45,525 bases of DNA from Gemmatimonadota bacterium (GTDB lineage Bacteria > Gemmatimonadota > Gemmatimonadetes > Gemmatimonadales > Gemmatimonadaceae): positions 1 through 45,525 of the forward strand of contig JARIEY010000005.1 of assembly GCA_031127085.1 (NCBI GenBank). Direction: 5' to 3'. Both the position numbers and the translations under genes were made by a program. Position 1 is the stretch's first letter; the number at the start of each line of letters is the position of its first letter. The notes under the pieces were generated by a model that saw only the letters and a program-made list of their open reading frames with translations, was not told the origin of the DNA and did no database searches. This document shows positions 1 through 45,525 of this stretch, in pieces.

Positions 1-1435
1 GCGCCCCTTCACGGCTGATCATATTGGGCCACGTGCGCCGCTCGCCGGTGTCGTGAATGGGTTCGTGCGCGTTGATGGCGATGCCGTACTTCGCTGCTGT
101 TTCAATCACCTTGCGATAGTGGCGCACCATCGGCTGCGAGTGGTGCGCGTCGCCTTCCTTGGTCTTGTCGCCCACGTAGCCGGTCTTCACCGCCGTGATG
201 CCGAGCGACTTGTAGAGCGCGAAGGCGCTGTCGAGCTGGCGTTCGTAGTTGGCAATGCCCATGCCCGTTTCGTGGTGGCCAATGACGCGCACGCCCTTGC
301 TCATGGCGTAGGCGGCCACGGCAGGCAGGTCGAAGTCTGGGTAGGGCTGCGTGAACGAGAACTTGTCGCCGTTCTCCACCCAGTTGCCGTCCCAGCCGAT
401 GTTCCACCCTTCCACCAGCATTCCGCCCAGCTTGTTGGCCGCCGCGAAATCGACGTAGCGCTTGGCGTTTGCCGTGGTGGCGCCGTGGATGGGCCCCGAC
501 TGCCACGTCATCGTGTTGATGTGCATCCCCCACCAGATGCCGTTGTACGTCATCGGCGTCACGAAGCTGGGGTCGGCAATCTTGCTCGGCGGGTTGAGGT
601 TGAGTCCGAGCACCGACGGAACCAGGTCGGCCGCGCGGTCCGCCAGCTGGATGGTGCGCCACGGTGTGACGAACGGGGTGGTGCCGCGCACCTTCACGCC
701 GTCACGCATCGGTGCGAGCATCACGCGCAGCGTGCGGTTCTGTTCCTTGCCGCCGCGGATGTTCAGTCCGGCGTAGTCGAACAAGTCCGCCTCGTGAATC
801 ACCACGTGCACGCCGCTCGGCATCTCCATCGTCAGCGGGGTGTGCACCGTGTCGAGGGTCGAGAGCGGCGAGGCGCGGAACAGGTACTCGTACCTGTTCT
901 GCTGAAACGACGGAATCCACCAGGCACGCCCGTCGCTGGCCATCGAGAACTCGGTGAGTTCCTCCATGATCTCGAAGGACGGGAGGGCAGCTTGCGCCGG
1001 CAACTCGTACCGGAATCCGAGGCCGTCGTTGAAGACGCGGAAGACCGCGATGAAGCGACGCGCGGGCGCCTGCGTTTCTTCGACCGTCACGCGCAGTTCG
1101 CGGTGGTGATCGCGCACCGCACGCACTTCGCCCCAGGGCTGCGTCCACGTGTCGTCGTGTTCGGCGCGCGCTACGTTTACCACGCGCAGGCCGTCGCGCA
1201 GGCGCGGCGCATTGCGAAACTCGAAACCCAGGACGCTGGGCAGGATGATGTTGGTGTTGCCGCGGCGCACGGCATAGCGCAGGGTGCCGCTGTCGAGTGC
1301 GACGGTCAGGACGTTGCGGCCGTCGGGCGAGGCCACCGTGGCCGGCAGCTGTGTGGCGGCCGCACGAGGCAGCGCGAAAAGCGCCGCCGCCAGCAGGACG
1401 GCCGCGCGATGGGACGATCGGAGCGAGATGGACAT
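1..1435 (-). CDS. GH97-family alpha-glucosidase-like glycoside hydrolase, 3' end outside window
   Basis: The reading frame is open from an ATG at 1433-1435 to the left edge (478 codons, no stop), so the C-terminus is missing. The first ~27 residues form a Sec signal peptide (Arg-containing n-region, Ala/Leu core, RAAA), so the enzyme is exported. The middle part reads like GH97 (SusB-type): an N-terminal beta-sandwich region, then EGWNIGWDGNW, a GHHETG segment, KTGYVGD, NAHEPIHDTGERRTWPN and SREGA. In the family, Glu residues in HHETG, NAHE and the REGA segment match the catalytic/calcium glutamates of inverting SusB. The Gly in KTGYVGD, where retaining members carry a nucleophile Asp, also suggests the inverting subtype. 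The likely role is periplasmic cleavage of alpha-glucosides. It is transcribed away from the TfoX-like gene. The family call is strong; the substrate is inferred. Confidence 0.87.
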   Translation of the reverse strand, partial: MSISLRSSHRAAVLLAAALFALPRAAATQLPATVASPDGRNVLTVALDSGTLRYAVRRGNTNIILPSVLGFEFRNAPRLRDGLRVVNVARAEHDDTWTQPWGEVRAVRDHHRELRVTVEETQAPARRFIAVFRVFNDGLGFRYELPAQAALPSFEIMEELTEFSMASDGRAWWIPSFQQNRYEYLFRASPLSTLDTVHTPLTMEMPSGVHVVIHEADLFDYAGLNIRGGKEQNRTLRVMLAPMRDGVKVRGTTPFVTPWRTIQLADRAADLVPSVLGLNLNPPSKIADPSFVTPMTYNGIWWGMHINTMTWQSGPIHGATTANAKRYVDFAAANKLGGMLVEGWNIGWDGNWVENGDKFSFTQPYPDFDLPAVAAYAMSKGVRVIGHHETGMGIANYERQLDSAFALYKSLGITAVKTGYVGDKTKEGDAHHSQPMVRHYRKVIETAAKYGIAINAHEPIHDTGERRTWPNMISREGA

Positions 1436-1586
1436 AGCTTGTAAAATAGCGATCCCAGCGGACGGCGCCTGCCGCCGACCGGCGTACCCCGCCACGGGTG
1501 CTGGCGCGCCGGTCGGTCACGTGCCCTTCTTCAGGCGGTGTCTGCTCTGGATCGAACTCACCTGATGCACGAGGAGGATGCGGGCG

Positions 1587-2093
1587 ATGGCCACCGATGC
1601 GGGATACGCCAAGTACGTGTGTGATCAGTTGCTGCACGCCGGCGGAATGTCTGTGCGCAAGATGTTCGGCGAATACGGGCTGTACCGCCACGGCAAGATC
1701 GTCGCACTGATCTGCGACAATCAGCTCTTCGTCAAACCGACTGCCGCCGGTGAGACCGTGCTTGGCCGGCCGATCTTTGGTGCGCCGTACCCTGGGGCCA
1801 AGCCGTTTTTCAACGTGTCGGACGTGCTGGACGATCCCGACACGCTGGTTCGGCTCATCTTGGCGACCGACGCGGCGCTCCCCGCGCCGAAGCCAAAGGC
1901 GAAGCGTGCGACCCAGTCCGCGACCACCAGCGGGACTCGGCCGGCCAAGAAGGCGGTGAAGAAGGCAGTGAAGAAGGCGGCGAAGAAGGCCGTGAAGAAG
2001 GCAGTGAAGAAGCCACTGAAGAAGGCCGTGAAGAAGCCGGCTAAGAAGCCGACGAAGGCAGCAGCCGCGCGCGGCTCTCGGCGGCGGTCATAG
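1587..2093 (+). CDS. TfoX N-terminal domain protein with histone-H1-like lysine tail
   Basis: The protein has 168 residues. Residues ~1-95 match the TfoX N-terminal domain (SVRKMFGEYGLYRHGKIVAL, then DNQLFVKPT, GAPYPGAKPFF and a C-terminal helix). Residues ~95-168 are a basic tail built of KKAVKKA-type repeats, much like bacterial histone-H1-like nucleoid proteins. The ATG at 1587 is chosen because AGGAGG (1572-1577) lies 9 nt upstream; the in-frame ATG at 1578 would have no spacing. In Gammaproteobacteria, TfoX domains occur in competence regulators, but stand-alone TfoX-N proteins are common and mostly uncharacterised. The tail suggests DNA or RNA binding. It lies alone, divergent from the GH97 gene. 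Confidence 0.85.
   Translation: MATDAGYAKYVCDQLLHAGGMSVRKMFGEYGLYRHGKIVALICDNQLFVKPTAAGETVLGRPIFGAPYPGAKPFFNVSDVLDDPDTLVRLILATDAALPAPKPKAKRATQSATTSGTRPAKKAVKKAVKKAAKKAVKKAVKKPLKKAVKKPAKKPTKAAAARGSRRRS
1944..2060 (+). repeat. In-gene tandem repeat encoding the lysine tail
   Basis: Tandem ~12-nt units of the form AAGAAGGCNGTG run through the 3' end of the TfoX-like gene and encode K-K-A-V/A/P units. The repeat is imperfect, so copy-number change by slippage would stay in frame. Confidence 0.8.
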
Positions 2094-2195
2094 CGCACCC
2101 ACCAACTTGCCAGCGCAACGCCGCGCCAGTGCGTACACTACAAGCGACAGGACAGGCGACGGCGCCTCCCGTTCCACTCTGGAGCAGCAGGCGCG

Positions 2196-4499
2196 ATGAC
2201 GCCCACGGACGCGCATCACGAACCGCAGCACCCCGTAGCCAAGGCTCGCGTAACCGCGCTGGCGTATCTGGGCGCGGCTGTGCTGGTTTGGACGCTTCTC
2301 ATGGCCGGCGCGCTCTGGTGGAACCTGCGCCACGTGCGCGGCACCGCATCCGAATTGGCCTTGATGGCCGCGCGGACGAGCCTCGAGAAGGACGTGCTCT
2401 ACCGGATGTGGGCCACGGAGCACGGCGGTGTCTACGCCCCCATCACCGAGAAGACCCCGCCGAATCCGTATCTCAGCGGCATTCCCGAGCGCGACATCAC
2501 CACCCCGTCGGGTCGGCAACTCACGCTGGTGAATCCGGCGTATATGACGCGGCAGGTGCACAAACTCGGGCGTGAGCTCTACGCCTACAAAGGGCACATC
2601 ACCAGCCTCAATCCCATCCGGCCCCAGAACGCGGCCGATGCATGGGAAACCAGCGCACTCCGGGCGTTTGAGCGCGGCAGCAAGGAAGCGAGCGCCATCG
2701 TTCCCCTCGAAGGCGAACCACACCTGCGGCTCATGCGGCCGCTCCTGACGGTCAAGGGCTGTCTGCGTTGCCACGCCCAGCAAGGCTACAAGATCGGCGA
2801 CATCCGCGGCGGCGTCAGCGTCTCCGTGCCGATGCGGGACTTCGACGCCGCCGTGGCGCCGCACGTCCGGCTCGAGGTGCGCGCGCACGTCGGCATCTGG
2901 TTGCTCGGTGCGGGCGTCATCGCGATTGCGGGCTGGCAACTGCGCCGCCGCCGCCGCGAACGCGATGAACATCTGGCGAGCATCCGGCGCGAGCGGGAGT
3001 TCACCGAGCAACTCATCCAGACCGCCAACGTCACCTTCGTGCAGCTCGATATGCACGGCGCCGTGGTGCGCATCAATGCGGCGGCCGAACAGCTCACGGG
3101 GTACCGCGAGTCCGAGGTGGTTGGCCGGAACTGGTTCGACCTCCTGGTGCCGCGCGCGCGCTACCCCGAGGTGTGGGAAGAGTTCGACCGGCTCACCGTG
3201 CACCGCGCCCTCCCGCGCACGTTCGAAAACCCCATCGTGACCAAGTCGGGCGAGGAACGCTTTGTCGCGTGGCAGAACGGCGTGTTGCGCGAGAAAGCGG
3301 GCGTCGTGGGCACCATTTCGTTCGGCGTCGACGTCACCGAACGGCGCCGGCTGCAGGAACAGTTGCGTCAGGCGCAAAAGATCGAGGCCGTGGGACAGCT
3401 CGCCGGCGGCGTGGCCCACGACTTCAACAACATCCTGGCATCGATGATGATGCACCTCTCGCTCTTGCAGGAATCGCCGACACTCGACGACGCGATCCGC
3501 GCCGAGCTGGCGGAGATGGAGGGGTACACGAATCGTGCGGCCATCCTGACGCGGCAACTGCTGATGTTCAGCCGCCGCTCGCTGCTCGAAATTCGCCCCA
3601 CGGATCTCAATCAGGTCGTCACCGATGTGCTCAAGATGCTCGGCCGGCTCCTCGGCGAGCACGTCACCATCGACGCGACGCGCGCCGCCGCGCTGCCGCA
3701 GATCGATGCCGACGCCAGTATGCTGGAGCAGGTGCTCGTCAACCTTGCCGTCAACGCGCGCGATGCGATGCCATCGGGTGGGCGGCTGACCCTGGTGACG
3801 CAGGCCATCACGTTCGACGAGGAGCAGGCTGCGCAGCCGCCGCGACGCCCCGGACGGTTTGTCGTGCTCACCGTGACCGACAGCGGCACCGGAATGGACA
3901 AGGGGACGCTCGAGCGCGTCTTCGAACCGTTCTTCACCACCAAGGCCCCGGGGGTCGGCACTGGACTCGGCCTTGCCACCGTGCACGGCATCGTCGCGCA
4001 GCACGGGGGGTGGATCGAGGTCGACTCGCAGCTCGGGCGCGGCACGACGTTCCGCGTCTATCTACCCGAGTCGACCGGGTGCGCAGCCCCGGCGCCGGAG
4101 AGCGCCAGCGCCACCGTGCCCGGGGGCACCGAGACGATTCTCGTGGTGGAAGACGAGGCCGGCGTGCGGAGCCTGCTCGTGCGTTTGCTACGGCGTCTGG
4201 GTTACACGGTGCTCGAGGCCAGCAACGGGCGCGAAGCGCTGAGCGTCTGGCAGGGCGGCAGTGTCTCGGTAGATCTGCTTCTCACCGATATGGTGATGCC
4301 CGGGCGAATGACAGGGCTGGAGCTGGCCGACGCGATGCGCGCGCGCGTCCCTGGACTGAAGGTCATCATCACGAGCGGCTACAGCGGCGAGCTCGCCGCG
4401 CAAGGCGCGCCGGCATCGGCCGGGGTCATCTTCCTCCCCAAGCCGTACCAGTCATCGCAACTTGGCCTCGTGGTGCGTGAATGTCTGGATCAGCGGTGA
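2196..4499 (+). CDS. Heme-type (Tll0287-like/DUF3365) hybrid sensor histidine kinase with receiver
   Basis: The protein has 767 residues. Domains in order: transmembrane helix ~20-42; periplasmic Tll0287-like/DUF3365 region with a CLRCH heme-attachment motif (C189, C192, H193); a second helix ~231-250; a PAS domain ~267-390; a HisKA helix with phospho-acceptor H408 in GGVAHDFNN; HATPase_c with N-box near 511-530 ([10 protein letters not shown]) and G-boxes DSGTGM and GTGLGL; and a C-terminal receiver with D698 in LTDMVMPG. The CxxCH motif implies covalent c-type heme, so redox or a diatomic gas is a plausible signal, though this is inferred. No separate response regulator with an output domain is adjacent. 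The next gene, ~107 bp downstream on the same strand, is a Ser/Thr kinase. Confidence 0.9.
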
Positions 4500-4606
4500 G
4501 CGGTCCGGACGTCTGCCGCCGCTGACGGCGGGCGCGTGGTCCTCCGGCCTCGCCCAGGCCCCCCTTCGCTGGCACGCTGGTCAATGACGCGCCACATTGT
4601 CTGCCC

Positions 4607-7600
4607 ATGGACGATCTCCTGAAGCGGTTGCAGGCAGCGCTCGGCGAGGGGTTCACCGTTGAGCGTGAGCTGGGCGGCGGCGGCATGAGCCGGGTCTTCC
4701 TGGCCCAAGACGTCTCGTTGCATCGGCGCGTGGTCGTCAAAGTGCTGCCCCCTGAGCTTGGCGTGGGCGTCAGCGGCGAACGCTTTCAGCGCGAGGTGCG
4801 GCTCGCTGCCGCGTTGCAGCATCCGCACATCGTGCCCGTGCTCTTCGCGGGGGCGTCGGGCGATCTCCGTTACTACGCCATGCCCTACGTGGAAGGGGAG
4901 TCGCTGCGGGCGCGCCTGTCGCGGCAGCGTGAACTCCCGGTGGCCGATGTCGTGCACCTGCTGCGGGACGTCCTCGACGGCCTCGCCGCCGCGCACGCGC
5001 AAGGAGTGGTGCACCGCGACATCAAACCGGACAATGTGTTGCTCTCCGGGCGCCACGCGGTCATCACGGACTTTGGCGTCTCGAAGGCCGTTGAGGCGTC
5101 GACCGGCGGCACGTCGCTGACATCGCTTGGCATCGCGTTGGGGACGCCAGCGTATATGGCGCCGGAGCAAGCGGCCGCCGATCCGCACATCGATCATCGG
5201 GCCGACATCTATGCCGTCGGCGCGCTGGCGTACGAGATGTTGTGCGGGCGCACGCCGTTCGTGACGGCCACGCCGCAGCAGATGCTGTCTGCGCATCTCA
5301 CGCAGGAACCGGAGCCGTGCATCGCACACCGGGCGGCGGTGCCCGAGGGGCTCAATGCGCTGGTGATGCGCTGCCTGGAAAAGAAGCCCGCCGACCGGCC
5401 GCAAAGCGCCGAGGCGTTGCTCAGCGAACTCGCGCCGCTTGCCGCGTCGACGGCCGGAATGACTCCGCAGCCCCGAGAAATCTCCACCGGCACCTTGGCG
5501 GCGATCGCCCGGCACCATCCGGTGCGTCTGGCATTGCTGTCCGCGTTGACGCCGCTGGCCGTGCTGGCGGCGGTCTGGGGCCTGGTCCGCCTTGTGGGAC
5601 TCCCGTGGTGGGTGCTGACCTCCGCGCTGGCCATTCTGTTGGTTGGCGCGCCCGTGCTCTACCTCACCGGGCGCGCGGAACGTCGCCGGCTCATCGCGAA
5701 GGCGCAGGGGACGGGCGACTTCAGCGGCTTGGCTCGCCATCTGAGTTGGCGGCGTGCGCTATGGGGCGGTGCCGGGGCGCTGGCTATGCTCGGCGTGGCC
5801 ACCGGTGCGTACATGGCGATGCGACAGTACGGCGTCGGCCCGTTCGGTACGCTGGCCAGCAAGGGGCAGTACGAAGAGCGGCAGCCGATTCTCGTGATCG
5901 ACTTCGAGAATCGCACCAGCGACTCGACGCTCGCGTCCACCATCACGGAGTTGGTCAGACTGGATCTCGAACAGTCGCCGTTCGTCGCGTTGCTGCAGCC
6001 GGCCGCAGTGCGTGACGCGCTGCGCCGCATGCAGCGGCCGGCAACGACGCTGCTCTCCTTGGACGTCGGGCGCGAGTTGGCGCGGCGCGAAGCGGTGACG
6101 GTGATGCTGACAGGTGATGTGCTGTCGGTGGGAGGTGCCATCGTCGTGTCGGCGCGCCTGATCGACACCGAAACCGGAGCCGTGCTCGCCGCGCGCAAAG
6201 AGACCGCGTCGCAGGAGAACGGCATCACCGACGCCGTGGATCGACTCTCCGCCGGACTGCGCGAACGGCTGGGAGAGACGTTCCGATCCATTCAGTCGGA
6301 GCCATCCATCGCGGCCGTGACCACGTCGTCGTTCCCGGCGTTGCGCGCATACATGCAGGGAACGCGGGTGTATGGCGCGGGGGACCGTCGCCGCGGTATG
6401 GAATTGCTCCGCCAAGCAATAAACTTCGACTCGACGTTCGCCGAGCCGCACCGCCGTCTGGCATGGTGGTTTACCAATCTCGGATTCCCGCGCGACAGCA
6501 CCGTGCGCGCCGCCACCCGTGCGTACGCGCTACGAGGTCGCGTGCCGGCGATAGAACGGGGCATGATCGAGGCCACCTACTTCTCGTTGGTCACCGAAGA
6601 GTGGGAGCGCGCGATCGCCGCCTACGAGGGCGTGCTCGCTGAGGCGCCGGATCACGCCGTCGCCCAGGGAAACCTGGGGCTGCTGTATGCGGATCTGCAC
6701 CGCTATGATGCAGCGGAGAAGCTCCGCCTGCGACAGTGTACGCGCGCCACCAAGGCCACCCCGTACGGGTGCGCCGCGCTCGCGAATCTACAGTATCTCC
6801 GGGGCGATTTCACCGCCGCGGATCGCACGTTCGCCCGGCTCGTGACGTTGAATCCGCGGTCGACCGATCTCCCGAATCTGCAAATGGTGCGTGCCATCGC
6901 CAAGCAGGACATCGACGGTCTCTTCACCATGATGGACTCCACCATCGCTGCCTGGCGAGCCGCCGGGACCGCCGACTTGCGCGGCGATGCTGAATGGTGG
7001 GCCGCGAACAAGGCGTGGATGCAAGGGCGCCTGCGCGAAGGCAATGCGGCACGGGAAGCCTGGGCGGCAATTCGGCGCAAAGCCAACCCCAACTGGTGGC
7101 CTGAAGCGCTCGCGCGCGCCTACTGGGCAGTGCAGGACGACCATTGGTTTGAGCGGGACACCCGGCGGTCGCACGCTGCCTTGGTGGCGGCCATCCCATC
7201 GGCGGCGCTCGACAAGAGACCGCCAGCAGACCGCGGATACGGAGACCTCGCCCTCTACTTCGCGCGCGTCGGCGATACGACGCGTGCGATCGAATACATG
7301 CAACGCTACGATGCCGAGGCCGTCTCCCTCGGCCCAAAGACCCGCGAACGCCGTCTTCTGCTGATCCGCGCGTACCTCGCGATGGCCAAGAAGGACTATC
7401 CGACCGGGATCGCCCTGATGCGCGAGTGGAACGAGAGCGCGGGAAGCCCAATGAATGCCATCTGGGTGGCGCTCGCCTATAGGGAAGCGGGGCAGGCCGA
7501 CTCAGCCGTGGCGCACTTCGAGCGATTCCTCACGTCGGCGAGTCGCGTCCCCATCGGCTACCTTTCAGGCATCCCGCGCGCTTGGCGGCACCTCGGCGAA

Positions 7601-7681
7601 TACGCGGAAGCCCGAGGCGACAGGGCCACGGCCAAGCGCTACTACGAGAAACTCCTCAAGCTCTGGGCCAATGGATCTTGA
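4607..7681 (+). CDS. Membrane Ser/Thr protein kinase with TolB-like and TPR regions
   Basis: The protein has 1024 residues. The N-terminal Hanks-type kinase domain (~15-275) has a glycine loop (ELGGGGMSRVF), catalytic K45, HRD with D138 (VVHRDIKPDN), DFG at D155 and an APE segment, so it should be active. Hydrophobic segments at about 305-325, 327-350 and 384-405 are probable membrane helices. If there are three, the C-terminus lies in the periplasm. Residues ~420-555 look like the TolB/FlgO-like domain common in acidobacterial and gemmatimonad kinases (ILVIDFENRTSDSTLAST). The rest (~575-1020) is helical with TPR-like repeats. It follows the hybrid sensor kinase on the same strand and ends before a strong hairpin. 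The kinase call is secure; substrates are unknown. Confidence 0.92.
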   Translation: MDDLLKRLQAALGEGFTVERELGGGGMSRVFLAQDVSLHRRVVVKVLPPELGVGVSGERFQREVRLAAALQHPHIVPVLFAGASGDLRYYAMPYVEGESLRARLSRQRELPVADVVHLLRDVLDGLAAAHAQGVVHRDIKPDNVLLSGRHAVITDFGVSKAVEASTGGTSLTSLGIALGTPAYMAPEQAAADPHIDHRADIYAVGALAYEMLCGRTPFVTATPQQMLSAHLTQEPEPCIAHRAAVPEGLNALVMRCLEKKPADRPQSAEALLSELAPLAASTAGMTPQPREISTGTLAAIARHHPVRLALLSALTPLAVLAAVWGLVRLVGLPWWVLTSALAILLVGAPVLYLTGRAERRRLIAKAQGTGDFSGLARHLSWRRALWGGAGALAMLGVATGAYMAMRQYGVGPFGTLASKGQYEERQPILVIDFENRTSDSTLASTITELVRLDLEQSPFVALLQPAAVRDALRRMQRPATTLLSLDVGRELARREAVTVMLTGDVLSVGGAIVVSARLIDTETGAVLAARKETASQENGITDAVDRLSAGLRERLGETFRSIQSEPSIAAVTTSSFPALRAYMQGTRVYGAGDRRRGMELLRQAINFDSTFAEPHRRLAWWFTNLGFPRDSTVRAATRAYALRGRVPAIERGMIEATYFSLVTEEWERAIAAYEGVLAEAPDHAVAQGNLGLLYADLHRYDAAEKLRLRQCTRATKATPYGCAALANLQYLRGDFTAADRTFARLVTLNPRSTDLPNLQMVRAIAKQDIDGLFTMMDSTIAAWRAAGTADLRGDAEWWAANKAWMQGRLREGNAAREAWAAIRRKANPNWWPEALARAYWAVQDDHWFERDTRRSHAALVAAIPSAALDKRPPADRGYGDLALYFARVGDTTRAIEYMQRYDAEAVSLGPKTRERRLLLIRAYLAMAKKDYPTGIALMREWNESAGSPMNAIWVALAYREAGQADSAVAHFERFLTSASRVPIGYLSGIPRAWRHLGEYAEARGDRATAKRYYEKLLKLWANGS

Positions 7682-7743
7682 GGGTCAGGTCGAAGCACGC
7701 AAGGTACAGAAGCGGCTCGACGCGCTCTGAGTAGCCCCAGACA

Positions 7744-7776
7744 AGGGCCGGCAGCGCGCGTCGCGCTGCCGGCCCT
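7744..7776. terminator. Bidirectional hairpin between convergent genes
   Basis: A perfect 15-bp stem (7744-7758 with 7762-7776) closes a 3-nt loop, midway between the convergent stops of the Ser/Thr kinase and the membrane hydrolase. There is no T-run on either side, so it is a GC-rich hairpin rather than a classic intrinsic terminator. Its place and strength suggest shared termination. Confidence 0.75.
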
Positions 7777-7806
7777 CGTCGTTGCCATCCGATGTCTGCC
7801 GTGCCG

Positions 7807-9885
7807 CTACCGCAACGGGATGTAGCACACGTTGCTCGTCAGCATCATCATCACGAAGACCAGGCACGTTACCATCGGCCCCAGCCAGACCCGTCCCGTC
7901 AGCTGGAAGAACCAGCGGTTGTAGAACGGCAGCAGGAACATCATCGGGATGATGCCGAACAGCAGGTTCGCAAACAGCCACTCGGCGGTCCAGTACACTG
8001 TTCCCGTGGATACGAAGCTGGCGTACTGAATGCCGAGAATGAGCACGAGCCCCACCGAGTTGCCGAGGCCGTTGATCAACAGGCTGCGCCACGCGGGCTG
8101 ATGCGCAAAGCGCCCGCCGGCGTTGACGCGCACGGAGTTGGCCAGATAGAACACGAAGAACAGCGGCAGGTACATCAACGCCACCAACAGCATGCGGCGC
8201 GGGAACGACGCCGGCGCCGAGACGAACAGGAACCGGAAGTCGGTGTGGAATATCCCGTACGCGGTGAAGAGCAGCACGAAGAACCCGCCTGCCACAAGAA
8301 GCGCAAGTAGCGCCGTGCGCCCCAGCTCGCGCGCCGAGACGCGCAACCCGAGCATCTCCGGCGTCACCCCGTTGCGCCGGCCGAAGAACCGGTACGTCGC
8401 AAAGAACAGCAGCAGCCCAATGGTGCCGTTGGCCAGCGCCCACAGCAGCACGGCGTTGTTGATGCGTTGTGGGAACCACCACGTCTGCTGCGCCGCGCTC
8501 GCCGCCGGGAAGACCTTGAAGGTGGCGAGCACCATCGGGATGAACAGGAAGCACGCGAGAAGCGCGCTGACGGCGAATGTGGTCCAGTAAATCACCGTCC
8601 CCGTGCGACCGGGCTTGGGCAATGCGGGGGGAACCGGCTTCGCAAGCGCGGCAAACGCCGGCGTCCGCAGCAGGAGCGACGCAAACGGCACCAGGAAGAG
8701 CATCCCGCCCACCAGCGCCATCAGCGTGAACAGTTCCTTCAGCCACCAGAGTTGCTGCGATGCCGCGAGCGGCGTCTTCACGCCAAATACGTCCGTGAAG
8801 AAATCGACCATATGCGCCACGGAGCGCGTGTCGTACGGGAGCAGCGGGTGGATGTTGTTGGTGTTGTGCACCACGCGCATCGTTCGCGCCGTCGGGTCGC
8901 CGTAGACGCGGTCTATCTCAACCACCGACACCGCGCTGTCCTTCGGCAGCCCGGAGTTGATCAGGCGCAGGGCCTCCGGCGCCGTGCGCATGTCGGCGTT
9001 CTTGTTCACGTTGCGGAACGCGCCCTCGTCGTGCAGCGCATAGTCCATCGCGACGTTCGACCGAATGGGGCCCAGCACCGAGTCGGTCATCGTCAGCACG
9101 TACCCGCCCACGAAGACAGCGGCCAGCTTGCTCGGCGGCTTTGGCTTGGGAGCGTCGGAGGAGTCAGCGGCCCGAACCGACGATGCCGCCTTGGCCAGCG
9201 CCGTGCCCTTCGCGGCATCCGTCGTCGACGCGCTCTTCGTTTTCTTCTTCTTTGCCTTGGGCTTCGTCGCGGCGACAGCCGGCGTGGCGGTGGCGGTCGC
9301 GGATGTTCCCGACGAATCCTTGACCGTCGCGCGACGCGCGGCGCGGGGCGCCCGCCCGCCGAACAGCGACGCCGACTGGAGCACGGCGTTGCCGCCGGCC
9401 GAGTAGCCGGCCGCGCCGATGCGCGATTTGTCCACGTAGTTGAGGTTCGGTGTGCTGAAGATGTACTCGACCATCGGGACCACGCCGTATCCCTCGAGAC
9501 TCGCCGAGCGGCGCTGGCGCGACGCGCTCGATGCGCCTTGGGCGTACGGGTCGATGGTGATGACCGCGAACCCACGGCGCGCTAGCTCAATTGCGTAGCT
9601 GTCGAGGGTCTCCTTGCTCCGCTCGAAGCCCGGGCAGACGACGACAATCGGCACCGGATTCTTGTCCGTCGCCGAGAGCGGCCGAAACAGATCGGCGGTC
9701 ACCCACTGCCCACCCTGCGTTGGGAGCGTGAAGCCGGTGACATCCACTCGTCCGAAATCTGTCTTGACGAGATACGCGCCCAGACTGCCAACAAAGATCA
9801 GCGCGAGCGAGATCCACAGCAGCCGCGACGGAACGCGGCGCGCCGTAACCGGCGGTTGATCCGCAAGTGAAGCCGGATTCGACAT
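7807..9885 (-). CDS. Alpha/beta hydrolase fused to a polytopic membrane region
   Basis: The protein has 692 residues from the ATG at 9883-9885. A longer open frame upstream reads through the heptanucleotide repeat and is Arg/Cys-rich, so it was not used. A membrane anchor (~21-40) is followed by an alpha/beta-hydrolase fold of dienelactone-hydrolase/acetyl-esterase style: VVVCPGFERS (oxyanion region), a DPYAQG turn and nucleophile elbow GYSAGG with S162. A ~60-residue Ala/Lys-rich low-complexity insertion follows the nucleophile strand. From about residue 370 onward there are many hydrophobic helices. The substrate cannot be read from the sequence. The large C-terminal membrane part is unusual for a hydrolase and could be a transporter-like or protein-binding module. 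It has no operon partner. Confidence 0.8.
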   Translation of the reverse strand: MSNPASLADQPPVTARRVPSRLLWISLALIFVGSLGAYLVKTDFGRVDVTGFTLPTQGGQWVTADLFRPLSATDKNPVPIVVVCPGFERSKETLDSYAIELARRGFAVITIDPYAQGASSASRQRRSASLEGYGVVPMVEYIFSTPNLNYVDKSRIGAAGYSAGGNAVLQSASLFGGRAPRAARRATVKDSSGTSATATATPAVAATKPKAKKKKTKSASTTDAAKGTALAKAASSVRAADSSDAPKPKPPSKLAAVFVGGYVLTMTDSVLGPIRSNVAMDYALHDEGAFRNVNKNADMRTAPEALRLINSGLPKDSAVSVVEIDRVYGDPTARTMRVVHNTNNIHPLLPYDTRSVAHMVDFFTDVFGVKTPLAASQQLWWLKELFTLMALVGGMLFLVPFASLLLRTPAFAALAKPVPPALPKPGRTGTVIYWTTFAVSALLACFLFIPMVLATFKVFPAASAAQQTWWFPQRINNAVLLWALANGTIGLLLFFATYRFFGRRNGVTPEMLGLRVSARELGRTALLALLVAGGFFVLLFTAYGIFHTDFRFLFVSAPASFPRRMLLVALMYLPLFFVFYLANSVRVNAGGRFAHQPAWRSLLINGLGNSVGLVLILGIQYASFVSTGTVYWTAEWLFANLLFGIIPMMFLLPFYNRWFFQLTGRVWLGPMVTCLVFVMMMLTSNVCYIPLR

Positions 9886-10227
9886 CAGGCACCCAAGGCG
9901 TGAGAAGGACCGACCGGGGGGCGCACGGCATGGTCGAGCGCGCGACTCCGGGCCGGTGATGGCATCGGGTGCGGGCGTGTAAGTATCGACCCGTGGTGCC
10001 ATCGGGGGCAAGCGTACCGCAGCGCACCGCGCACTGCGCACTGCGCACCGCGCACTGCGCACCGCGCACTGGGCGCCGCGCACGAGCGTCGCACGCACCG
10101 CGCACGAATGCGCTATCTTTCACTCAAGCGGCCAAAACACGCGGCCGCGGTCCACGAACGCACGGGCGACGATGCTCGGCGGCGCCTAGCCACCGGTGTG
10201 CCTTGCCCGTCCCCTCGGGAACGCACA
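9886..10227. other. Divergent intergenic region with heptad repeat
   Basis: This 342-bp stretch separates the membrane hydrolase (minus) from the small membrane protein (plus). It must hold both promoters, but no convincing -10/-35 pair was found. Its main feature is the GCGCACY tandem repeat near its centre. Open frames crossing it are low-complexity and look like chance readings of the repeat. Confidence 0.6.
10022..10084. repeat. GCGCACY heptanucleotide tandem repeat
   Basis: Seven exact consecutive copies of GCGCAC(C/T) occupy 10022-10070, followed by a degenerate copy and GCGCACG up to 10084. The C/T position alternates in a near-regular pattern. The repeat lies in a divergent promoter region, where a change in copy number would alter spacing. 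Confidence 0.9.
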
Positions 10228-10635
10228 ATGAGCACGCGCGGCTGGCAATGGTTGTTCTGGGCACTCCTCGTCGCTTGGGTCACCTTCGCCGTACTCGAGG
10301 CGACAGGATTCGGCCCGTACGCGATTCGAGCCTATGGCGCCGACCTCGCCGTGCCGGCCTGGCTCTACATCGTCCTCCGCTCGCTCGACAATCCGAACCG
10401 CCGGCGCGTTATCCGTCGTCACCTCGGGCGCACCCCGCAAACGGCCGCCGGACTCCTGTTCGCGGCCAGTACGGCCACCGAGCTCAGCCAACGCTTCGTT
10501 CCGAACGGCCCCTTTCCCGGCACGTTTGATCCGCGTGACATCGCGTCGTTCGGGGTGGGCATCGCGATCGTCTATTGGCTCGATCGGCGCACTCCGCTGC
10601 GCGCGGACTTCCGCAAACGCAACACGGTGAACTGA
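10228..10635 (+). CDS. Small VanZ-like membrane protein, function unknown
   Basis: The protein has 135 residues from the ATG at 10228. Longer in-frame starts exist upstream, but that extension is Arg/His-rich and lacks hydrophobic character. Four hydrophobic stretches are visible (near residues 8-25, 34-48, 70-82 and 105-120). The arrangement ELSQ ... FDPRDI ... G resembles the Glu-x-x-Gln and Asp-x-x-Asp pattern of VanZ-like and DUF2809-like membrane proteins, but the match is weak and made by eye. It ends ~46 bp before the convergent thiolase stop. No function can be assigned. Confidence 0.6.
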   Translation: MSTRGWQWLFWALLVAWVTFAVLEATGFGPYAIRAYGADLAVPAWLYIVLRSLDNPNRRRVIRRHLGRTPQTAAGLLFAASTATELSQRFVPNGPFPGTFDPRDIASFGVGIAIVYWLDRRTPLRADFRKRNTVN

Positions 10636-10681
10636 GCGTCCTGCCTCGGTTCACCGTGCCGAGCCGCCGCACCTTGCGCTG

Positions 10682-11857
10682 CTACGCCTTGTACACCTCA
10701 AAAATCCCGGCCGCGCCCATGCCGCCGCCGATACACATCGTCACCATCCCCAGTCCGCCACCCGCCGCGCCCAACGCGTGCACGAGTTGCGCGGTGAGCT
10801 TGGCTCCCGTCGCGCCCAGCGGATGACCAAGGGCGATGGCGCCGCCATTCACGTTGGTGATGGCTGCGTCCATGCCGAGCTCCTTCATCACGGCCAGCCC
10901 CTGCACGGCAAAGGCCTCGTTGAGCTCGATCATCCTGATGTCGCCGAGCGCGAGGCCCGCCTTGTTCAGCGCCTTCGGCACGGCCTTGATGGGACCGACG
11001 CCCATGATGTCGGGCGCCACGCCGCCAACCGCAAACGTCACGAAGCGCGCGAGCGGCGTGAGCCCGAGTTCCTTGGCCTTGTCGGCGCTCATCATCACCA
11101 GCGCGGCCGCGCCATCGCTCAGCGGCGACGAGTTGCCCGCCGTCACCACGCCCTTCGCTGCAAACGCGGGTTTGAGCTTTCCCAGCCCCTCGAGCGTCGT
11201 CTCGGCGCGCGGCATTTCATCCACGGCGAAGGTCGACATCTCCGTGGACTTTCTGGCGCCGGAGTAGCTCACCTTCGCCACCGGCACCGGAACAATCTCA
11301 TTGGCAAACGCGCCACGTGCGATCGCGGCCACCGCCTTCTGCTGCGATCCCAGCGCGAACTCGTCGGCCTGCGCACGCGTGATCCCCCACTGCGCGGCCA
11401 CACGCTCGGCGGTGAAGCCCATCCCGATGTTCTCCTCCACCTGCTCGGGATGCAGCCGCGTATGATGGCCGCCCATCGGGACGACACTCATCATCTCCAC
11501 GCCGCCGGCGATCACCACGTCGCACATCCCCGACATGATCGACTGCGCCGCCATCGCCACCGTCTGCAGTCCCGACGAGCAGAAGCGGTTGACCGTCGCC
11601 GCCGACACCTCCACGGGGAACCCGGCGCGCAGCACCGCCATGCGCGCGATGTTCAGTCCCTGCGCCCCCTCAGGCATGGCGCAGCCCCACAACACGTCAT
11701 CAACCAGCGCGGGGTCGAGCTTCGCCCGCTGCACCGCCGCCTTGAGCACCTCGGCCGACAGGTCGATGGGATGCACGGAGGCCAGGCCTCCGTCCTTCTT
11801 GCCGCGAGCGACGGCCGTGCGGACCGCGCTCACGATCACTGCGTCCTTCATCTGCAT
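10682..11857 (-). CDS. fadA: Acetyl-CoA acyltransferase (thiolase)
   Basis: The protein has 391 residues, the normal thiolase length. It carries the three family signatures: acyl-accepting C93 in NRFCSSG, the NGGAIALGHPLGATG segment with the active-site His, and C-terminal CIGGGMGA with the second catalytic Cys. The start is the first of two close ATGs, with GGGAG 8 nt upstream. It lies 53 bp downstream of a FadN-type dehydrogenase/hydratase on the same strand. The pair would perform hydration, oxidation and thiolysis of fatty acyl-CoA. A biosynthetic acetyl-CoA C-acetyltransferase is the alternative, but the operon favours a degradative role. Confidence 0.93.
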   Translation of the reverse strand: MQMKDAVIVSAVRTAVARGKKDGGLASVHPIDLSAEVLKAAVQRAKLDPALVDDVLWGCAMPEGAQGLNIARMAVLRAGFPVEVSAATVNRFCSSGLQTVAMAAQSIMSGMCDVVIAGGVEMMSVVPMGGHHTRLHPEQVEENIGMGFTAERVAAQWGITRAQADEFALGSQQKAVAAIARGAFANEIVPVPVAKVSYSGARKSTEMSTFAVDEMPRAETTLEGLGKLKPAFAAKGVVTAGNSSPLSDGAAALVMMSADKAKELGLTPLARFVTFAVGGVAPDIMGVGPIKAVPKALNKAGLALGDIRMIELNEAFAVQGLAVMKELGMDAAITNVNGGAIALGHPLGATGAKLTAQLVHALGAAGGGLGMVTMCIGGGMGAAGIFEVYKA

Positions 11858-11910
11858 GGTCTCATCTCCCGGTCCGCCCCAAGGGCGGACCCGCAGGTCT
11901 CGTGGGGTGG

Positions 11911-14226
11911 TCAGTTGCGAAGCGGCTTACCGGTCTCGAGCATGTACTGCATGCGCGCCTGCGTCTCCTTGGTGCCCAGCAGGCGCAGGCAGGCGTCACG
12001 CTCCAGGTCAATCAGGTCCTGCTCGGTCACCTCGCGCGGCGGCCCGTCGCCGCCCGCCAGCACCACCGCCACTTCATGGCCTATGCGCACATCGTGCGCG
12101 CTCGCCTGACCCGCTTCCTTGAACGAGAAGAGCGCGTAGTCGAGGTTGGCGACCGCGTCCTTGCCCAATGCACGCATCGTCATAGGCGCCGGGGCCACGT
12201 ACCCCGGTGCCAGGTCGAGCACTCGCGCCTTGGCATCGGCTATCAGCGTGTCGCGGTTCATCGAGATGCGGTCCACGGCGCGCAGGTAGCCCAGCTTGCG
12301 CGCGTCGTGCGCGCTCGTGCTCATTTGCCCCAGCGCGATCAGCTTGAAGGCGCGCTTCACGCCTTCAAAGAGATCGGCCTCTTCGTACGCCGCGAGGTCG
12401 CGCGTGAAGCGGAACGCGAGATCCTTCGTGCCGCCACCCGCCGGCAAGATGCCCACACCGACTTCCACGAGTCCCATGTACAACTCAGCGTGCGGTTGCA
12501 CGGCGTCGCAGTGCAGCGAGAACTCGCAGCCGCCGCCAAGGGTGAGCCCGAACGGAGCCGCGACCACGGGGAACGGCGCGCGGCGCAGTGACATCGACGT
12601 CTGCTGGAAGCGCGCGATGCCCGCTTCAATGGCCTTCCAGTCGCCGGCCATCAGCGCCGGGCCCTGCTGCGCGAGGTTGGCACCGGCGGTGAACGTGCGC
12701 GGATCGTCGTTGCCGATCACCAAGCCCGCGTACGAACCGTTGGCCACGCGGTCGATCGTCCGCTCCACCATGTCCAGTACGCCCGACCCCAGCGTGTTCA
12801 TCTTGCCGCAGAACTCGAGGCAGAGCACACCATCGCCGAGGTCGATGACGCGCGCTTCCTTGTTCTCGTCCACCACGTGCCCATCTGCGCGGCGCGCCGT
12901 GAGGTCAATGCGACCAGGGATCTGCGGCACCGGCGCATAGCCGGCCGTCGTTGCCATTTGCTCGGCGCTCCCGGCCCCCGCGTAGAACCCTCGGGTGGCC
13001 TGCGCAAAGAGCGGTGGCTCGGTAAAGCCGTGCGCGGCGAACTGCGCGCGCAGCCAGTCGATGCCCAGCGCGTCCATCACGCGGAACGGCCCAATCTCCC
13101 AGCCGTAGCCCCATTCGAGCGCGTGATCCACGCCGGTGATGTCGTGGGCGAGTTCGGGTGCCAGCCGCGCGGTATGATACGCGACGATCGTCAGCATCTT
13201 GCGCAGGAAGTCGCCGTACGTGCCCGGCAAGTCGCGCACCTTGGCGATGCGCGCCGTCACCGGCAGCTTGAGCAGCGCGTCAATCTCCGGCGTCGACAGT
13301 CGCACCTGAGGCACGTACTCCAGGGTGTGCCAGTCGAGCGTCTTGATCTCCTTGCCGTCTTTCTTGTAGAAGCCGCCGCCGGTCTTGTCGCCCAGCCAGC
13401 CGCGCTTTACGATCTCGTGCACCCAAGGCGGCAGCGCAAAATCCTCGCCCGTCGCTGCTCCCAGACCGGCGCTCACGTGCGCCAGCACGTCGAGCCCCGA
13501 CAGGTCGCCGGTGCGGAACGTCGCCGTCTTGGCGCGCCCAATCAGCGCGCCGGTCAGCCCGTCGACTTCGTCGATGCTGAGGTTGAACTCCTCCATCAGT
13601 TTGAACGTCGCGAACATCCCGAAGACTCCGAGCCGGTTGGCCACGAAGCCCGGCACGTCCTTGCACAGCACAATCCCCTTGCCCATGCAGCGCTCGGAGA
13701 ACGCGCGCATCGCGGCCAGCGTCTCCGGCGCCGTGTACGGCGTCGGAATGATTTCCAGCAGGTGCATGTAGCGCGGCGGATTGAAATAGTGCGTACCCAG
13801 GAAGAGCCGCTTGAACGCGTCCGAACGCCCCTGCAACAGCACGTCCATGGGAATGCCCGACGTGTTCGACGTCACGATGGCACGCGGTGCGATCTGTTCG
13901 AGCCGCGCAAACAGTTCCTGTTTGGGCTTCGGCTGCTCGATGATGACCTCGACGATCCAGTCGCAGTCGGCGAGCAGTTCCAGATGATCCACCGTGTTGC
14001 CCGTGGTGACGAGCGCCGCGCGGTCGCCATCCATAAAGGCGGCGGGCTTGGCCTTTCGCGCTTTCTCGAGTCCCTTGCGGGCCGGGGCCGAACGGTCAGG
14101 GGATGCGAGGTCGTCGCTGCCGGGAATGTCGAGCAGGACAACGGGGAAGCCGGCGGAGGCCGCGAGGGCGGCAATGCCGCTCCCCATGACGCCGGCGCCG
14201 ACAACACCGACTTTCGTGATGCGCAT
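11911..14226 (-). CDS. fadN: FadN-type 3-hydroxyacyl-CoA dehydrogenase / enoyl-CoA hydratase
   Basis: The protein has 771 residues from the ATG at 14224-14226, with AGAGGAG about 6 nt upstream. The N-terminal dinucleotide-binding motif is GVVGAGVMGSGIA (residues ~6-18). It is followed by the dehydrogenase NAD and C-terminal domains (SNTSGIP, HYFNPPRYMHLLEI, DVPGFVANRLG). The enoyl-CoA hydratase/isomerase domain is at the C-terminus (roughly 490-680; TFTAGANLAQQGPAL, GLTLGGGCEFSLHCD, VGVGILPAGGGT). This domain order is opposite to FadB and matches Bacillus FadN. It is co-transcribed with the downstream thiolase. It would convert enoyl-CoA to 3-ketoacyl-CoA in the cytoplasm. Confidence 0.92.
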   Translation of the reverse strand: MRITKVGVVGAGVMGSGIAALAASAGFPVVLLDIPGSDDLASPDRSAPARKGLEKARKAKPAAFMDGDRAALVTTGNTVDHLELLADCDWIVEVIIEQPKPKQELFARLEQIAPRAIVTSNTSGIPMDVLLQGRSDAFKRLFLGTHYFNPPRYMHLLEIIPTPYTAPETLAAMRAFSERCMGKGIVLCKDVPGFVANRLGVFGMFATFKLMEEFNLSIDEVDGLTGALIGRAKTATFRTGDLSGLDVLAHVSAGLGAATGEDFALPPWVHEIVKRGWLGDKTGGGFYKKDGKEIKTLDWHTLEYVPQVRLSTPEIDALLKLPVTARIAKVRDLPGTYGDFLRKMLTIVAYHTARLAPELAHDITGVDHALEWGYGWEIGPFRVMDALGIDWLRAQFAAHGFTEPPLFAQATRGFYAGAGSAEQMATTAGYAPVPQIPGRIDLTARRADGHVVDENKEARVIDLGDGVLCLEFCGKMNTLGSGVLDMVERTIDRVANGSYAGLVIGNDDPRTFTAGANLAQQGPALMAGDWKAIEAGIARFQQTSMSLRRAPFPVVAAPFGLTLGGGCEFSLHCDAVQPHAELYMGLVEVGVGILPAGGGTKDLAFRFTRDLAAYEEADLFEGVKRAFKLIALGQMSTSAHDARKLGYLRAVDRISMNRDTLIADAKARVLDLAPGYVAPAPMTMRALGKDAVANLDYALFSFKEAGQASAHDVRIGHEVAVVLAGGDGPPREVTEQDLIDLERDACLRLLGTKETQARMQYMLETGKPLRN

Positions 14227-14450
14227 CAGGGCTCCTCTGAGGGGCCTGCAGGATAGGGGAGGCGCGGGTTGCAAGGCGAACCGCACCTCCTCCGAATCTA
14301 CTGATTGCCGACCGCGCCCGTTGGCACCGGCTCCGCAGCGCCCGCCCCCTGCCGCCGCGGGCTTCGACAGGCAACTATTCGTGATCCCGCTTTTCTGATG
14401 CCGACCTCGGCGGCCCAAGTGCCCTTGGCTCCTCTCGCACTGATCGTCCC

Positions 14451-15689
14451 GTGACCACGGTGGATTCCACCGAGGTGCTCGTCGCACGGCAGCCGATCTT
14501 CGACCGGTCGGACAAGCTCGTCGGGTACGAGCTGCTGTATCGCGCCGCCAGCGCCGACACCACGGCGCGCGGTGCTGACGCGCTGACGATGTCCACCACC
14601 ACGCTGATCAACGGCGTGCTCTCCATCGGCTTCGACCGCCTCATCGGGCGCGCCCGCGCGTGGGTCAACGTGCCGGCCCAGTTGCTGCTCGACCAGCACT
14701 GGCGTGTGCTCGACCGCGCGCGCTGCATGATCGAGATCCTCGAGACGGTGCCGGCCAACGAGCAGACGCTGGCCGCCTGCATGGCCCTCCGCGACGCGGG
14801 GTACGAGATGGCGCTCGATGACTTCGTGGCGGGCCCGGAGTACGAGCCTTTCGTCATCCTCGCCAGCGTCGTGAAGCTCGACGTGCTCGGGCAGACCCCC
14901 GACTCGCTCAAGCCGATGGTCGCGCGGCTGCGCCGGCACAAAGGGATCAAGCTGCTCGCCGAGCGCGTGGAAACACACGAGGAACTGGCGGCGTGGCGCA
15001 AGGCGGGCTTCGACTACTTCCAGGGCTACGTCTTCGCACGCCCCGAGATTGTCGCCGATCGCGATCTCCATCCGCGCCTCGCCGGCATCGTCACCCTGAT
15101 GAACCGGCTCAACCAGCCCGATGTCAGCGACCGCGAACTGGAGGAGGCGTTTCAGGCCGATCCGGCCCTCGCGCTGCGCCTGCTGCGCATCGCTAACAGC
15201 GCCGCGATGGGCGTCGGCGGCGTTGCCTCCATCCGTCAGGCCATTCGCCTGGTCGGGCGCGCCATGCTGCACCGCTGGCTGGCCCTGCTGTTCAGCGCCT
15301 CGGCGCCGCGGTCCAACGATGTGGATGCGGAGCGCCTGCTCAGCGCGGTGGAACGTGCCCGGATGTGTGAGTTGCTGGCAATCGCGGCCGGCCGCGAGCG
15401 GGAATCGTCGACGCTTTTCCTCACCGGGCTCCTCTCCGCGCTCGACGCGCTGCTCGGCGTGGGGATGGAGACGCTCGTGGCACGCATTCACGTGGTCGAC
15501 GACGTGGAAGCGGCGTTGCTCCGGCGCGAAGGCCCGTTGGCCGACGTGCTCCTGCTGGCGGAAGCGTGTCAGCGCGCCGAGTGGGCGGCGGCGGCCGATC
15601 GCGCGGCGGCGCAAGGCGTCACCGAGGCGCTTCCTCCGATCACCAGCGAAGCGGCCGATTGGGCGCGGCGGGCCCTGCTCGGCGCCTGA
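14451..15689 (+). CDS. EAL-HDOD signalling protein (YuxH/CdgJ-like)
   Basis: The protein has 412 residues with a GTG start. The N-terminal half (~8-205) is a divergent EAL domain starting LVARQPIFDRSDKLVGYELL. Many metal and substrate positions look kept: E in YELLYR, N in VNVPAQ, E in EILETV, DD in LDDF, K in VVKLD, E in LAERVE and Q in YFQGY. The C-terminal half (~210-400) is an HDOD domain (ADPALALRLLRIANSAAMG). Relatives of this architecture regulate motility; CdgJ of Vibrio is a c-di-GMP phosphodiesterase, while many others are thought inactive. It lies 5 bp from the convergent motB stop, which fits a motility role. Catalytic activity is uncertain. Confidence 0.88.
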   Translation: MTTVDSTEVLVARQPIFDRSDKLVGYELLYRAASADTTARGADALTMSTTTLINGVLSIGFDRLIGRARAWVNVPAQLLLDQHWRVLDRARCMIEILETVPANEQTLAACMALRDAGYEMALDDFVAGPEYEPFVILASVVKLDVLGQTPDSLKPMVARLRRHKGIKLLAERVETHEELAAWRKAGFDYFQGYVFARPEIVADRDLHPRLAGIVTLMNRLNQPDVSDRELEEAFQADPALALRLLRIANSAAMGVGGVASIRQAIRLVGRAMLHRWLALLFSASAPRSNDVDAERLLSAVERARMCELLAIAAGRERESSTLFLTGLLSALDALLGVGMETLVARIHVVDDVEAALLRREGPLADVLLLAEACQRAEWAAAADRAAAQGVTEALPPITSEAADWARRALLGA

Positions 15690-15694
15690 GAGCG

Positions 15695-16534
15695 CTAGCC
15701 CGTAATTGGCCGCGCCGGCGCCGGCGGGCGCGTGGGCACTTCCGCATCGCTGATTGCCGCATTGGTGAACGGCAGCACCAGCGTGATGCGGCGGTTCTGC
15801 GGCGCGAACGGATCGTTGGCAATTCGTGGACGCGTGTCGGCGAGCCCGCGCACTTCGGTGATGCGTGCCGGCGGGAAGCCCGATTCCTCGAGAATGCGCC
15901 GCGCCGCGTTGGCGCGGTCGGCCGACAGCTCCCAGTTCGTGTAGCCAGCCTGCGCGCTGTAGCGCGTGGCGTCGGTGTGCCCTTCCACGATCACCTGGTT
16001 GTGCAGCGGAATGAGTTCCGCCGCGATGAGCTCAATCCCCGAGCGTAAGCCGGCCTTGACCGCCGCCGAGCCCGACGGAAAGAAGGTGTCGCCCGGGCCG
16101 TCCTCGATCATCTCGATGCGCAGCCCCTCTTCGGCGACGCTCACCTCGAACTTGGCCGCTCCCAGCGACCCCTTGGCGCCGTCCAGCTTGCCCTTGATCG
16201 CCTCGGCCGCCTTCTCGAACGCTTTCTCCTCCGACTTGCGGATCATCACCTTGATCTGCGCGTCGGCAATGCGTGCCGGCGTCGCGCCGTTGGCAATCGG
16301 GCTTGCCCCCGACCCGAACCCCTTCTTGTAGCCCACCGGATTGCTGAAGTAGCCCTCGATGGCCTGCTTGGTCTTGTCGTCCATGCCCAGCAGCCACATC
16401 ACCATGAAGAACGCCATCATGGCGGTCACGAAGTCGGCATAGGCGACTTTCCAGGACCCGCCGTGATGCCCACCATGCCCGCCTTTCTTGACGCGCTTGA
16501 TGATGATGGGTTTGGCGCTCTTCTTGTTGCTCAT
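15695..16534 (-). CDS. motB: Flagellar motor stator protein MotB
   Basis: The protein has 279 residues. A basic, Gly/His-rich N-terminus is followed by one transmembrane helix (~31-50) with the proton-carrying D34 in AYADFVTAMMAFF. Next come a plug/linker and an OmpA-like peptidoglycan-binding domain (~150-265; GHTDATRYS, NWELSADRANAARR, FAPQNRRI). It forms the ion-driven stator with MotA, whose gene ends 15 bp upstream; GAGG lies 6 nt before the ATG. The aspartate and the lack of sodium-specific PomB features suggest proton coupling. Confidence 0.96.
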   Translation of the reverse strand: MSNKKSAKPIIIKRVKKGGHGGHHGGSWKVAYADFVTAMMAFFMVMWLLGMDDKTKQAIEGYFSNPVGYKKGFGSGASPIANGATPARIADAQIKVMIRKSEEKAFEKAAEAIKGKLDGAKGSLGAAKFEVSVAEEGLRIEMIEDGPGDTFFPSGSAAVKAGLRSGIELIAAELIPLHNQVIVEGHTDATRYSAQAGYTNWELSADRANAARRILEESGFPPARITEVRGLADTRPRIANDPFAPQNRRITLVLPFTNAAISDAEVPTRPPAPARPITG

Positions 16535-16549
16535 AGGGGCCTCGCTGCG

Positions 16550-17407
16550 CTACGCCGCGCGGCGCCGAGTGAGATTCTCCAGCTCGGCGAACGACGGACG
16601 TTCTTCCGGCTCGATGTTACGGCGGGCGAACTCCACGGCGGACATCGGCGAATCGCCGCGTGCGAACGCGAGCAGGGCGGTCTTGATGCACAGCATGTAG
16701 GCGCCGTGCGCGCGAACCCGCCCTTCAATCGACTGCGCGATCGGACCGATCACGCCGTAGCACAGCAGAATGCCAAGGAAGGTGCCGACGAGTGCCGCCG
16801 CCACCTTCTCGCCGATCTCCGCCGCGCCGCCGCCGATGGACGACATCGTCAACACCACGCCGAGCACGGCCGCCACGATGCCGAAACCGGGCATGGCGTC
16901 GCCGACCTTGGTGATGGCATTGGGGATGTTCATGGCCTCGTGGTGCTGCTGCTCCAGGTCGGCGTCGAGGATCGCCTCGAGATGATGGTCCTCCACCGCG
17001 CCGGTGAGAAGCACTTTCAACGTGTCGCAGAGCATCGACACGGCTTCCTTGTGGTGCATGAAGCCCGGGTATTTCTTGAAGATGTCAGATTTTTCCGGTT
17101 CTTCGATGTGGGCTTCGAGCCCCACCAGGCCGTCTTTGCGCGCCTTCTGGAACACATCGTACAGGGCCTGCAGCAACTCGCCGAAGGCTTTTTCGTTGTA
17201 CGGGTTCGGTTTGAGGAGGGCGAGCGTCTCGGTGAGCGCGCCTTTCATCACGGAGGGCGGGTTGCCGACCATGAACGAGCCAAGGCCGGCGCCGCCAATG
17301 ATGACGAGCTCCGCAGGCTGGTACAGCACAGCGAGCTCACCATGTTCCATGGTGTAGCCGCCGATGATGGCGCCGAAAACGACAACGAGGCCGATAACTA
17401 TGAACAC
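16550..17407 (-). CDS. motA: Flagellar motor stator protein MotA
   Basis: The protein has 285 residues with a GTG start. Four hydrophobic helices are visible: ~2-20, ~32-50, ~155-178 and ~187-207. The large cytoplasmic loop between helices 2 and 3 carries charged residues for contact with FliG. Family patterns include IIGGYTMEHG near the start and MPGFGIVAAVLGVVLTM in helix 3. It is the first gene of the motA-motB pair, about 100 bp from the divergent kinase-like gene, so it probably has its own promoter there. Confidence 0.95.
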   Translation of the reverse strand: MFIVIGLVVVFGAIIGGYTMEHGELAVLYQPAELVIIGGAGLGSFMVGNPPSVMKGALTETLALLKPNPYNEKAFGELLQALYDVFQKARKDGLVGLEAHIEEPEKSDIFKKYPGFMHHKEAVSMLCDTLKVLLTGAVEDHHLEAILDADLEQQHHEAMNIPNAITKVGDAMPGFGIVAAVLGVVLTMSSIGGGAAEIGEKVAAALVGTFLGILLCYGVIGPIAQSIEGRVRAHGAYMLCIKTALLAFARGDSPMSAVEFARRNIEPEERPSFAELENLTRRRAA

Positions 17408-17508
17408 AGCCGACCGTCCATCCGTGGAAGTGGGCTCCGAGGCAACACGAGCTGCCTGTGTTTAGTATCGGACGCACCCCCGCAACTCCTTACGCCCCAA
17501 TTTGATCC

Positions 17509-18168
17509 ATGACTTCCCCCCCCCCGGCGGCGGGCGCCGCGATAGTCGAGGCGATGAACGGGTTGTTCCGGGGGCTCAATCACGCCCTCTCCAACCGGGT
17601 GAACACGCTCAACACCCTGCTGGCCGTCCTGCAGGAGTCTGCGGAGTTCGATCCGGAGATCGTCCGGGCGCTGGCCGCCGAGGAAGCCCGGTTCGAGGCG
17701 CTGCTGCAACTGTACCGGCAGATGCCCCTTGAACTCGGGGCCGCCCGCGAGCCGATGGTGCTGGCCGACCCGGTCAAAGACGCGCTGGCGCTCTTTGAGC
17801 ATCACCTCGACCTCCGCATGCTGCCCTGCCAGGTGGACGGCGTGGAAACGGCGCCGCCCGTCCGCTCTCAGCGGCAGCTGCTGACGCAGGCGCTTCTCAT
17901 CCTGTTCGTCGGGGTTGGTCGCTCGCTTGTGGGGGACGAGGATGGGCACGGGTTGGTGATATCCGTCGACGAGGCCGGCGACGACGTGCGCATCACCGTG
18001 CGCACCACGCGAGCGGCGGAGTCGGCCGACGGGCCGGCCTGGCCGGCGCTCGAATGGATGGCCTCGCTACTCGCCGCCGCCGCTGATCGGGGGATCGACG
18101 CCGAGGGCCGCCCGTGGGGCCGGTTGACGCTCACGACGCTGGCGGCCGAACGCAGAAAGGGGCGCTGA
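17509..18168 (+). CDS. Degenerate histidine-kinase-like protein, possible histidine phosphotransferase
   Basis: The protein has 219 residues and was not recognised as a named family. An N-terminal helical hairpin resembles a kinase dimerisation domain: FRGLNHALSNRVNTLNTLL with H25 in an H-box-like position, then a second helix ~50-72. The rest resembles the ATPase part of histidine kinases, but the ATP-binding boxes are lost: the N-box position reads LLTQALLILFVGVGRSL without Asn, and no DxGxG is present. This is the pattern of ChpT-type phosphotransferases or of inactive kinase scaffolds. It lies between divergent motA and convergent csrA, inside motility genes. The phosphotransfer role is inferred. 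Confidence 0.55.
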   Translation: MTSPPPAAGAAIVEAMNGLFRGLNHALSNRVNTLNTLLAVLQESAEFDPEIVRALAAEEARFEALLQLYRQMPLELGAAREPMVLADPVKDALALFEHHLDLRMLPCQVDGVETAPPVRSQRQLLTQALLILFVGVGRSLVGDEDGHGLVISVDEAGDDVRITVRTTRAAESADGPAWPALEWMASLLAAAADRGIDAEGRPWGRLTLTTLAAERRKGR

Positions 18169-18178
18169 CGCGCCCCTT
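18157..18178. terminator. Hairpin overlapping the stop of the kinase-like gene
   Basis: A 9-bp stem (18157-18165 with 18170-18178) closes a 4-nt loop and includes the TGA stop at 18166-18168. It sits between the convergent kinase-like gene and csrA and ends in TT only, so termination strength is uncertain. Confidence 0.55.
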
Positions 18179-18202
18179 GGGGTCCATCGGACCTGCCGCG
18201 CC

Positions 18203-18448
18203 CTAGCTGTCGGTCGGGCGCGGTGTCGGCTTGGGGAGCTTGTCGAGCAACGACCGGGCGCTCTCGCCCGACGCGGCGCTCTTGGTGGCGCTTTCCACCT
18301 CCGCCACAATCTCCCCGCGCAGAATGCGCACATCCGCCGGCGCTTCGATGCCGAGCCGCACGCCCTTGCGGTCGACCGAGAGCACCACAATGCGCACACC
18401 CCCGTCGATGTAGATGGCGTCTCCTTCGCGGCGGGTGAGAATGAGCAT
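18203..18448 (-). CDS. csrA: Carbon storage regulator CsrA (RNA-binding translational regulator)
   Basis: The protein has 81 residues. The N-terminal ~52 residues are classical CsrA (MLILTRREGDAIYI, VRLGIEAPADVRILRGEI). The RNA-binding region near R44/E46 is kept, though the exact residue numbering is by eye. A ~28-residue Ser/Pro-rich tail makes it longer than the usual ~61-75 residues. CsrA dimers bind GGA motifs in mRNA leaders; in flagellar systems CsrA represses flagellin translation and is antagonised by FliW. It is the last gene of the minus-strand flagellar cluster, 12 bp after flgK. No fliW is seen nearby. Confidence 0.96.
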   Translation of the reverse strand: MLILTRREGDAIYIDGGVRIVVLSVDRKGVRLGIEAPADVRILRGEIVAEVESATKSAASGESARSLLDKLPKPTPRPTDS

Positions 18449-18460
18449 CCCTGGCTCGTG

Positions 18461-19870
18461 TTATTTAAGTGAGAGGAGCGTCTGCATCATTTCGTCCACG
18501 GTCTTGATGATCTTGGACGCCGCGGCATATGCCTGCTGTTGCCGCATGATCTGAATTAGCTCCTCGTCCACCGAAACGCCAAATACCGCCGTCCGGCGCT
18601 GGTCCGACTGGCTGACCAGCGTTTCGTACACCAACCCTGAATTATTGGCCTCGTTCAGGGCTCCCGCCACATCGCCAACGACCAGGCGGTAATCGGCGGA
18701 GTAGTTGAGATTCCCGGCCGACGGGGCGCTCTCGCGCAGTCCCGCCAGCGAGAGGGCGAGCGCGTTGTTGCCGGGTTCGTTGAATGCGGTGCCGGCCGCA
18801 ATGGCACCGGCATTGGCGTCCACCACGGCCGACAGGCGGATGCGGGCCGCGGTGTTGTTCCCCGCGGTGGCATCAAAGAAGTCCACGTTCGACCCGGTCG
18901 CTCCGAGCAAGGGGTTCCAGTTGCCGGCGGCGCCGGCCGTTGGCGACCACCCGGTGCGGTGCAGCGCGTTCACGTCCGTAATCAGCGCGCCCGCGAGCGT
19001 GTCGAGACGGGTCTCGACGTCGAGGATGTCGTCGTTGTAGACCGCCTGCAGCGCGCCCAGCTCGCCGCCCATGCTCCGAATGCTGTCTGGGCTGCCGACG
19101 ATCTTGAAGCCGATGTTCCCGGCGCTCGTCATCTCCACTTGCTTCGCGCTGATGCCATCGACCAGCGAGATCGTGCCAAGCATCACCTGCGTGGAGCCGT
19201 CGGTGCGCTCGATCACGCGCAGTCCCGCGGTCTTGCTCAGCGAGTCGAGCAGTTGGTCGCGCTGGTCGCGCAGATCGCTGGCCGTGCCGCCGGAGCTTTC
19301 CATGGCGACGATCCGCCCATTGAGCACGGCGACTTCGTTGGCGATGCGATTGACGTCGGACACGGCGGCCTGCGCCCGCTCCACGGCCTCGGCCTTCAGG
19401 CCGCTCAGCTGCGAGGCGATGCCATTGAACGAACGCGTCAGCATGGCACCGGCCTGCTGCACGGCCGTGCGGGCGCTCGGGTTCGTGGGATCGGCCGACA
19501 GTTCGCTCCACGCGTTGTAGAACTGGTCGAACGCATTCGCCAGCCCGGTGTCCGACGGCTCGGCCAGGATGTTCTCCACCCGCTGCAGGAACTCCGAGCG
19601 CATCGATGAGGCGCCCATCTGTCCGTTGCTCAGGCGATACTCCTGATCGAGCATCAGGTCGCGCTTGCGCTGTACGGTCACGAACGTCACGCCCGTGCCG
19701 AAGATGCCGAGCGTCGAATTCTCGGGCGTTCCTTCGGTAAGCACCTCACGCTGGCGGCTGTACCCCGGCGTGTTGGCGTTGGCAATGTTGTGCGATGCGA
19801 TCTGCACCGCGGCCTGCGATGTGGTCAGCGCGCCGCGGGCGATGCTGAGAATTCCCCCGAAGCCAGGCAT
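18461..19870 (-). CDS. flgK: Flagellar hook-filament junction protein FlgK
   Basis: The protein has 469 residues. The N-terminal axial-protein motif is ALTTSQAAVQIASHNIANANTPGYSR. The C-terminal helix (QSDQRRTAVFGVSVDEELIQ, then AYAAASKIIKTVDEMMQTLL) is typical of hook-associated proteins. It is somewhat shorter than the enterobacterial protein (~547), mainly through a reduced surface domain. It starts at a TAATG overlap with flgN, its export chaperone, which supports coupled synthesis. The usual partner flgL does not follow; csrA does. Confidence 0.95.
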   Translation of the reverse strand: MPGFGGILSIARGALTTSQAAVQIASHNIANANTPGYSRQREVLTEGTPENSTLGIFGTGVTFVTVQRKRDLMLDQEYRLSNGQMGASSMRSEFLQRVENILAEPSDTGLANAFDQFYNAWSELSADPTNPSARTAVQQAGAMLTRSFNGIASQLSGLKAEAVERAQAAVSDVNRIANEVAVLNGRIVAMESSGGTASDLRDQRDQLLDSLSKTAGLRVIERTDGSTQVMLGTISLVDGISAKQVEMTSAGNIGFKIVGSPDSIRSMGGELGALQAVYNDDILDVETRLDTLAGALITDVNALHRTGWSPTAGAAGNWNPLLGATGSNVDFFDATAGNNTAARIRLSAVVDANAGAIAAGTAFNEPGNNALALSLAGLRESAPSAGNLNYSADYRLVVGDVAGALNEANNSGLVYETLVSQSDQRRTAVFGVSVDEELIQIMRQQQAYAAASKIIKTVDEMMQTLLSLK

Positions 19871-20382
19871 TAGACCGTCCGGTCGATGAGTCGGCCGCCG
19901 CCGGGGGCGTCTGCTGTGCCGGACGTGCCCGTCGCCGCGCCGACGAGCATCTGCACCTGCCGATCACCAGCCGCGATCGCCTCGCGCAGCACCCGACGGT
20001 TCACCGTGACTTCGTTCTGCAGCGCGAGCGCGCCGTCGCGCAGCGCCCTGGCCGCCTCGGCCACGCTGGGTGGCAGTTCGCCGTTGAAGAACTCCTCGAG
20101 CGCCACGACGCTCAGGTCGTCGCTCTCGCCCAACACGTGGTTGAGCGTGCGCCGCCGGCGCCGGGCTTCCTGCAGCGTGACGAGCACCCGATGCGTCGAG
20201 AAGACGGAATCATCCACGCCCTCGAGATCGTCGACCTTTACCGATTCGCGCTGACGGCGCATGATGCCGGCGAGATCGCCCAGCAACTTGGCCTCGGTGC
20301 GCAGCGAGTCGACAAGCGCCGCAATGGTGCTCGCCGCGTTCACGAGCGAGGCATCCACCGCGAAGGGGACGGCGCTGTTCAC
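19870..20382 (-). CDS. flgN: FlgN-like flagellar export chaperone
   Basis: The protein has 170 residues from a GTG at 20380-20382 that overlaps the flgJ stop (GTGA). It is predicted nearly all helical, with a long N-terminal coiled-coil-like part (LVDSLRTEAKLLGDLAGIM), a central RRRRRTL stretch and a Gly/Thr-rich end. Similarity to the FlgN/FliT-type family is weak, as usual for these chaperones. Position is the main evidence: it lies directly between flgJ and flgK. FlgN keeps FlgK and FlgL soluble and brings them to the export gate. Confidence 0.75.
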   Translation of the reverse strand: MNSAVPFAVDASLVNAASTIAALVDSLRTEAKLLGDLAGIMRRQRESVKVDDLEGVDDSVFSTHRVLVTLQEARRRRRTLNHVLGESDDLSVVALEEFFNGELPPSVAEAARALRDGALALQNEVTVNRRVLREAIAAGDRQVQMLVGAATGTSGTADAPGGGRLIDRTV

Positions 20383-20672
20383 TTGACCTCCGGCGGCACG
20401 GAGCCGCGCAGTTCCTTCACGAGCGCACTGGTGATGCCGCGTTGCCACTGGGCGGGCACCTCGTCGGCGAGCTTCTGGTCGAGCAGGCTGCTGAAGATCT
20501 CTTCGCCCTGGCCACCGCTGGTCAGACCGTCTTGCGGCACCGTCTCCCGCATCGCCTTGAACAGCTGCTCCACGAACAACCCCTCGAGCTTGGCGCTCGA
20601 GTCCTTGAGACGGGCGAGTCGGTCCGTGGCGTCCGGCTGATGGGCGGCGGATGGCGCGTCGATGCGGGTCAT
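20379..20672 (-). CDS. flgJ: Rod-binding protein FlgJ (N-terminal domain only)
   Basis: The protein has 97 residues. It matches only the FlgJ rod-capping domain (KLEGLFVEQLFKAMRETV, then GEEIFSSLLDQKLADEV and a C-terminal amphipathic helix). The muramidase domain that makes enterobacterial FlgJ ~313 residues long is absent. It overlaps flgI by ATGA and flgN by GTGA. Single-domain FlgJ proteins are known in several phyla and need a separate peptidoglycan hydrolase. A candidate in this cluster is the M15 domain inside FliK. Confidence 0.88.
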   Translation of the reverse strand: MTRIDAPSAAHQPDATDRLARLKDSSAKLEGLFVEQLFKAMRETVPQDGLTSGGQGEEIFSSLLDQKLADEVPAQWQRGITSALVKELRGSVPPEVK

Positions 20673-21742
20673 CGAATGATGATCTCGGCGGAGATGGCGC
20701 CGGCCTGCCGCAATCCTTCAAAGATCGCGGCGATTTCGGCGGGAGACGTCTGGATGGCGTGGAGCGCCGAGGCGATGCGTTGCACGCTGGTGCCCGGGGC
20801 GACGCGAACGTCCCCGCGGATGCGCGACGTGTCGGCGGTGGGGCCCACGGTCAACGTCACACCGCCGTGGCTGATCACCGCTTCGCCGACCATGAGCTCG
20901 CCGCCGGCGATCACCGTGCCATCGCGCGCATCAATGACCACGCGTGCGGCGCGATCGGCGCGCAGGCGCACGTCGCGAATCTTCGTCAGGGTCGCGGCGA
21001 ACGACGTGCCCGTATCCTTGGGGGCGATGGTAATGCTGCCCGGGTCATCCACGCGGGCGGTCCCGGGCGTGGCGAACACCGAATCGATCGCCGCCGCGAT
21101 GCGCGTGGCAGTCCCGAGATCGGGGTCGCGCAGCAGCAACTTGTTGGAGGCGGCGAGCGCGGGGCGGGGAATCTCCGCCTCCAGCACGCCACCGTCGGGG
21201 ATGCGCGCGGTGTTGGTCGGCTCGCCGCTCTGGCGTGACATCGCCGACGGGCTCACCAGCAGCGGCCCCTGTGCGCCGCCTACGGGACGCTGCCCCGCAT
21301 CGGCCACCAGCGGGGTCATCCACAGCACGCCGCCGCGCAGCGAGGCGGCGTCGCCGATGCTCGACACCCGCACCTCAAATCGGCCACCCGGCCGGAGGTA
21401 TGGCGAAACCTCCGCGGTAACCAGCACAGCCGCCACGTTCTTGGTGCGCAGCAGCTCGGCCGGCACCTCCACATCGAAGCGGCGGAGCAGGTTCACGATG
21501 GAGGTCACCGTCTGCGCCGCGCCGGCAATCCCGCTCACGCGGTCGCCGGTTCCTGCCAGCCCGGTCACCAGGCCGTAGCCCATCAGGCGCACGGGCGGCG
21601 CGGGATCGGTAAGGATGAGATCGCGCACGCGCGTCTCCTGCGTCTTGGCCTCGGTGGCCACGATCAGCAGGGCGCCGAGGACGCAGAGGACCGCCAGGAT
21701 CTGGCGCACGCGATGCGCGGGAGTGTCCGCTGGGTTTGTCAT
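20669..21742 (-). CDS. flgI: Flagellar P-ring protein FlgI
   Basis: The protein has 357 residues from the ATG at 21740-21742, which overlaps the flgH stop (ATGA); an in-frame TTG two codons upstream is less likely. A signal peptide (~residues 9-30) precedes the conserved start of mature FlgI (VRDLILTDPAPPVRLMGYGLVTGLAGTGD). The C-terminal segment has VQRIASALHAIQTSPAEIAAIFEGLRQAGAI (quoted in part as VQRIASALHA). The protein forms the periplasmic bushing ring, so the cell has a diderm envelope. Confidence 0.96.
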   Translation of the reverse strand: MTNPADTPAHRVRQILAVLCVLGALLIVATEAKTQETRVRDLILTDPAPPVRLMGYGLVTGLAGTGDRVSGIAGAAQTVTSIVNLLRRFDVEVPAELLRTKNVAAVLVTAEVSPYLRPGGRFEVRVSSIGDAASLRGGVLWMTPLVADAGQRPVGGAQGPLLVSPSAMSRQSGEPTNTARIPDGGVLEAEIPRPALAASNKLLLRDPDLGTATRIAAAIDSVFATPGTARVDDPGSITIAPKDTGTSFAATLTKIRDVRLRADRAARVVIDARDGTVIAGGELMVGEAVISHGGVTLTVGPTADTSRIRGDVRVAPGTSVQRIASALHAIQTSPAEIAAIFEGLRQAGAISAEIIIR

Positions 21743-22380
21743 GGCCAAACCATCCCGACGATCTTGGACAGAATGCCGCTCTTCGGCTTGCCCAGCTTGC
21801 CCTTCTGTGAGACGATGATGTCGGCGTCGGCGACGCGCGTCGACTCCACCATGTTGCTGCCGATGTCGATGTCCTGCGGCCGCACCCAGCCCGTCAGCGT
21901 GACTTCCTGCTGGTTCCGGTCAACGTTCACCATCTTCCGGCCGCGGATCTGCAGCATCCCCGTGGGCGAGACCGCGATGACGCGCGCGCTCAGCGTCGAC
22001 TGAAAAATGTTGTTGCGCGTCGCTTCGCCCGTCTGCTTGGAGTCCCCGTTGTTGTTGAACCCTGCCGTCGCGGCAATGGCCGTCGCCGCCTTGGTGGGCG
22101 AATCGGGGGGCTTGATGGAGAAGTCGAGCTCCTTGGCGCGAATGTCGGTGGCCGAGTTGTTGGTGCTCGCGCTCGCCAGCGTCTGGTCGTTCACCAGCAC
22201 CGTGACGATGTCGCCAACGCCCAGCCGGTAGCGGTCCGAGGTCCACGACTGGCGTCCCGTGTACTGTGGCGCAACGGAGTCGACCGGTGGCGCCGGGGCC
22301 GCGCCTTTCTTGGCGGCCTGCGCCAGCGCCGAAGGCGCCGCGACGGTGAAGCACAGGGTGATGGAGAGCAGGTGACGCAT
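21739..22380 (-). CDS. flgH: Flagellar L-ring protein FlgH
   Basis: The protein has 213 residues from the ATG at 22378-22380, with GAGGA ~8 nt upstream. A GTG five codons earlier overlaps the flgA stop and is the alternative start. The mature part shows FlgH patterns: YRLGVGDIVTVLVNDQT, ASTNNSATDIRA, VSPTGMLQIRGRKMVNVDRN and GWVRPQDI. FlgH is normally an outer-membrane lipoprotein, but the signal peptide here ends APSALAQA with no lipobox. Its only early Cys is preceded by Ile-Thr-Leu. Anchoring may therefore differ. Confidence 0.94.
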   Translation of the reverse strand: MRHLLSITLCFTVAAPSALAQAAKKGAAPAPPVDSVAPQYTGRQSWTSDRYRLGVGDIVTVLVNDQTLASASTNNSATDIRAKELDFSIKPPDSPTKAATAIAATAGFNNNGDSKQTGEATRNNIFQSTLSARVIAVSPTGMLQIRGRKMVNVDRNQQEVTLTGWVRPQDIDIGSNMVESTRVADADIIVSQKGKLGKPKSGILSKIVGMVWP

Positions 22381-22391
22381 GACCACGATCC

Positions 22392-22850
22392 TCACGGCAG
22401 CCGCACGACGCCAGGGGCGACGGCGACGCCGGACAGGGAATGTTGCCCGATGCGCACACGCACCGGGGCGCCCGCGCGCGCGTTGCCGAGCGCGATGCCC
22501 AGACGCGTGACGGTGATGCCATTCATCTCCACACGCACGGTGACCGCATCGCCCGAGCGCACCGCCGCGGCCGGCGCAATGGCCGGCGCGCGCAGCGGTT
22601 CACCGGCGGCAACCACGCGCTGCGTCTCATACCCGATCACCAGCGCCGCATCGCCCGAGACGTCGCCCGCCTGCAGCACCGTGCCGCGGGGGAGGGCGCG
22701 CAGGGCGAGCGGGGTGCTCGTCGCCGCAACACTCGCCATGCCTTCCGGCGCGCTCGGCAACGCGGGAGCCTGCGCCGCGAGCGACGAGGCCAGCGCGGCG
22801 AGCAGGCCGGCGGAGCCGGCGAGGAGCGCGAGGCGGCGAAGCATCGTCAT
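22392..22850 (-). CDS. flgA: Flagellar P-ring assembly chaperone FlgA
   Basis: The protein has 152 residues. A signal peptide (~1-27, ending LAAQA) is followed by a SAF-like domain (LPRGTVLQAGDV, RVVAAGEPLR) and the C-terminal beta domain ending VRIGQHSLSGVAVAPGVV. It is shorter than enterobacterial FlgA (~219) because the N-terminal domain is reduced. FlgA assists FlgI polymerisation in the periplasm. It lies between flgG and flgH with 5-bp and ~11-bp gaps. Confidence 0.9.
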   Translation of the reverse strand: MTMLRRLALLAGSAGLLAALASSLAAQAPALPSAPEGMASVAATSTPLALRALPRGTVLQAGDVSGDAALVIGYETQRVVAAGEPLRAPAIAPAAAVRSGDAVTVRVEMNGITVTRLGIALGNARAGAPVRVRIGQHSLSGVAVAPGVVRLP

Positions 22851-22855
22851 CGGAG

Positions 22856-23644
22856 CTACCGCACCAACTGGTTGGCGATGTCCGACATCGTTTCGCTGTT
22901 CTTGATGGCCTTGGAGTTGATCTCGTAGGCGCGCATCGCGGCGATCATATCCACCATCTCCTGCACGATCTCCACGTTGCTGGCCTCGAGGTGCCCCTGC
23001 AGCAGGCGTCCCACCCCTTCGTCGCCCGGGAACCCCGGTGCGGCTTCGCCCGACGCGGGCGTGGCGGCGTACAGATTCTCGCCCAGCGCCTCGAGGCCGC
23101 TCGGGTTGGCGAAACGTGCCAGCTCGATGCGCCCAATCTCCACCGGCGATGTCTGGTCACCCTGCTTCACGCTCACGATGCCGTTCTGCGCGATGGTGAT
23201 CTGCGACGAGCCCGTGGGGACTTTCACCCCTGGGAGCACCGTGAGGCCGCCGGAGGTCACCAGCGTGCCCGTGTCCGACAGCTCGAACGCGCCGTCGCGC
23301 GTGTACGCGGTGCCGCCGTTCGGGAGCTGCACCTGGAAGAAGCCCTCGCCTTCAATGGAAAGGTCGAGCGGCCGGTTGGTCTGTTCGTCGGAGCCCTGCG
23401 AATGCAGACGCTGGATGCCGGCCAGGCGCGTACCCCGGCCCACCTGCACGGCGGGCGTCGTGGCGGCGTCGGCCCCGCCCACCGCGGCCGCGCCCTGCAC
23501 GGTCTGGTAGAGCAGGTCCACAAAGTGCGCGCGGCTGCGCTTGAACGCGGTCGTGTTCACGTTCGCCAGGTTGTTGGCGATGACCTCGGTGCGAGTCTGC
23601 TGCGCCATCATGCCGGTCGCGGCGGCGCGGAGTGCGGGATCCAT
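22856..23644 (-). CDS. flgG: Flagellar distal rod protein FlgG
   Basis: The protein has 262 residues from the ATG at 23642-23644, with AGGAG 7 nt upstream; the open frame continues further upstream but without rod-protein character. N-terminus: LRAAATGMMAQQTRTEVIANNLANVNTTAFKR (motif quoted in part as VIANNLANVNTTAFKR). A GEGFFQV segment and the C-terminal motif NVEIVQEMVDMIAAMRAYE complete the pattern. The length equals canonical FlgG. FlgG forms the distal rod inside the P and L rings. Confidence 0.96.
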   Translation of the reverse strand: MDPALRAAATGMMAQQTRTEVIANNLANVNTTAFKRSRAHFVDLLYQTVQGAAAVGGADAATTPAVQVGRGTRLAGIQRLHSQGSDEQTNRPLDLSIEGEGFFQVQLPNGGTAYTRDGAFELSDTGTLVTSGGLTVLPGVKVPTGSSQITIAQNGIVSVKQGDQTSPVEIGRIELARFANPSGLEALGENLYAATPASGEAAPGFPGDEGVGRLLQGHLEASNVEIVQEMVDMIAAMRAYEINSKAIKNSETMSDIANQLVR

Positions 23645-23663
23645 GCGATAACTCCTGTAGGGT

Positions 23664-24362
23664 CTACAGCTTGCCGAGTTCGGCCGACGCCATGCCGCGC
23701 ACGGCATCGAGGGCGGCCATGGACTTCTGTACCGCGCCATAGGCGCGCTGCACGGCGATCATGTCAACCATCGACTCGAGCGAGCTGACGTTGCTCCCCT
23801 CGATGGCTCCCTGCCGCACCTTCGTCCGGGTCATATCGGCCTCGGTGCGCGCGGCCGTCGTGCTGAACTGGCCGCCGCCCTCGTGCTGCAGGTTCGTTCC
23901 GGGCGGCACCGTCTCGATGCGGAACCGGCCAATGTCCTTGCCGTCGGCCCGCACGCGCCCCTGCGCGTCAATCGCGATCAGCTTGGCCCCCACCGGGACG
24001 GCATCCACTCCCTGGAGCTGATTGCCGTTGGCGTCCACAATGCGACGGTCGGCATCAATAGCCAGCGAGCCGCCGCGGCTGAGCCGCTCGCCCTTGGGGG
24101 TCTGCACCACGAAGAAGCCGTCGCCAGAGATGGCAACATCCAATGGATTGCCAGTGGCGTTCACCGATCCGTTCGACAGGTCGGTCGTCGTGCCGACCAC
24201 GGGCGTGTTGCCGTCGAGCAACCGGGCGAAGGCCCGCTCACCCTTGAACCCGTCGGTGTTCACATTCGCCAGGTTGTTGGCGACCACTTCCTGCCGGCGC
24301 TCCCAGTAGCGGAGTGCGGCGGCGGCATTTTCGAGACCGGTCGGTCGAACGCTGGAGCCCAC
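23664..24362 (-). CDS. flgF: Flagellar proximal rod protein FlgF
   Basis: Shows the rod/hook family core: RQEVVANNLANVNTDGFKGE, ISGDGFFVVQTPKGE and the C-terminal SNVSSLESMVDMIAVQRAYG. The GTG at 24360-24362 (232 residues) is preferred because it puts NNLAN about 26 residues from the start, as in relatives. The longer frame begins at a GTG in the loop of a strong hairpin at 24424-24445. No good Shine-Dalgarno is visible for either start. It lies directly upstream of flgG, the standard arrangement. Confidence 0.88.
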   Translation of the reverse strand: MGSSVRPTGLENAAAALRYWERRQEVVANNLANVNTDGFKGERAFARLLDGNTPVVGTTTDLSNGSVNATGNPLDVAISGDGFFVVQTPKGERLSRGGSLAIDADRRIVDANGNQLQGVDAVPVGAKLIAIDAQGRVRADGKDIGRFRIETVPPGTNLQHEGGGQFSTTAARTEADMTRTKVRQGAIEGSNVSSLESMVDMIAVQRAYGAVQKSMAALDAVRGMASAELGKL

Positions 24363-24423
24363 GGCAAAGTCCGGGTTGAGTCCGCTCCGATGTAGCGCAA
24401 CGACCGTGCCACCGAATTGAAAG

Positions 24424-24445
24424 CGCCCCGGCACTAGCCGGGGCG
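24424..24445. terminator. Perfect hairpin between the SwrB-like gene and flgF
   Basis: A 9-bp GC stem (24424-24432 with 24437-24445) closes a 4-nt loop. In the direction of transcription it is followed by CTTTC, so it may attenuate readthrough from the fliA part of the operon into flgF, or protect the mRNA end. Confidence 0.5.
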
Positions 24446-24477
24446 TTACAGGGGCCCAGAATGGGGCTCGGAGCGCC

Positions 24478-24948
24478 TCAGGACCGGGTGATTCGCCGAA
24501 TCAGCCCATTCAGCGACCCGGGTTCCGTGGCAAGAGTTGCCGCGTTGGGCCGGTTCTGCCGGGTGGCTCCACCGCCGGCGGGGTTCGCACCAGCCAACAG
24601 GGGTTCGCGAGTGCGGCGCAGGGCCAGAGCGACGACGTCCTGTGGCAGACCGGTGCGGCGGGCGATAACCGGCACGCTCCCCGTCCCCAGCGCGACCATA
24701 CGTCCCATCCGCGTGCGTGGCGCGCGGCGCGCACGGCCAGCGGTTGGACGCTCTTCGTCTTCGCGCACCCGCAGGAACAACGCCACCTGCACCAGCACGG
24801 CGGCAATCACCATCGACGCGGCCACGCGGGCATCGATGGCGCGGAGCGCCGCCAGCAGCGGCTGGTCGAGGCCGGCCCGCACCGCGTAGATCGCGGCCAG
24901 GGCCAGCGCGAGACCAGCCATCACGGCGATCGAGAGCGAACGGCGCAT
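24478..24948 (-). CDS. SwrB-like (DUF6115-type) membrane protein downstream of fliA
   Basis: The protein has 156 residues. Two hydrophobic segments (~4-26 and ~43-60) precede an Arg-rich cytoplasmic linker and a helical unit (VALGTGSVPVIARRTGLPQD). That unit resembles the C-terminal IA..tGL..eeV helix-turn pattern I associate with SwrB-type proteins. The start overlaps the fliA stop by one base (TGATG). In Bacillus subtilis, swrB follows sigD in the same way and promotes flagellar export activation through FliP. The position and layout match, but sequence similarity is short and judged by eye, so the functional link is an inference. Confidence 0.55.
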   Translation of the reverse strand: MRRSLSIAVMAGLALALAAIYAVRAGLDQPLLAALRAIDARVAASMVIAAVLVQVALFLRVREDEERPTAGRARRAPRTRMGRMVALGTGSVPVIARRTGLPQDVVALALRRTREPLLAGANPAGGGATRQNRPNAATLATEPGSLNGLIRRITRS

Positions 24949-25706
24949 CAGGCGACGTTCTCGCGCAGCGTGGACATCTGCGTCCGCAGGCGCGACAGCG
25001 CCTTCGACCGGATCTGCGACACGCGCGACTCGGTGAGATCAAGAATCTCGGCGATCTCGTGCAGCTTCAGTTCTTCGTAATAGTAGAGCGAGAGCACCAC
25101 GCGCTCCTGCTCCTTGAGCTTCATGATCGCGGCGCGGAGATGGTCGACTTCCTGCTCGTGATTGAGCTGGTTCTCGATCTGATTCTCCTCCTCCGTCACC
25201 AACTGCTCGGCGGGCGTCACGCCGGAGTCATCCTGCGGCGTCGTGCTGCGGTCGAGCGGCAGGTGCACCGCCCCTTCCACATCGGCCTGCCAACGCCACA
25301 GCGTCTCCACGTCCACGCCAAGCTGCGTTGCCGTCTCGCGGTCCGTCGCCGGGCGCGCCATCTGGCGCGACAGCGACTCGCGCGCGTTGTTGATCTCGCG
25401 CGTCTTGCGGCGGATCGAACGTGGCACGTGGTCCTGGCGGCGCAGCTCGTCGAGGATCGCCCCGCGAATGCGCGGTGCGGCAAACGTGCTGAAGGCGAGT
25501 CCCCGCTTGGGGTCAAAGCTCTCCAAGGCGTTCATCAGCCCCAGCGTGCCGGCGCTCACGAGTTCGTCGAAATCCATGTCGACGGCAAGGCCACGGGCGA
25601 CCTGGCGGGCCACAAAGTGTACCAGCCCCAGGTGCTCGTTCAGAAGCTGCTGACGTGCATCGGCATCTCCGCCGAGGTACTTCGTCCACAGCACGCTGCT
25701 GTCCAT
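24948..25706 (-). CDS. fliA: RNA polymerase sigma-28 factor FliA
   Basis: The protein has 252 residues with regions sigma2 (HLGLVHFVARQVARGL, DFDELVSAGTLGLMNALESF, FSTFAAPRIRGAILDELRR), sigma3 (SLSRQMARPATDRETATQLG) and sigma4 (LKEQERVVLSLYYYEELKL, ILDLTESRVSQIRSKALSRL). It is of the FliA/SigD/WhiG class and would direct late flagellar and chemotaxis genes. It follows flhG by 3 bp. The anti-sigma factor FlgM is not found in this window. Confidence 0.96.
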   Translation of the reverse strand: MDSSVLWTKYLGGDADARQQLLNEHLGLVHFVARQVARGLAVDMDFDELVSAGTLGLMNALESFDPKRGLAFSTFAAPRIRGAILDELRRQDHVPRSIRRKTREINNARESLSRQMARPATDRETATQLGVDVETLWRWQADVEGAVHLPLDRSTTPQDDSGVTPAEQLVTEEENQIENQLNHEQEVDHLRAAIMKLKEQERVVLSLYYYEELKLHEIAEILDLTESRVSQIRSKALSRLRTQMSTLRENVA

Positions 25707-25709
25707 GGT

Positions 25710-26576
25710 TCAACGCCTCCAGGCATAGGCGGTTGGCGCGATGGAGCGCCTAGCCACGTCGTCCAACTCGGCAATCAGGCGGCCTCCCAGCGTCACTGCG
25801 GCACTGGCGGCCGGGGAGTGGGGCGCCATGCCGGCGAAGGTTCCGCCAGCTGAAAGCCGTTCCCGCAATGGAACATCTTCAGGAATCGTGCCACCGTAAT
25901 TCAGACCCCGCCGCAGCCAGCGCTGTGAGGCCATTTGCACGTGGTCATAGAGGGCACGGGCCCGTCCCTCGTCTTGGCCGTTGGCCACGAAGTCGACGGG
26001 AAGCCCGGGAATGCGGGCGTCGACGGCCTTCAGCAGGGCGTAAGTGGCCGCCAACGCCACGGGATCAGCGGCAGATACCGCCGCCAGCCGCCGGACCCCG
26101 GCATTGCTTGCCGCCATCACCGTCTCCAGCCGGCAACCGCCATCGATCACCACAAAGTCGTAATCGGCGTACAGACCGGCCACGCGACGCCAGATCAGCC
26201 GGCGCTCGCTCGTGCTCAGCAGCGGAAGCCCAGCCGTGTCGGCACCGCCGCCACCGGGCAACAGATCCAGCATCTCCGAGGCCTGGATCACAGCCTCACG
26301 GGGCTCGATGCCACTGCCACGCAGGGCACCGATGCCGATGCGCGGCTCGACGCCAAACCAGTGGTGCTGTGTGCCGGCCTGATCGTCGCCGTCGATCAGC
26401 AGCGCACGGCGGCCCTGCTCGGCGAATGCGAGCGCCAGAAGCGCGGCCACCGTGGAGGTGCCAATGCCACCCTTGCCGGCAGCCACGAGCACCACGCGTG
26501 CGTCGCTGGGGGTCCAGCCGTCGCTCAGCCCTCGCTCCACGACAAACCGGCGCAGTCCGTCCGCTTGCGAACTCAT
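25710..26576 (-). CDS. flhG: FlhG/MinD-like flagellar number regulator
   Basis: The protein has 288 residues from the ATG at 26574-26576, which overlaps the flhF stop (ATGA). The N-terminal SQADGLRRF resembles the DQAxxLR activator motif by which FlhG stimulates FlhF GTPase. The ParA/MinD fold follows: AGKGGIGTST (signature Lys kept, P-loop Lys replaced by Thr), LLIDGDDQAG, and DFVVIDGG. The Thr replacement resembles the atypical Walker A of CpaE/TadZ-like proteins. It is placed flhF-flhG-fliA, the normal order. A paralogous domain is found in the fusion gene upstream of flhA. Confidence 0.9.
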   Translation of the reverse strand: MSSQADGLRRFVVERGLSDGWTPSDARVVLVAAGKGGIGTSTVAALLALAFAEQGRRALLIDGDDQAGTQHHWFGVEPRIGIGALRGSGIEPREAVIQASEMLDLLPGGGGADTAGLPLLSTSERRLIWRRVAGLYADYDFVVIDGGCRLETVMAASNAGVRRLAAVSAADPVALAATYALLKAVDARIPGLPVDFVANGQDEGRARALYDHVQMASQRWLRRGLNYGGTIPEDVPLRERLSAGGTFAGMAPHSPAASAAVTLGGRLIAELDDVARRSIAPTAYAWRR

Positions 26577-27391
26577 GCGGCCGCCTGCGCCGGACACGTG
26601 CCAAGCGCTCCAATGAGCGTCGGGCCCGCCTCGCGCAGGTCCGTTGGCACTTCCTGCCCGTCCGTCACCCAGCGCACCGGCATCCCCACCTCAGCGGTGA
26701 AGACGGCGACCAGCGAATCCATGGGCACTTCATCGATCTTGGTCACGATCGCGTGCGACGCGCCCAGCGCCGTGTAGTCGGCCCGCGCAGCGCCCAACAG
26801 ATCGGTGCGCATGGTGGCGGGCACCACAAAATGCGTCTCATCGGGATCGAGCCGATTCAGCATGCCGCGCCAGCCAGCGGCCTCCGACTTCGGGCCTCGC
26901 CCTGGCGTATCCACAATGATCACGTCGCACTTGGCGAGCCGGGCCAGCGCCCCCTCGAGATCGCGCGAGTCGTAGGCCAGCTCGAACTCCAACCCGGCGA
27001 CGTCGGCGTAGCTCTGCAACTGCTCCACGGCGCCCGCGCGGTAGGTGTCGAGCGAGAGAAATCCCACCTTCAAACCGCCGAACGCATCGGGATGCACCGC
27101 CAGCTTGGCGGCGGTGGTTGTCTTGCCCGCGCCGGTCGGTCCGACGAGCGCCAGAATGAACGGGCGCCCGTCGCGCCGGCGCGTGCCGGCCGAGAAACGG
27201 GGCGTCCCGGGGCTGACGCGCGTCCGGAACAGCGACAGCTGGTCCGATGTGGTGCACGCCACCTCGACGCCACTGCCCGTGCCGTAGCGGATGGTGCGCG
27301 ACCACACGAGAATGGCGTCGTCGCCCAGCTCGCCGTTGGCGAAAGCGAAGGCGGTGGCGTAGTCGGGACCGCGAAAGGTCTCAAGCCGCAT
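26573..27391 (-). CDS. flhF: Flagellar SRP-type GTPase FlhF (short form)
   Basis: The protein has 272 residues. A short basic N-terminal region is followed by the G domain: P-loop GPTGAGKTTTAAKLAV (G84-T91), LSLDTYRAGAVEQL, DTPGRGP (Pro in place of the usual Ala) and VTKIDE. Typical FlhF proteins are ~370-450 residues with B, N and G domains. Here the P-loop starts only ~80 residues in, so the N-domain helical bundle appears reduced or lost. It overlaps flhA by 11 bp and flhG by 4 bp. The role is flagellar placement with FlhG. Confidence 0.92.
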   Translation of the reverse strand: MRLETFRGPDYATAFAFANGELGDDAILVWSRTIRYGTGSGVEVACTTSDQLSLFRTRVSPGTPRFSAGTRRRDGRPFILALVGPTGAGKTTTAAKLAVHPDAFGGLKVGFLSLDTYRAGAVEQLQSYADVAGLEFELAYDSRDLEGALARLAKCDVIIVDTPGRGPKSEAAGWRGMLNRLDPDETHFVVPATMRTDLLGAARADYTALGASHAIVTKIDEVPMDSLVAVFTAEVGMPVRWVTDGQEVPTDLREAGPTLIGALGTCPAQAAA

Positions 27392-29462
27392 GTTTCATTT
27401 CCCAATGCCCAACGCTGGTCAGTTGGACGGTGGCGGGGAGTTCGGCGAGCGAGACAACGGGCAGGGCAGGCATAACGGGTTCGATGAGCCGACGGATGCC
27501 GACGCGGAGTCCCGGCGGGACCACCAGCGGCACCGAACGCCCGTCGGCGGTTCCCGCCGACGCGAGTGTGTTCAACTCACGCAAGAGCCCTGCCAGTGCG
27601 TCCGGGGTCAGCAGCGCCGTTCCGGGGGCCGAGGCGCGCGGGCTGAACAGCCCCATCAACGAGGCCTCGAGCCGCGCGCCCAGGGTGATGCCGCGCACCG
27701 TACCGGATTCATCCATGTACAGGCGCGCGATGACATTGGAGAGCGACCGGCGCACGTGCTCGGTCAGCTGCTCGGGATCCTTGGTCTGGTCGGCGGTGTC
27801 GCCCAGCGCCTCGAGAATTGTCACCAAGTCGCGAATCGGGATGCGCTCGCGGAGCAGGCGTTGCAGCACACGGTGCAGCATGCCCAGCGAGACCTTGTTG
27901 GGAATCAGGTCTTCCACCAGCGCCGGATGCGACTTCTTGAGCGTGTCCACCATCTCCTGCACGTCCTGGCGGCCCAGCAGCTCGGCAGCGTTCGACTTGA
28001 GCGTCTCCATCAGGTGGGTGGCCACCATCGTCGTCGGTTCGACCACCACGTAGCCCAGCGCTTCCGCTTCGGATTTTCGTCCGGGTGCAATCCAGCGCGC
28101 CGGCATCCCGAACGACGGGTCGATCGTCTCCATCCCGTCGATAGCCTGAATGACGCCGCCGGTATCGAGTGCCAGGAAGAAGCGCGGGAGCACCTCCGCC
28201 CGGGCCACTTCGCTGCCGCGCAGCTTGATGATGTATTCGTTGGCGGGCAACCGGACGTCGTCGCGAATGCGAATCGACGGAATGAGGATGCCCAGCTCCA
28301 GCGCCGCCTGCTTGCGGAGCAGCGAGATGCGCTCCAGCAGGTCACCGCCCTGCGACTCATCGACCAGCGGAATCAGCGCGTAGCCGACCTCGAGTTCAAT
28401 GGGATCGATCTGCAGCAGGTCCTTGAGCGGGTTCTGCGGCTGCGCCTCGGCCACCGGCGGCACCTGCGCGGCCGCGGCCACGACATCGCGCTCGTCCGAC
28501 GCCGACTGCGACATACGGGCGAGCACGGCCAGGCCGCCGGCGAGCACGAGGAACGGCACCGTGGGCAGGCCCGGTACGGCCGCCATGGTGGCGAGCACGC
28601 CGGACGCCATCCACACGGCGCGCGGGTGCGCGCCCAGCTGGCGCGCCAGCAGGTTGCCAATGCGCGAACCGCCGGCGGCGTGCGTCACCATAATGCCGGC
28701 GGCTGTGCTGACAATCAGCGCCGGCACCTGAGCCACCAGACCGTCGCCGACTGTGAGGAGCGTGTATGTGGCTGCCGCCTGCCCGGCGGGCATCCCCTTC
28801 TGCACGACGCCGATGAAAATGCCACCGGCGACGTTGATGAACGTGATGAGCAGGCCGGCGATCGCATCGCCCTTCACAAACTTCGAGGCGCCGTCCATCG
28901 CGCCGTAGAAGTCGGCCTGCTGGGTGATTTCGCTGCGGCGCTTGCGGGCCGTCGCTTCGTCAATGAGCCCCGCCGACAGATCGGCGTCGATCGCCATCTG
29001 CTTGCCGGGCATCGCGTCCAGGGTGAAGCGCGCGGCGACTTCGGCCACGCGCCCGGCGCCCTTGGTGATCACGATGAAGTTGATGCCCACCAGGATCAGG
29101 AACAGCACCACGCCCACGGCGTAGTTGCCGCCCACCACGAACTGGCCAAAGGCCTGGATGACCTCGCCGGCCTTCCCTTCCGACAGGATGAGCCGGGTGC
29201 TGCTGACGTTCAGCGCGAGCCGGAACAGCGTCAGCAACAGGATCAGCGCCGGAAACGAGCTGAACTCCAGCGGGTCGGTCGTGTACAGGGCGACGAGCAG
29301 GACCACCAGCGAAATGCCGATGCTGAGCGACAGGCACAGGTCCAGCACGAACGCGGGCAACGGCACCACCAGCAACGCGATGATAAACACGACGGCCAGG
29401 GCCACACCGATCTCGGCGGTCTTTGCGCCGCGGGTCTGGGCTGGGCTGGCGAGAGTGCTCAT
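27381..29462 (-). CDS. flhA: Flagellar type III export gate protein FlhA
   Basis: The protein has 693 residues, the normal length. The N-terminal half has eight hydrophobic helices and the FHIPEP-family signature around RVAEVAARFTLDAMPGKQMA, with further conserved stretches LVAQVPALIVSTAAGIMVT and IGNLLARQLG. The C-terminal half is the cytoplasmic FlhA-C platform that docks chaperone-substrate complexes. It overlaps the ParA/FlhB-C fusion gene upstream (ATGA) and flhF downstream by 11 bp. Confidence 0.97.
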   Translation of the reverse strand: MSTLASPAQTRGAKTAEIGVALAVVFIIALLVVPLPAFVLDLCLSLSIGISLVVLLVALYTTDPLEFSSFPALILLLTLFRLALNVSSTRLILSEGKAGEVIQAFGQFVVGGNYAVGVVLFLILVGINFIVITKGAGRVAEVAARFTLDAMPGKQMAIDADLSAGLIDEATARKRRSEITQQADFYGAMDGASKFVKGDAIAGLLITFINVAGGIFIGVVQKGMPAGQAAATYTLLTVGDGLVAQVPALIVSTAAGIMVTHAAGGSRIGNLLARQLGAHPRAVWMASGVLATMAAVPGLPTVPFLVLAGGLAVLARMSQSASDERDVVAAAAQVPPVAEAQPQNPLKDLLQIDPIELEVGYALIPLVDESQGGDLLERISLLRKQAALELGILIPSIRIRDDVRLPANEYIIKLRGSEVARAEVLPRFFLALDTGGVIQAIDGMETIDPSFGMPARWIAPGRKSEAEALGYVVVEPTTMVATHLMETLKSNAAELLGRQDVQEMVDTLKKSHPALVEDLIPNKVSLGMLHRVLQRLLRERIPIRDLVTILEALGDTADQTKDPEQLTEHVRRSLSNVIARLYMDESGTVRGITLGARLEASLMGLFSPRASAPGTALLTPDALAGLLRELNTLASAGTADGRSVPLVVPPGLRVGIRRLIEPVMPALPVVSLAELPATVQLTSVGHWEMKHAA

Positions 29463-30562
29463 GCGGTGGCGGTTCCCTTCCAGCGCATAGAGGTAAGCGC
29501 GCGCTGGCGGATGACGAAGGCGAGGACTTCAGCAACGGCGGCGTACAGATCGGCCGGAATCTCCTGACCGACCGCTGTACTGTTTAGCAAGGCCCGCGCC
29601 AGAACCGCGTTTTCGATGACCGGAACCTCGGATGTCAGGGCAGTTCGCCTGATCTGGTCAGCGATTTGCCGCTCCCCGGAGGCCACCACCACAGGGGAAG
29701 GCGCCTCGCCAGGGCGATACCGCAGCGCGACGGCAATCCGTGCCGCGCGCTCTGCCGGTTCCACCGTCTGCCAGCGCACAGGAAGACCCGAAAGGGCCCC
29801 GAGAATCCGGCCGCCGCAGCTCGCTGCGGCAGAGACTGCCGGGTTCTGTGCCCCGAGAGCGGCAAAGGTGCCGCCCTGGAGCCCCCGAACTCGCAGGGAA
29901 GGATCGTCCGGAATGGCCCCGCCGTACGCGGGCGGGCGGTGCAACCCGCGATCGGCGAGCGCCCGGATGCGAGCGTACAGGCGCTTGGCGCGCGACTCGT
30001 CCTCGCCATTGGCCACGAAATCGACCGGCAGGTCGGGCACCAACGCGTCGATTGCCTTGAGCAACCCGTACGTTGCCGCCAGCGACACCGCATCGGGCCC
30101 TGAAACCGCGACCACCCGCTGCACCCCAGCGAGACAGGCGGCAAAGACGGTGTCTACCCGAGAGCCGCCATCGATAATCGTGACGTCGTACGCGTCGTAG
30201 AGCGAGGCAATCCGTCGCCACAGCGCACGCACGCGGGCCGCCGAAGGGGCCGGCCCATCTGGCGCGCCGCCACCGGGAAGCAACGACAGCGCTTCCGACA
30301 CGGGAAGAACGAGCGTCGCGGGCTCGGCGGCCGTCGAGAGCAGCGTGCCCACGCCACCCGACGGCTCCACGCCAAACCAGCGGTGCATCCCGCCGTCCCG
30401 GTCGTCACCGTCGACCAGTAGTGTGCGGCGTCCCTGTTCGGCGAACGTGAGCGCCAGCAGCGCCGCGGTCGTCGAGGCCCCCGCGCCATCTTTGCCTGCC
30501 GCGACCAGAACCACGCGGCCGTCGCCCGCGCCGCCATCGCCCGCGCGGCCGAGGGCGGTCAC
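29459..30562 (-). CDS. Fusion of a FlhG-like ParA ATPase domain and a FlhB C-terminal-like domain
   Basis: The protein has 367 residues from a GTG overlapping the flhB stop (GTGA). Residues ~14-255 are a paralog of the neighbouring FlhG, with shared runs such as LALTFAEQGRRTLLVDGDD, HRWFGVEP, SLAATYGLLKAIDAL and DLPVDFVANGEDESRAK. Walker A reads AGKDGAGAST, more degenerate than in FlhG, and the N-terminal activator motif is missing. Residues ~275-367 align without gaps to the last ~93 residues of FlhB, about two thirds identical by eye. They include PVIENAVLARALL and IPADLYAAVAEVLAF. The NPTH self-cleavage motif is not present. Stand-alone FlhB-C homologs (FhlB/YlqH, FlhX) are known; the fusion with a ParA domain was not one I recognise. 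It is encoded between flhB and flhA. Confidence 0.93.
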   Translation of the reverse strand: MTALGRAGDGGAGDGRVVLVAAGKDGAGASTTAALLALTFAEQGRRTLLVDGDDRDGGMHRWFGVEPSGGVGTLLSTAAEPATLVLPVSEALSLLPGGGAPDGPAPSAARVRALWRRIASLYDAYDVTIIDGGSRVDTVFAACLAGVQRVVAVSGPDAVSLAATYGLLKAIDALVPDLPVDFVANGEDESRAKRLYARIRALADRGLHRPPAYGGAIPDDPSLRVRGLQGGTFAALGAQNPAVSAAASCGGRILGALSGLPVRWQTVEPAERAARIAVALRYRPGEAPSPVVVASGERQIADQIRRTALTSEVPVIENAVLARALLNSTAVGQEIPADLYAAVAEVLAFVIRQRALTSMRWKGTATA

Positions 30563-31653
30563 GCCAGGGCGCTCCCCTTCCAGCGCATCGAGGCGAGCGC
30601 GCGCTGCCGGATCACAAACGCGAGCACTTCGGCGACGGCGGCGTACAGCTCGGCAGGAATCATCTGCCCCACGTGCGCGCTGGCGAGCAGCGCGCGGGCG
30701 AGCGGCTTGTTCTCAATCACCGGCACCTTGTGCTCGAAGGCCAGCGCCTTGATACGCTCCGCGATCTTTCGCTGGCCCATGGCCAGCACAATCGGCGCCG
30801 GCGCCTGCACCGGGTCGTAGCGCAGGGCAATGGCGATATGGGTCGGGTTCACGATCACGACGTCAGCCTTCTTGACATCCTCGAACATCTGGCGGCGGAT
30901 GCGGGCGCGGGCCATCGAACGCGCGCGATGCCGCTGCATCGGATCGCCCTCGTTCTGCTTGGTCTCCTGCCGCACGTCCTCCTTGCTCATCTTCAGGCTC
31001 TTCTCGAACTGCCAGAGCTGGTACGTGTAGTCCAGCGCCGCCAGCGCGAGATACGCCAGGCCGGCGTTCTTCAGCATCCGCACCGAGAGCTGCTGAATGA
31101 CGGGGAACATCGCCATCAGGTCGCGATTGCCAAGGTCGGCCAGGTCGGCCCACCCCTGCGTCAGCACCCCCGACACCGCCCACGTGACGATCCCCATCTT
31201 GGCGAGCGACTTCACCAGATCTGCCAGCGGCTGCGTGGAAAACAGGCGCTTGGCGTTGGTCAACGGACTGATGCGCTCCCACTTGGGCGCGAGCGGCTGC
31301 ATCGAGAGCAGGCCGCGCCCCTGTACGCCGGCGATCGCCAGCACGGTCACACCGAATCCCGCGCACAGCAGCCCCACGATCTTGAGCGTGGCCATGCTCG
31401 TGGTGCGCAGCAGCAGAATCGCCTTTTCGGGATCGCGCGCGCCGTCGCCCACCTGCGACAACGTCGTTCCGAAAAGCGCCACCAACTGCGTGCCCACCCC
31501 GGGGCCCACCGAATCGGTGACGATCGCGGCCGTCAGGAAGAGCGCCGCGGCGTTGAGCTCGGGCGAGCGAGGGATCTTGCCTTCAAGAAACGCGTCTTCC
31601 CGTCGTTTCGGGGTTGGCGCTTCAGTTTTTTCCTGGTCGCTGCCTTCGGCCAT
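30559..31653 (-). CDS. flhB: Flagellar export gate/substrate-switch protein FlhB
   Basis: The protein has 364 residues. The N-terminus EKTEAPTPKRREDAFLEGK is typical. Four hydrophobic helices (~35-215) are followed by a charged linker (MSKEDVRQETKQNEGDP) and the autocleaving NPTH motif at N269-H272 (VIVNPTHIAIALRYDP). The C-terminal FlhB-C domain follows. After self-cleavage, FlhB and FliK switch export from rod/hook to filament subunits. The gene lies 2 bp after fliR and overlaps the fusion gene by 4 bp. Confidence 0.97.
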   Translation of the reverse strand: MAEGSDQEKTEAPTPKRREDAFLEGKIPRSPELNAAALFLTAAIVTDSVGPGVGTQLVALFGTTLSQVGDGARDPEKAILLLRTTSMATLKIVGLLCAGFGVTVLAIAGVQGRGLLSMQPLAPKWERISPLTNAKRLFSTQPLADLVKSLAKMGIVTWAVSGVLTQGWADLADLGNRDLMAMFPVIQQLSVRMLKNAGLAYLALAALDYTYQLWQFEKSLKMSKEDVRQETKQNEGDPMQRHRARSMARARIRRQMFEDVKKADVVIVNPTHIAIALRYDPVQAPAPIVLAMGQRKIAERIKALAFEHKVPVIENKPLARALLASAHVGQMIPAELYAAVAEVLAFVIRQRALASMRWKGSALA

Positions 31654-31655
31654 CG

Positions 31656-32441
31656 TCAGCGCCCGGTGAAGGTGAAGCCGCCCACGGCACGGGCCACCAT
31701 GCTGTGGTACACGGCGTCCCAGCCGCCAAAGAACACCGCCATCGCCGGCAGGGCGGCGGCCAGCGCAAACAGCCCGGCGGCGATCTGCATCGGGAACGCG
31801 ACCGTCAGCACGTTCAGCTGCGGCGCCGCACGCCCCATCACGGCGAGCGAGACATTCACAATGAGGATCACCGCAATCACCGGCGCCGCAAACCGGACGC
31901 CGAGCGCGAACATCGTGCCACCGAGCTTGAGCATTTCGTCGATGCCGTTGGCGATGCTGAGTCCCGTGCCAAGCGGCACGGCACGCAGCGACTCGGCCAG
32001 TGTGCCGATCATCACCGTGTGCAGGTTGAGCGTCAGCAGCAGCGTGATGGCAAAGAGCCGAAGCAGCGAGCCCAGCACCGGTAGCGGCTCGGCCGCCATC
32101 GGGTCGAGAATCGCGATGCCGCTGAGTCCCGTCTGCACCGCCATCGCGTCACCCGCCTGCTCGGCGGCCCCGACGAGGATGGAAGCGCCAAAGCCCATGG
32201 CGAATCCGATCAGCAGTTCGGCGGCGAGTCCCGCCGCGGTCAGGCGCGAGGCGTGTGGCGTCGCCATCGCGGCGGGGGCCAACAACACGGTGAGCACCAC
32301 CACCAATCCTGCGCGCACCTTGTGCGTGATGATGCCCGACGACAAGGAGGGTGCAACGATCATCAGGCCGGTGACCCGCGTGCCGGTCAGCACGAGCGCG
32401 TCGGCCGCCCCGGGCGCAAACAGGTCGAAGCCGGCGGTCAC
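31656..32441 (-). CDS. fliR: Flagellar export gate protein FliR
   Basis: The protein has 261 residues from a GTG at 32439-32441 overlapping the fliQ stop (GTGA). The open frame continues upstream inside fliQ, but that part is not FliR-like. Hydrophobic throughout, with family stretches RVTGLMIVAPSLSS, GLAAELLIGFAMGFGASILV, QTGLSGIAILDP and FALGVRFAAPVIAVILIVNV. Length equals typical FliR. It forms the export gate with FliP and FliQ. Confidence 0.94.
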   Translation of the reverse strand: MTAGFDLFAPGAADALVLTGTRVTGLMIVAPSLSSGIITHKVRAGLVVVLTVLLAPAAMATPHASRLTAAGLAAELLIGFAMGFGASILVGAAEQAGDAMAVQTGLSGIAILDPMAAEPLPVLGSLLRLFAITLLLTLNLHTVMIGTLAESLRAVPLGTGLSIANGIDEMLKLGGTMFALGVRFAAPVIAVILIVNVSLAVMGRAAPQLNVLTVAFPMQIAAGLFALAAALPAMAVFFGGWDAVYHSMVARAVGGFTFTGR

Positions 32442-32707
32442 GACACCAGCGACGGGAGGGAGCGGAACAGCTCTGCGGTGTACTTCACCGCCGTCTGGAT
32501 CATCCACGGCAGGCCGAGCAGGAAGACGCCCGTCACGGCCATCAGCTTGGGCACGAACGACAGGGTCTGGTCCTGGATCTGAGTCACGGACTGGAAGACG
32601 CTGATCCCCAGGCCCACGCCCAGTGCCACGGTGAGCATCGGGGTGGCGAGCGCGAGCGCCATCATCACGGCGTTGCGGGCAAGGTCGACGACGGCGGCGT
32701 CGGTCAT
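32438..32707 (-). CDS. fliQ: Flagellar export gate protein FliQ
   Basis: The protein has 89 residues, the normal length, and consists of two hydrophobic helices with the family pattern GLGISVFQSVTQIQDQTLSF and PKLMAVTGVFLLGLPWM. It lies 25 bp after fliP and overlaps fliR by 4 bp. Confidence 0.96.
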   Translation of the reverse strand: MTDAAVVDLARNAVMMALALATPMLTVALGVGLGISVFQSVTQIQDQTLSFVPKLMAVTGVFLLGLPWMIQTAVKYTAELFRSLPSLVS

Positions 32708-32732
32708 GGTGGCGGGACGGTGGGGGATGCGG

Positions 32733-34127
32733 TTAGTGGAAGCTCTGTACGAGGCCCGTCACGATCAGCGCCCAGCCGTCGACGAGCACAAAGAGCAGGA
32801 GCTTGAACGGCAGCGAGATCATGGCGGGAGGCAGCATCATCATGCCCATGCTCATCAGCACGGAGGCGACGACGACGTCAATCACGATGAAGGGGAGAAA
32901 GAGCGCGAAGCCGATCTGAAACGCCGTGCGCAGTTCGCTGGTGACGAAGGCGGCGACGAGCACCACCAGCGGCGCGTCCTGCGGTCCCCCGGCCACCTGC
33001 TGCCCGCTGATGCTGGCAAACGTGGTGAGATCCGACGGACGCACCTGGCGCAGCATGAACGTCCGGAACGGCTTCACCCCCTCGGTCAGCATCTCGCCCT
33101 GCTCGATCTTGCCGTCCATCCAGGGCTGCAGTGCCGTGCGGTTCACTTCGGTGAGCGTGGGTGACATCACGAAGCCGGTGATCAGCAGCGCCAGCGCCGC
33201 GATCAACTGCGCCGGCGGCGCGCTCTGCGTGCCGATGGCCTGACGCAGGAAATGCAGCACCACCAGAATGCGGGTGAAGCCCGTCATCATCAGCACGAGC
33301 GTCGGGAGCAGCGTCAGCAGCCCCATCATCACCACGACACCGACCGTCCCCGACAGTCGCAGGCCGCCGCTGCCACCCGCGCCACCGCCGCCGCCGACCC
33401 GCAGGTCGATGCTCGGGGTCGCGTTGCCGATGGGATCGTCGCCTTCGTTGTCGGCCGACAGCGCCGCACCCTTGGCGTTGGCGTTCTTGCCGCCGCGGGT
33501 TCCCTGCGTGGCCTGCTTCACCAGGGCCGAGAGCTGATCGGCCGCGCCCTTCTGGGACGCGGCCGCGTTGCCACCCGGGGCCGCCTTGGCGCCCGATCCG
33601 GCGCCGCCGACCATGCCGGTGGCTTGCTTGATGGCCTGATCCATCTGCGCCGCGGAGGGCGCTCCGCCCTGCGCGGCGGCCACCGTCGGCAGCAGCAGCG
33701 CGGCCAGCAGTGCCAGCGTGGTGGAGCTGCGCAGCGCGGTGCGCAGGAGATTGCGGAAATCGGCCGGCAGCGCGTTGGCCACGACCGCGGCGGCTGGCGC
33801 CTGCGTGGCAATTGCCGGCGCGCTGCGGCGCAGCGTCGGACTCAGCGACAGCGGGCTCGTCGCCGCGGCCTGCGCAGCGGGCGCATCGAGCTCCACCAGC
33901 GCACGTACGCCGCCGTCACCCATCGAGACGGCCACCAGCCGCTCCCCGATGCGCACGATCGCGATTCCCTGCTTTGGCGAGAGCGAAAGTCGCTGCACGA
34001 CTTCCAGCGGCACCTTGTCCGCGCCCGCGCCGCCCGGCGCGAACCGCTTGAGGTACCGCAGGGCCAGCAGAAGGAGCCCGAGCACCAGCGCGAGCACCCC
34101 CAGCACGCCGAGCAGCGAGGCAAACAT
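32733..34127 (-). CDS. fliP: FliO-FliP fusion, flagellar export gate
   Basis: One open frame of 464 residues. Residues 1-82 look like FliO: a membrane helix (~3-23), RYLKRFAP, then VVQRLSLSPKQGIAIVRIG and LVAVSMGDGG. A linker leads to a signal-peptide-like segment (RTALRSS, hydrophobic 137-148, AAAQ at ~150-153). A Gly/Ala-rich stretch follows, and the FliP core starts near 256 (MMTGFTRILVVLHFLRQAIG, MSPTLTEVNRTALQPW, RTFMLRQVR, SELRTAFQIGFALFLPFIVI, SMGMMMLPPAMISLPFKLLL). FliP usually has its own cleavable signal peptide. An in-frame GTG at residue 116 could start a separate FliP, but no Shine-Dalgarno is visible. Start overlaps the fliN stop (TAATG). Confidence 0.93.
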   Translation of the reverse strand: MFASLLGVLGVLALVLGLLLLALRYLKRFAPGGAGADKVPLEVVQRLSLSPKQGIAIVRIGERLVAVSMGDGGVRALVELDAPAAQAAATSPLSLSPTLRRSAPAIATQAPAAAVVANALPADFRNLLRTALRSSTTLALLAALLLPTVAAAQGGAPSAAQMDQAIKQATGMVGGAGSGAKAAPGGNAAASQKGAADQLSALVKQATQGTRGGKNANAKGAALSADNEGDDPIGNATPSIDLRVGGGGGAGGSGGLRLSGTVGVVVMMGLLTLLPTLVLMMTGFTRILVVLHFLRQAIGTQSAPPAQLIAALALLITGFVMSPTLTEVNRTALQPWMDGKIEQGEMLTEGVKPFRTFMLRQVRPSDLTTFASISGQQVAGGPQDAPLVVLVAAFVTSELRTAFQIGFALFLPFIVIDVVVASVLMSMGMMMLPPAMISLPFKLLLFVLVDGWALIVTGLVQSFH

Positions 34128-34462
34128 TACGCGGCCACCTCACCGGGCAGCACGGAGACGAGTCGCGTGATGCGAATGCCGAAATGCTCGCCGATCACCA
34201 CGACTTCGCCCTCGGCGAAGCGACGGTCGCCCACGAAGACGTCGATTGGCTCGCCCGCCAGCCGCTCAAGCTGAACCACGGAGCCGCGGCCAAGGCGCAG
34301 AATCTCCTGCACCGACATGCGCGTGCGGCCGAGTTCGATCGTCACCGGGATCGTGAGGTCAAGGAGCATCGACAGCGGCACTTCACTTTGCGCCGCCCCG
34401 GTCGGGGAGAGCTCGGCGAACTGCGGTGTGGAGACATCGGGAGTCATGGCAGCGTCTGGCAT
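34127..34462 (-). CDS. fliN: Flagellar switch protein FliN
   Basis: The protein has 111 residues if it starts at the ATG at 34460-34462. A TTG at 34519 overlapping the fliM end, or an ATG at 34445-34447, are alternatives; none has a clear Shine-Dalgarno. The SpoA-type C-terminal domain is clear: LLDLTIPVTIELGRTRMSVQ, LGRGSVVQLERLAGEPIDVF, RFAEGEVVVIGEHFGIRIT. It is part of the C-ring with FliM and FliG and binds FliH at the export gate. A FliY-type CheC extension is absent. Confidence 0.95.
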   Translation of the reverse strand: MPDAAMTPDVSTPQFAELSPTGAAQSEVPLSMLLDLTIPVTIELGRTRMSVQEILRLGRGSVVQLERLAGEPIDVFVGDRRFAEGEVVVIGEHFGIRITRLVSVLPGEVAA

Positions 34463-34508
34463 GGGTGGAAAGGCGAACTGCGAAGCGAAAGCGGCGAGCG
34501 GCGGGGCC

Positions 34509-35519
34509 TCACGGCCCAAGCAATGGCGGTGGCGGTGCCGGAATGCCCGGCGCGTCGAGCAACCGCACCGCGAGCTTGCTCCCCACGCGACCGGCCGCGG
34601 CGTGGTATCGAACCTGCCCGCCCACGGAGATGTCGAGCTTGGTGTCCACCGGAATCCCCGTCGTGAGCACCGCGCCCACGGGCAGGCCCAGCAGATGGCG
34701 CATCGGCACCTCGAACGACGGCAGGCGCGCGGCGATATCCACCGCCATCTGGCGCAGTGACACCTCGGCCAGTTCGCGCGTGATCGCGCGCTCCTGCTCG
34801 GAGCCGGTCATGCTCTTCACGCGCTGCTGCTCGCCGGAGGCGAAGAACTTGTCGAGCACGGAGAACGGCAGGCAGATGAGGATCAGCGACGACGCATTGC
34901 CTGCGCTCACCTCGATGCTGGCCACCAGCACCGGATCATCGCGGCTCGCTGCCTGCACCATTTCCGGAATCGACTCGAAGCTGGTGAGGTCGAAGTCGAA
35001 CTCCACGTGATCCTGCCAGATGTCGCTCAGCAAGCCGGTGGTGCGCTCCACCATCATGCGCACGACCAGTCGTTCCACTGGCGACATCGCACGCGTTGGC
35101 ACCGACGCCATGCCGGAGCCGCCGAAGAACCGGTCGACCAGGTAATAGGCGAACTCGTGTCCCACGTCGATCACGCCTTTCTGGCCGCCGGTGTTCATGA
35201 TCTCGAACCCGAACGACGCGCAGGGCGTGGGCAGCGAGAGCGTGAACTCGCCAAAACTGAACTGTTCCACGCTCTGCAGGCGCAACTCCACCTGGCCGCG
35301 GATGCGGCTCAGCAGCCACGCCTCGAGCGACTTCACGAGCCGCTCGTACATCGCTTCCAGCGTGCGCAGCCGCTCCTTGCTGACGCGGTGCGGGCGGCGG
35401 AAGTCGTAGAGCTGGTAGTCGACATCCGGACCGCCGCGCCCCGAGGCGTGCATCGAACCCGATGCGCCACCGCCGAGTAACGCGTCGATCTCGTTCTGGC
35501 TAAGGGTTTCGGAGGCCAT
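34509..35519 (-). CDS. fliM: Flagellar switch protein FliM
   Basis: The protein has 336 residues. The N-terminal LSQNEIDALLGGG (residues 6-18) is the CheY-P-binding helix. It is followed by a Gly/Ser linker, the CheC-like middle domain (LRTLEAMYERLVKSLEAWL, FGGSGMASVPTRAMSPVERL) and a SpoA C-terminal domain (LLGLPVGAVLTTGIPVDTKL). It transmits the chemotaxis signal to rotor direction. It follows fliL by ~7 bp. Confidence 0.97.
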   Translation of the reverse strand: MASETLSQNEIDALLGGGASGSMHASGRGGPDVDYQLYDFRRPHRVSKERLRTLEAMYERLVKSLEAWLLSRIRGQVELRLQSVEQFSFGEFTLSLPTPCASFGFEIMNTGGQKGVIDVGHEFAYYLVDRFFGGSGMASVPTRAMSPVERLVVRMMVERTTGLLSDIWQDHVEFDFDLTSFESIPEMVQAASRDDPVLVASIEVSAGNASSLILICLPFSVLDKFFASGEQQRVKSMTGSEQERAITRELAEVSLRQMAVDIAARLPSFEVPMRHLLGLPVGAVLTTGIPVDTKLDISVGGQVRYHAAAGRVGSKLAVRLLDAPGIPAPPPPLLGP

Positions 35520-35526
35520 GGTCGGC

Positions 35527-36075
35527 TTACTGGATGACGAACTGCGGGAAGTAGAGCCCCTTCACGCTGCCGGGCTTCAGGATCTCGTCGAGCGCCTTGC
35601 GCAGCTCGTCCTTGATCCTGTCGCGTTGGGTGATGTCGGAGAGCTCTTCGACGTGCTTGGCGCCGAGCACACGGAGCATCGCATCGCGCACTTCCGCGTC
35701 GCGCGCCTTGAGTTCCGTCTCGATCTCGGCGTTCGCCAGCCGCAGCGCGATGGAGACCAGCAGGAAACGCTGGCCGCTCGAGCCGGCCGGATTGAGGACC
35801 ATGTTGTCGAGCAGGAAGACCTTGGCTTCGCCGCCCTCGCCTTCTGCGGCAGCCTCTTCCTCCTTGGGCGCTTCCGCCTTCTCAGCGCCCGCGGCGCCAG
35901 CCGCGGCCGGCGCCACCTTCTTGGCGACGGCGGGACCAACCATAAAAAAGCCCGAGGCGCCGCCGAAAATCAGGCCGCCCAGGACCACCAGTAGAATCGG
36001 GAGCATCTTCTTGCCACCGCTTGCCGGCGCGGGTGTCGCTTCGCCATCGGAGGGGGCTTGCTCGTTGTCGGCCAT
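35527..36075 (-). CDS. fliL: Flagellar basal-body protein FliL
   Basis: The protein has 182 residues from the ATG at 36073-36075; the open frame runs further upstream without FliL character. Order: acidic cytoplasmic tail, one membrane helix (~24-45), an Ala/Glu-rich periplasmic linker, and the stomatin-like FliL domain (NPAGSSGQRFLLVSIALRL, EAEVRDAMLRVLGAKHVEEL in the region around 110-150), ending KGLYFPQFVIQ. FliL surrounds the stator. It is the first gene after the 364-bp gap, so it probably heads a transcription unit. Confidence 0.93.
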   Translation of the reverse strand: MADNEQAPSDGEATPAPASGGKKMLPILLVVLGGLIFGGASGFFMVGPAVAKKVAPAAAGAAGAEKAEAPKEEEAAAEGEGGEAKVFLLDNMVLNPAGSSGQRFLLVSIALRLANAEIETELKARDAEVRDAMLRVLGAKHVEELSDITQRDRIKDELRKALDEILKPGSVKGLYFPQFVIQ

Positions 36076-36171
36076 GGTCGTGGAGATGGAGAGGTCGGAA
36101 TGCTGCACCCGTCTCCATCGCACAGACCGTACCACATCCGGCGATAGGGCATAGCGAAAGCGTAACTGCTT

Positions 36172-36198
36172 ATTACACTATGCGTTATGCGATACCAA
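36172..36198 (-). promoter_or_regulatory. Candidate promoter for the fliL operon
   Basis: Read on the minus strand, TTGGTA (36193-36198) is followed after 15 nt by TGTAAT (36172-36177; five of six bases match TATAAT). TAATAA, two bases further, would give 17-nt spacing. It lies ~97 bp before the fliL start in the only AT-rich part of the gap. No sigma-28 pattern was seen. Confidence 0.3.
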
Positions 36199-36367
36199 CG
36201 AGGGGCGGCTTTGGTCGATTTCGCCGCCTGGAAGACTCACGACGACATTGCGCGGAAAGTCTTGCCGCTTCGCGGAGAATTGCGCCCGTTGCGTCTTCGG
36301 TTTGGCGGTCGGCGAGGCGGAGGGCCTCTGTTGCCGCCGCGCGCATCGCTCACCCCGCGCGCAACGA

Positions 36368-36396
36368 CGACGGGTCGGCGCTTGGCCGACCCGTCG
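36368..36396 (-). terminator. Hairpin downstream of flgE
   Basis: A 12-bp perfect stem (36368-36379 with 36385-36396) closes a 5-nt loop, 44 bp past the flgE stop in the direction of transcription. It lacks a T-tract but is the strongest inverted repeat in the flagellar region and probably ends or weakens the fliF-flgE transcript. Confidence 0.65.
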
Positions 36397-36439
36397 CGTG
36401 AGCCCCGCACTGGCGGCGTTGCCGCCGCCTCCGCTCCGC

Positions 36440-37762
36440 TTACCGCTTGAGGCTCACCAGTTCCTGCAGCAGGTCGTCGCTCGTCGTGATCACGCGCCCG
36501 TTGGCCTGGAAGCCGCGCTGTGCCACGATCATCGAGGTGAACTCCGCCGCCAGATCGACGTTCGACATTTCCAGCGCGCCCGACGTCAGCGTCGACTGGC
36601 TCCCTTCGAGGGCGAAGCCGAGCACGGCGCCGCCGGAGTTGCCCGACTCCTGGTACATGTTGTCGCCAATGCGAATCAGGCCGGCCGGGTTGTTGAAGTC
36701 GGCGAGCACGATCTGCCCGAGCGAGACGTTGACGCCGTTCGTGAACGAACCCGTGATGACGCCCGTGCGATCGATCGAGAAGTTCTGCAGCGTGCCCGAC
36801 GTGTAGCCGTCCTGGTCGCGGAGCACCGCCGTGGAGGTCGAGGCGAACTGCGTGATGCCGTTGACGCCCTCGCCGAAGTCGATCGTAATCGACATCGAGT
36901 CGGCGCCCGGCGGATCAAACGCGACGGTGTTGGACGAGGCCGCGTTGAGCGTGCCATCGGCGTTGAACGTCAGCGACCCGTCGCCGGCGATGCTCGCGGC
37001 GGGAACGCCGGCGGCGATGAGGCCGGCCTGATCGACTTCCCAGTTCCATGCGTTGGCGCCCGTCTTGTACAGGTAGATCTTCACATCGTGCTTCGTGCCG
37101 AGCGAATCGTAGGTCGTGATCGACGTTTCCGTCCACGAGTCGGCGTTCGCTTCGGTCGCGCGCGTGTCGGCGTTGAATCCACCGAGCAGCGGGCCCGCGC
37201 CGTCTGGATCGCTGATGTCGAAGTCGGTGACCGACGCGTCAATGTTGCCGCCGAGCTTCACGTTCGCCGTCGCCGTCGCTGCGGTCTTCTGGCCGAAGGG
37301 AAGGACGATGTCGCTGATGCCGTCCTGGAAGACGCCGTTCACTGCCACGCGTCCCTGCACAATGAAGCCGTTGGTCGGCGCCACCAGCTTGCCGTCGGCG
37401 TCCACCTGGAAGTTGCCCGAGCGCGTATAGAAACTCTGGTTGCCTTTGCGGGCGACGAAGAACGAGTCCCCCTGAATCGCGATGTCGGTATTGAGACCCG
37501 TCGTCTCCAGGTTGCCCTGGGCGAAGACCGAGTCAACCGAGCCGATCTGCATGCCCAGTCCGATCTGGATCGGATTGATGCCGCCCTGGTCGCCCGGCGG
37601 CCGGCTGCCGCCCTGCAGCATCTGGGCGAAGCCTTCCTTGAACGTCACGCGGCCTGACTTGAACGCAACAGTATTCACGTTCGAGATGTTGTTGCCGATG
37701 ACGTCCATCCGCACCTGATGGTTGCGGAGGCCGGACACGCCGGCGAAGAGTGAGCGAAGCAT
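36440..37762 (-). CDS. flgE: Flagellar hook protein FlgE
   Basis: The protein has 440 residues. N-terminus: MLRSLFAGVSGLRNHQVRMD, followed by VIGNNISNVNTVAFKSGRVT and FQQ-like rod/hook patterns. The middle has GDSFFVARKGNQSFYTR and surface domains (TSITTYDSLGTKHDVKIYLY). The C-terminal motif is SNVDLAAEFTSMIVAQRGFQ with ITTSDDLLQELVSLKR. Length is close to the family norm (~400-460). It builds the universal joint, with length set by FliK. It is the last gene of the first flagellar unit, 18 bp after flgD. Confidence 0.96.
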   Translation of the reverse strand: MLRSLFAGVSGLRNHQVRMDVIGNNISNVNTVAFKSGRVTFKEGFAQMLQGGSRPPGDQGGINPIQIGLGMQIGSVDSVFAQGNLETTGLNTDIAIQGDSFFVARKGNQSFYTRSGNFQVDADGKLVAPTNGFIVQGRVAVNGVFQDGISDIVLPFGQKTAATATANVKLGGNIDASVTDFDISDPDGAGPLLGGFNADTRATEANADSWTETSITTYDSLGTKHDVKIYLYKTGANAWNWEVDQAGLIAAGVPAASIAGDGSLTFNADGTLNAASSNTVAFDPPGADSMSITIDFGEGVNGITQFASTSTAVLRDQDGYTSGTLQNFSIDRTGVITGSFTNGVNVSLGQIVLADFNNPAGLIRIGDNMYQESGNSGGAVLGFALEGSQSTLTSGALEMSNVDLAAEFTSMIVAQRGFQANGRVITTSDDLLQELVSLKR

Positions 37763-37780
37763 CGTCGACTCCTTACTGGT

Positions 37781-38455
37781 TTAGTTGCTGGCCACCCCGA
37801 TCACGTTGCCGATCGGGACAGACCGAGTTCCGCTGGTGAGCACCGCACCATTCGTGCCAAACCGCAGCCCGTCGATCTTGAACGTCTGGATCGGCGTGAG
37901 CGCGGTCGCCTTGCCGTCAGCATCCACCATCTCGACCTTCACGGTGTAACTGCCGTTGGGCACGGACTTGAGTCCCTTCGTGAGATCAAGCGTCTGCCGG
38001 CCGCCGGCGAGGACGCCATAGTCCGCGGTGCCGATCGTCTGCCCGGTGGCATCCACGATGCGCGCCCGCACGTGCGCCCCGGCCGACGGGATATCGGCCT
38101 GGATGTCGCCGGCCGCGTGCCCCGACACGGTGACTTCGTCCGAGACCGCAGTGACCGACCGGCCAATCATGCCGAGTGCGGCGTTGCGATCCAGCGCATC
38201 GAGCATCATGGCGCTGCCATCGGACTGCGTCTGCAGCTGGGTGCTGATGTTCATCAGCTGCTCGACCGACGAGAACTGCGCCAGCTGCGCGGCCATCTGC
38301 GAGCTGTCCATCGGATTGAGCGGATCCTGATGCGTCATCTGCGCCACGAGCAGCTTCACGAACTGGTCTTTCCCCATCGCGCCGCCGGCGATGCTGCTCG
38401 TCGGCGTGGTCTGCTTCTGTTGCGCGCTGGTGGTTGCACCGACGGCGGTACTCAT
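37781..38455 (-). CDS. flgD: Hook-cap scaffold protein FlgD
   Basis: The protein has 224 residues. The N-terminal conserved part is GKDQFVKLLVAQMTHQDPLN, followed by PMDSSQMAAQLAQFSSVEQL. A FlgD Ig-like/tudor region follows (GRQTLDLTKGL, NGSYTVKVEMVDADG) and the C-terminus is VGNVIGVASN-like. It caps the growing hook. The start overlaps the fliK stop (ATGA), the usual fliK-flgD-flgE order. Confidence 0.95.
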   Translation of the reverse strand: MSTAVGATTSAQQKQTTPTSSIAGGAMGKDQFVKLLVAQMTHQDPLNPMDSSQMAAQLAQFSSVEQLMNISTQLQTQSDGSAMMLDALDRNAALGMIGRSVTAVSDEVTVSGHAAGDIQADIPSAGAHVRARIVDATGQTIGTADYGVLAGGRQTLDLTKGLKSVPNGSYTVKVEMVDADGKATALTPIQTFKIDGLRFGTNGAVLTSGTRSVPIGNVIGVASN

Positions 38456-40791
38456 GGCTGGGTATCCTCGCGCTCCCGACGGGAGCGCTGGCGATGGGAA
38501 TCCTGCTCTTGCGGTGTCTGTCCGGCGCGCGGGTCGCGCGCGTCGTCGCGATCACGCCGGAACGGAGTCGAGGCGTCTGGTGCCAACGCGGCAGCGACCC
38601 CACGTGCGGTCAGCGCGTCTGCGGCAGCGCCGGCGCGCGGCACTTCGGTGCCAAGGGTCGATGCCACGGTACGCACGGTCACGCCGTCAGACTCGAGCCC
38701 GCGTGCCTCGAGGGCGCGGGCCAGTTCCGACGCGCGCGCCGTCAGTTGCGACGCGTTCTGCGCATCGCGCACATCGATCGTCGAGGCGACGCCGGCGCCG
38801 CGCACATCCACGCGCACGCGGTCAGTGCCGCCATTGCCGTCGTCGAGCGTCAATACCATTGATGACACGGGCTGCGCCGCGGCCTGCTCCTGCAGCGCGT
38901 CAATCTGCGCAACCCGCGCCAGCTGATCGGGACCGCTCACCGCGTTCACCGGCGCCGCGTTGTTCATCATCGGGCGCGCGGCGCCCGCAAACGGCAGCGC
39001 GCCGGTTTCCGTCGAAGCCGGACCCACGTCACTCGGCCGGCGTGCATCGCGCGACCCTTGCTCCGTCGACCGCTCGCGGCTTCCTGAACGAGCCGACGCG
39101 TCGGCGGCGCTCACGGCCACGGCGGGCATCTGCGCATTCGTCGCGTTCGCGCGCGACGGCTGAGCAGGAGCTGGCGCATCCGTCGAACGTTGGGCGTTCC
39201 GTGATTCCGCTGCGGCCTGCCCTGTGGCAATCGGCTGCGTCACTCGGCTCTGTGCCGAGACGCGTTCTGTCGGCGACGCGGCGATGGTGCTGCCAGCCAT
39301 CGGTGCCGGAACGGCTTCATTCGCTGGTGTACCCGTCGTCACGCTGCGAGGTTCAGTCGCCGGTGCGCTGTTGACGGCCACCGTCGCGGCCGGCGTGGAA
39401 TGCCCCGTCGTCGATACGCCAGGCACGGCTGCCGACGCGGCCTTCGCCGTGTTGCTCGCCAGCGTGTTCACCGATGGTGTGCTGGTATTCGGCGCGCTCG
39501 TAGCGGGCGCGCTGGGTGTTGCGGCGTTGCGTGAAGCGGTCGACGCGGCGTGACCGACTGCCGCCGCGACTTGACGCGCGCCCTGTGAGACGCCGGGCAT
39601 CGCGATGCGCGCCACCGTCGCCACCCGCGCGACGCCGGCGGCTACGGCCACTTCGGCTACGCGCGCGACGCGCGTAATGCGCTCCATCGCGGCCTCACCG
39701 GCCCGCGCGGCACCCTGTGATGCGCCCTGTGTCGGCGTGGTGGACGCTGGCCGTAGCGATGGCTGCTGTGCGATGACCGACGACACCTTGGCGGTGAAGC
39801 CACCGGCCTGCGGCGTGCGCAGTTCAAGGTGGCCGGCGTCGCGCGCGCCGAGCGTGTGCAGCCCTTCCTCGTTGGCGATGCGTTGCAGACGCTCGAATGC
39901 CGCCGGATTGTCGTAGCCACCGTCGATCATCACGTCTGCGGCGAGTCCATCGGAATGCCGTGAGTTGCGCGTCCACGTCACCACCTGACCGGGCGCCGAG
40001 CGGCCGAGCTCGAACAACGCGTCCTGCCGCTCCTGACTGCGCACGGTCTCGACCACGGTCACCTTATGGCCGAACTCGTTCTGCATCCGCTCAATCACGC
40101 GGTCGAGCTTCGCACGGAAGGCGGGATCCAGCGCCGCCGTCTCGCGGACAATGGCCGACGGATCGATGGCGGCCGTGGCGAGAGGATTCGCCTGCGCGGG
40201 CACCGCGTGTCCGTCCGCCTCACCCGTCGTCTGTGCCGTGGCTTGCTCGTCGTCGCGCGCTTTATCGACCGATGCACTCTTCCCCTGAGAGGGCGCGGCC
40301 ACCGTGGCGGGCGTCGTCGGTGGCGCAACCATCGCGGCCGCACCGAGCGCCTGCATGGTCGCATCCACCATCGTCCCGGCCGTCTGCGAGGCGCCGCCGG
40401 CGGCCTCGAGCGCCGACGCCGGCGCGTGGAGCGCGGCACTACCCTGACGGGTCACCTGCTCAATCAGCGCCTTGATGGCCGTGTTGCCAGTATCATTCGC
40501 GGCCATCGTATCAAGCGAAGGCGCGCCTTCGGTGATCGCGGCCTCCAGCGACTCGAGCGCCGCCTTGATCATCGACGCCCCTTCGCGCGGCGCGCCGCCC
40601 TCGGTGGTGGCCTGCAGCGAAACGAGACGAGCCAAGACGCCGGCAAACGGCTGAAGGGCCGGATCCACCGCGGTGGCCGACGTGCCGGCCGCCAGTCCCT
40701 GCGGCGCGGTCGCTGCCGTGGTGCCGAGAAGTTCGAGGGCGGCAGAGGCAGGCGCGGATCCTACGCCTCCCACCGCAAAGGGAAGGGTCAC
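38452..40791 (-). CDS. fliK: FliK hook-length control protein with embedded M15 peptidase domain
   Basis: The protein has 779 residues with a GTG start overlapping the previous stop; about twice the usual FliK length. Residues 1-220 and 335-620 are Ala/Thr/Ser/Pro-rich and low in complexity, like a FliK ruler. Residues ~640-715 match the FliK C-terminal (Flg_hook) domain: VLTLDDGNGGTDRVRVDVRG, then ELARALEARGLESDGVTV. Residues ~222-328 are a folded M15-type peptidase: SRHSDGLAADV with zinc ligands H279 and D286 seven residues apart. RDAGHLEL supplies catalytic D318 and zinc ligand H321, the DxxH spacing of L-Ala-D-Glu/D-Ala peptidases such as Ply500 and CwlK. The site looks intact. Position between motE and flgD supports FliK. 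The peptidase insertion is the unusual part. Confidence 0.88.
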   Translation of the reverse strand: MTLPFAVGGVGSAPASAALELLGTTAATAPQGLAAGTSATAVDPALQPFAGVLARLVSLQATTEGGAPREGASMIKAALESLEAAITEGAPSLDTMAANDTGNTAIKALIEQVTRQGSAALHAPASALEAAGGASQTAGTMVDATMQALGAAAMVAPPTTPATVAAPSQGKSASVDKARDDEQATAQTTGEADGHAVPAQANPLATAAIDPSAIVRETAALDPAFRAKLDRVIERMQNEFGHKVTVVETVRSQERQDALFELGRSAPGQVVTWTRNSRHSDGLAADVMIDGGYDNPAAFERLQRIANEEGLHTLGARDAGHLELRTPQAGGFTAKVSSVIAQQPSLRPASTTPTQGASQGAARAGEAAMERITRVARVAEVAVAAGVARVATVARIAMPGVSQGARQVAAAVGHAASTASRNAATPSAPATSAPNTSTPSVNTLASNTAKAASAAVPGVSTTGHSTPAATVAVNSAPATEPRSVTTGTPANEAVPAPMAGSTIAASPTERVSAQSRVTQPIATGQAAAESRNAQRSTDAPAPAQPSRANATNAQMPAVAVSAADASARSGSRERSTEQGSRDARRPSDVGPASTETGALPFAGAARPMMNNAAPVNAVSGPDQLARVAQIDALQEQAAAQPVSSMVLTLDDGNGGTDRVRVDVRGAGVASTIDVRDAQNASQLTARASELARALEARGLESDGVTVRTVASTLGTEVPRAGAAADALTARGVAAALAPDASTPFRRDRDDARDPRAGQTPQEQDSHRQRSRREREDTQP

Positions 40792-41684
40792 GGGGCGTCC
40801 TTGGCCTTAATCGCGGCCTTCGAAATCGCCGCCGCGCGCTCCGCGGGGAAGGCGGAAAGAATTTCGCCCGCCTTCTTGTCGGTGAGCTTGGCGAGGATGT
40901 GCGAGACGTCATTGTCGTCCATCTGCGTCAACACCTTCGCGGCGTCCTTCGACGCCATGTTGCCGAAGATTTTGGCGAGCCGAGAGTCACGCAGTGCGGT
41001 CGACGCGCTTCCCGGCGCCGCCGAGGCAGGCGTGGCCGCCGGTGAAGCACCCGGCGTTGCCGCCGCTGGCGATGCGCCGCCCGACGGCACCTGGCCGGAT
41101 GGCGCCGCCGTGGAGAGCGGCTCGGTGTATGGCGCGGCAGTGCGCGCCGGTGCCGTGTAGGGCGGTGTGTACGGTGCGGCCGTCCGCGGCGGTTCGGTGT
41201 TGCGCTCCACGCTCCCGCGCGACACGACGTTCGAGGCGACAACGGTTGGATTGTCCATGACCCGCGGCGTCGACGACGGACGCGCCGACGGCGCGCCCCG
41301 CGTTACGCTGGGCGCGCCCGAGGAAGGCGCGGCGTGTGCAGGCGCTCCGCCGTCATGCGGCGGACTCCCCGCGGCTGGTTTCGGTGCTGGTTTTGTGGCC
41401 GGCGCTTTGGCTGCCGGTCCCTTCGCCGGCTCCGCAGCGGCGGCGTGCGCGTCAGCTGTGGGAGCGGCCTCTTCGGCCGGCGCGGCTTCGGCGCTCGCTT
41501 CCGCGCTGGCGGTTGAGTCCGCCGCTGGCGCTGCCGCAGAATCCGGCTTCGCGTGCGTCGAGTCCGTGGCCGCTGGGGCCGGAGCGGCCGCCGCGTGCTT
41601 CTTGGCCTGCATGACCGCGAGTCCCGTCGCCCCGCCCAGCGCGAGCAGGAAGGCAACGAGGAAAGGAAGGGCGAGGCGAATCAT
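40788..41684 (-). CDS. MotE/YlxF-like flagellar protein (MgtE_N-type C-terminus)
   Basis: The protein has 298 residues. An N-terminal membrane helix (~4-25) is followed by a ~185-residue Ala/Pro-rich linker with APYT-type repeats (RTAAPYTPPYTAPARTAAPY). A C-terminal ~65-residue helical domain similar to the MgtE N-terminal/FliG-like repeat follows (LAKIFGNMASKDAAKVLTQM, AGEILSAFPAERAA). The topology places linker and domain in the periplasm. Its place between fliJ and fliK is exactly that of ylxF in Bacillus; the related MotE of Campylobacter is a periplasmic motor chaperone. The long linker could span the peptidoglycan. Confidence 0.8.
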   Translation of the reverse strand: MIRLALPFLVAFLLALGGATGLAVMQAKKHAAAAPAPAATDSTHAKPDSAAAPAADSTASAEASAEAAPAEEAAPTADAHAAAAEPAKGPAAKAPATKPAPKPAAGSPPHDGGAPAHAAPSSGAPSVTRGAPSARPSSTPRVMDNPTVVASNVVSRGSVERNTEPPRTAAPYTPPYTAPARTAAPYTEPLSTAAPSGQVPSGGASPAAATPGASPAATPASAAPGSASTALRDSRLAKIFGNMASKDAAKVLTQMDDNDVSHILAKLTDKKAGEILSAFPAERAAAISKAAIKAKDAP

Positions 41685-42148
41685 GAATCAGACTCGGGCT
41701 TGGGTTTCATTGAATCGGCGAACCGATCCCGCGCGATCGCGTCCATGATCTCGCGTTCCTGACGGGCGTCTTCAGCGCGCCATTCTTCGGATCGGCGGTC
41801 CTTGAGCCGGTCCAGGATGCGGCGATCCCGCATGGCCTCGCCCAGCTCGCCCAGTTTCTCTTGCACACTCCGTTCCGCGGCCTTTGCCGCCTTCTGGGCG
41901 TCCTGCACCCGCTCATCCAGGGCGCGTACGAGGAACGCGATCTCGTGGAGCTCGGCTACCCGGACGGTTTGGCCAGCTGCCGGGAGCAACTCTTGCCGGG
42001 TGGCGTCGCGGCGCTCGGTGAGTTCATCCTCCCGCCGCGTCGCCGCTTCGGCAGCGTTTCGGGCGGCGCCCACCGCACTGGCGGCTTCCTGTTCCTTCTT
42101 CTGCCGCAGGTCGAGCAGCCGCTGCAGGCGGAACTTGAAGCGGCTCAT
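41681..42148 (-). CDS. fliJ: Flagellar export chaperone FliJ
   Basis: The protein has 155 residues and is almost wholly coiled coil, with N-terminal FKFRLQRLLDLRQKKEQEAA typical of FliJ. It is the central stalk of the FliI hexamer and contacts FlhA. It overlaps fliI and the motE-like gene by 4 bp each. Sequence conservation in FliJ is low, so position between fliI and motE/ylxF is important evidence. Confidence 0.9.
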   Translation of the reverse strand: MSRFKFRLQRLLDLRQKKEQEAASAVGAARNAAEAATRREDELTERRDATRQELLPAAGQTVRVAELHEIAFLVRALDERVQDAQKAAKAAERSVQEKLGELGEAMRDRRILDRLKDRRSEEWRAEDARQEREIMDAIARDRFADSMKPKPESDS

Positions 42149-43485
42149 GCCGCGGTACGGCCCTTCGTCAGGGCGTCAATGCGCTGGGCCAGGCCGCCCA
42201 GCAACTGGCGCGACTCGTCAAATCGCGCCGGTTCGTCGGGCCGCTGCCGCAGGAAGTTCAGCATCGGGTCGCGCAGCTGCAGCGAGGCGTCCACCAGCGG
42301 ATCGCTCCCCTGATGATACGCGCCGACGAGAATGAGATCCTCCTTCTCGCGGTAGGCCGCTTCGAGCCGCGCGAACTTGAGCGCGTCGAGTTGCTGCGCG
42401 CGCTGCGTCACCGCGTCCTTCACGCGGCTCTTGCTCTCGAGAATGTCGATTGCCGGGTAGTGGCCGTTGGCCGCGAGCTTGCGCGTCAACACGATGTGGC
42501 CGTCCAGAATCGAGCGCGCGGCGTCGGCCACGGGTTCGTTGAAGTCATCGCCGTCGACCAGCACGGTATAGATGCCGGTGATCCCGCCCTTGGCCGCGTT
42601 CCCCGCGCGCTCCAGCAGACGCGGCAGCGAGGCGAAGACCGACGGCGGATAGCCTTTGGTCGTCGGCGGCTCGCCCACCGCGAGCCCGATCTCGCGCCAC
42701 GCCATCGCCACGCGTGTCACCGAATCCACCATCAGCAGCACCTGCTGCCCCTGATCGCGGAAATACTCGGCGATTGCCGTGGCCACCAGGGCGCCGCGGG
42801 CGCGCACGAGCGCGGCCTGGTCGCCAGTGGCCACCACGAGCACCGAGCGCGCCAGCCCCTCGGGGCCAAGCGCATTCTCAATGAAGTCGCGCACCTCGCG
42901 GCCACGCTCGCCCAGCAGCGCAATCACATTGACGTCGGCCTTCGCGCGGCGCGCGATCATACCGAGGAGCGTCGACTTGCCCACACCAGAGCCGGAGAAA
43001 ATGCCAACCCGCTGGCCGCGCCCAATCGTCAGCAGCCCGTCGATCGTGCGCACGCCCGTTTCGAGCGGCTCGTCGATCACGTGGCGCGTCAACGGATTGG
43101 GCGGTTCGGCGGCGAGCGGCACGCGTTCCACGGCTTCAATCTTCGGTCCGCCGTCGATAGGGTGGCCCAGTCCGTCGAGCACGCGCCCCAGCAGCTGCGG
43201 CCCCACCGAAACGCCCAGCGACCGGCCGAGCGGCACCACCATCGATCCGGGGTGCACACCCTCGAGTTCGCCAAGCGACATCAACAGCACGCCCTTGTCG
43301 TGGAAGCCGCAGACCTCGGCCAGCACGCTGCGTCCGTCGCCGAGCGACGAAATGCGGCAGATCTCGCCGAGGCCCACGTCGATTCCCATCGCCTCGACCA
43401 CGAGCCCCGTGATGCGGACGACGCGGCCATAGCGCGCAAAGCGCGAGAGCTCGCCGATGCGACGGGCGAAGGGGGTGTTAAGCAT
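42145..43485 (-). CDS. fliI: Flagellar export ATPase FliI
   Basis: The protein has 446 residues. Walker A is GIFSGSGVGKST with K170. Other F1-beta-like motifs are ALLGERGREVRDFIE, VLLMVDSVTRVAMAWREIGL (Walker B LMVDS) and GGITGIYTVLVDGDDFNEPV. N-terminal beta-barrel and C-terminal helical domains complete the canonical length. It drives unfolding and export of flagellar substrates with FliH and FliJ. It overlaps fliH by 8 bp. Confidence 0.97.
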   Translation of the reverse strand: MLNTPFARRIGELSRFARYGRVVRITGLVVEAMGIDVGLGEICRISSLGDGRSVLAEVCGFHDKGVLLMSLGELEGVHPGSMVVPLGRSLGVSVGPQLLGRVLDGLGHPIDGGPKIEAVERVPLAAEPPNPLTRHVIDEPLETGVRTIDGLLTIGRGQRVGIFSGSGVGKSTLLGMIARRAKADVNVIALLGERGREVRDFIENALGPEGLARSVLVVATGDQAALVRARGALVATAIAEYFRDQGQQVLLMVDSVTRVAMAWREIGLAVGEPPTTKGYPPSVFASLPRLLERAGNAAKGGITGIYTVLVDGDDFNEPVADAARSILDGHIVLTRKLAANGHYPAIDILESKSRVKDAVTQRAQQLDALKFARLEAAYREKEDLILVGAYHQGSDPLVDASLQLRDPMLNFLRQRPDEPARFDESRQLLGGLAQRIDALTKGRTAA

Positions 43486-44155
43486 TCTTGTAAGTCAGTC
43501 GGCGGTAGACGCGCTCGAGCGCGGTATCGACGCGGCCGTCGATGATGCGGTCGCGCCCCTCGACCACCGTTCCCCCTGGCGCGATGCGCGAGTCCGGAAT
43601 CCAGTGCGCTTCCCGCGGCGGTGTGCCAGTGATCGCGTCGGCCGCGGCTTGTCCGCCGTGCGAGAGAATCGTCTGCAGGTCGGTGGGGTTCACGCGCACC
43701 CGCACCGGATGGTCAATCGGAAACTCGTTCAGCGCACGCTTCACCAACTTCTCGATGATCTCCGGATTGTCGGCCACTTCCCGGTCGATGATGTGCCGCG
43801 CGATCGCGACCGCGAGCGCGCAGATGTTCTCTTCAATCATCCCCTGCCAGCGCTCTTCGCCGGCGCGCAGAATCTCAATCGACTCTTCTGCCGCCGAAAG
43901 CGCGGTGCGCAGCCGCATCTGCTCGGCGTGTTCGCCCTCGTGGCGTCCTTCTTCGAAGCCCAGGGTGTAGGCGTCGTGGATTTCCTTGTCGTGGCGGGCC
44001 TTCGCCTCGGCCACCGGGTCGAGCGGCGGCAGCTCATCGTCCACCAGCGCCATCGGTACATTCGCGATCTCGCCCGGGCGCCAGCTGCCGCCGGTCGGGG
44101 ACGCGGCGGCCGTTGCGAGGCCGCCGCGGAAGATGCGTGCGCTACTGGACGACAA
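43478..44155 (-). CDS. fliH: FliI regulator FliH
   Basis: The protein has 225 residues from a TTG at 44153-44155 that overlaps the fliG end; the next in-frame ATG (residue 35) would remove a conserved-looking N-terminus. Order: disordered start, a coiled-coil stalk with repeated Gly/Glu (YTLGFEEGRHEGEHAEQMRL), then the globular domain (EENICALAVAIARHIIDREV, VRVRVNPTDLQTI, GGTVVEGRDRIIDGRVDTAL). FliH dimers anchor FliI to FliN and FlhA. Confidence 0.92.
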   Translation of the reverse strand: MSSSSARIFRGGLATAAASPTGGSWRPGEIANVPMALVDDELPPLDPVAEAKARHDKEIHDAYTLGFEEGRHEGEHAEQMRLRTALSAAEESIEILRAGEERWQGMIEENICALAVAIARHIIDREVADNPEIIEKLVKRALNEFPIDHPVRVRVNPTDLQTILSHGGQAAADAITGTPPREAHWIPDSRIAPGGTVVEGRDRIIDGRVDTALERVYRRLTYKNA

Positions 44156-45167
44156 CTTCGTCCCCGGCGCCGATCACGATCTCGCCGGCTTCCTCGAGCG
44201 CGCGCACCTGCGTGACGATCTGCGACTGCGCCGTCTCGACGTCGCGCATCCGCACCGGACCGAGCATCTCCATTTCTTCCTTGAGGGCAGCCACGGCACG
44301 CTGCGACATCTGCGACATGATGCGTTCCTTGAGTTCGCCGCTTGCCCCCTTGAGGGCGAGCGCCAGCGTCTTGGCGTCCACGTCGCGCAGCAGGCGCTGC
44401 AGCGCGCGGTCGTCGAGCGAGGAGATGTCCTCGAAGACGAACATCAGATTCTTGATCTGCTCGGCCAGCGAGTGGTCGCGGTCGGTGATCTTCTCGAGCA
44501 GCGTCTTCTCGAGCGCGCCCTGCAACAGGTTGAGCACGCTGGCCACGGCGGCCGGGCCGCCGGCGCGGTGCATGCCCGCCTGGAAGTCCAGTTCCGTCTC
44601 GGCGCCGAACGAGCGCTCGATGAGCAGCAGCATCTCGGGCGAGACCTTTTCCATCTTCGCCATGCGGTACGTCACTTCGCCGCCGATGGCCGGATCGAGC
44701 TCCTTGAGCACGCCCGCCGTTTGCGTGGACTGCAGATGCGCGAGAATGAGCGCGATCGTCTGCGGGTGTTCGCCACGCAGCATGTTCGCGATCTGTCCGG
44801 GGTCGGCATTGCGCAGCCGCTGGAGGCCGGCCGTATCGGCCAGCTGTCCCATGATGCGCTTGAGAATCTCCTTGGCTTTGGTCGGTCCGAACGCCTTGTC
44901 CAGCACTTCGCGCGCGTAGTCGACACCGCCCGTGGCCACCGCTTCGCCGGCCACCGCGATCTCGATCCACTCCATCAGCACGTTCTCGGCCTGCTCCGGC
45001 TCCACGCGATTGAGCTTCGCGATCTCCAGCGAGATCAGCTCCACCTCTTCCTGGCTGAGGCGCTGCGTGATCTTGGCCGACTGCTCGGCCCCCAGCGCCA
45101 TGTACAGGATCGCGGCCTTCTCGCGTCCCGTCATGCGCTGCTCACGGCGGACCAGGGCGGTGCTCAT
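44142..45167 (-). CDS. fliG: Flagellar rotor/switch protein FliG
   Basis: The protein has 341 residues. It carries the EHPQ motif (133-136, LRGEHPQTIALILAHL), the MFVF hinge motif (242-245, LMFVFEDI) and the C-terminal charged ridge (LKGASGELKERIMSQMSQRA). The domain order is N, middle and C as in Thermotoga FliG (~335 residues). It couples the MS ring to the stators. It lies 3 bp after fliF. Confidence 0.97.
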   Translation of the reverse strand: MSTALVRREQRMTGREKAAILYMALGAEQSAKITQRLSQEEVELISLEIAKLNRVEPEQAENVLMEWIEIAVAGEAVATGGVDYAREVLDKAFGPTKAKEILKRIMGQLADTAGLQRLRNADPGQIANMLRGEHPQTIALILAHLQSTQTAGVLKELDPAIGGEVTYRMAKMEKVSPEMLLLIERSFGAETELDFQAGMHRAGGPAAVASVLNLLQGALEKTLLEKITDRDHSLAEQIKNLMFVFEDISSLDDRALQRLLRDVDAKTLALALKGASGELKERIMSQMSQRAVAALKEEMEMLGPVRMRDVETAQSQIVTQVRALEEAGEIVIGAGDEVVVQ

Positions 45168-45170
45168 GGC

Positions 45171-45525
45171 TTAGCCGTCCTTCAGCCACGACTTCACCAG
45201 CCGGGCTGCGACGTCGGGGTTCTGGTCAACCGTCGAGGCGACCTTGTCGCGCACTTCGGTGTTGGCCGTCGGCAGCACAATGGGCGCGCGCGGCGGCGCC
45301 TGCACGAAGCGCGATTGCTGCTGCGCCTCCACCTGCTGCGGTGTCATATGCTGCGTCGACGGGGCGCTGCCCGACGCAAGGGCGGGCATCGTGCCGGCGT
45401 ACGCCAGCTGCTGCGGCGGCCCCGCCACCGGCACCGGCGCCTTGAGCGCGCGCAGCGCCAGCAGGGCGATCAACACCGCTGCGCCCATGCCAATGGTCAT
45501 GATCATCGGGCGCTGGTTGTCCTGC
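45171..45525 (-). CDS. fliF: MS-ring protein FliF, C-terminal part only
   Basis: The frame is open to the right edge, so only the last ~117 codons are present; the apparent internal start is not the real one. It shows the second membrane helix (IMTIGMGAAVLIALLALRAL), a Pro/Gln-rich linker and the conserved FliG-binding tail (VASTVDQNPDVAARLVKSWL). Position directly before fliG confirms the call. Confidence 0.93.
   Translation of the reverse strand, partial: QDNQRPMIMTIGMGAAVLIALLALRALKAPVPVAGPPQQLAYAGTMPALASGSAPSTQHMTPQQVEAQQQSRFVQAPPRAPIVLPTANTEVRDKVASTVDQNPDVAARLVKSWLKDG

Follow-up and report, generated by a model that had tools for sequence, protein, structure and literature searches.

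A flagellar gene joining an FlhG-like domain to a counterpart of the cleaved FlhB fragment in a Gemmatimonadota genome

The window analysed here, a 45,525-nucleotide stretch of contig JARIEY010000005.1 from an uncultured Gemmatimonadota bacterium, carries a flagellar operon in the order fliP-fliQ-fliR-flhB-[fusion]-flhA-flhF-flhG-fliA, in which the bracketed gene is a single open frame of 367 amino acids (Table 1). It is joined to both neighbours by four-base overlaps, GTGA at the stop of flhB and ATGA at the start of flhA. A normal flagellar set is encoded elsewhere in the window (FlgE, FlgD, FliJ, FliI, FliH, FliG, MotA/B, FlgF, FlgG, FlgA, FlgH, FlgI and FlgK), as is a FliK-like protein recognised by a weak match (3.5e-4). 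The source genome (G000) is a metagenome-assembled genome (MAG) with 241 contigs, a total of 3.15 Mb and a completeness of 81.67%. The first-pass annotation of this DNA had proposed that one frame holds an FlhG paralog and an FlhB-C homolog, and both could be confirmed, at residues 16-261 and 274-367, respectively.

Table 1. Positions in the window of the fusion gene, its parts and the neighbouring flagellar genes
Feature	Position	Strand	Basis
Fusion gene, FlhG-like and FlhB_CC-like domains, 367 aa	29459..30562	-	open frame; Pfam/NCBIfam; codon tests
Initial 18 nt of the fusion, similar to the flhA start	30545..30562	-	suggestive nucleotide match
FlhG/ParA-like domain, residues 16-261	29780..30517	-	sequence comparison
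P-loop AGKDGAGAST, residues 22-31	30470..30499	-	alignment with 27 FlhG relatives
Linker, residues 262-273, where FlhG has its C-terminal tail and FlhB the strand preceding NPTH	29744..29779	-	alignments
RAAR at the NPTH position, residues 272-275, without autocleavage site	29738..29749	-	alignment
FlhB_CC-like domain, residues 274-367	29462..29743	-	profile match; structure model; alignment
flhB, complete, with NPTH, stop overlapping the fusion start	30559..31653	-	frame; profile
flhA, ATG overlapping the fusion stop; sole FlhA of the genome	27381..29462	-	frame; genome search
flhF	26573..27391	-	profile match
flhG proper, with N-terminal SSQADGLR helix	25710..26576	-	frame; alignment

The C-terminal part of the fusion is the counterpart of the FlhB fragment left after autocleavage (FlhB_CC). 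It is 64-67% identical to the tail of the adjoining FlhB and begins where cleaved FlhB begins, and the FlhB profile is matched only over positions 260-335 of 335, the N-terminal membrane domain being absent. The autocleavage motif NPTH, each residue of which is present in 12 of 12 aligned FlhB relatives, is replaced by RAAR, and the preceding VVIV strand is missing as well, so that the earlier description of this part as a pre-cleaved FlhB-C without NPTH is apt. A conservation threshold of 90% or more of the 12 relatives gives 53 columns, of which 40 are kept, and the 13 losses cluster in the cleavage region, where they include its D, V, N, P, T and H; D33, A39, P70 and A79 are also lost (segment numbering; add 250 for fusion numbering), D33 and P70 being among the changed columns that are fixed in all 12 relatives. 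The substrate pocket of Salmonella FlhBCCD is reported to consist of A286, P287, A341 and L344 (PMC9307174), and the aligned residues of the fusion are Ser, Pro, Ala and Leu, only A286 being exchanged. A structure model of middling confidence, whose input alignment itself contains FlhB sequences, adopts the anticipated FlhB-C-like fold and, after realignment of Foldseek candidates with VIA-align, aligns with FlhB chain B (3b0z/3b1s) from the first residues past the cleavage site. The likeness to FlhB_CC (PF01312) therefore comprises sequence over the whole fragment, model fold and three of four pocket residues, whereas the fusion differs in lacking the membrane domain, the FlhB_CN strand and NPTH, in resting on an FlhG-like domain and in being a gene of its own beside an intact flhB. 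GC3 is 0.72 in the C-terminal domain, below the 0.876 of flhB.

The N-terminal part, paralogous to the FlhG whose gene lies 3 kb downstream, belongs by sequence to the FlhG/FleN/YlxH fold family, with 53-54% identity to the FlhG of this clade and with 4rz2 and 5j1j as the closest structures. It was compared with 27 FlhG relatives chosen by hand (L032, L033, L039, L006 and G172 (L052) excluded), and 25 of the 28 columns conserved in them are kept, including the Walker A' residue D51 and the Walker B residue D131, the three exceptions being G25D, which lies in the P-loop, R111V and A166G. The proposal of a degenerate Walker A could be upheld in part: a P-loop glycine that all 27 relatives share is Asp in the fusion alone, giving KDG, while the second P-loop lysine is Thr or Ala in all 27 relatives and its absence is therefore a trait of the clade, which rules it out as a change specific to the fusion. 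The DQAxxLR enhancer helix, through which FlhG is reported to stimulate FlhF (PMC12826062), is absent, while the FlhG of the same genome carries SSQADGLR, and the FlhB domain occupies the place of the C-terminal tail of that FlhG (VARRSIAPTAYAWRR). The C-terminus is the site of the membrane-targeting sequence in FlhG; in the fusion the FlhB tail stands there. Residue 206 is Gly, against Phe in 23 and Trp in 4 of the 27 relatives, and probably corresponds to F215 of Geobacillus FlhG (GtFlhG), a reported FliY contact (PMC12327844); this correspondence rests on the assumption that the PDB chain carries a tag of 8 residues, in which case both R207 and F215 come into register; the equivalent of R207 is kept and that of F215 is Gly. 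Gating of the fusion by nucleotide or by FlhF/FlhG, as had been suggested, is not supported, given the missing helix, G25D, Gly in place of Phe or Trp at the probable FliY contact and the replaced FlhG C-terminus. The suggested link between flagellar number control and the export gate is supported in part only: the sites through which FlhG is known to contact its partners have been lost, and a direct bridge might still exist.

Both halves of the fusion are under purifying selection. In a branch-specific codon test (own script, with 4 FlhG and 5 FlhB taxa picked by hand), omega of the fusion branch was 0.101 for the FlhG half against a background of 0.053, and 0.106 for the FlhB half against 0.037, and a value of 1 was clearly rejected for each (2dlnL 58.7 and 30.8). 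Placing the fusion beside G000 gave 0.063 for the FlhG half (2dlnL 67.5), and removal of 12 codons from each end of the FlhB half, which takes away linker and tail, gave 0.027 (2dlnL 31.2). The fusion-branch omega is about 2-3 times the background, although its size is rough because synonymous sites are near saturation: NG86 pairwise values for the FlhG half were dN 0.42-0.43 and dS 1.2-1.28, against dN 0.06-0.10 and dS 0.83 among true FlhGs. A pseudogene is ruled out by the open frame and by the rejection of omega 1 for both domains. A sequencing frameshift joining two genes, which had been named as one of the conditions that would overturn the first-pass annotation, was not seen; the frame is single, both halves are codon-constrained and the overlaps at both ends are exact.

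The fusion looks old but is known from this one MAG only. No other case was found among 41 relatives, in the 179 family genomes, 84 of which gave a match at 1e-15, or in 394 genomes of the class searched at 1e-28 (46 with a match). A PF01312 search gave two matches in G000 only among 178 family genomes (82 with FlhB), and a genuine tail-only FlhB gene in G000 only among 395 genomes of the phylum (104 with FlhB); these sets, including the relatives, overlap. The phylum search also returned G381, with two full-length FlhB, and G169, whose apparent tail-only FlhB contains NPTH and is a normal FlhB truncated by the contig end at base 9286. FlhG matches reaching query residue 290-295 were examined in three cases (L006, L033 and L039), and nothing resembling FlhB followed the FlhG part in them. 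A clade-wide gene of Gemmatimonadota is thus rejected by the family, class and phylum surveys, and its absence from all close relatives, named with the original claim as another condition that would overturn it, is indeed the outcome of the survey: the flagellated congeners G003, G004, G005, G006 and G007 are without it, and flhA directly follows flhB, with no room for a gene between them, in 11 of 11 loci holding both. The search beyond Gemmatimonadota comprised named-genome scans, one viral scan and 14 control genomes. With the fusion alone as query, the named-genome contig scan gave no relative among the matches listed (59 stretches), with a four-sequence profile only the FlhG of G003 and G004 appeared among the matches listed, and the viral contig scan gave no relative (12 stretches).

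In the FlhG tree (13 rows, 12 FlhG and the fusion), the fusion branches outside ((G004,G000),G003) with support 98.1/99, and the group of the fusion with G004, G000 and G003 is separated from the 9 others with support 99.7/100; codon likelihood likewise favours the outside position by 6.3 units. The tree of the FlhB half (12 rows, 11 FlhB with the fusion and G000) leaves the attachment of the fusion unresolved. Because of its position in the FlhG tree, the duplication seems to be older than the split of G000 from the congeners G003 and G004, and either a loss in other genomes or a transfer would have come later.

It is reasonable to suggest that the gene could have arisen by a tandem duplication reaching from inside flhB to inside flhG, which would set the front of flhG against the tail of flhB. 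The duplicated flhB tail would still abut flhA, as is found, and subsequent loss of the extra flhA-flhF copy would leave the order flhB, fusion, flhA, flhF, flhG. The beginning of the gene offers a hint in line with such an origin: its first 18 bases agree with the flhA start of G004 at 11 of 14 variable bases after NTGA, a score reached by 0 of 1511 other NTGA sites. Agreement with its own flhA is 9 of 14, a value that is also reached by the upstream flhG GTG and by 22 of 1511 control sites. Recombination between the two FlhB tails would cleanly delete the fusion and restore the flhB-flhA junction, and such clean deletion could explain patchy loss. Instead of descent with loss in the congeners, the fusion might have been gained horizontally, through recombination at flhB-flhA with DNA of a sister lineage that has not been sampled. 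That its FlhG half branches outside the FlhG of G000, G004 and G003, yet the flanking flhG, flhA and fliA show nothing unusual for this clade (83-94% to G003/G004), would fit such a gain, whereas loss through the FlhB-tail repeat would also be easy; we consider horizontal gain very unlikely, and it concerns the origin of the gene and not its function.

As to function, our preferred reading, with a probability of roughly 0.45, is that the fusion could act at the export gate as an auxiliary, pre-cleaved FlhB_CC on a repurposed FlhG-fold scaffold. In Salmonella, FlhBCCD is reported to hold the gate in the early mode and to be required for early export, and its ejection by FliK to constitute the switch to late export (PMC13344023). 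The C-terminal domain would represent a spare, soluble copy of the autocleaved fragment, already "cleaved" since it starts past the cleavage site, and would be translated together with flhB and flhA. The two overlaps of the fusion preserve the coupling by four-base overlap that flhB and flhA have in G003, G004, G007 and G006. Without strand beta1, an FlhB_CC could dock on the remaining strand of FlhB_CN, bind early substrates or bind FliK; the fusion would dock at the gate via the conserved substrate pocket or by strand pairing with FlhB_CN, where it would hold or restore the early (rod/hook) export state or, alternatively, compete with the native FlhB_CC before FliK, or against the copy subject to ejection by FliK. 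For the FlhG half, the most likely role would be to serve as a dimerising or docking scaffold and not as a working FlhG, which fits better because the links to FlhF, probably to FliN/FliY, and to the membrane are lost while constraint persists.

A more specific version, which we regard as quite improbable, makes the fusion a resettable plug that docks on the FlhB_CN strand once FliK has ejected the native FlhB_CC and returns the gate to the early mode or holds it there. If so, the one-way export switch would become re-settable or delayable, possibly for each flagellum separately through the dimeric scaffold. Removal of FlhB_CC reportedly makes flagellar export change over from hook to filament (PMC13344023). 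A soluble and uncleavable FlhB_CC, encoded between flhB and flhA and maintained by selection along with a domain of the flagellar-number family, provides a natural test of whether this fragment could act in trans and be re-supplied after ejection.

Behind the auxiliary FlhB_CC stand, in this order, an FlhG-modulating heterodimer, a passive leader of flhA and an artefact. Mixed dimers with true FlhG, or competition for its partners, could damp FlhG action and flagellar number while the FlhB tail locates the protein at the gate, the reading that comes nearest to the first-pass proposal. The 25 of 28 retained columns with D51 and D131, the purifying selection and the nucleotide-independent binding of Bacillus FlhG to the C-ring protein FliY (PMC12327844) speak for such a regulator of FlhG, and the absence of the FlhF-stimulating helix, Asp for the P-loop glycine, the replaced C-terminal tail and, at the probable FliY contact, a Gly instead of the Phe or Trp of 27 of 27 relatives make it unlikely. 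We hold it rather unlikely that the gene is a by-product of the tandem duplication kept mainly for translational coupling of flhA, with a protein that itself does little. In its favour, the 3' end of the gene (RWKG codons, GGAAGG-like) immediately precedes the flhA start, the overlap ATGA has been preserved and the gene occurs in one genome only. Coupling alone, however, would not constrain both domains, and omega 1 is rejected for each of them, also with the tail trimmed. An assembly or binning artefact joining gene pieces of two organisms is the most improbable reading. In its favour, the MAG is fragmented, a second genome with the gene was not found and the branch test alone leaves a chimera possible because constraint would also be expected in the two source genes. 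Against it, the four-base overlaps with both neighbours are exact and the join is in frame. The source genes would themselves have to be unusual, one an FlhB without NPTH, D33 and P70, the other an FlhG without G25 and the helix, all of these being fixed or general in relatives. Furthermore, the FlhG half is nearer the clade (54%) than the other FlhGs compared (34-49% to the FlhG of this genome) while the FlhB half (64%) is farther than most other genera (64-79%), a pattern unlike one foreign source, FlhA is single-copy, and a search of the genome gave no further flhB-flhA junction.

The proposed tandem duplication within the flhB-flhA-flhF-flhG operon would represent a route by which gate and placement proteins are merged into one polypeptide. 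No description of an FlhG-FlhB fusion was found in the open-access literature searched. Compared with FlhG/FleN/YlxH, the fusion is set apart by the changes described above, namely KDG in the P-loop, Gly at the probable FliY contact and the absence of enhancer helix and C-terminal tail. YlqH/FhlB is a free-standing FlhB-C homologue. FlhX is reported to be another in Campylobacterota (PMC9321776). The fusion resembles these proteins and TIGR00789 (flhB_rel) in providing a second FlhB_CC-type domain beside a full FlhB, and differs in having arisen independently from the adjoining flhB and in carrying a fused FlhG-like domain. TIGR00789, whose 84 positions cover the CC part only, matches residues 275-353 at 55.9 bits, below its cut-off of 117.35, FlhB itself scoring 60.1. 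Another FlhB fusion of the flagellar export gate is FliR-FlhB (NF009411, PRK12772), in which the whole FlhB is joined to FliR, whereas FlhB_CC only is joined here, to an FlhG-like domain.

Across an alignment of hand-chosen FlhG sequences, comprising the FlhG of this window and 26 further homologues, the second lysine of the P-loop was replaced by threonine or alanine in all rows (27/27), and the pattern of the family's P-loop over these 27 aligned rows was KGGxG[TA][ST]. Because of this invariable substitution, ATP binding or use by FlhG of this family may be unusual. The FlhF of this genome is short, with only about 75 residues in the N-terminal region ahead of the GTPase domain.

Flagellar features of the window
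Feature	Position	Length	Matches
FlhG	25710-26576		
FlhF	26573-27391	272 aa	TIGR03499
RWKG codons, C-terminal end of FlhB (and the corresponding end of the fusion gene)	30574-30581		
298-aa protein	40788-41684	298 aa	MgtE_N (8.3e-8); FliG_M (weak)

The RWKG codons at the C-termini of FlhB and of the fusion protein read GGAAGGGG/GGAAGGGA and lie shortly 5′ of the following start codon, so that conservation of this tail may be the trace of a ribosome-binding site. A class-level relative, G381, carries two full-length FlhB genes, on contigs C107 and C197, with near-equal scores.

The gene for the 298-aa protein also lies in the flagellar cluster, flanked by a FliK-like gene on one side and fliJ on the other, a position that is frequently occupied by a MotE-like protein.
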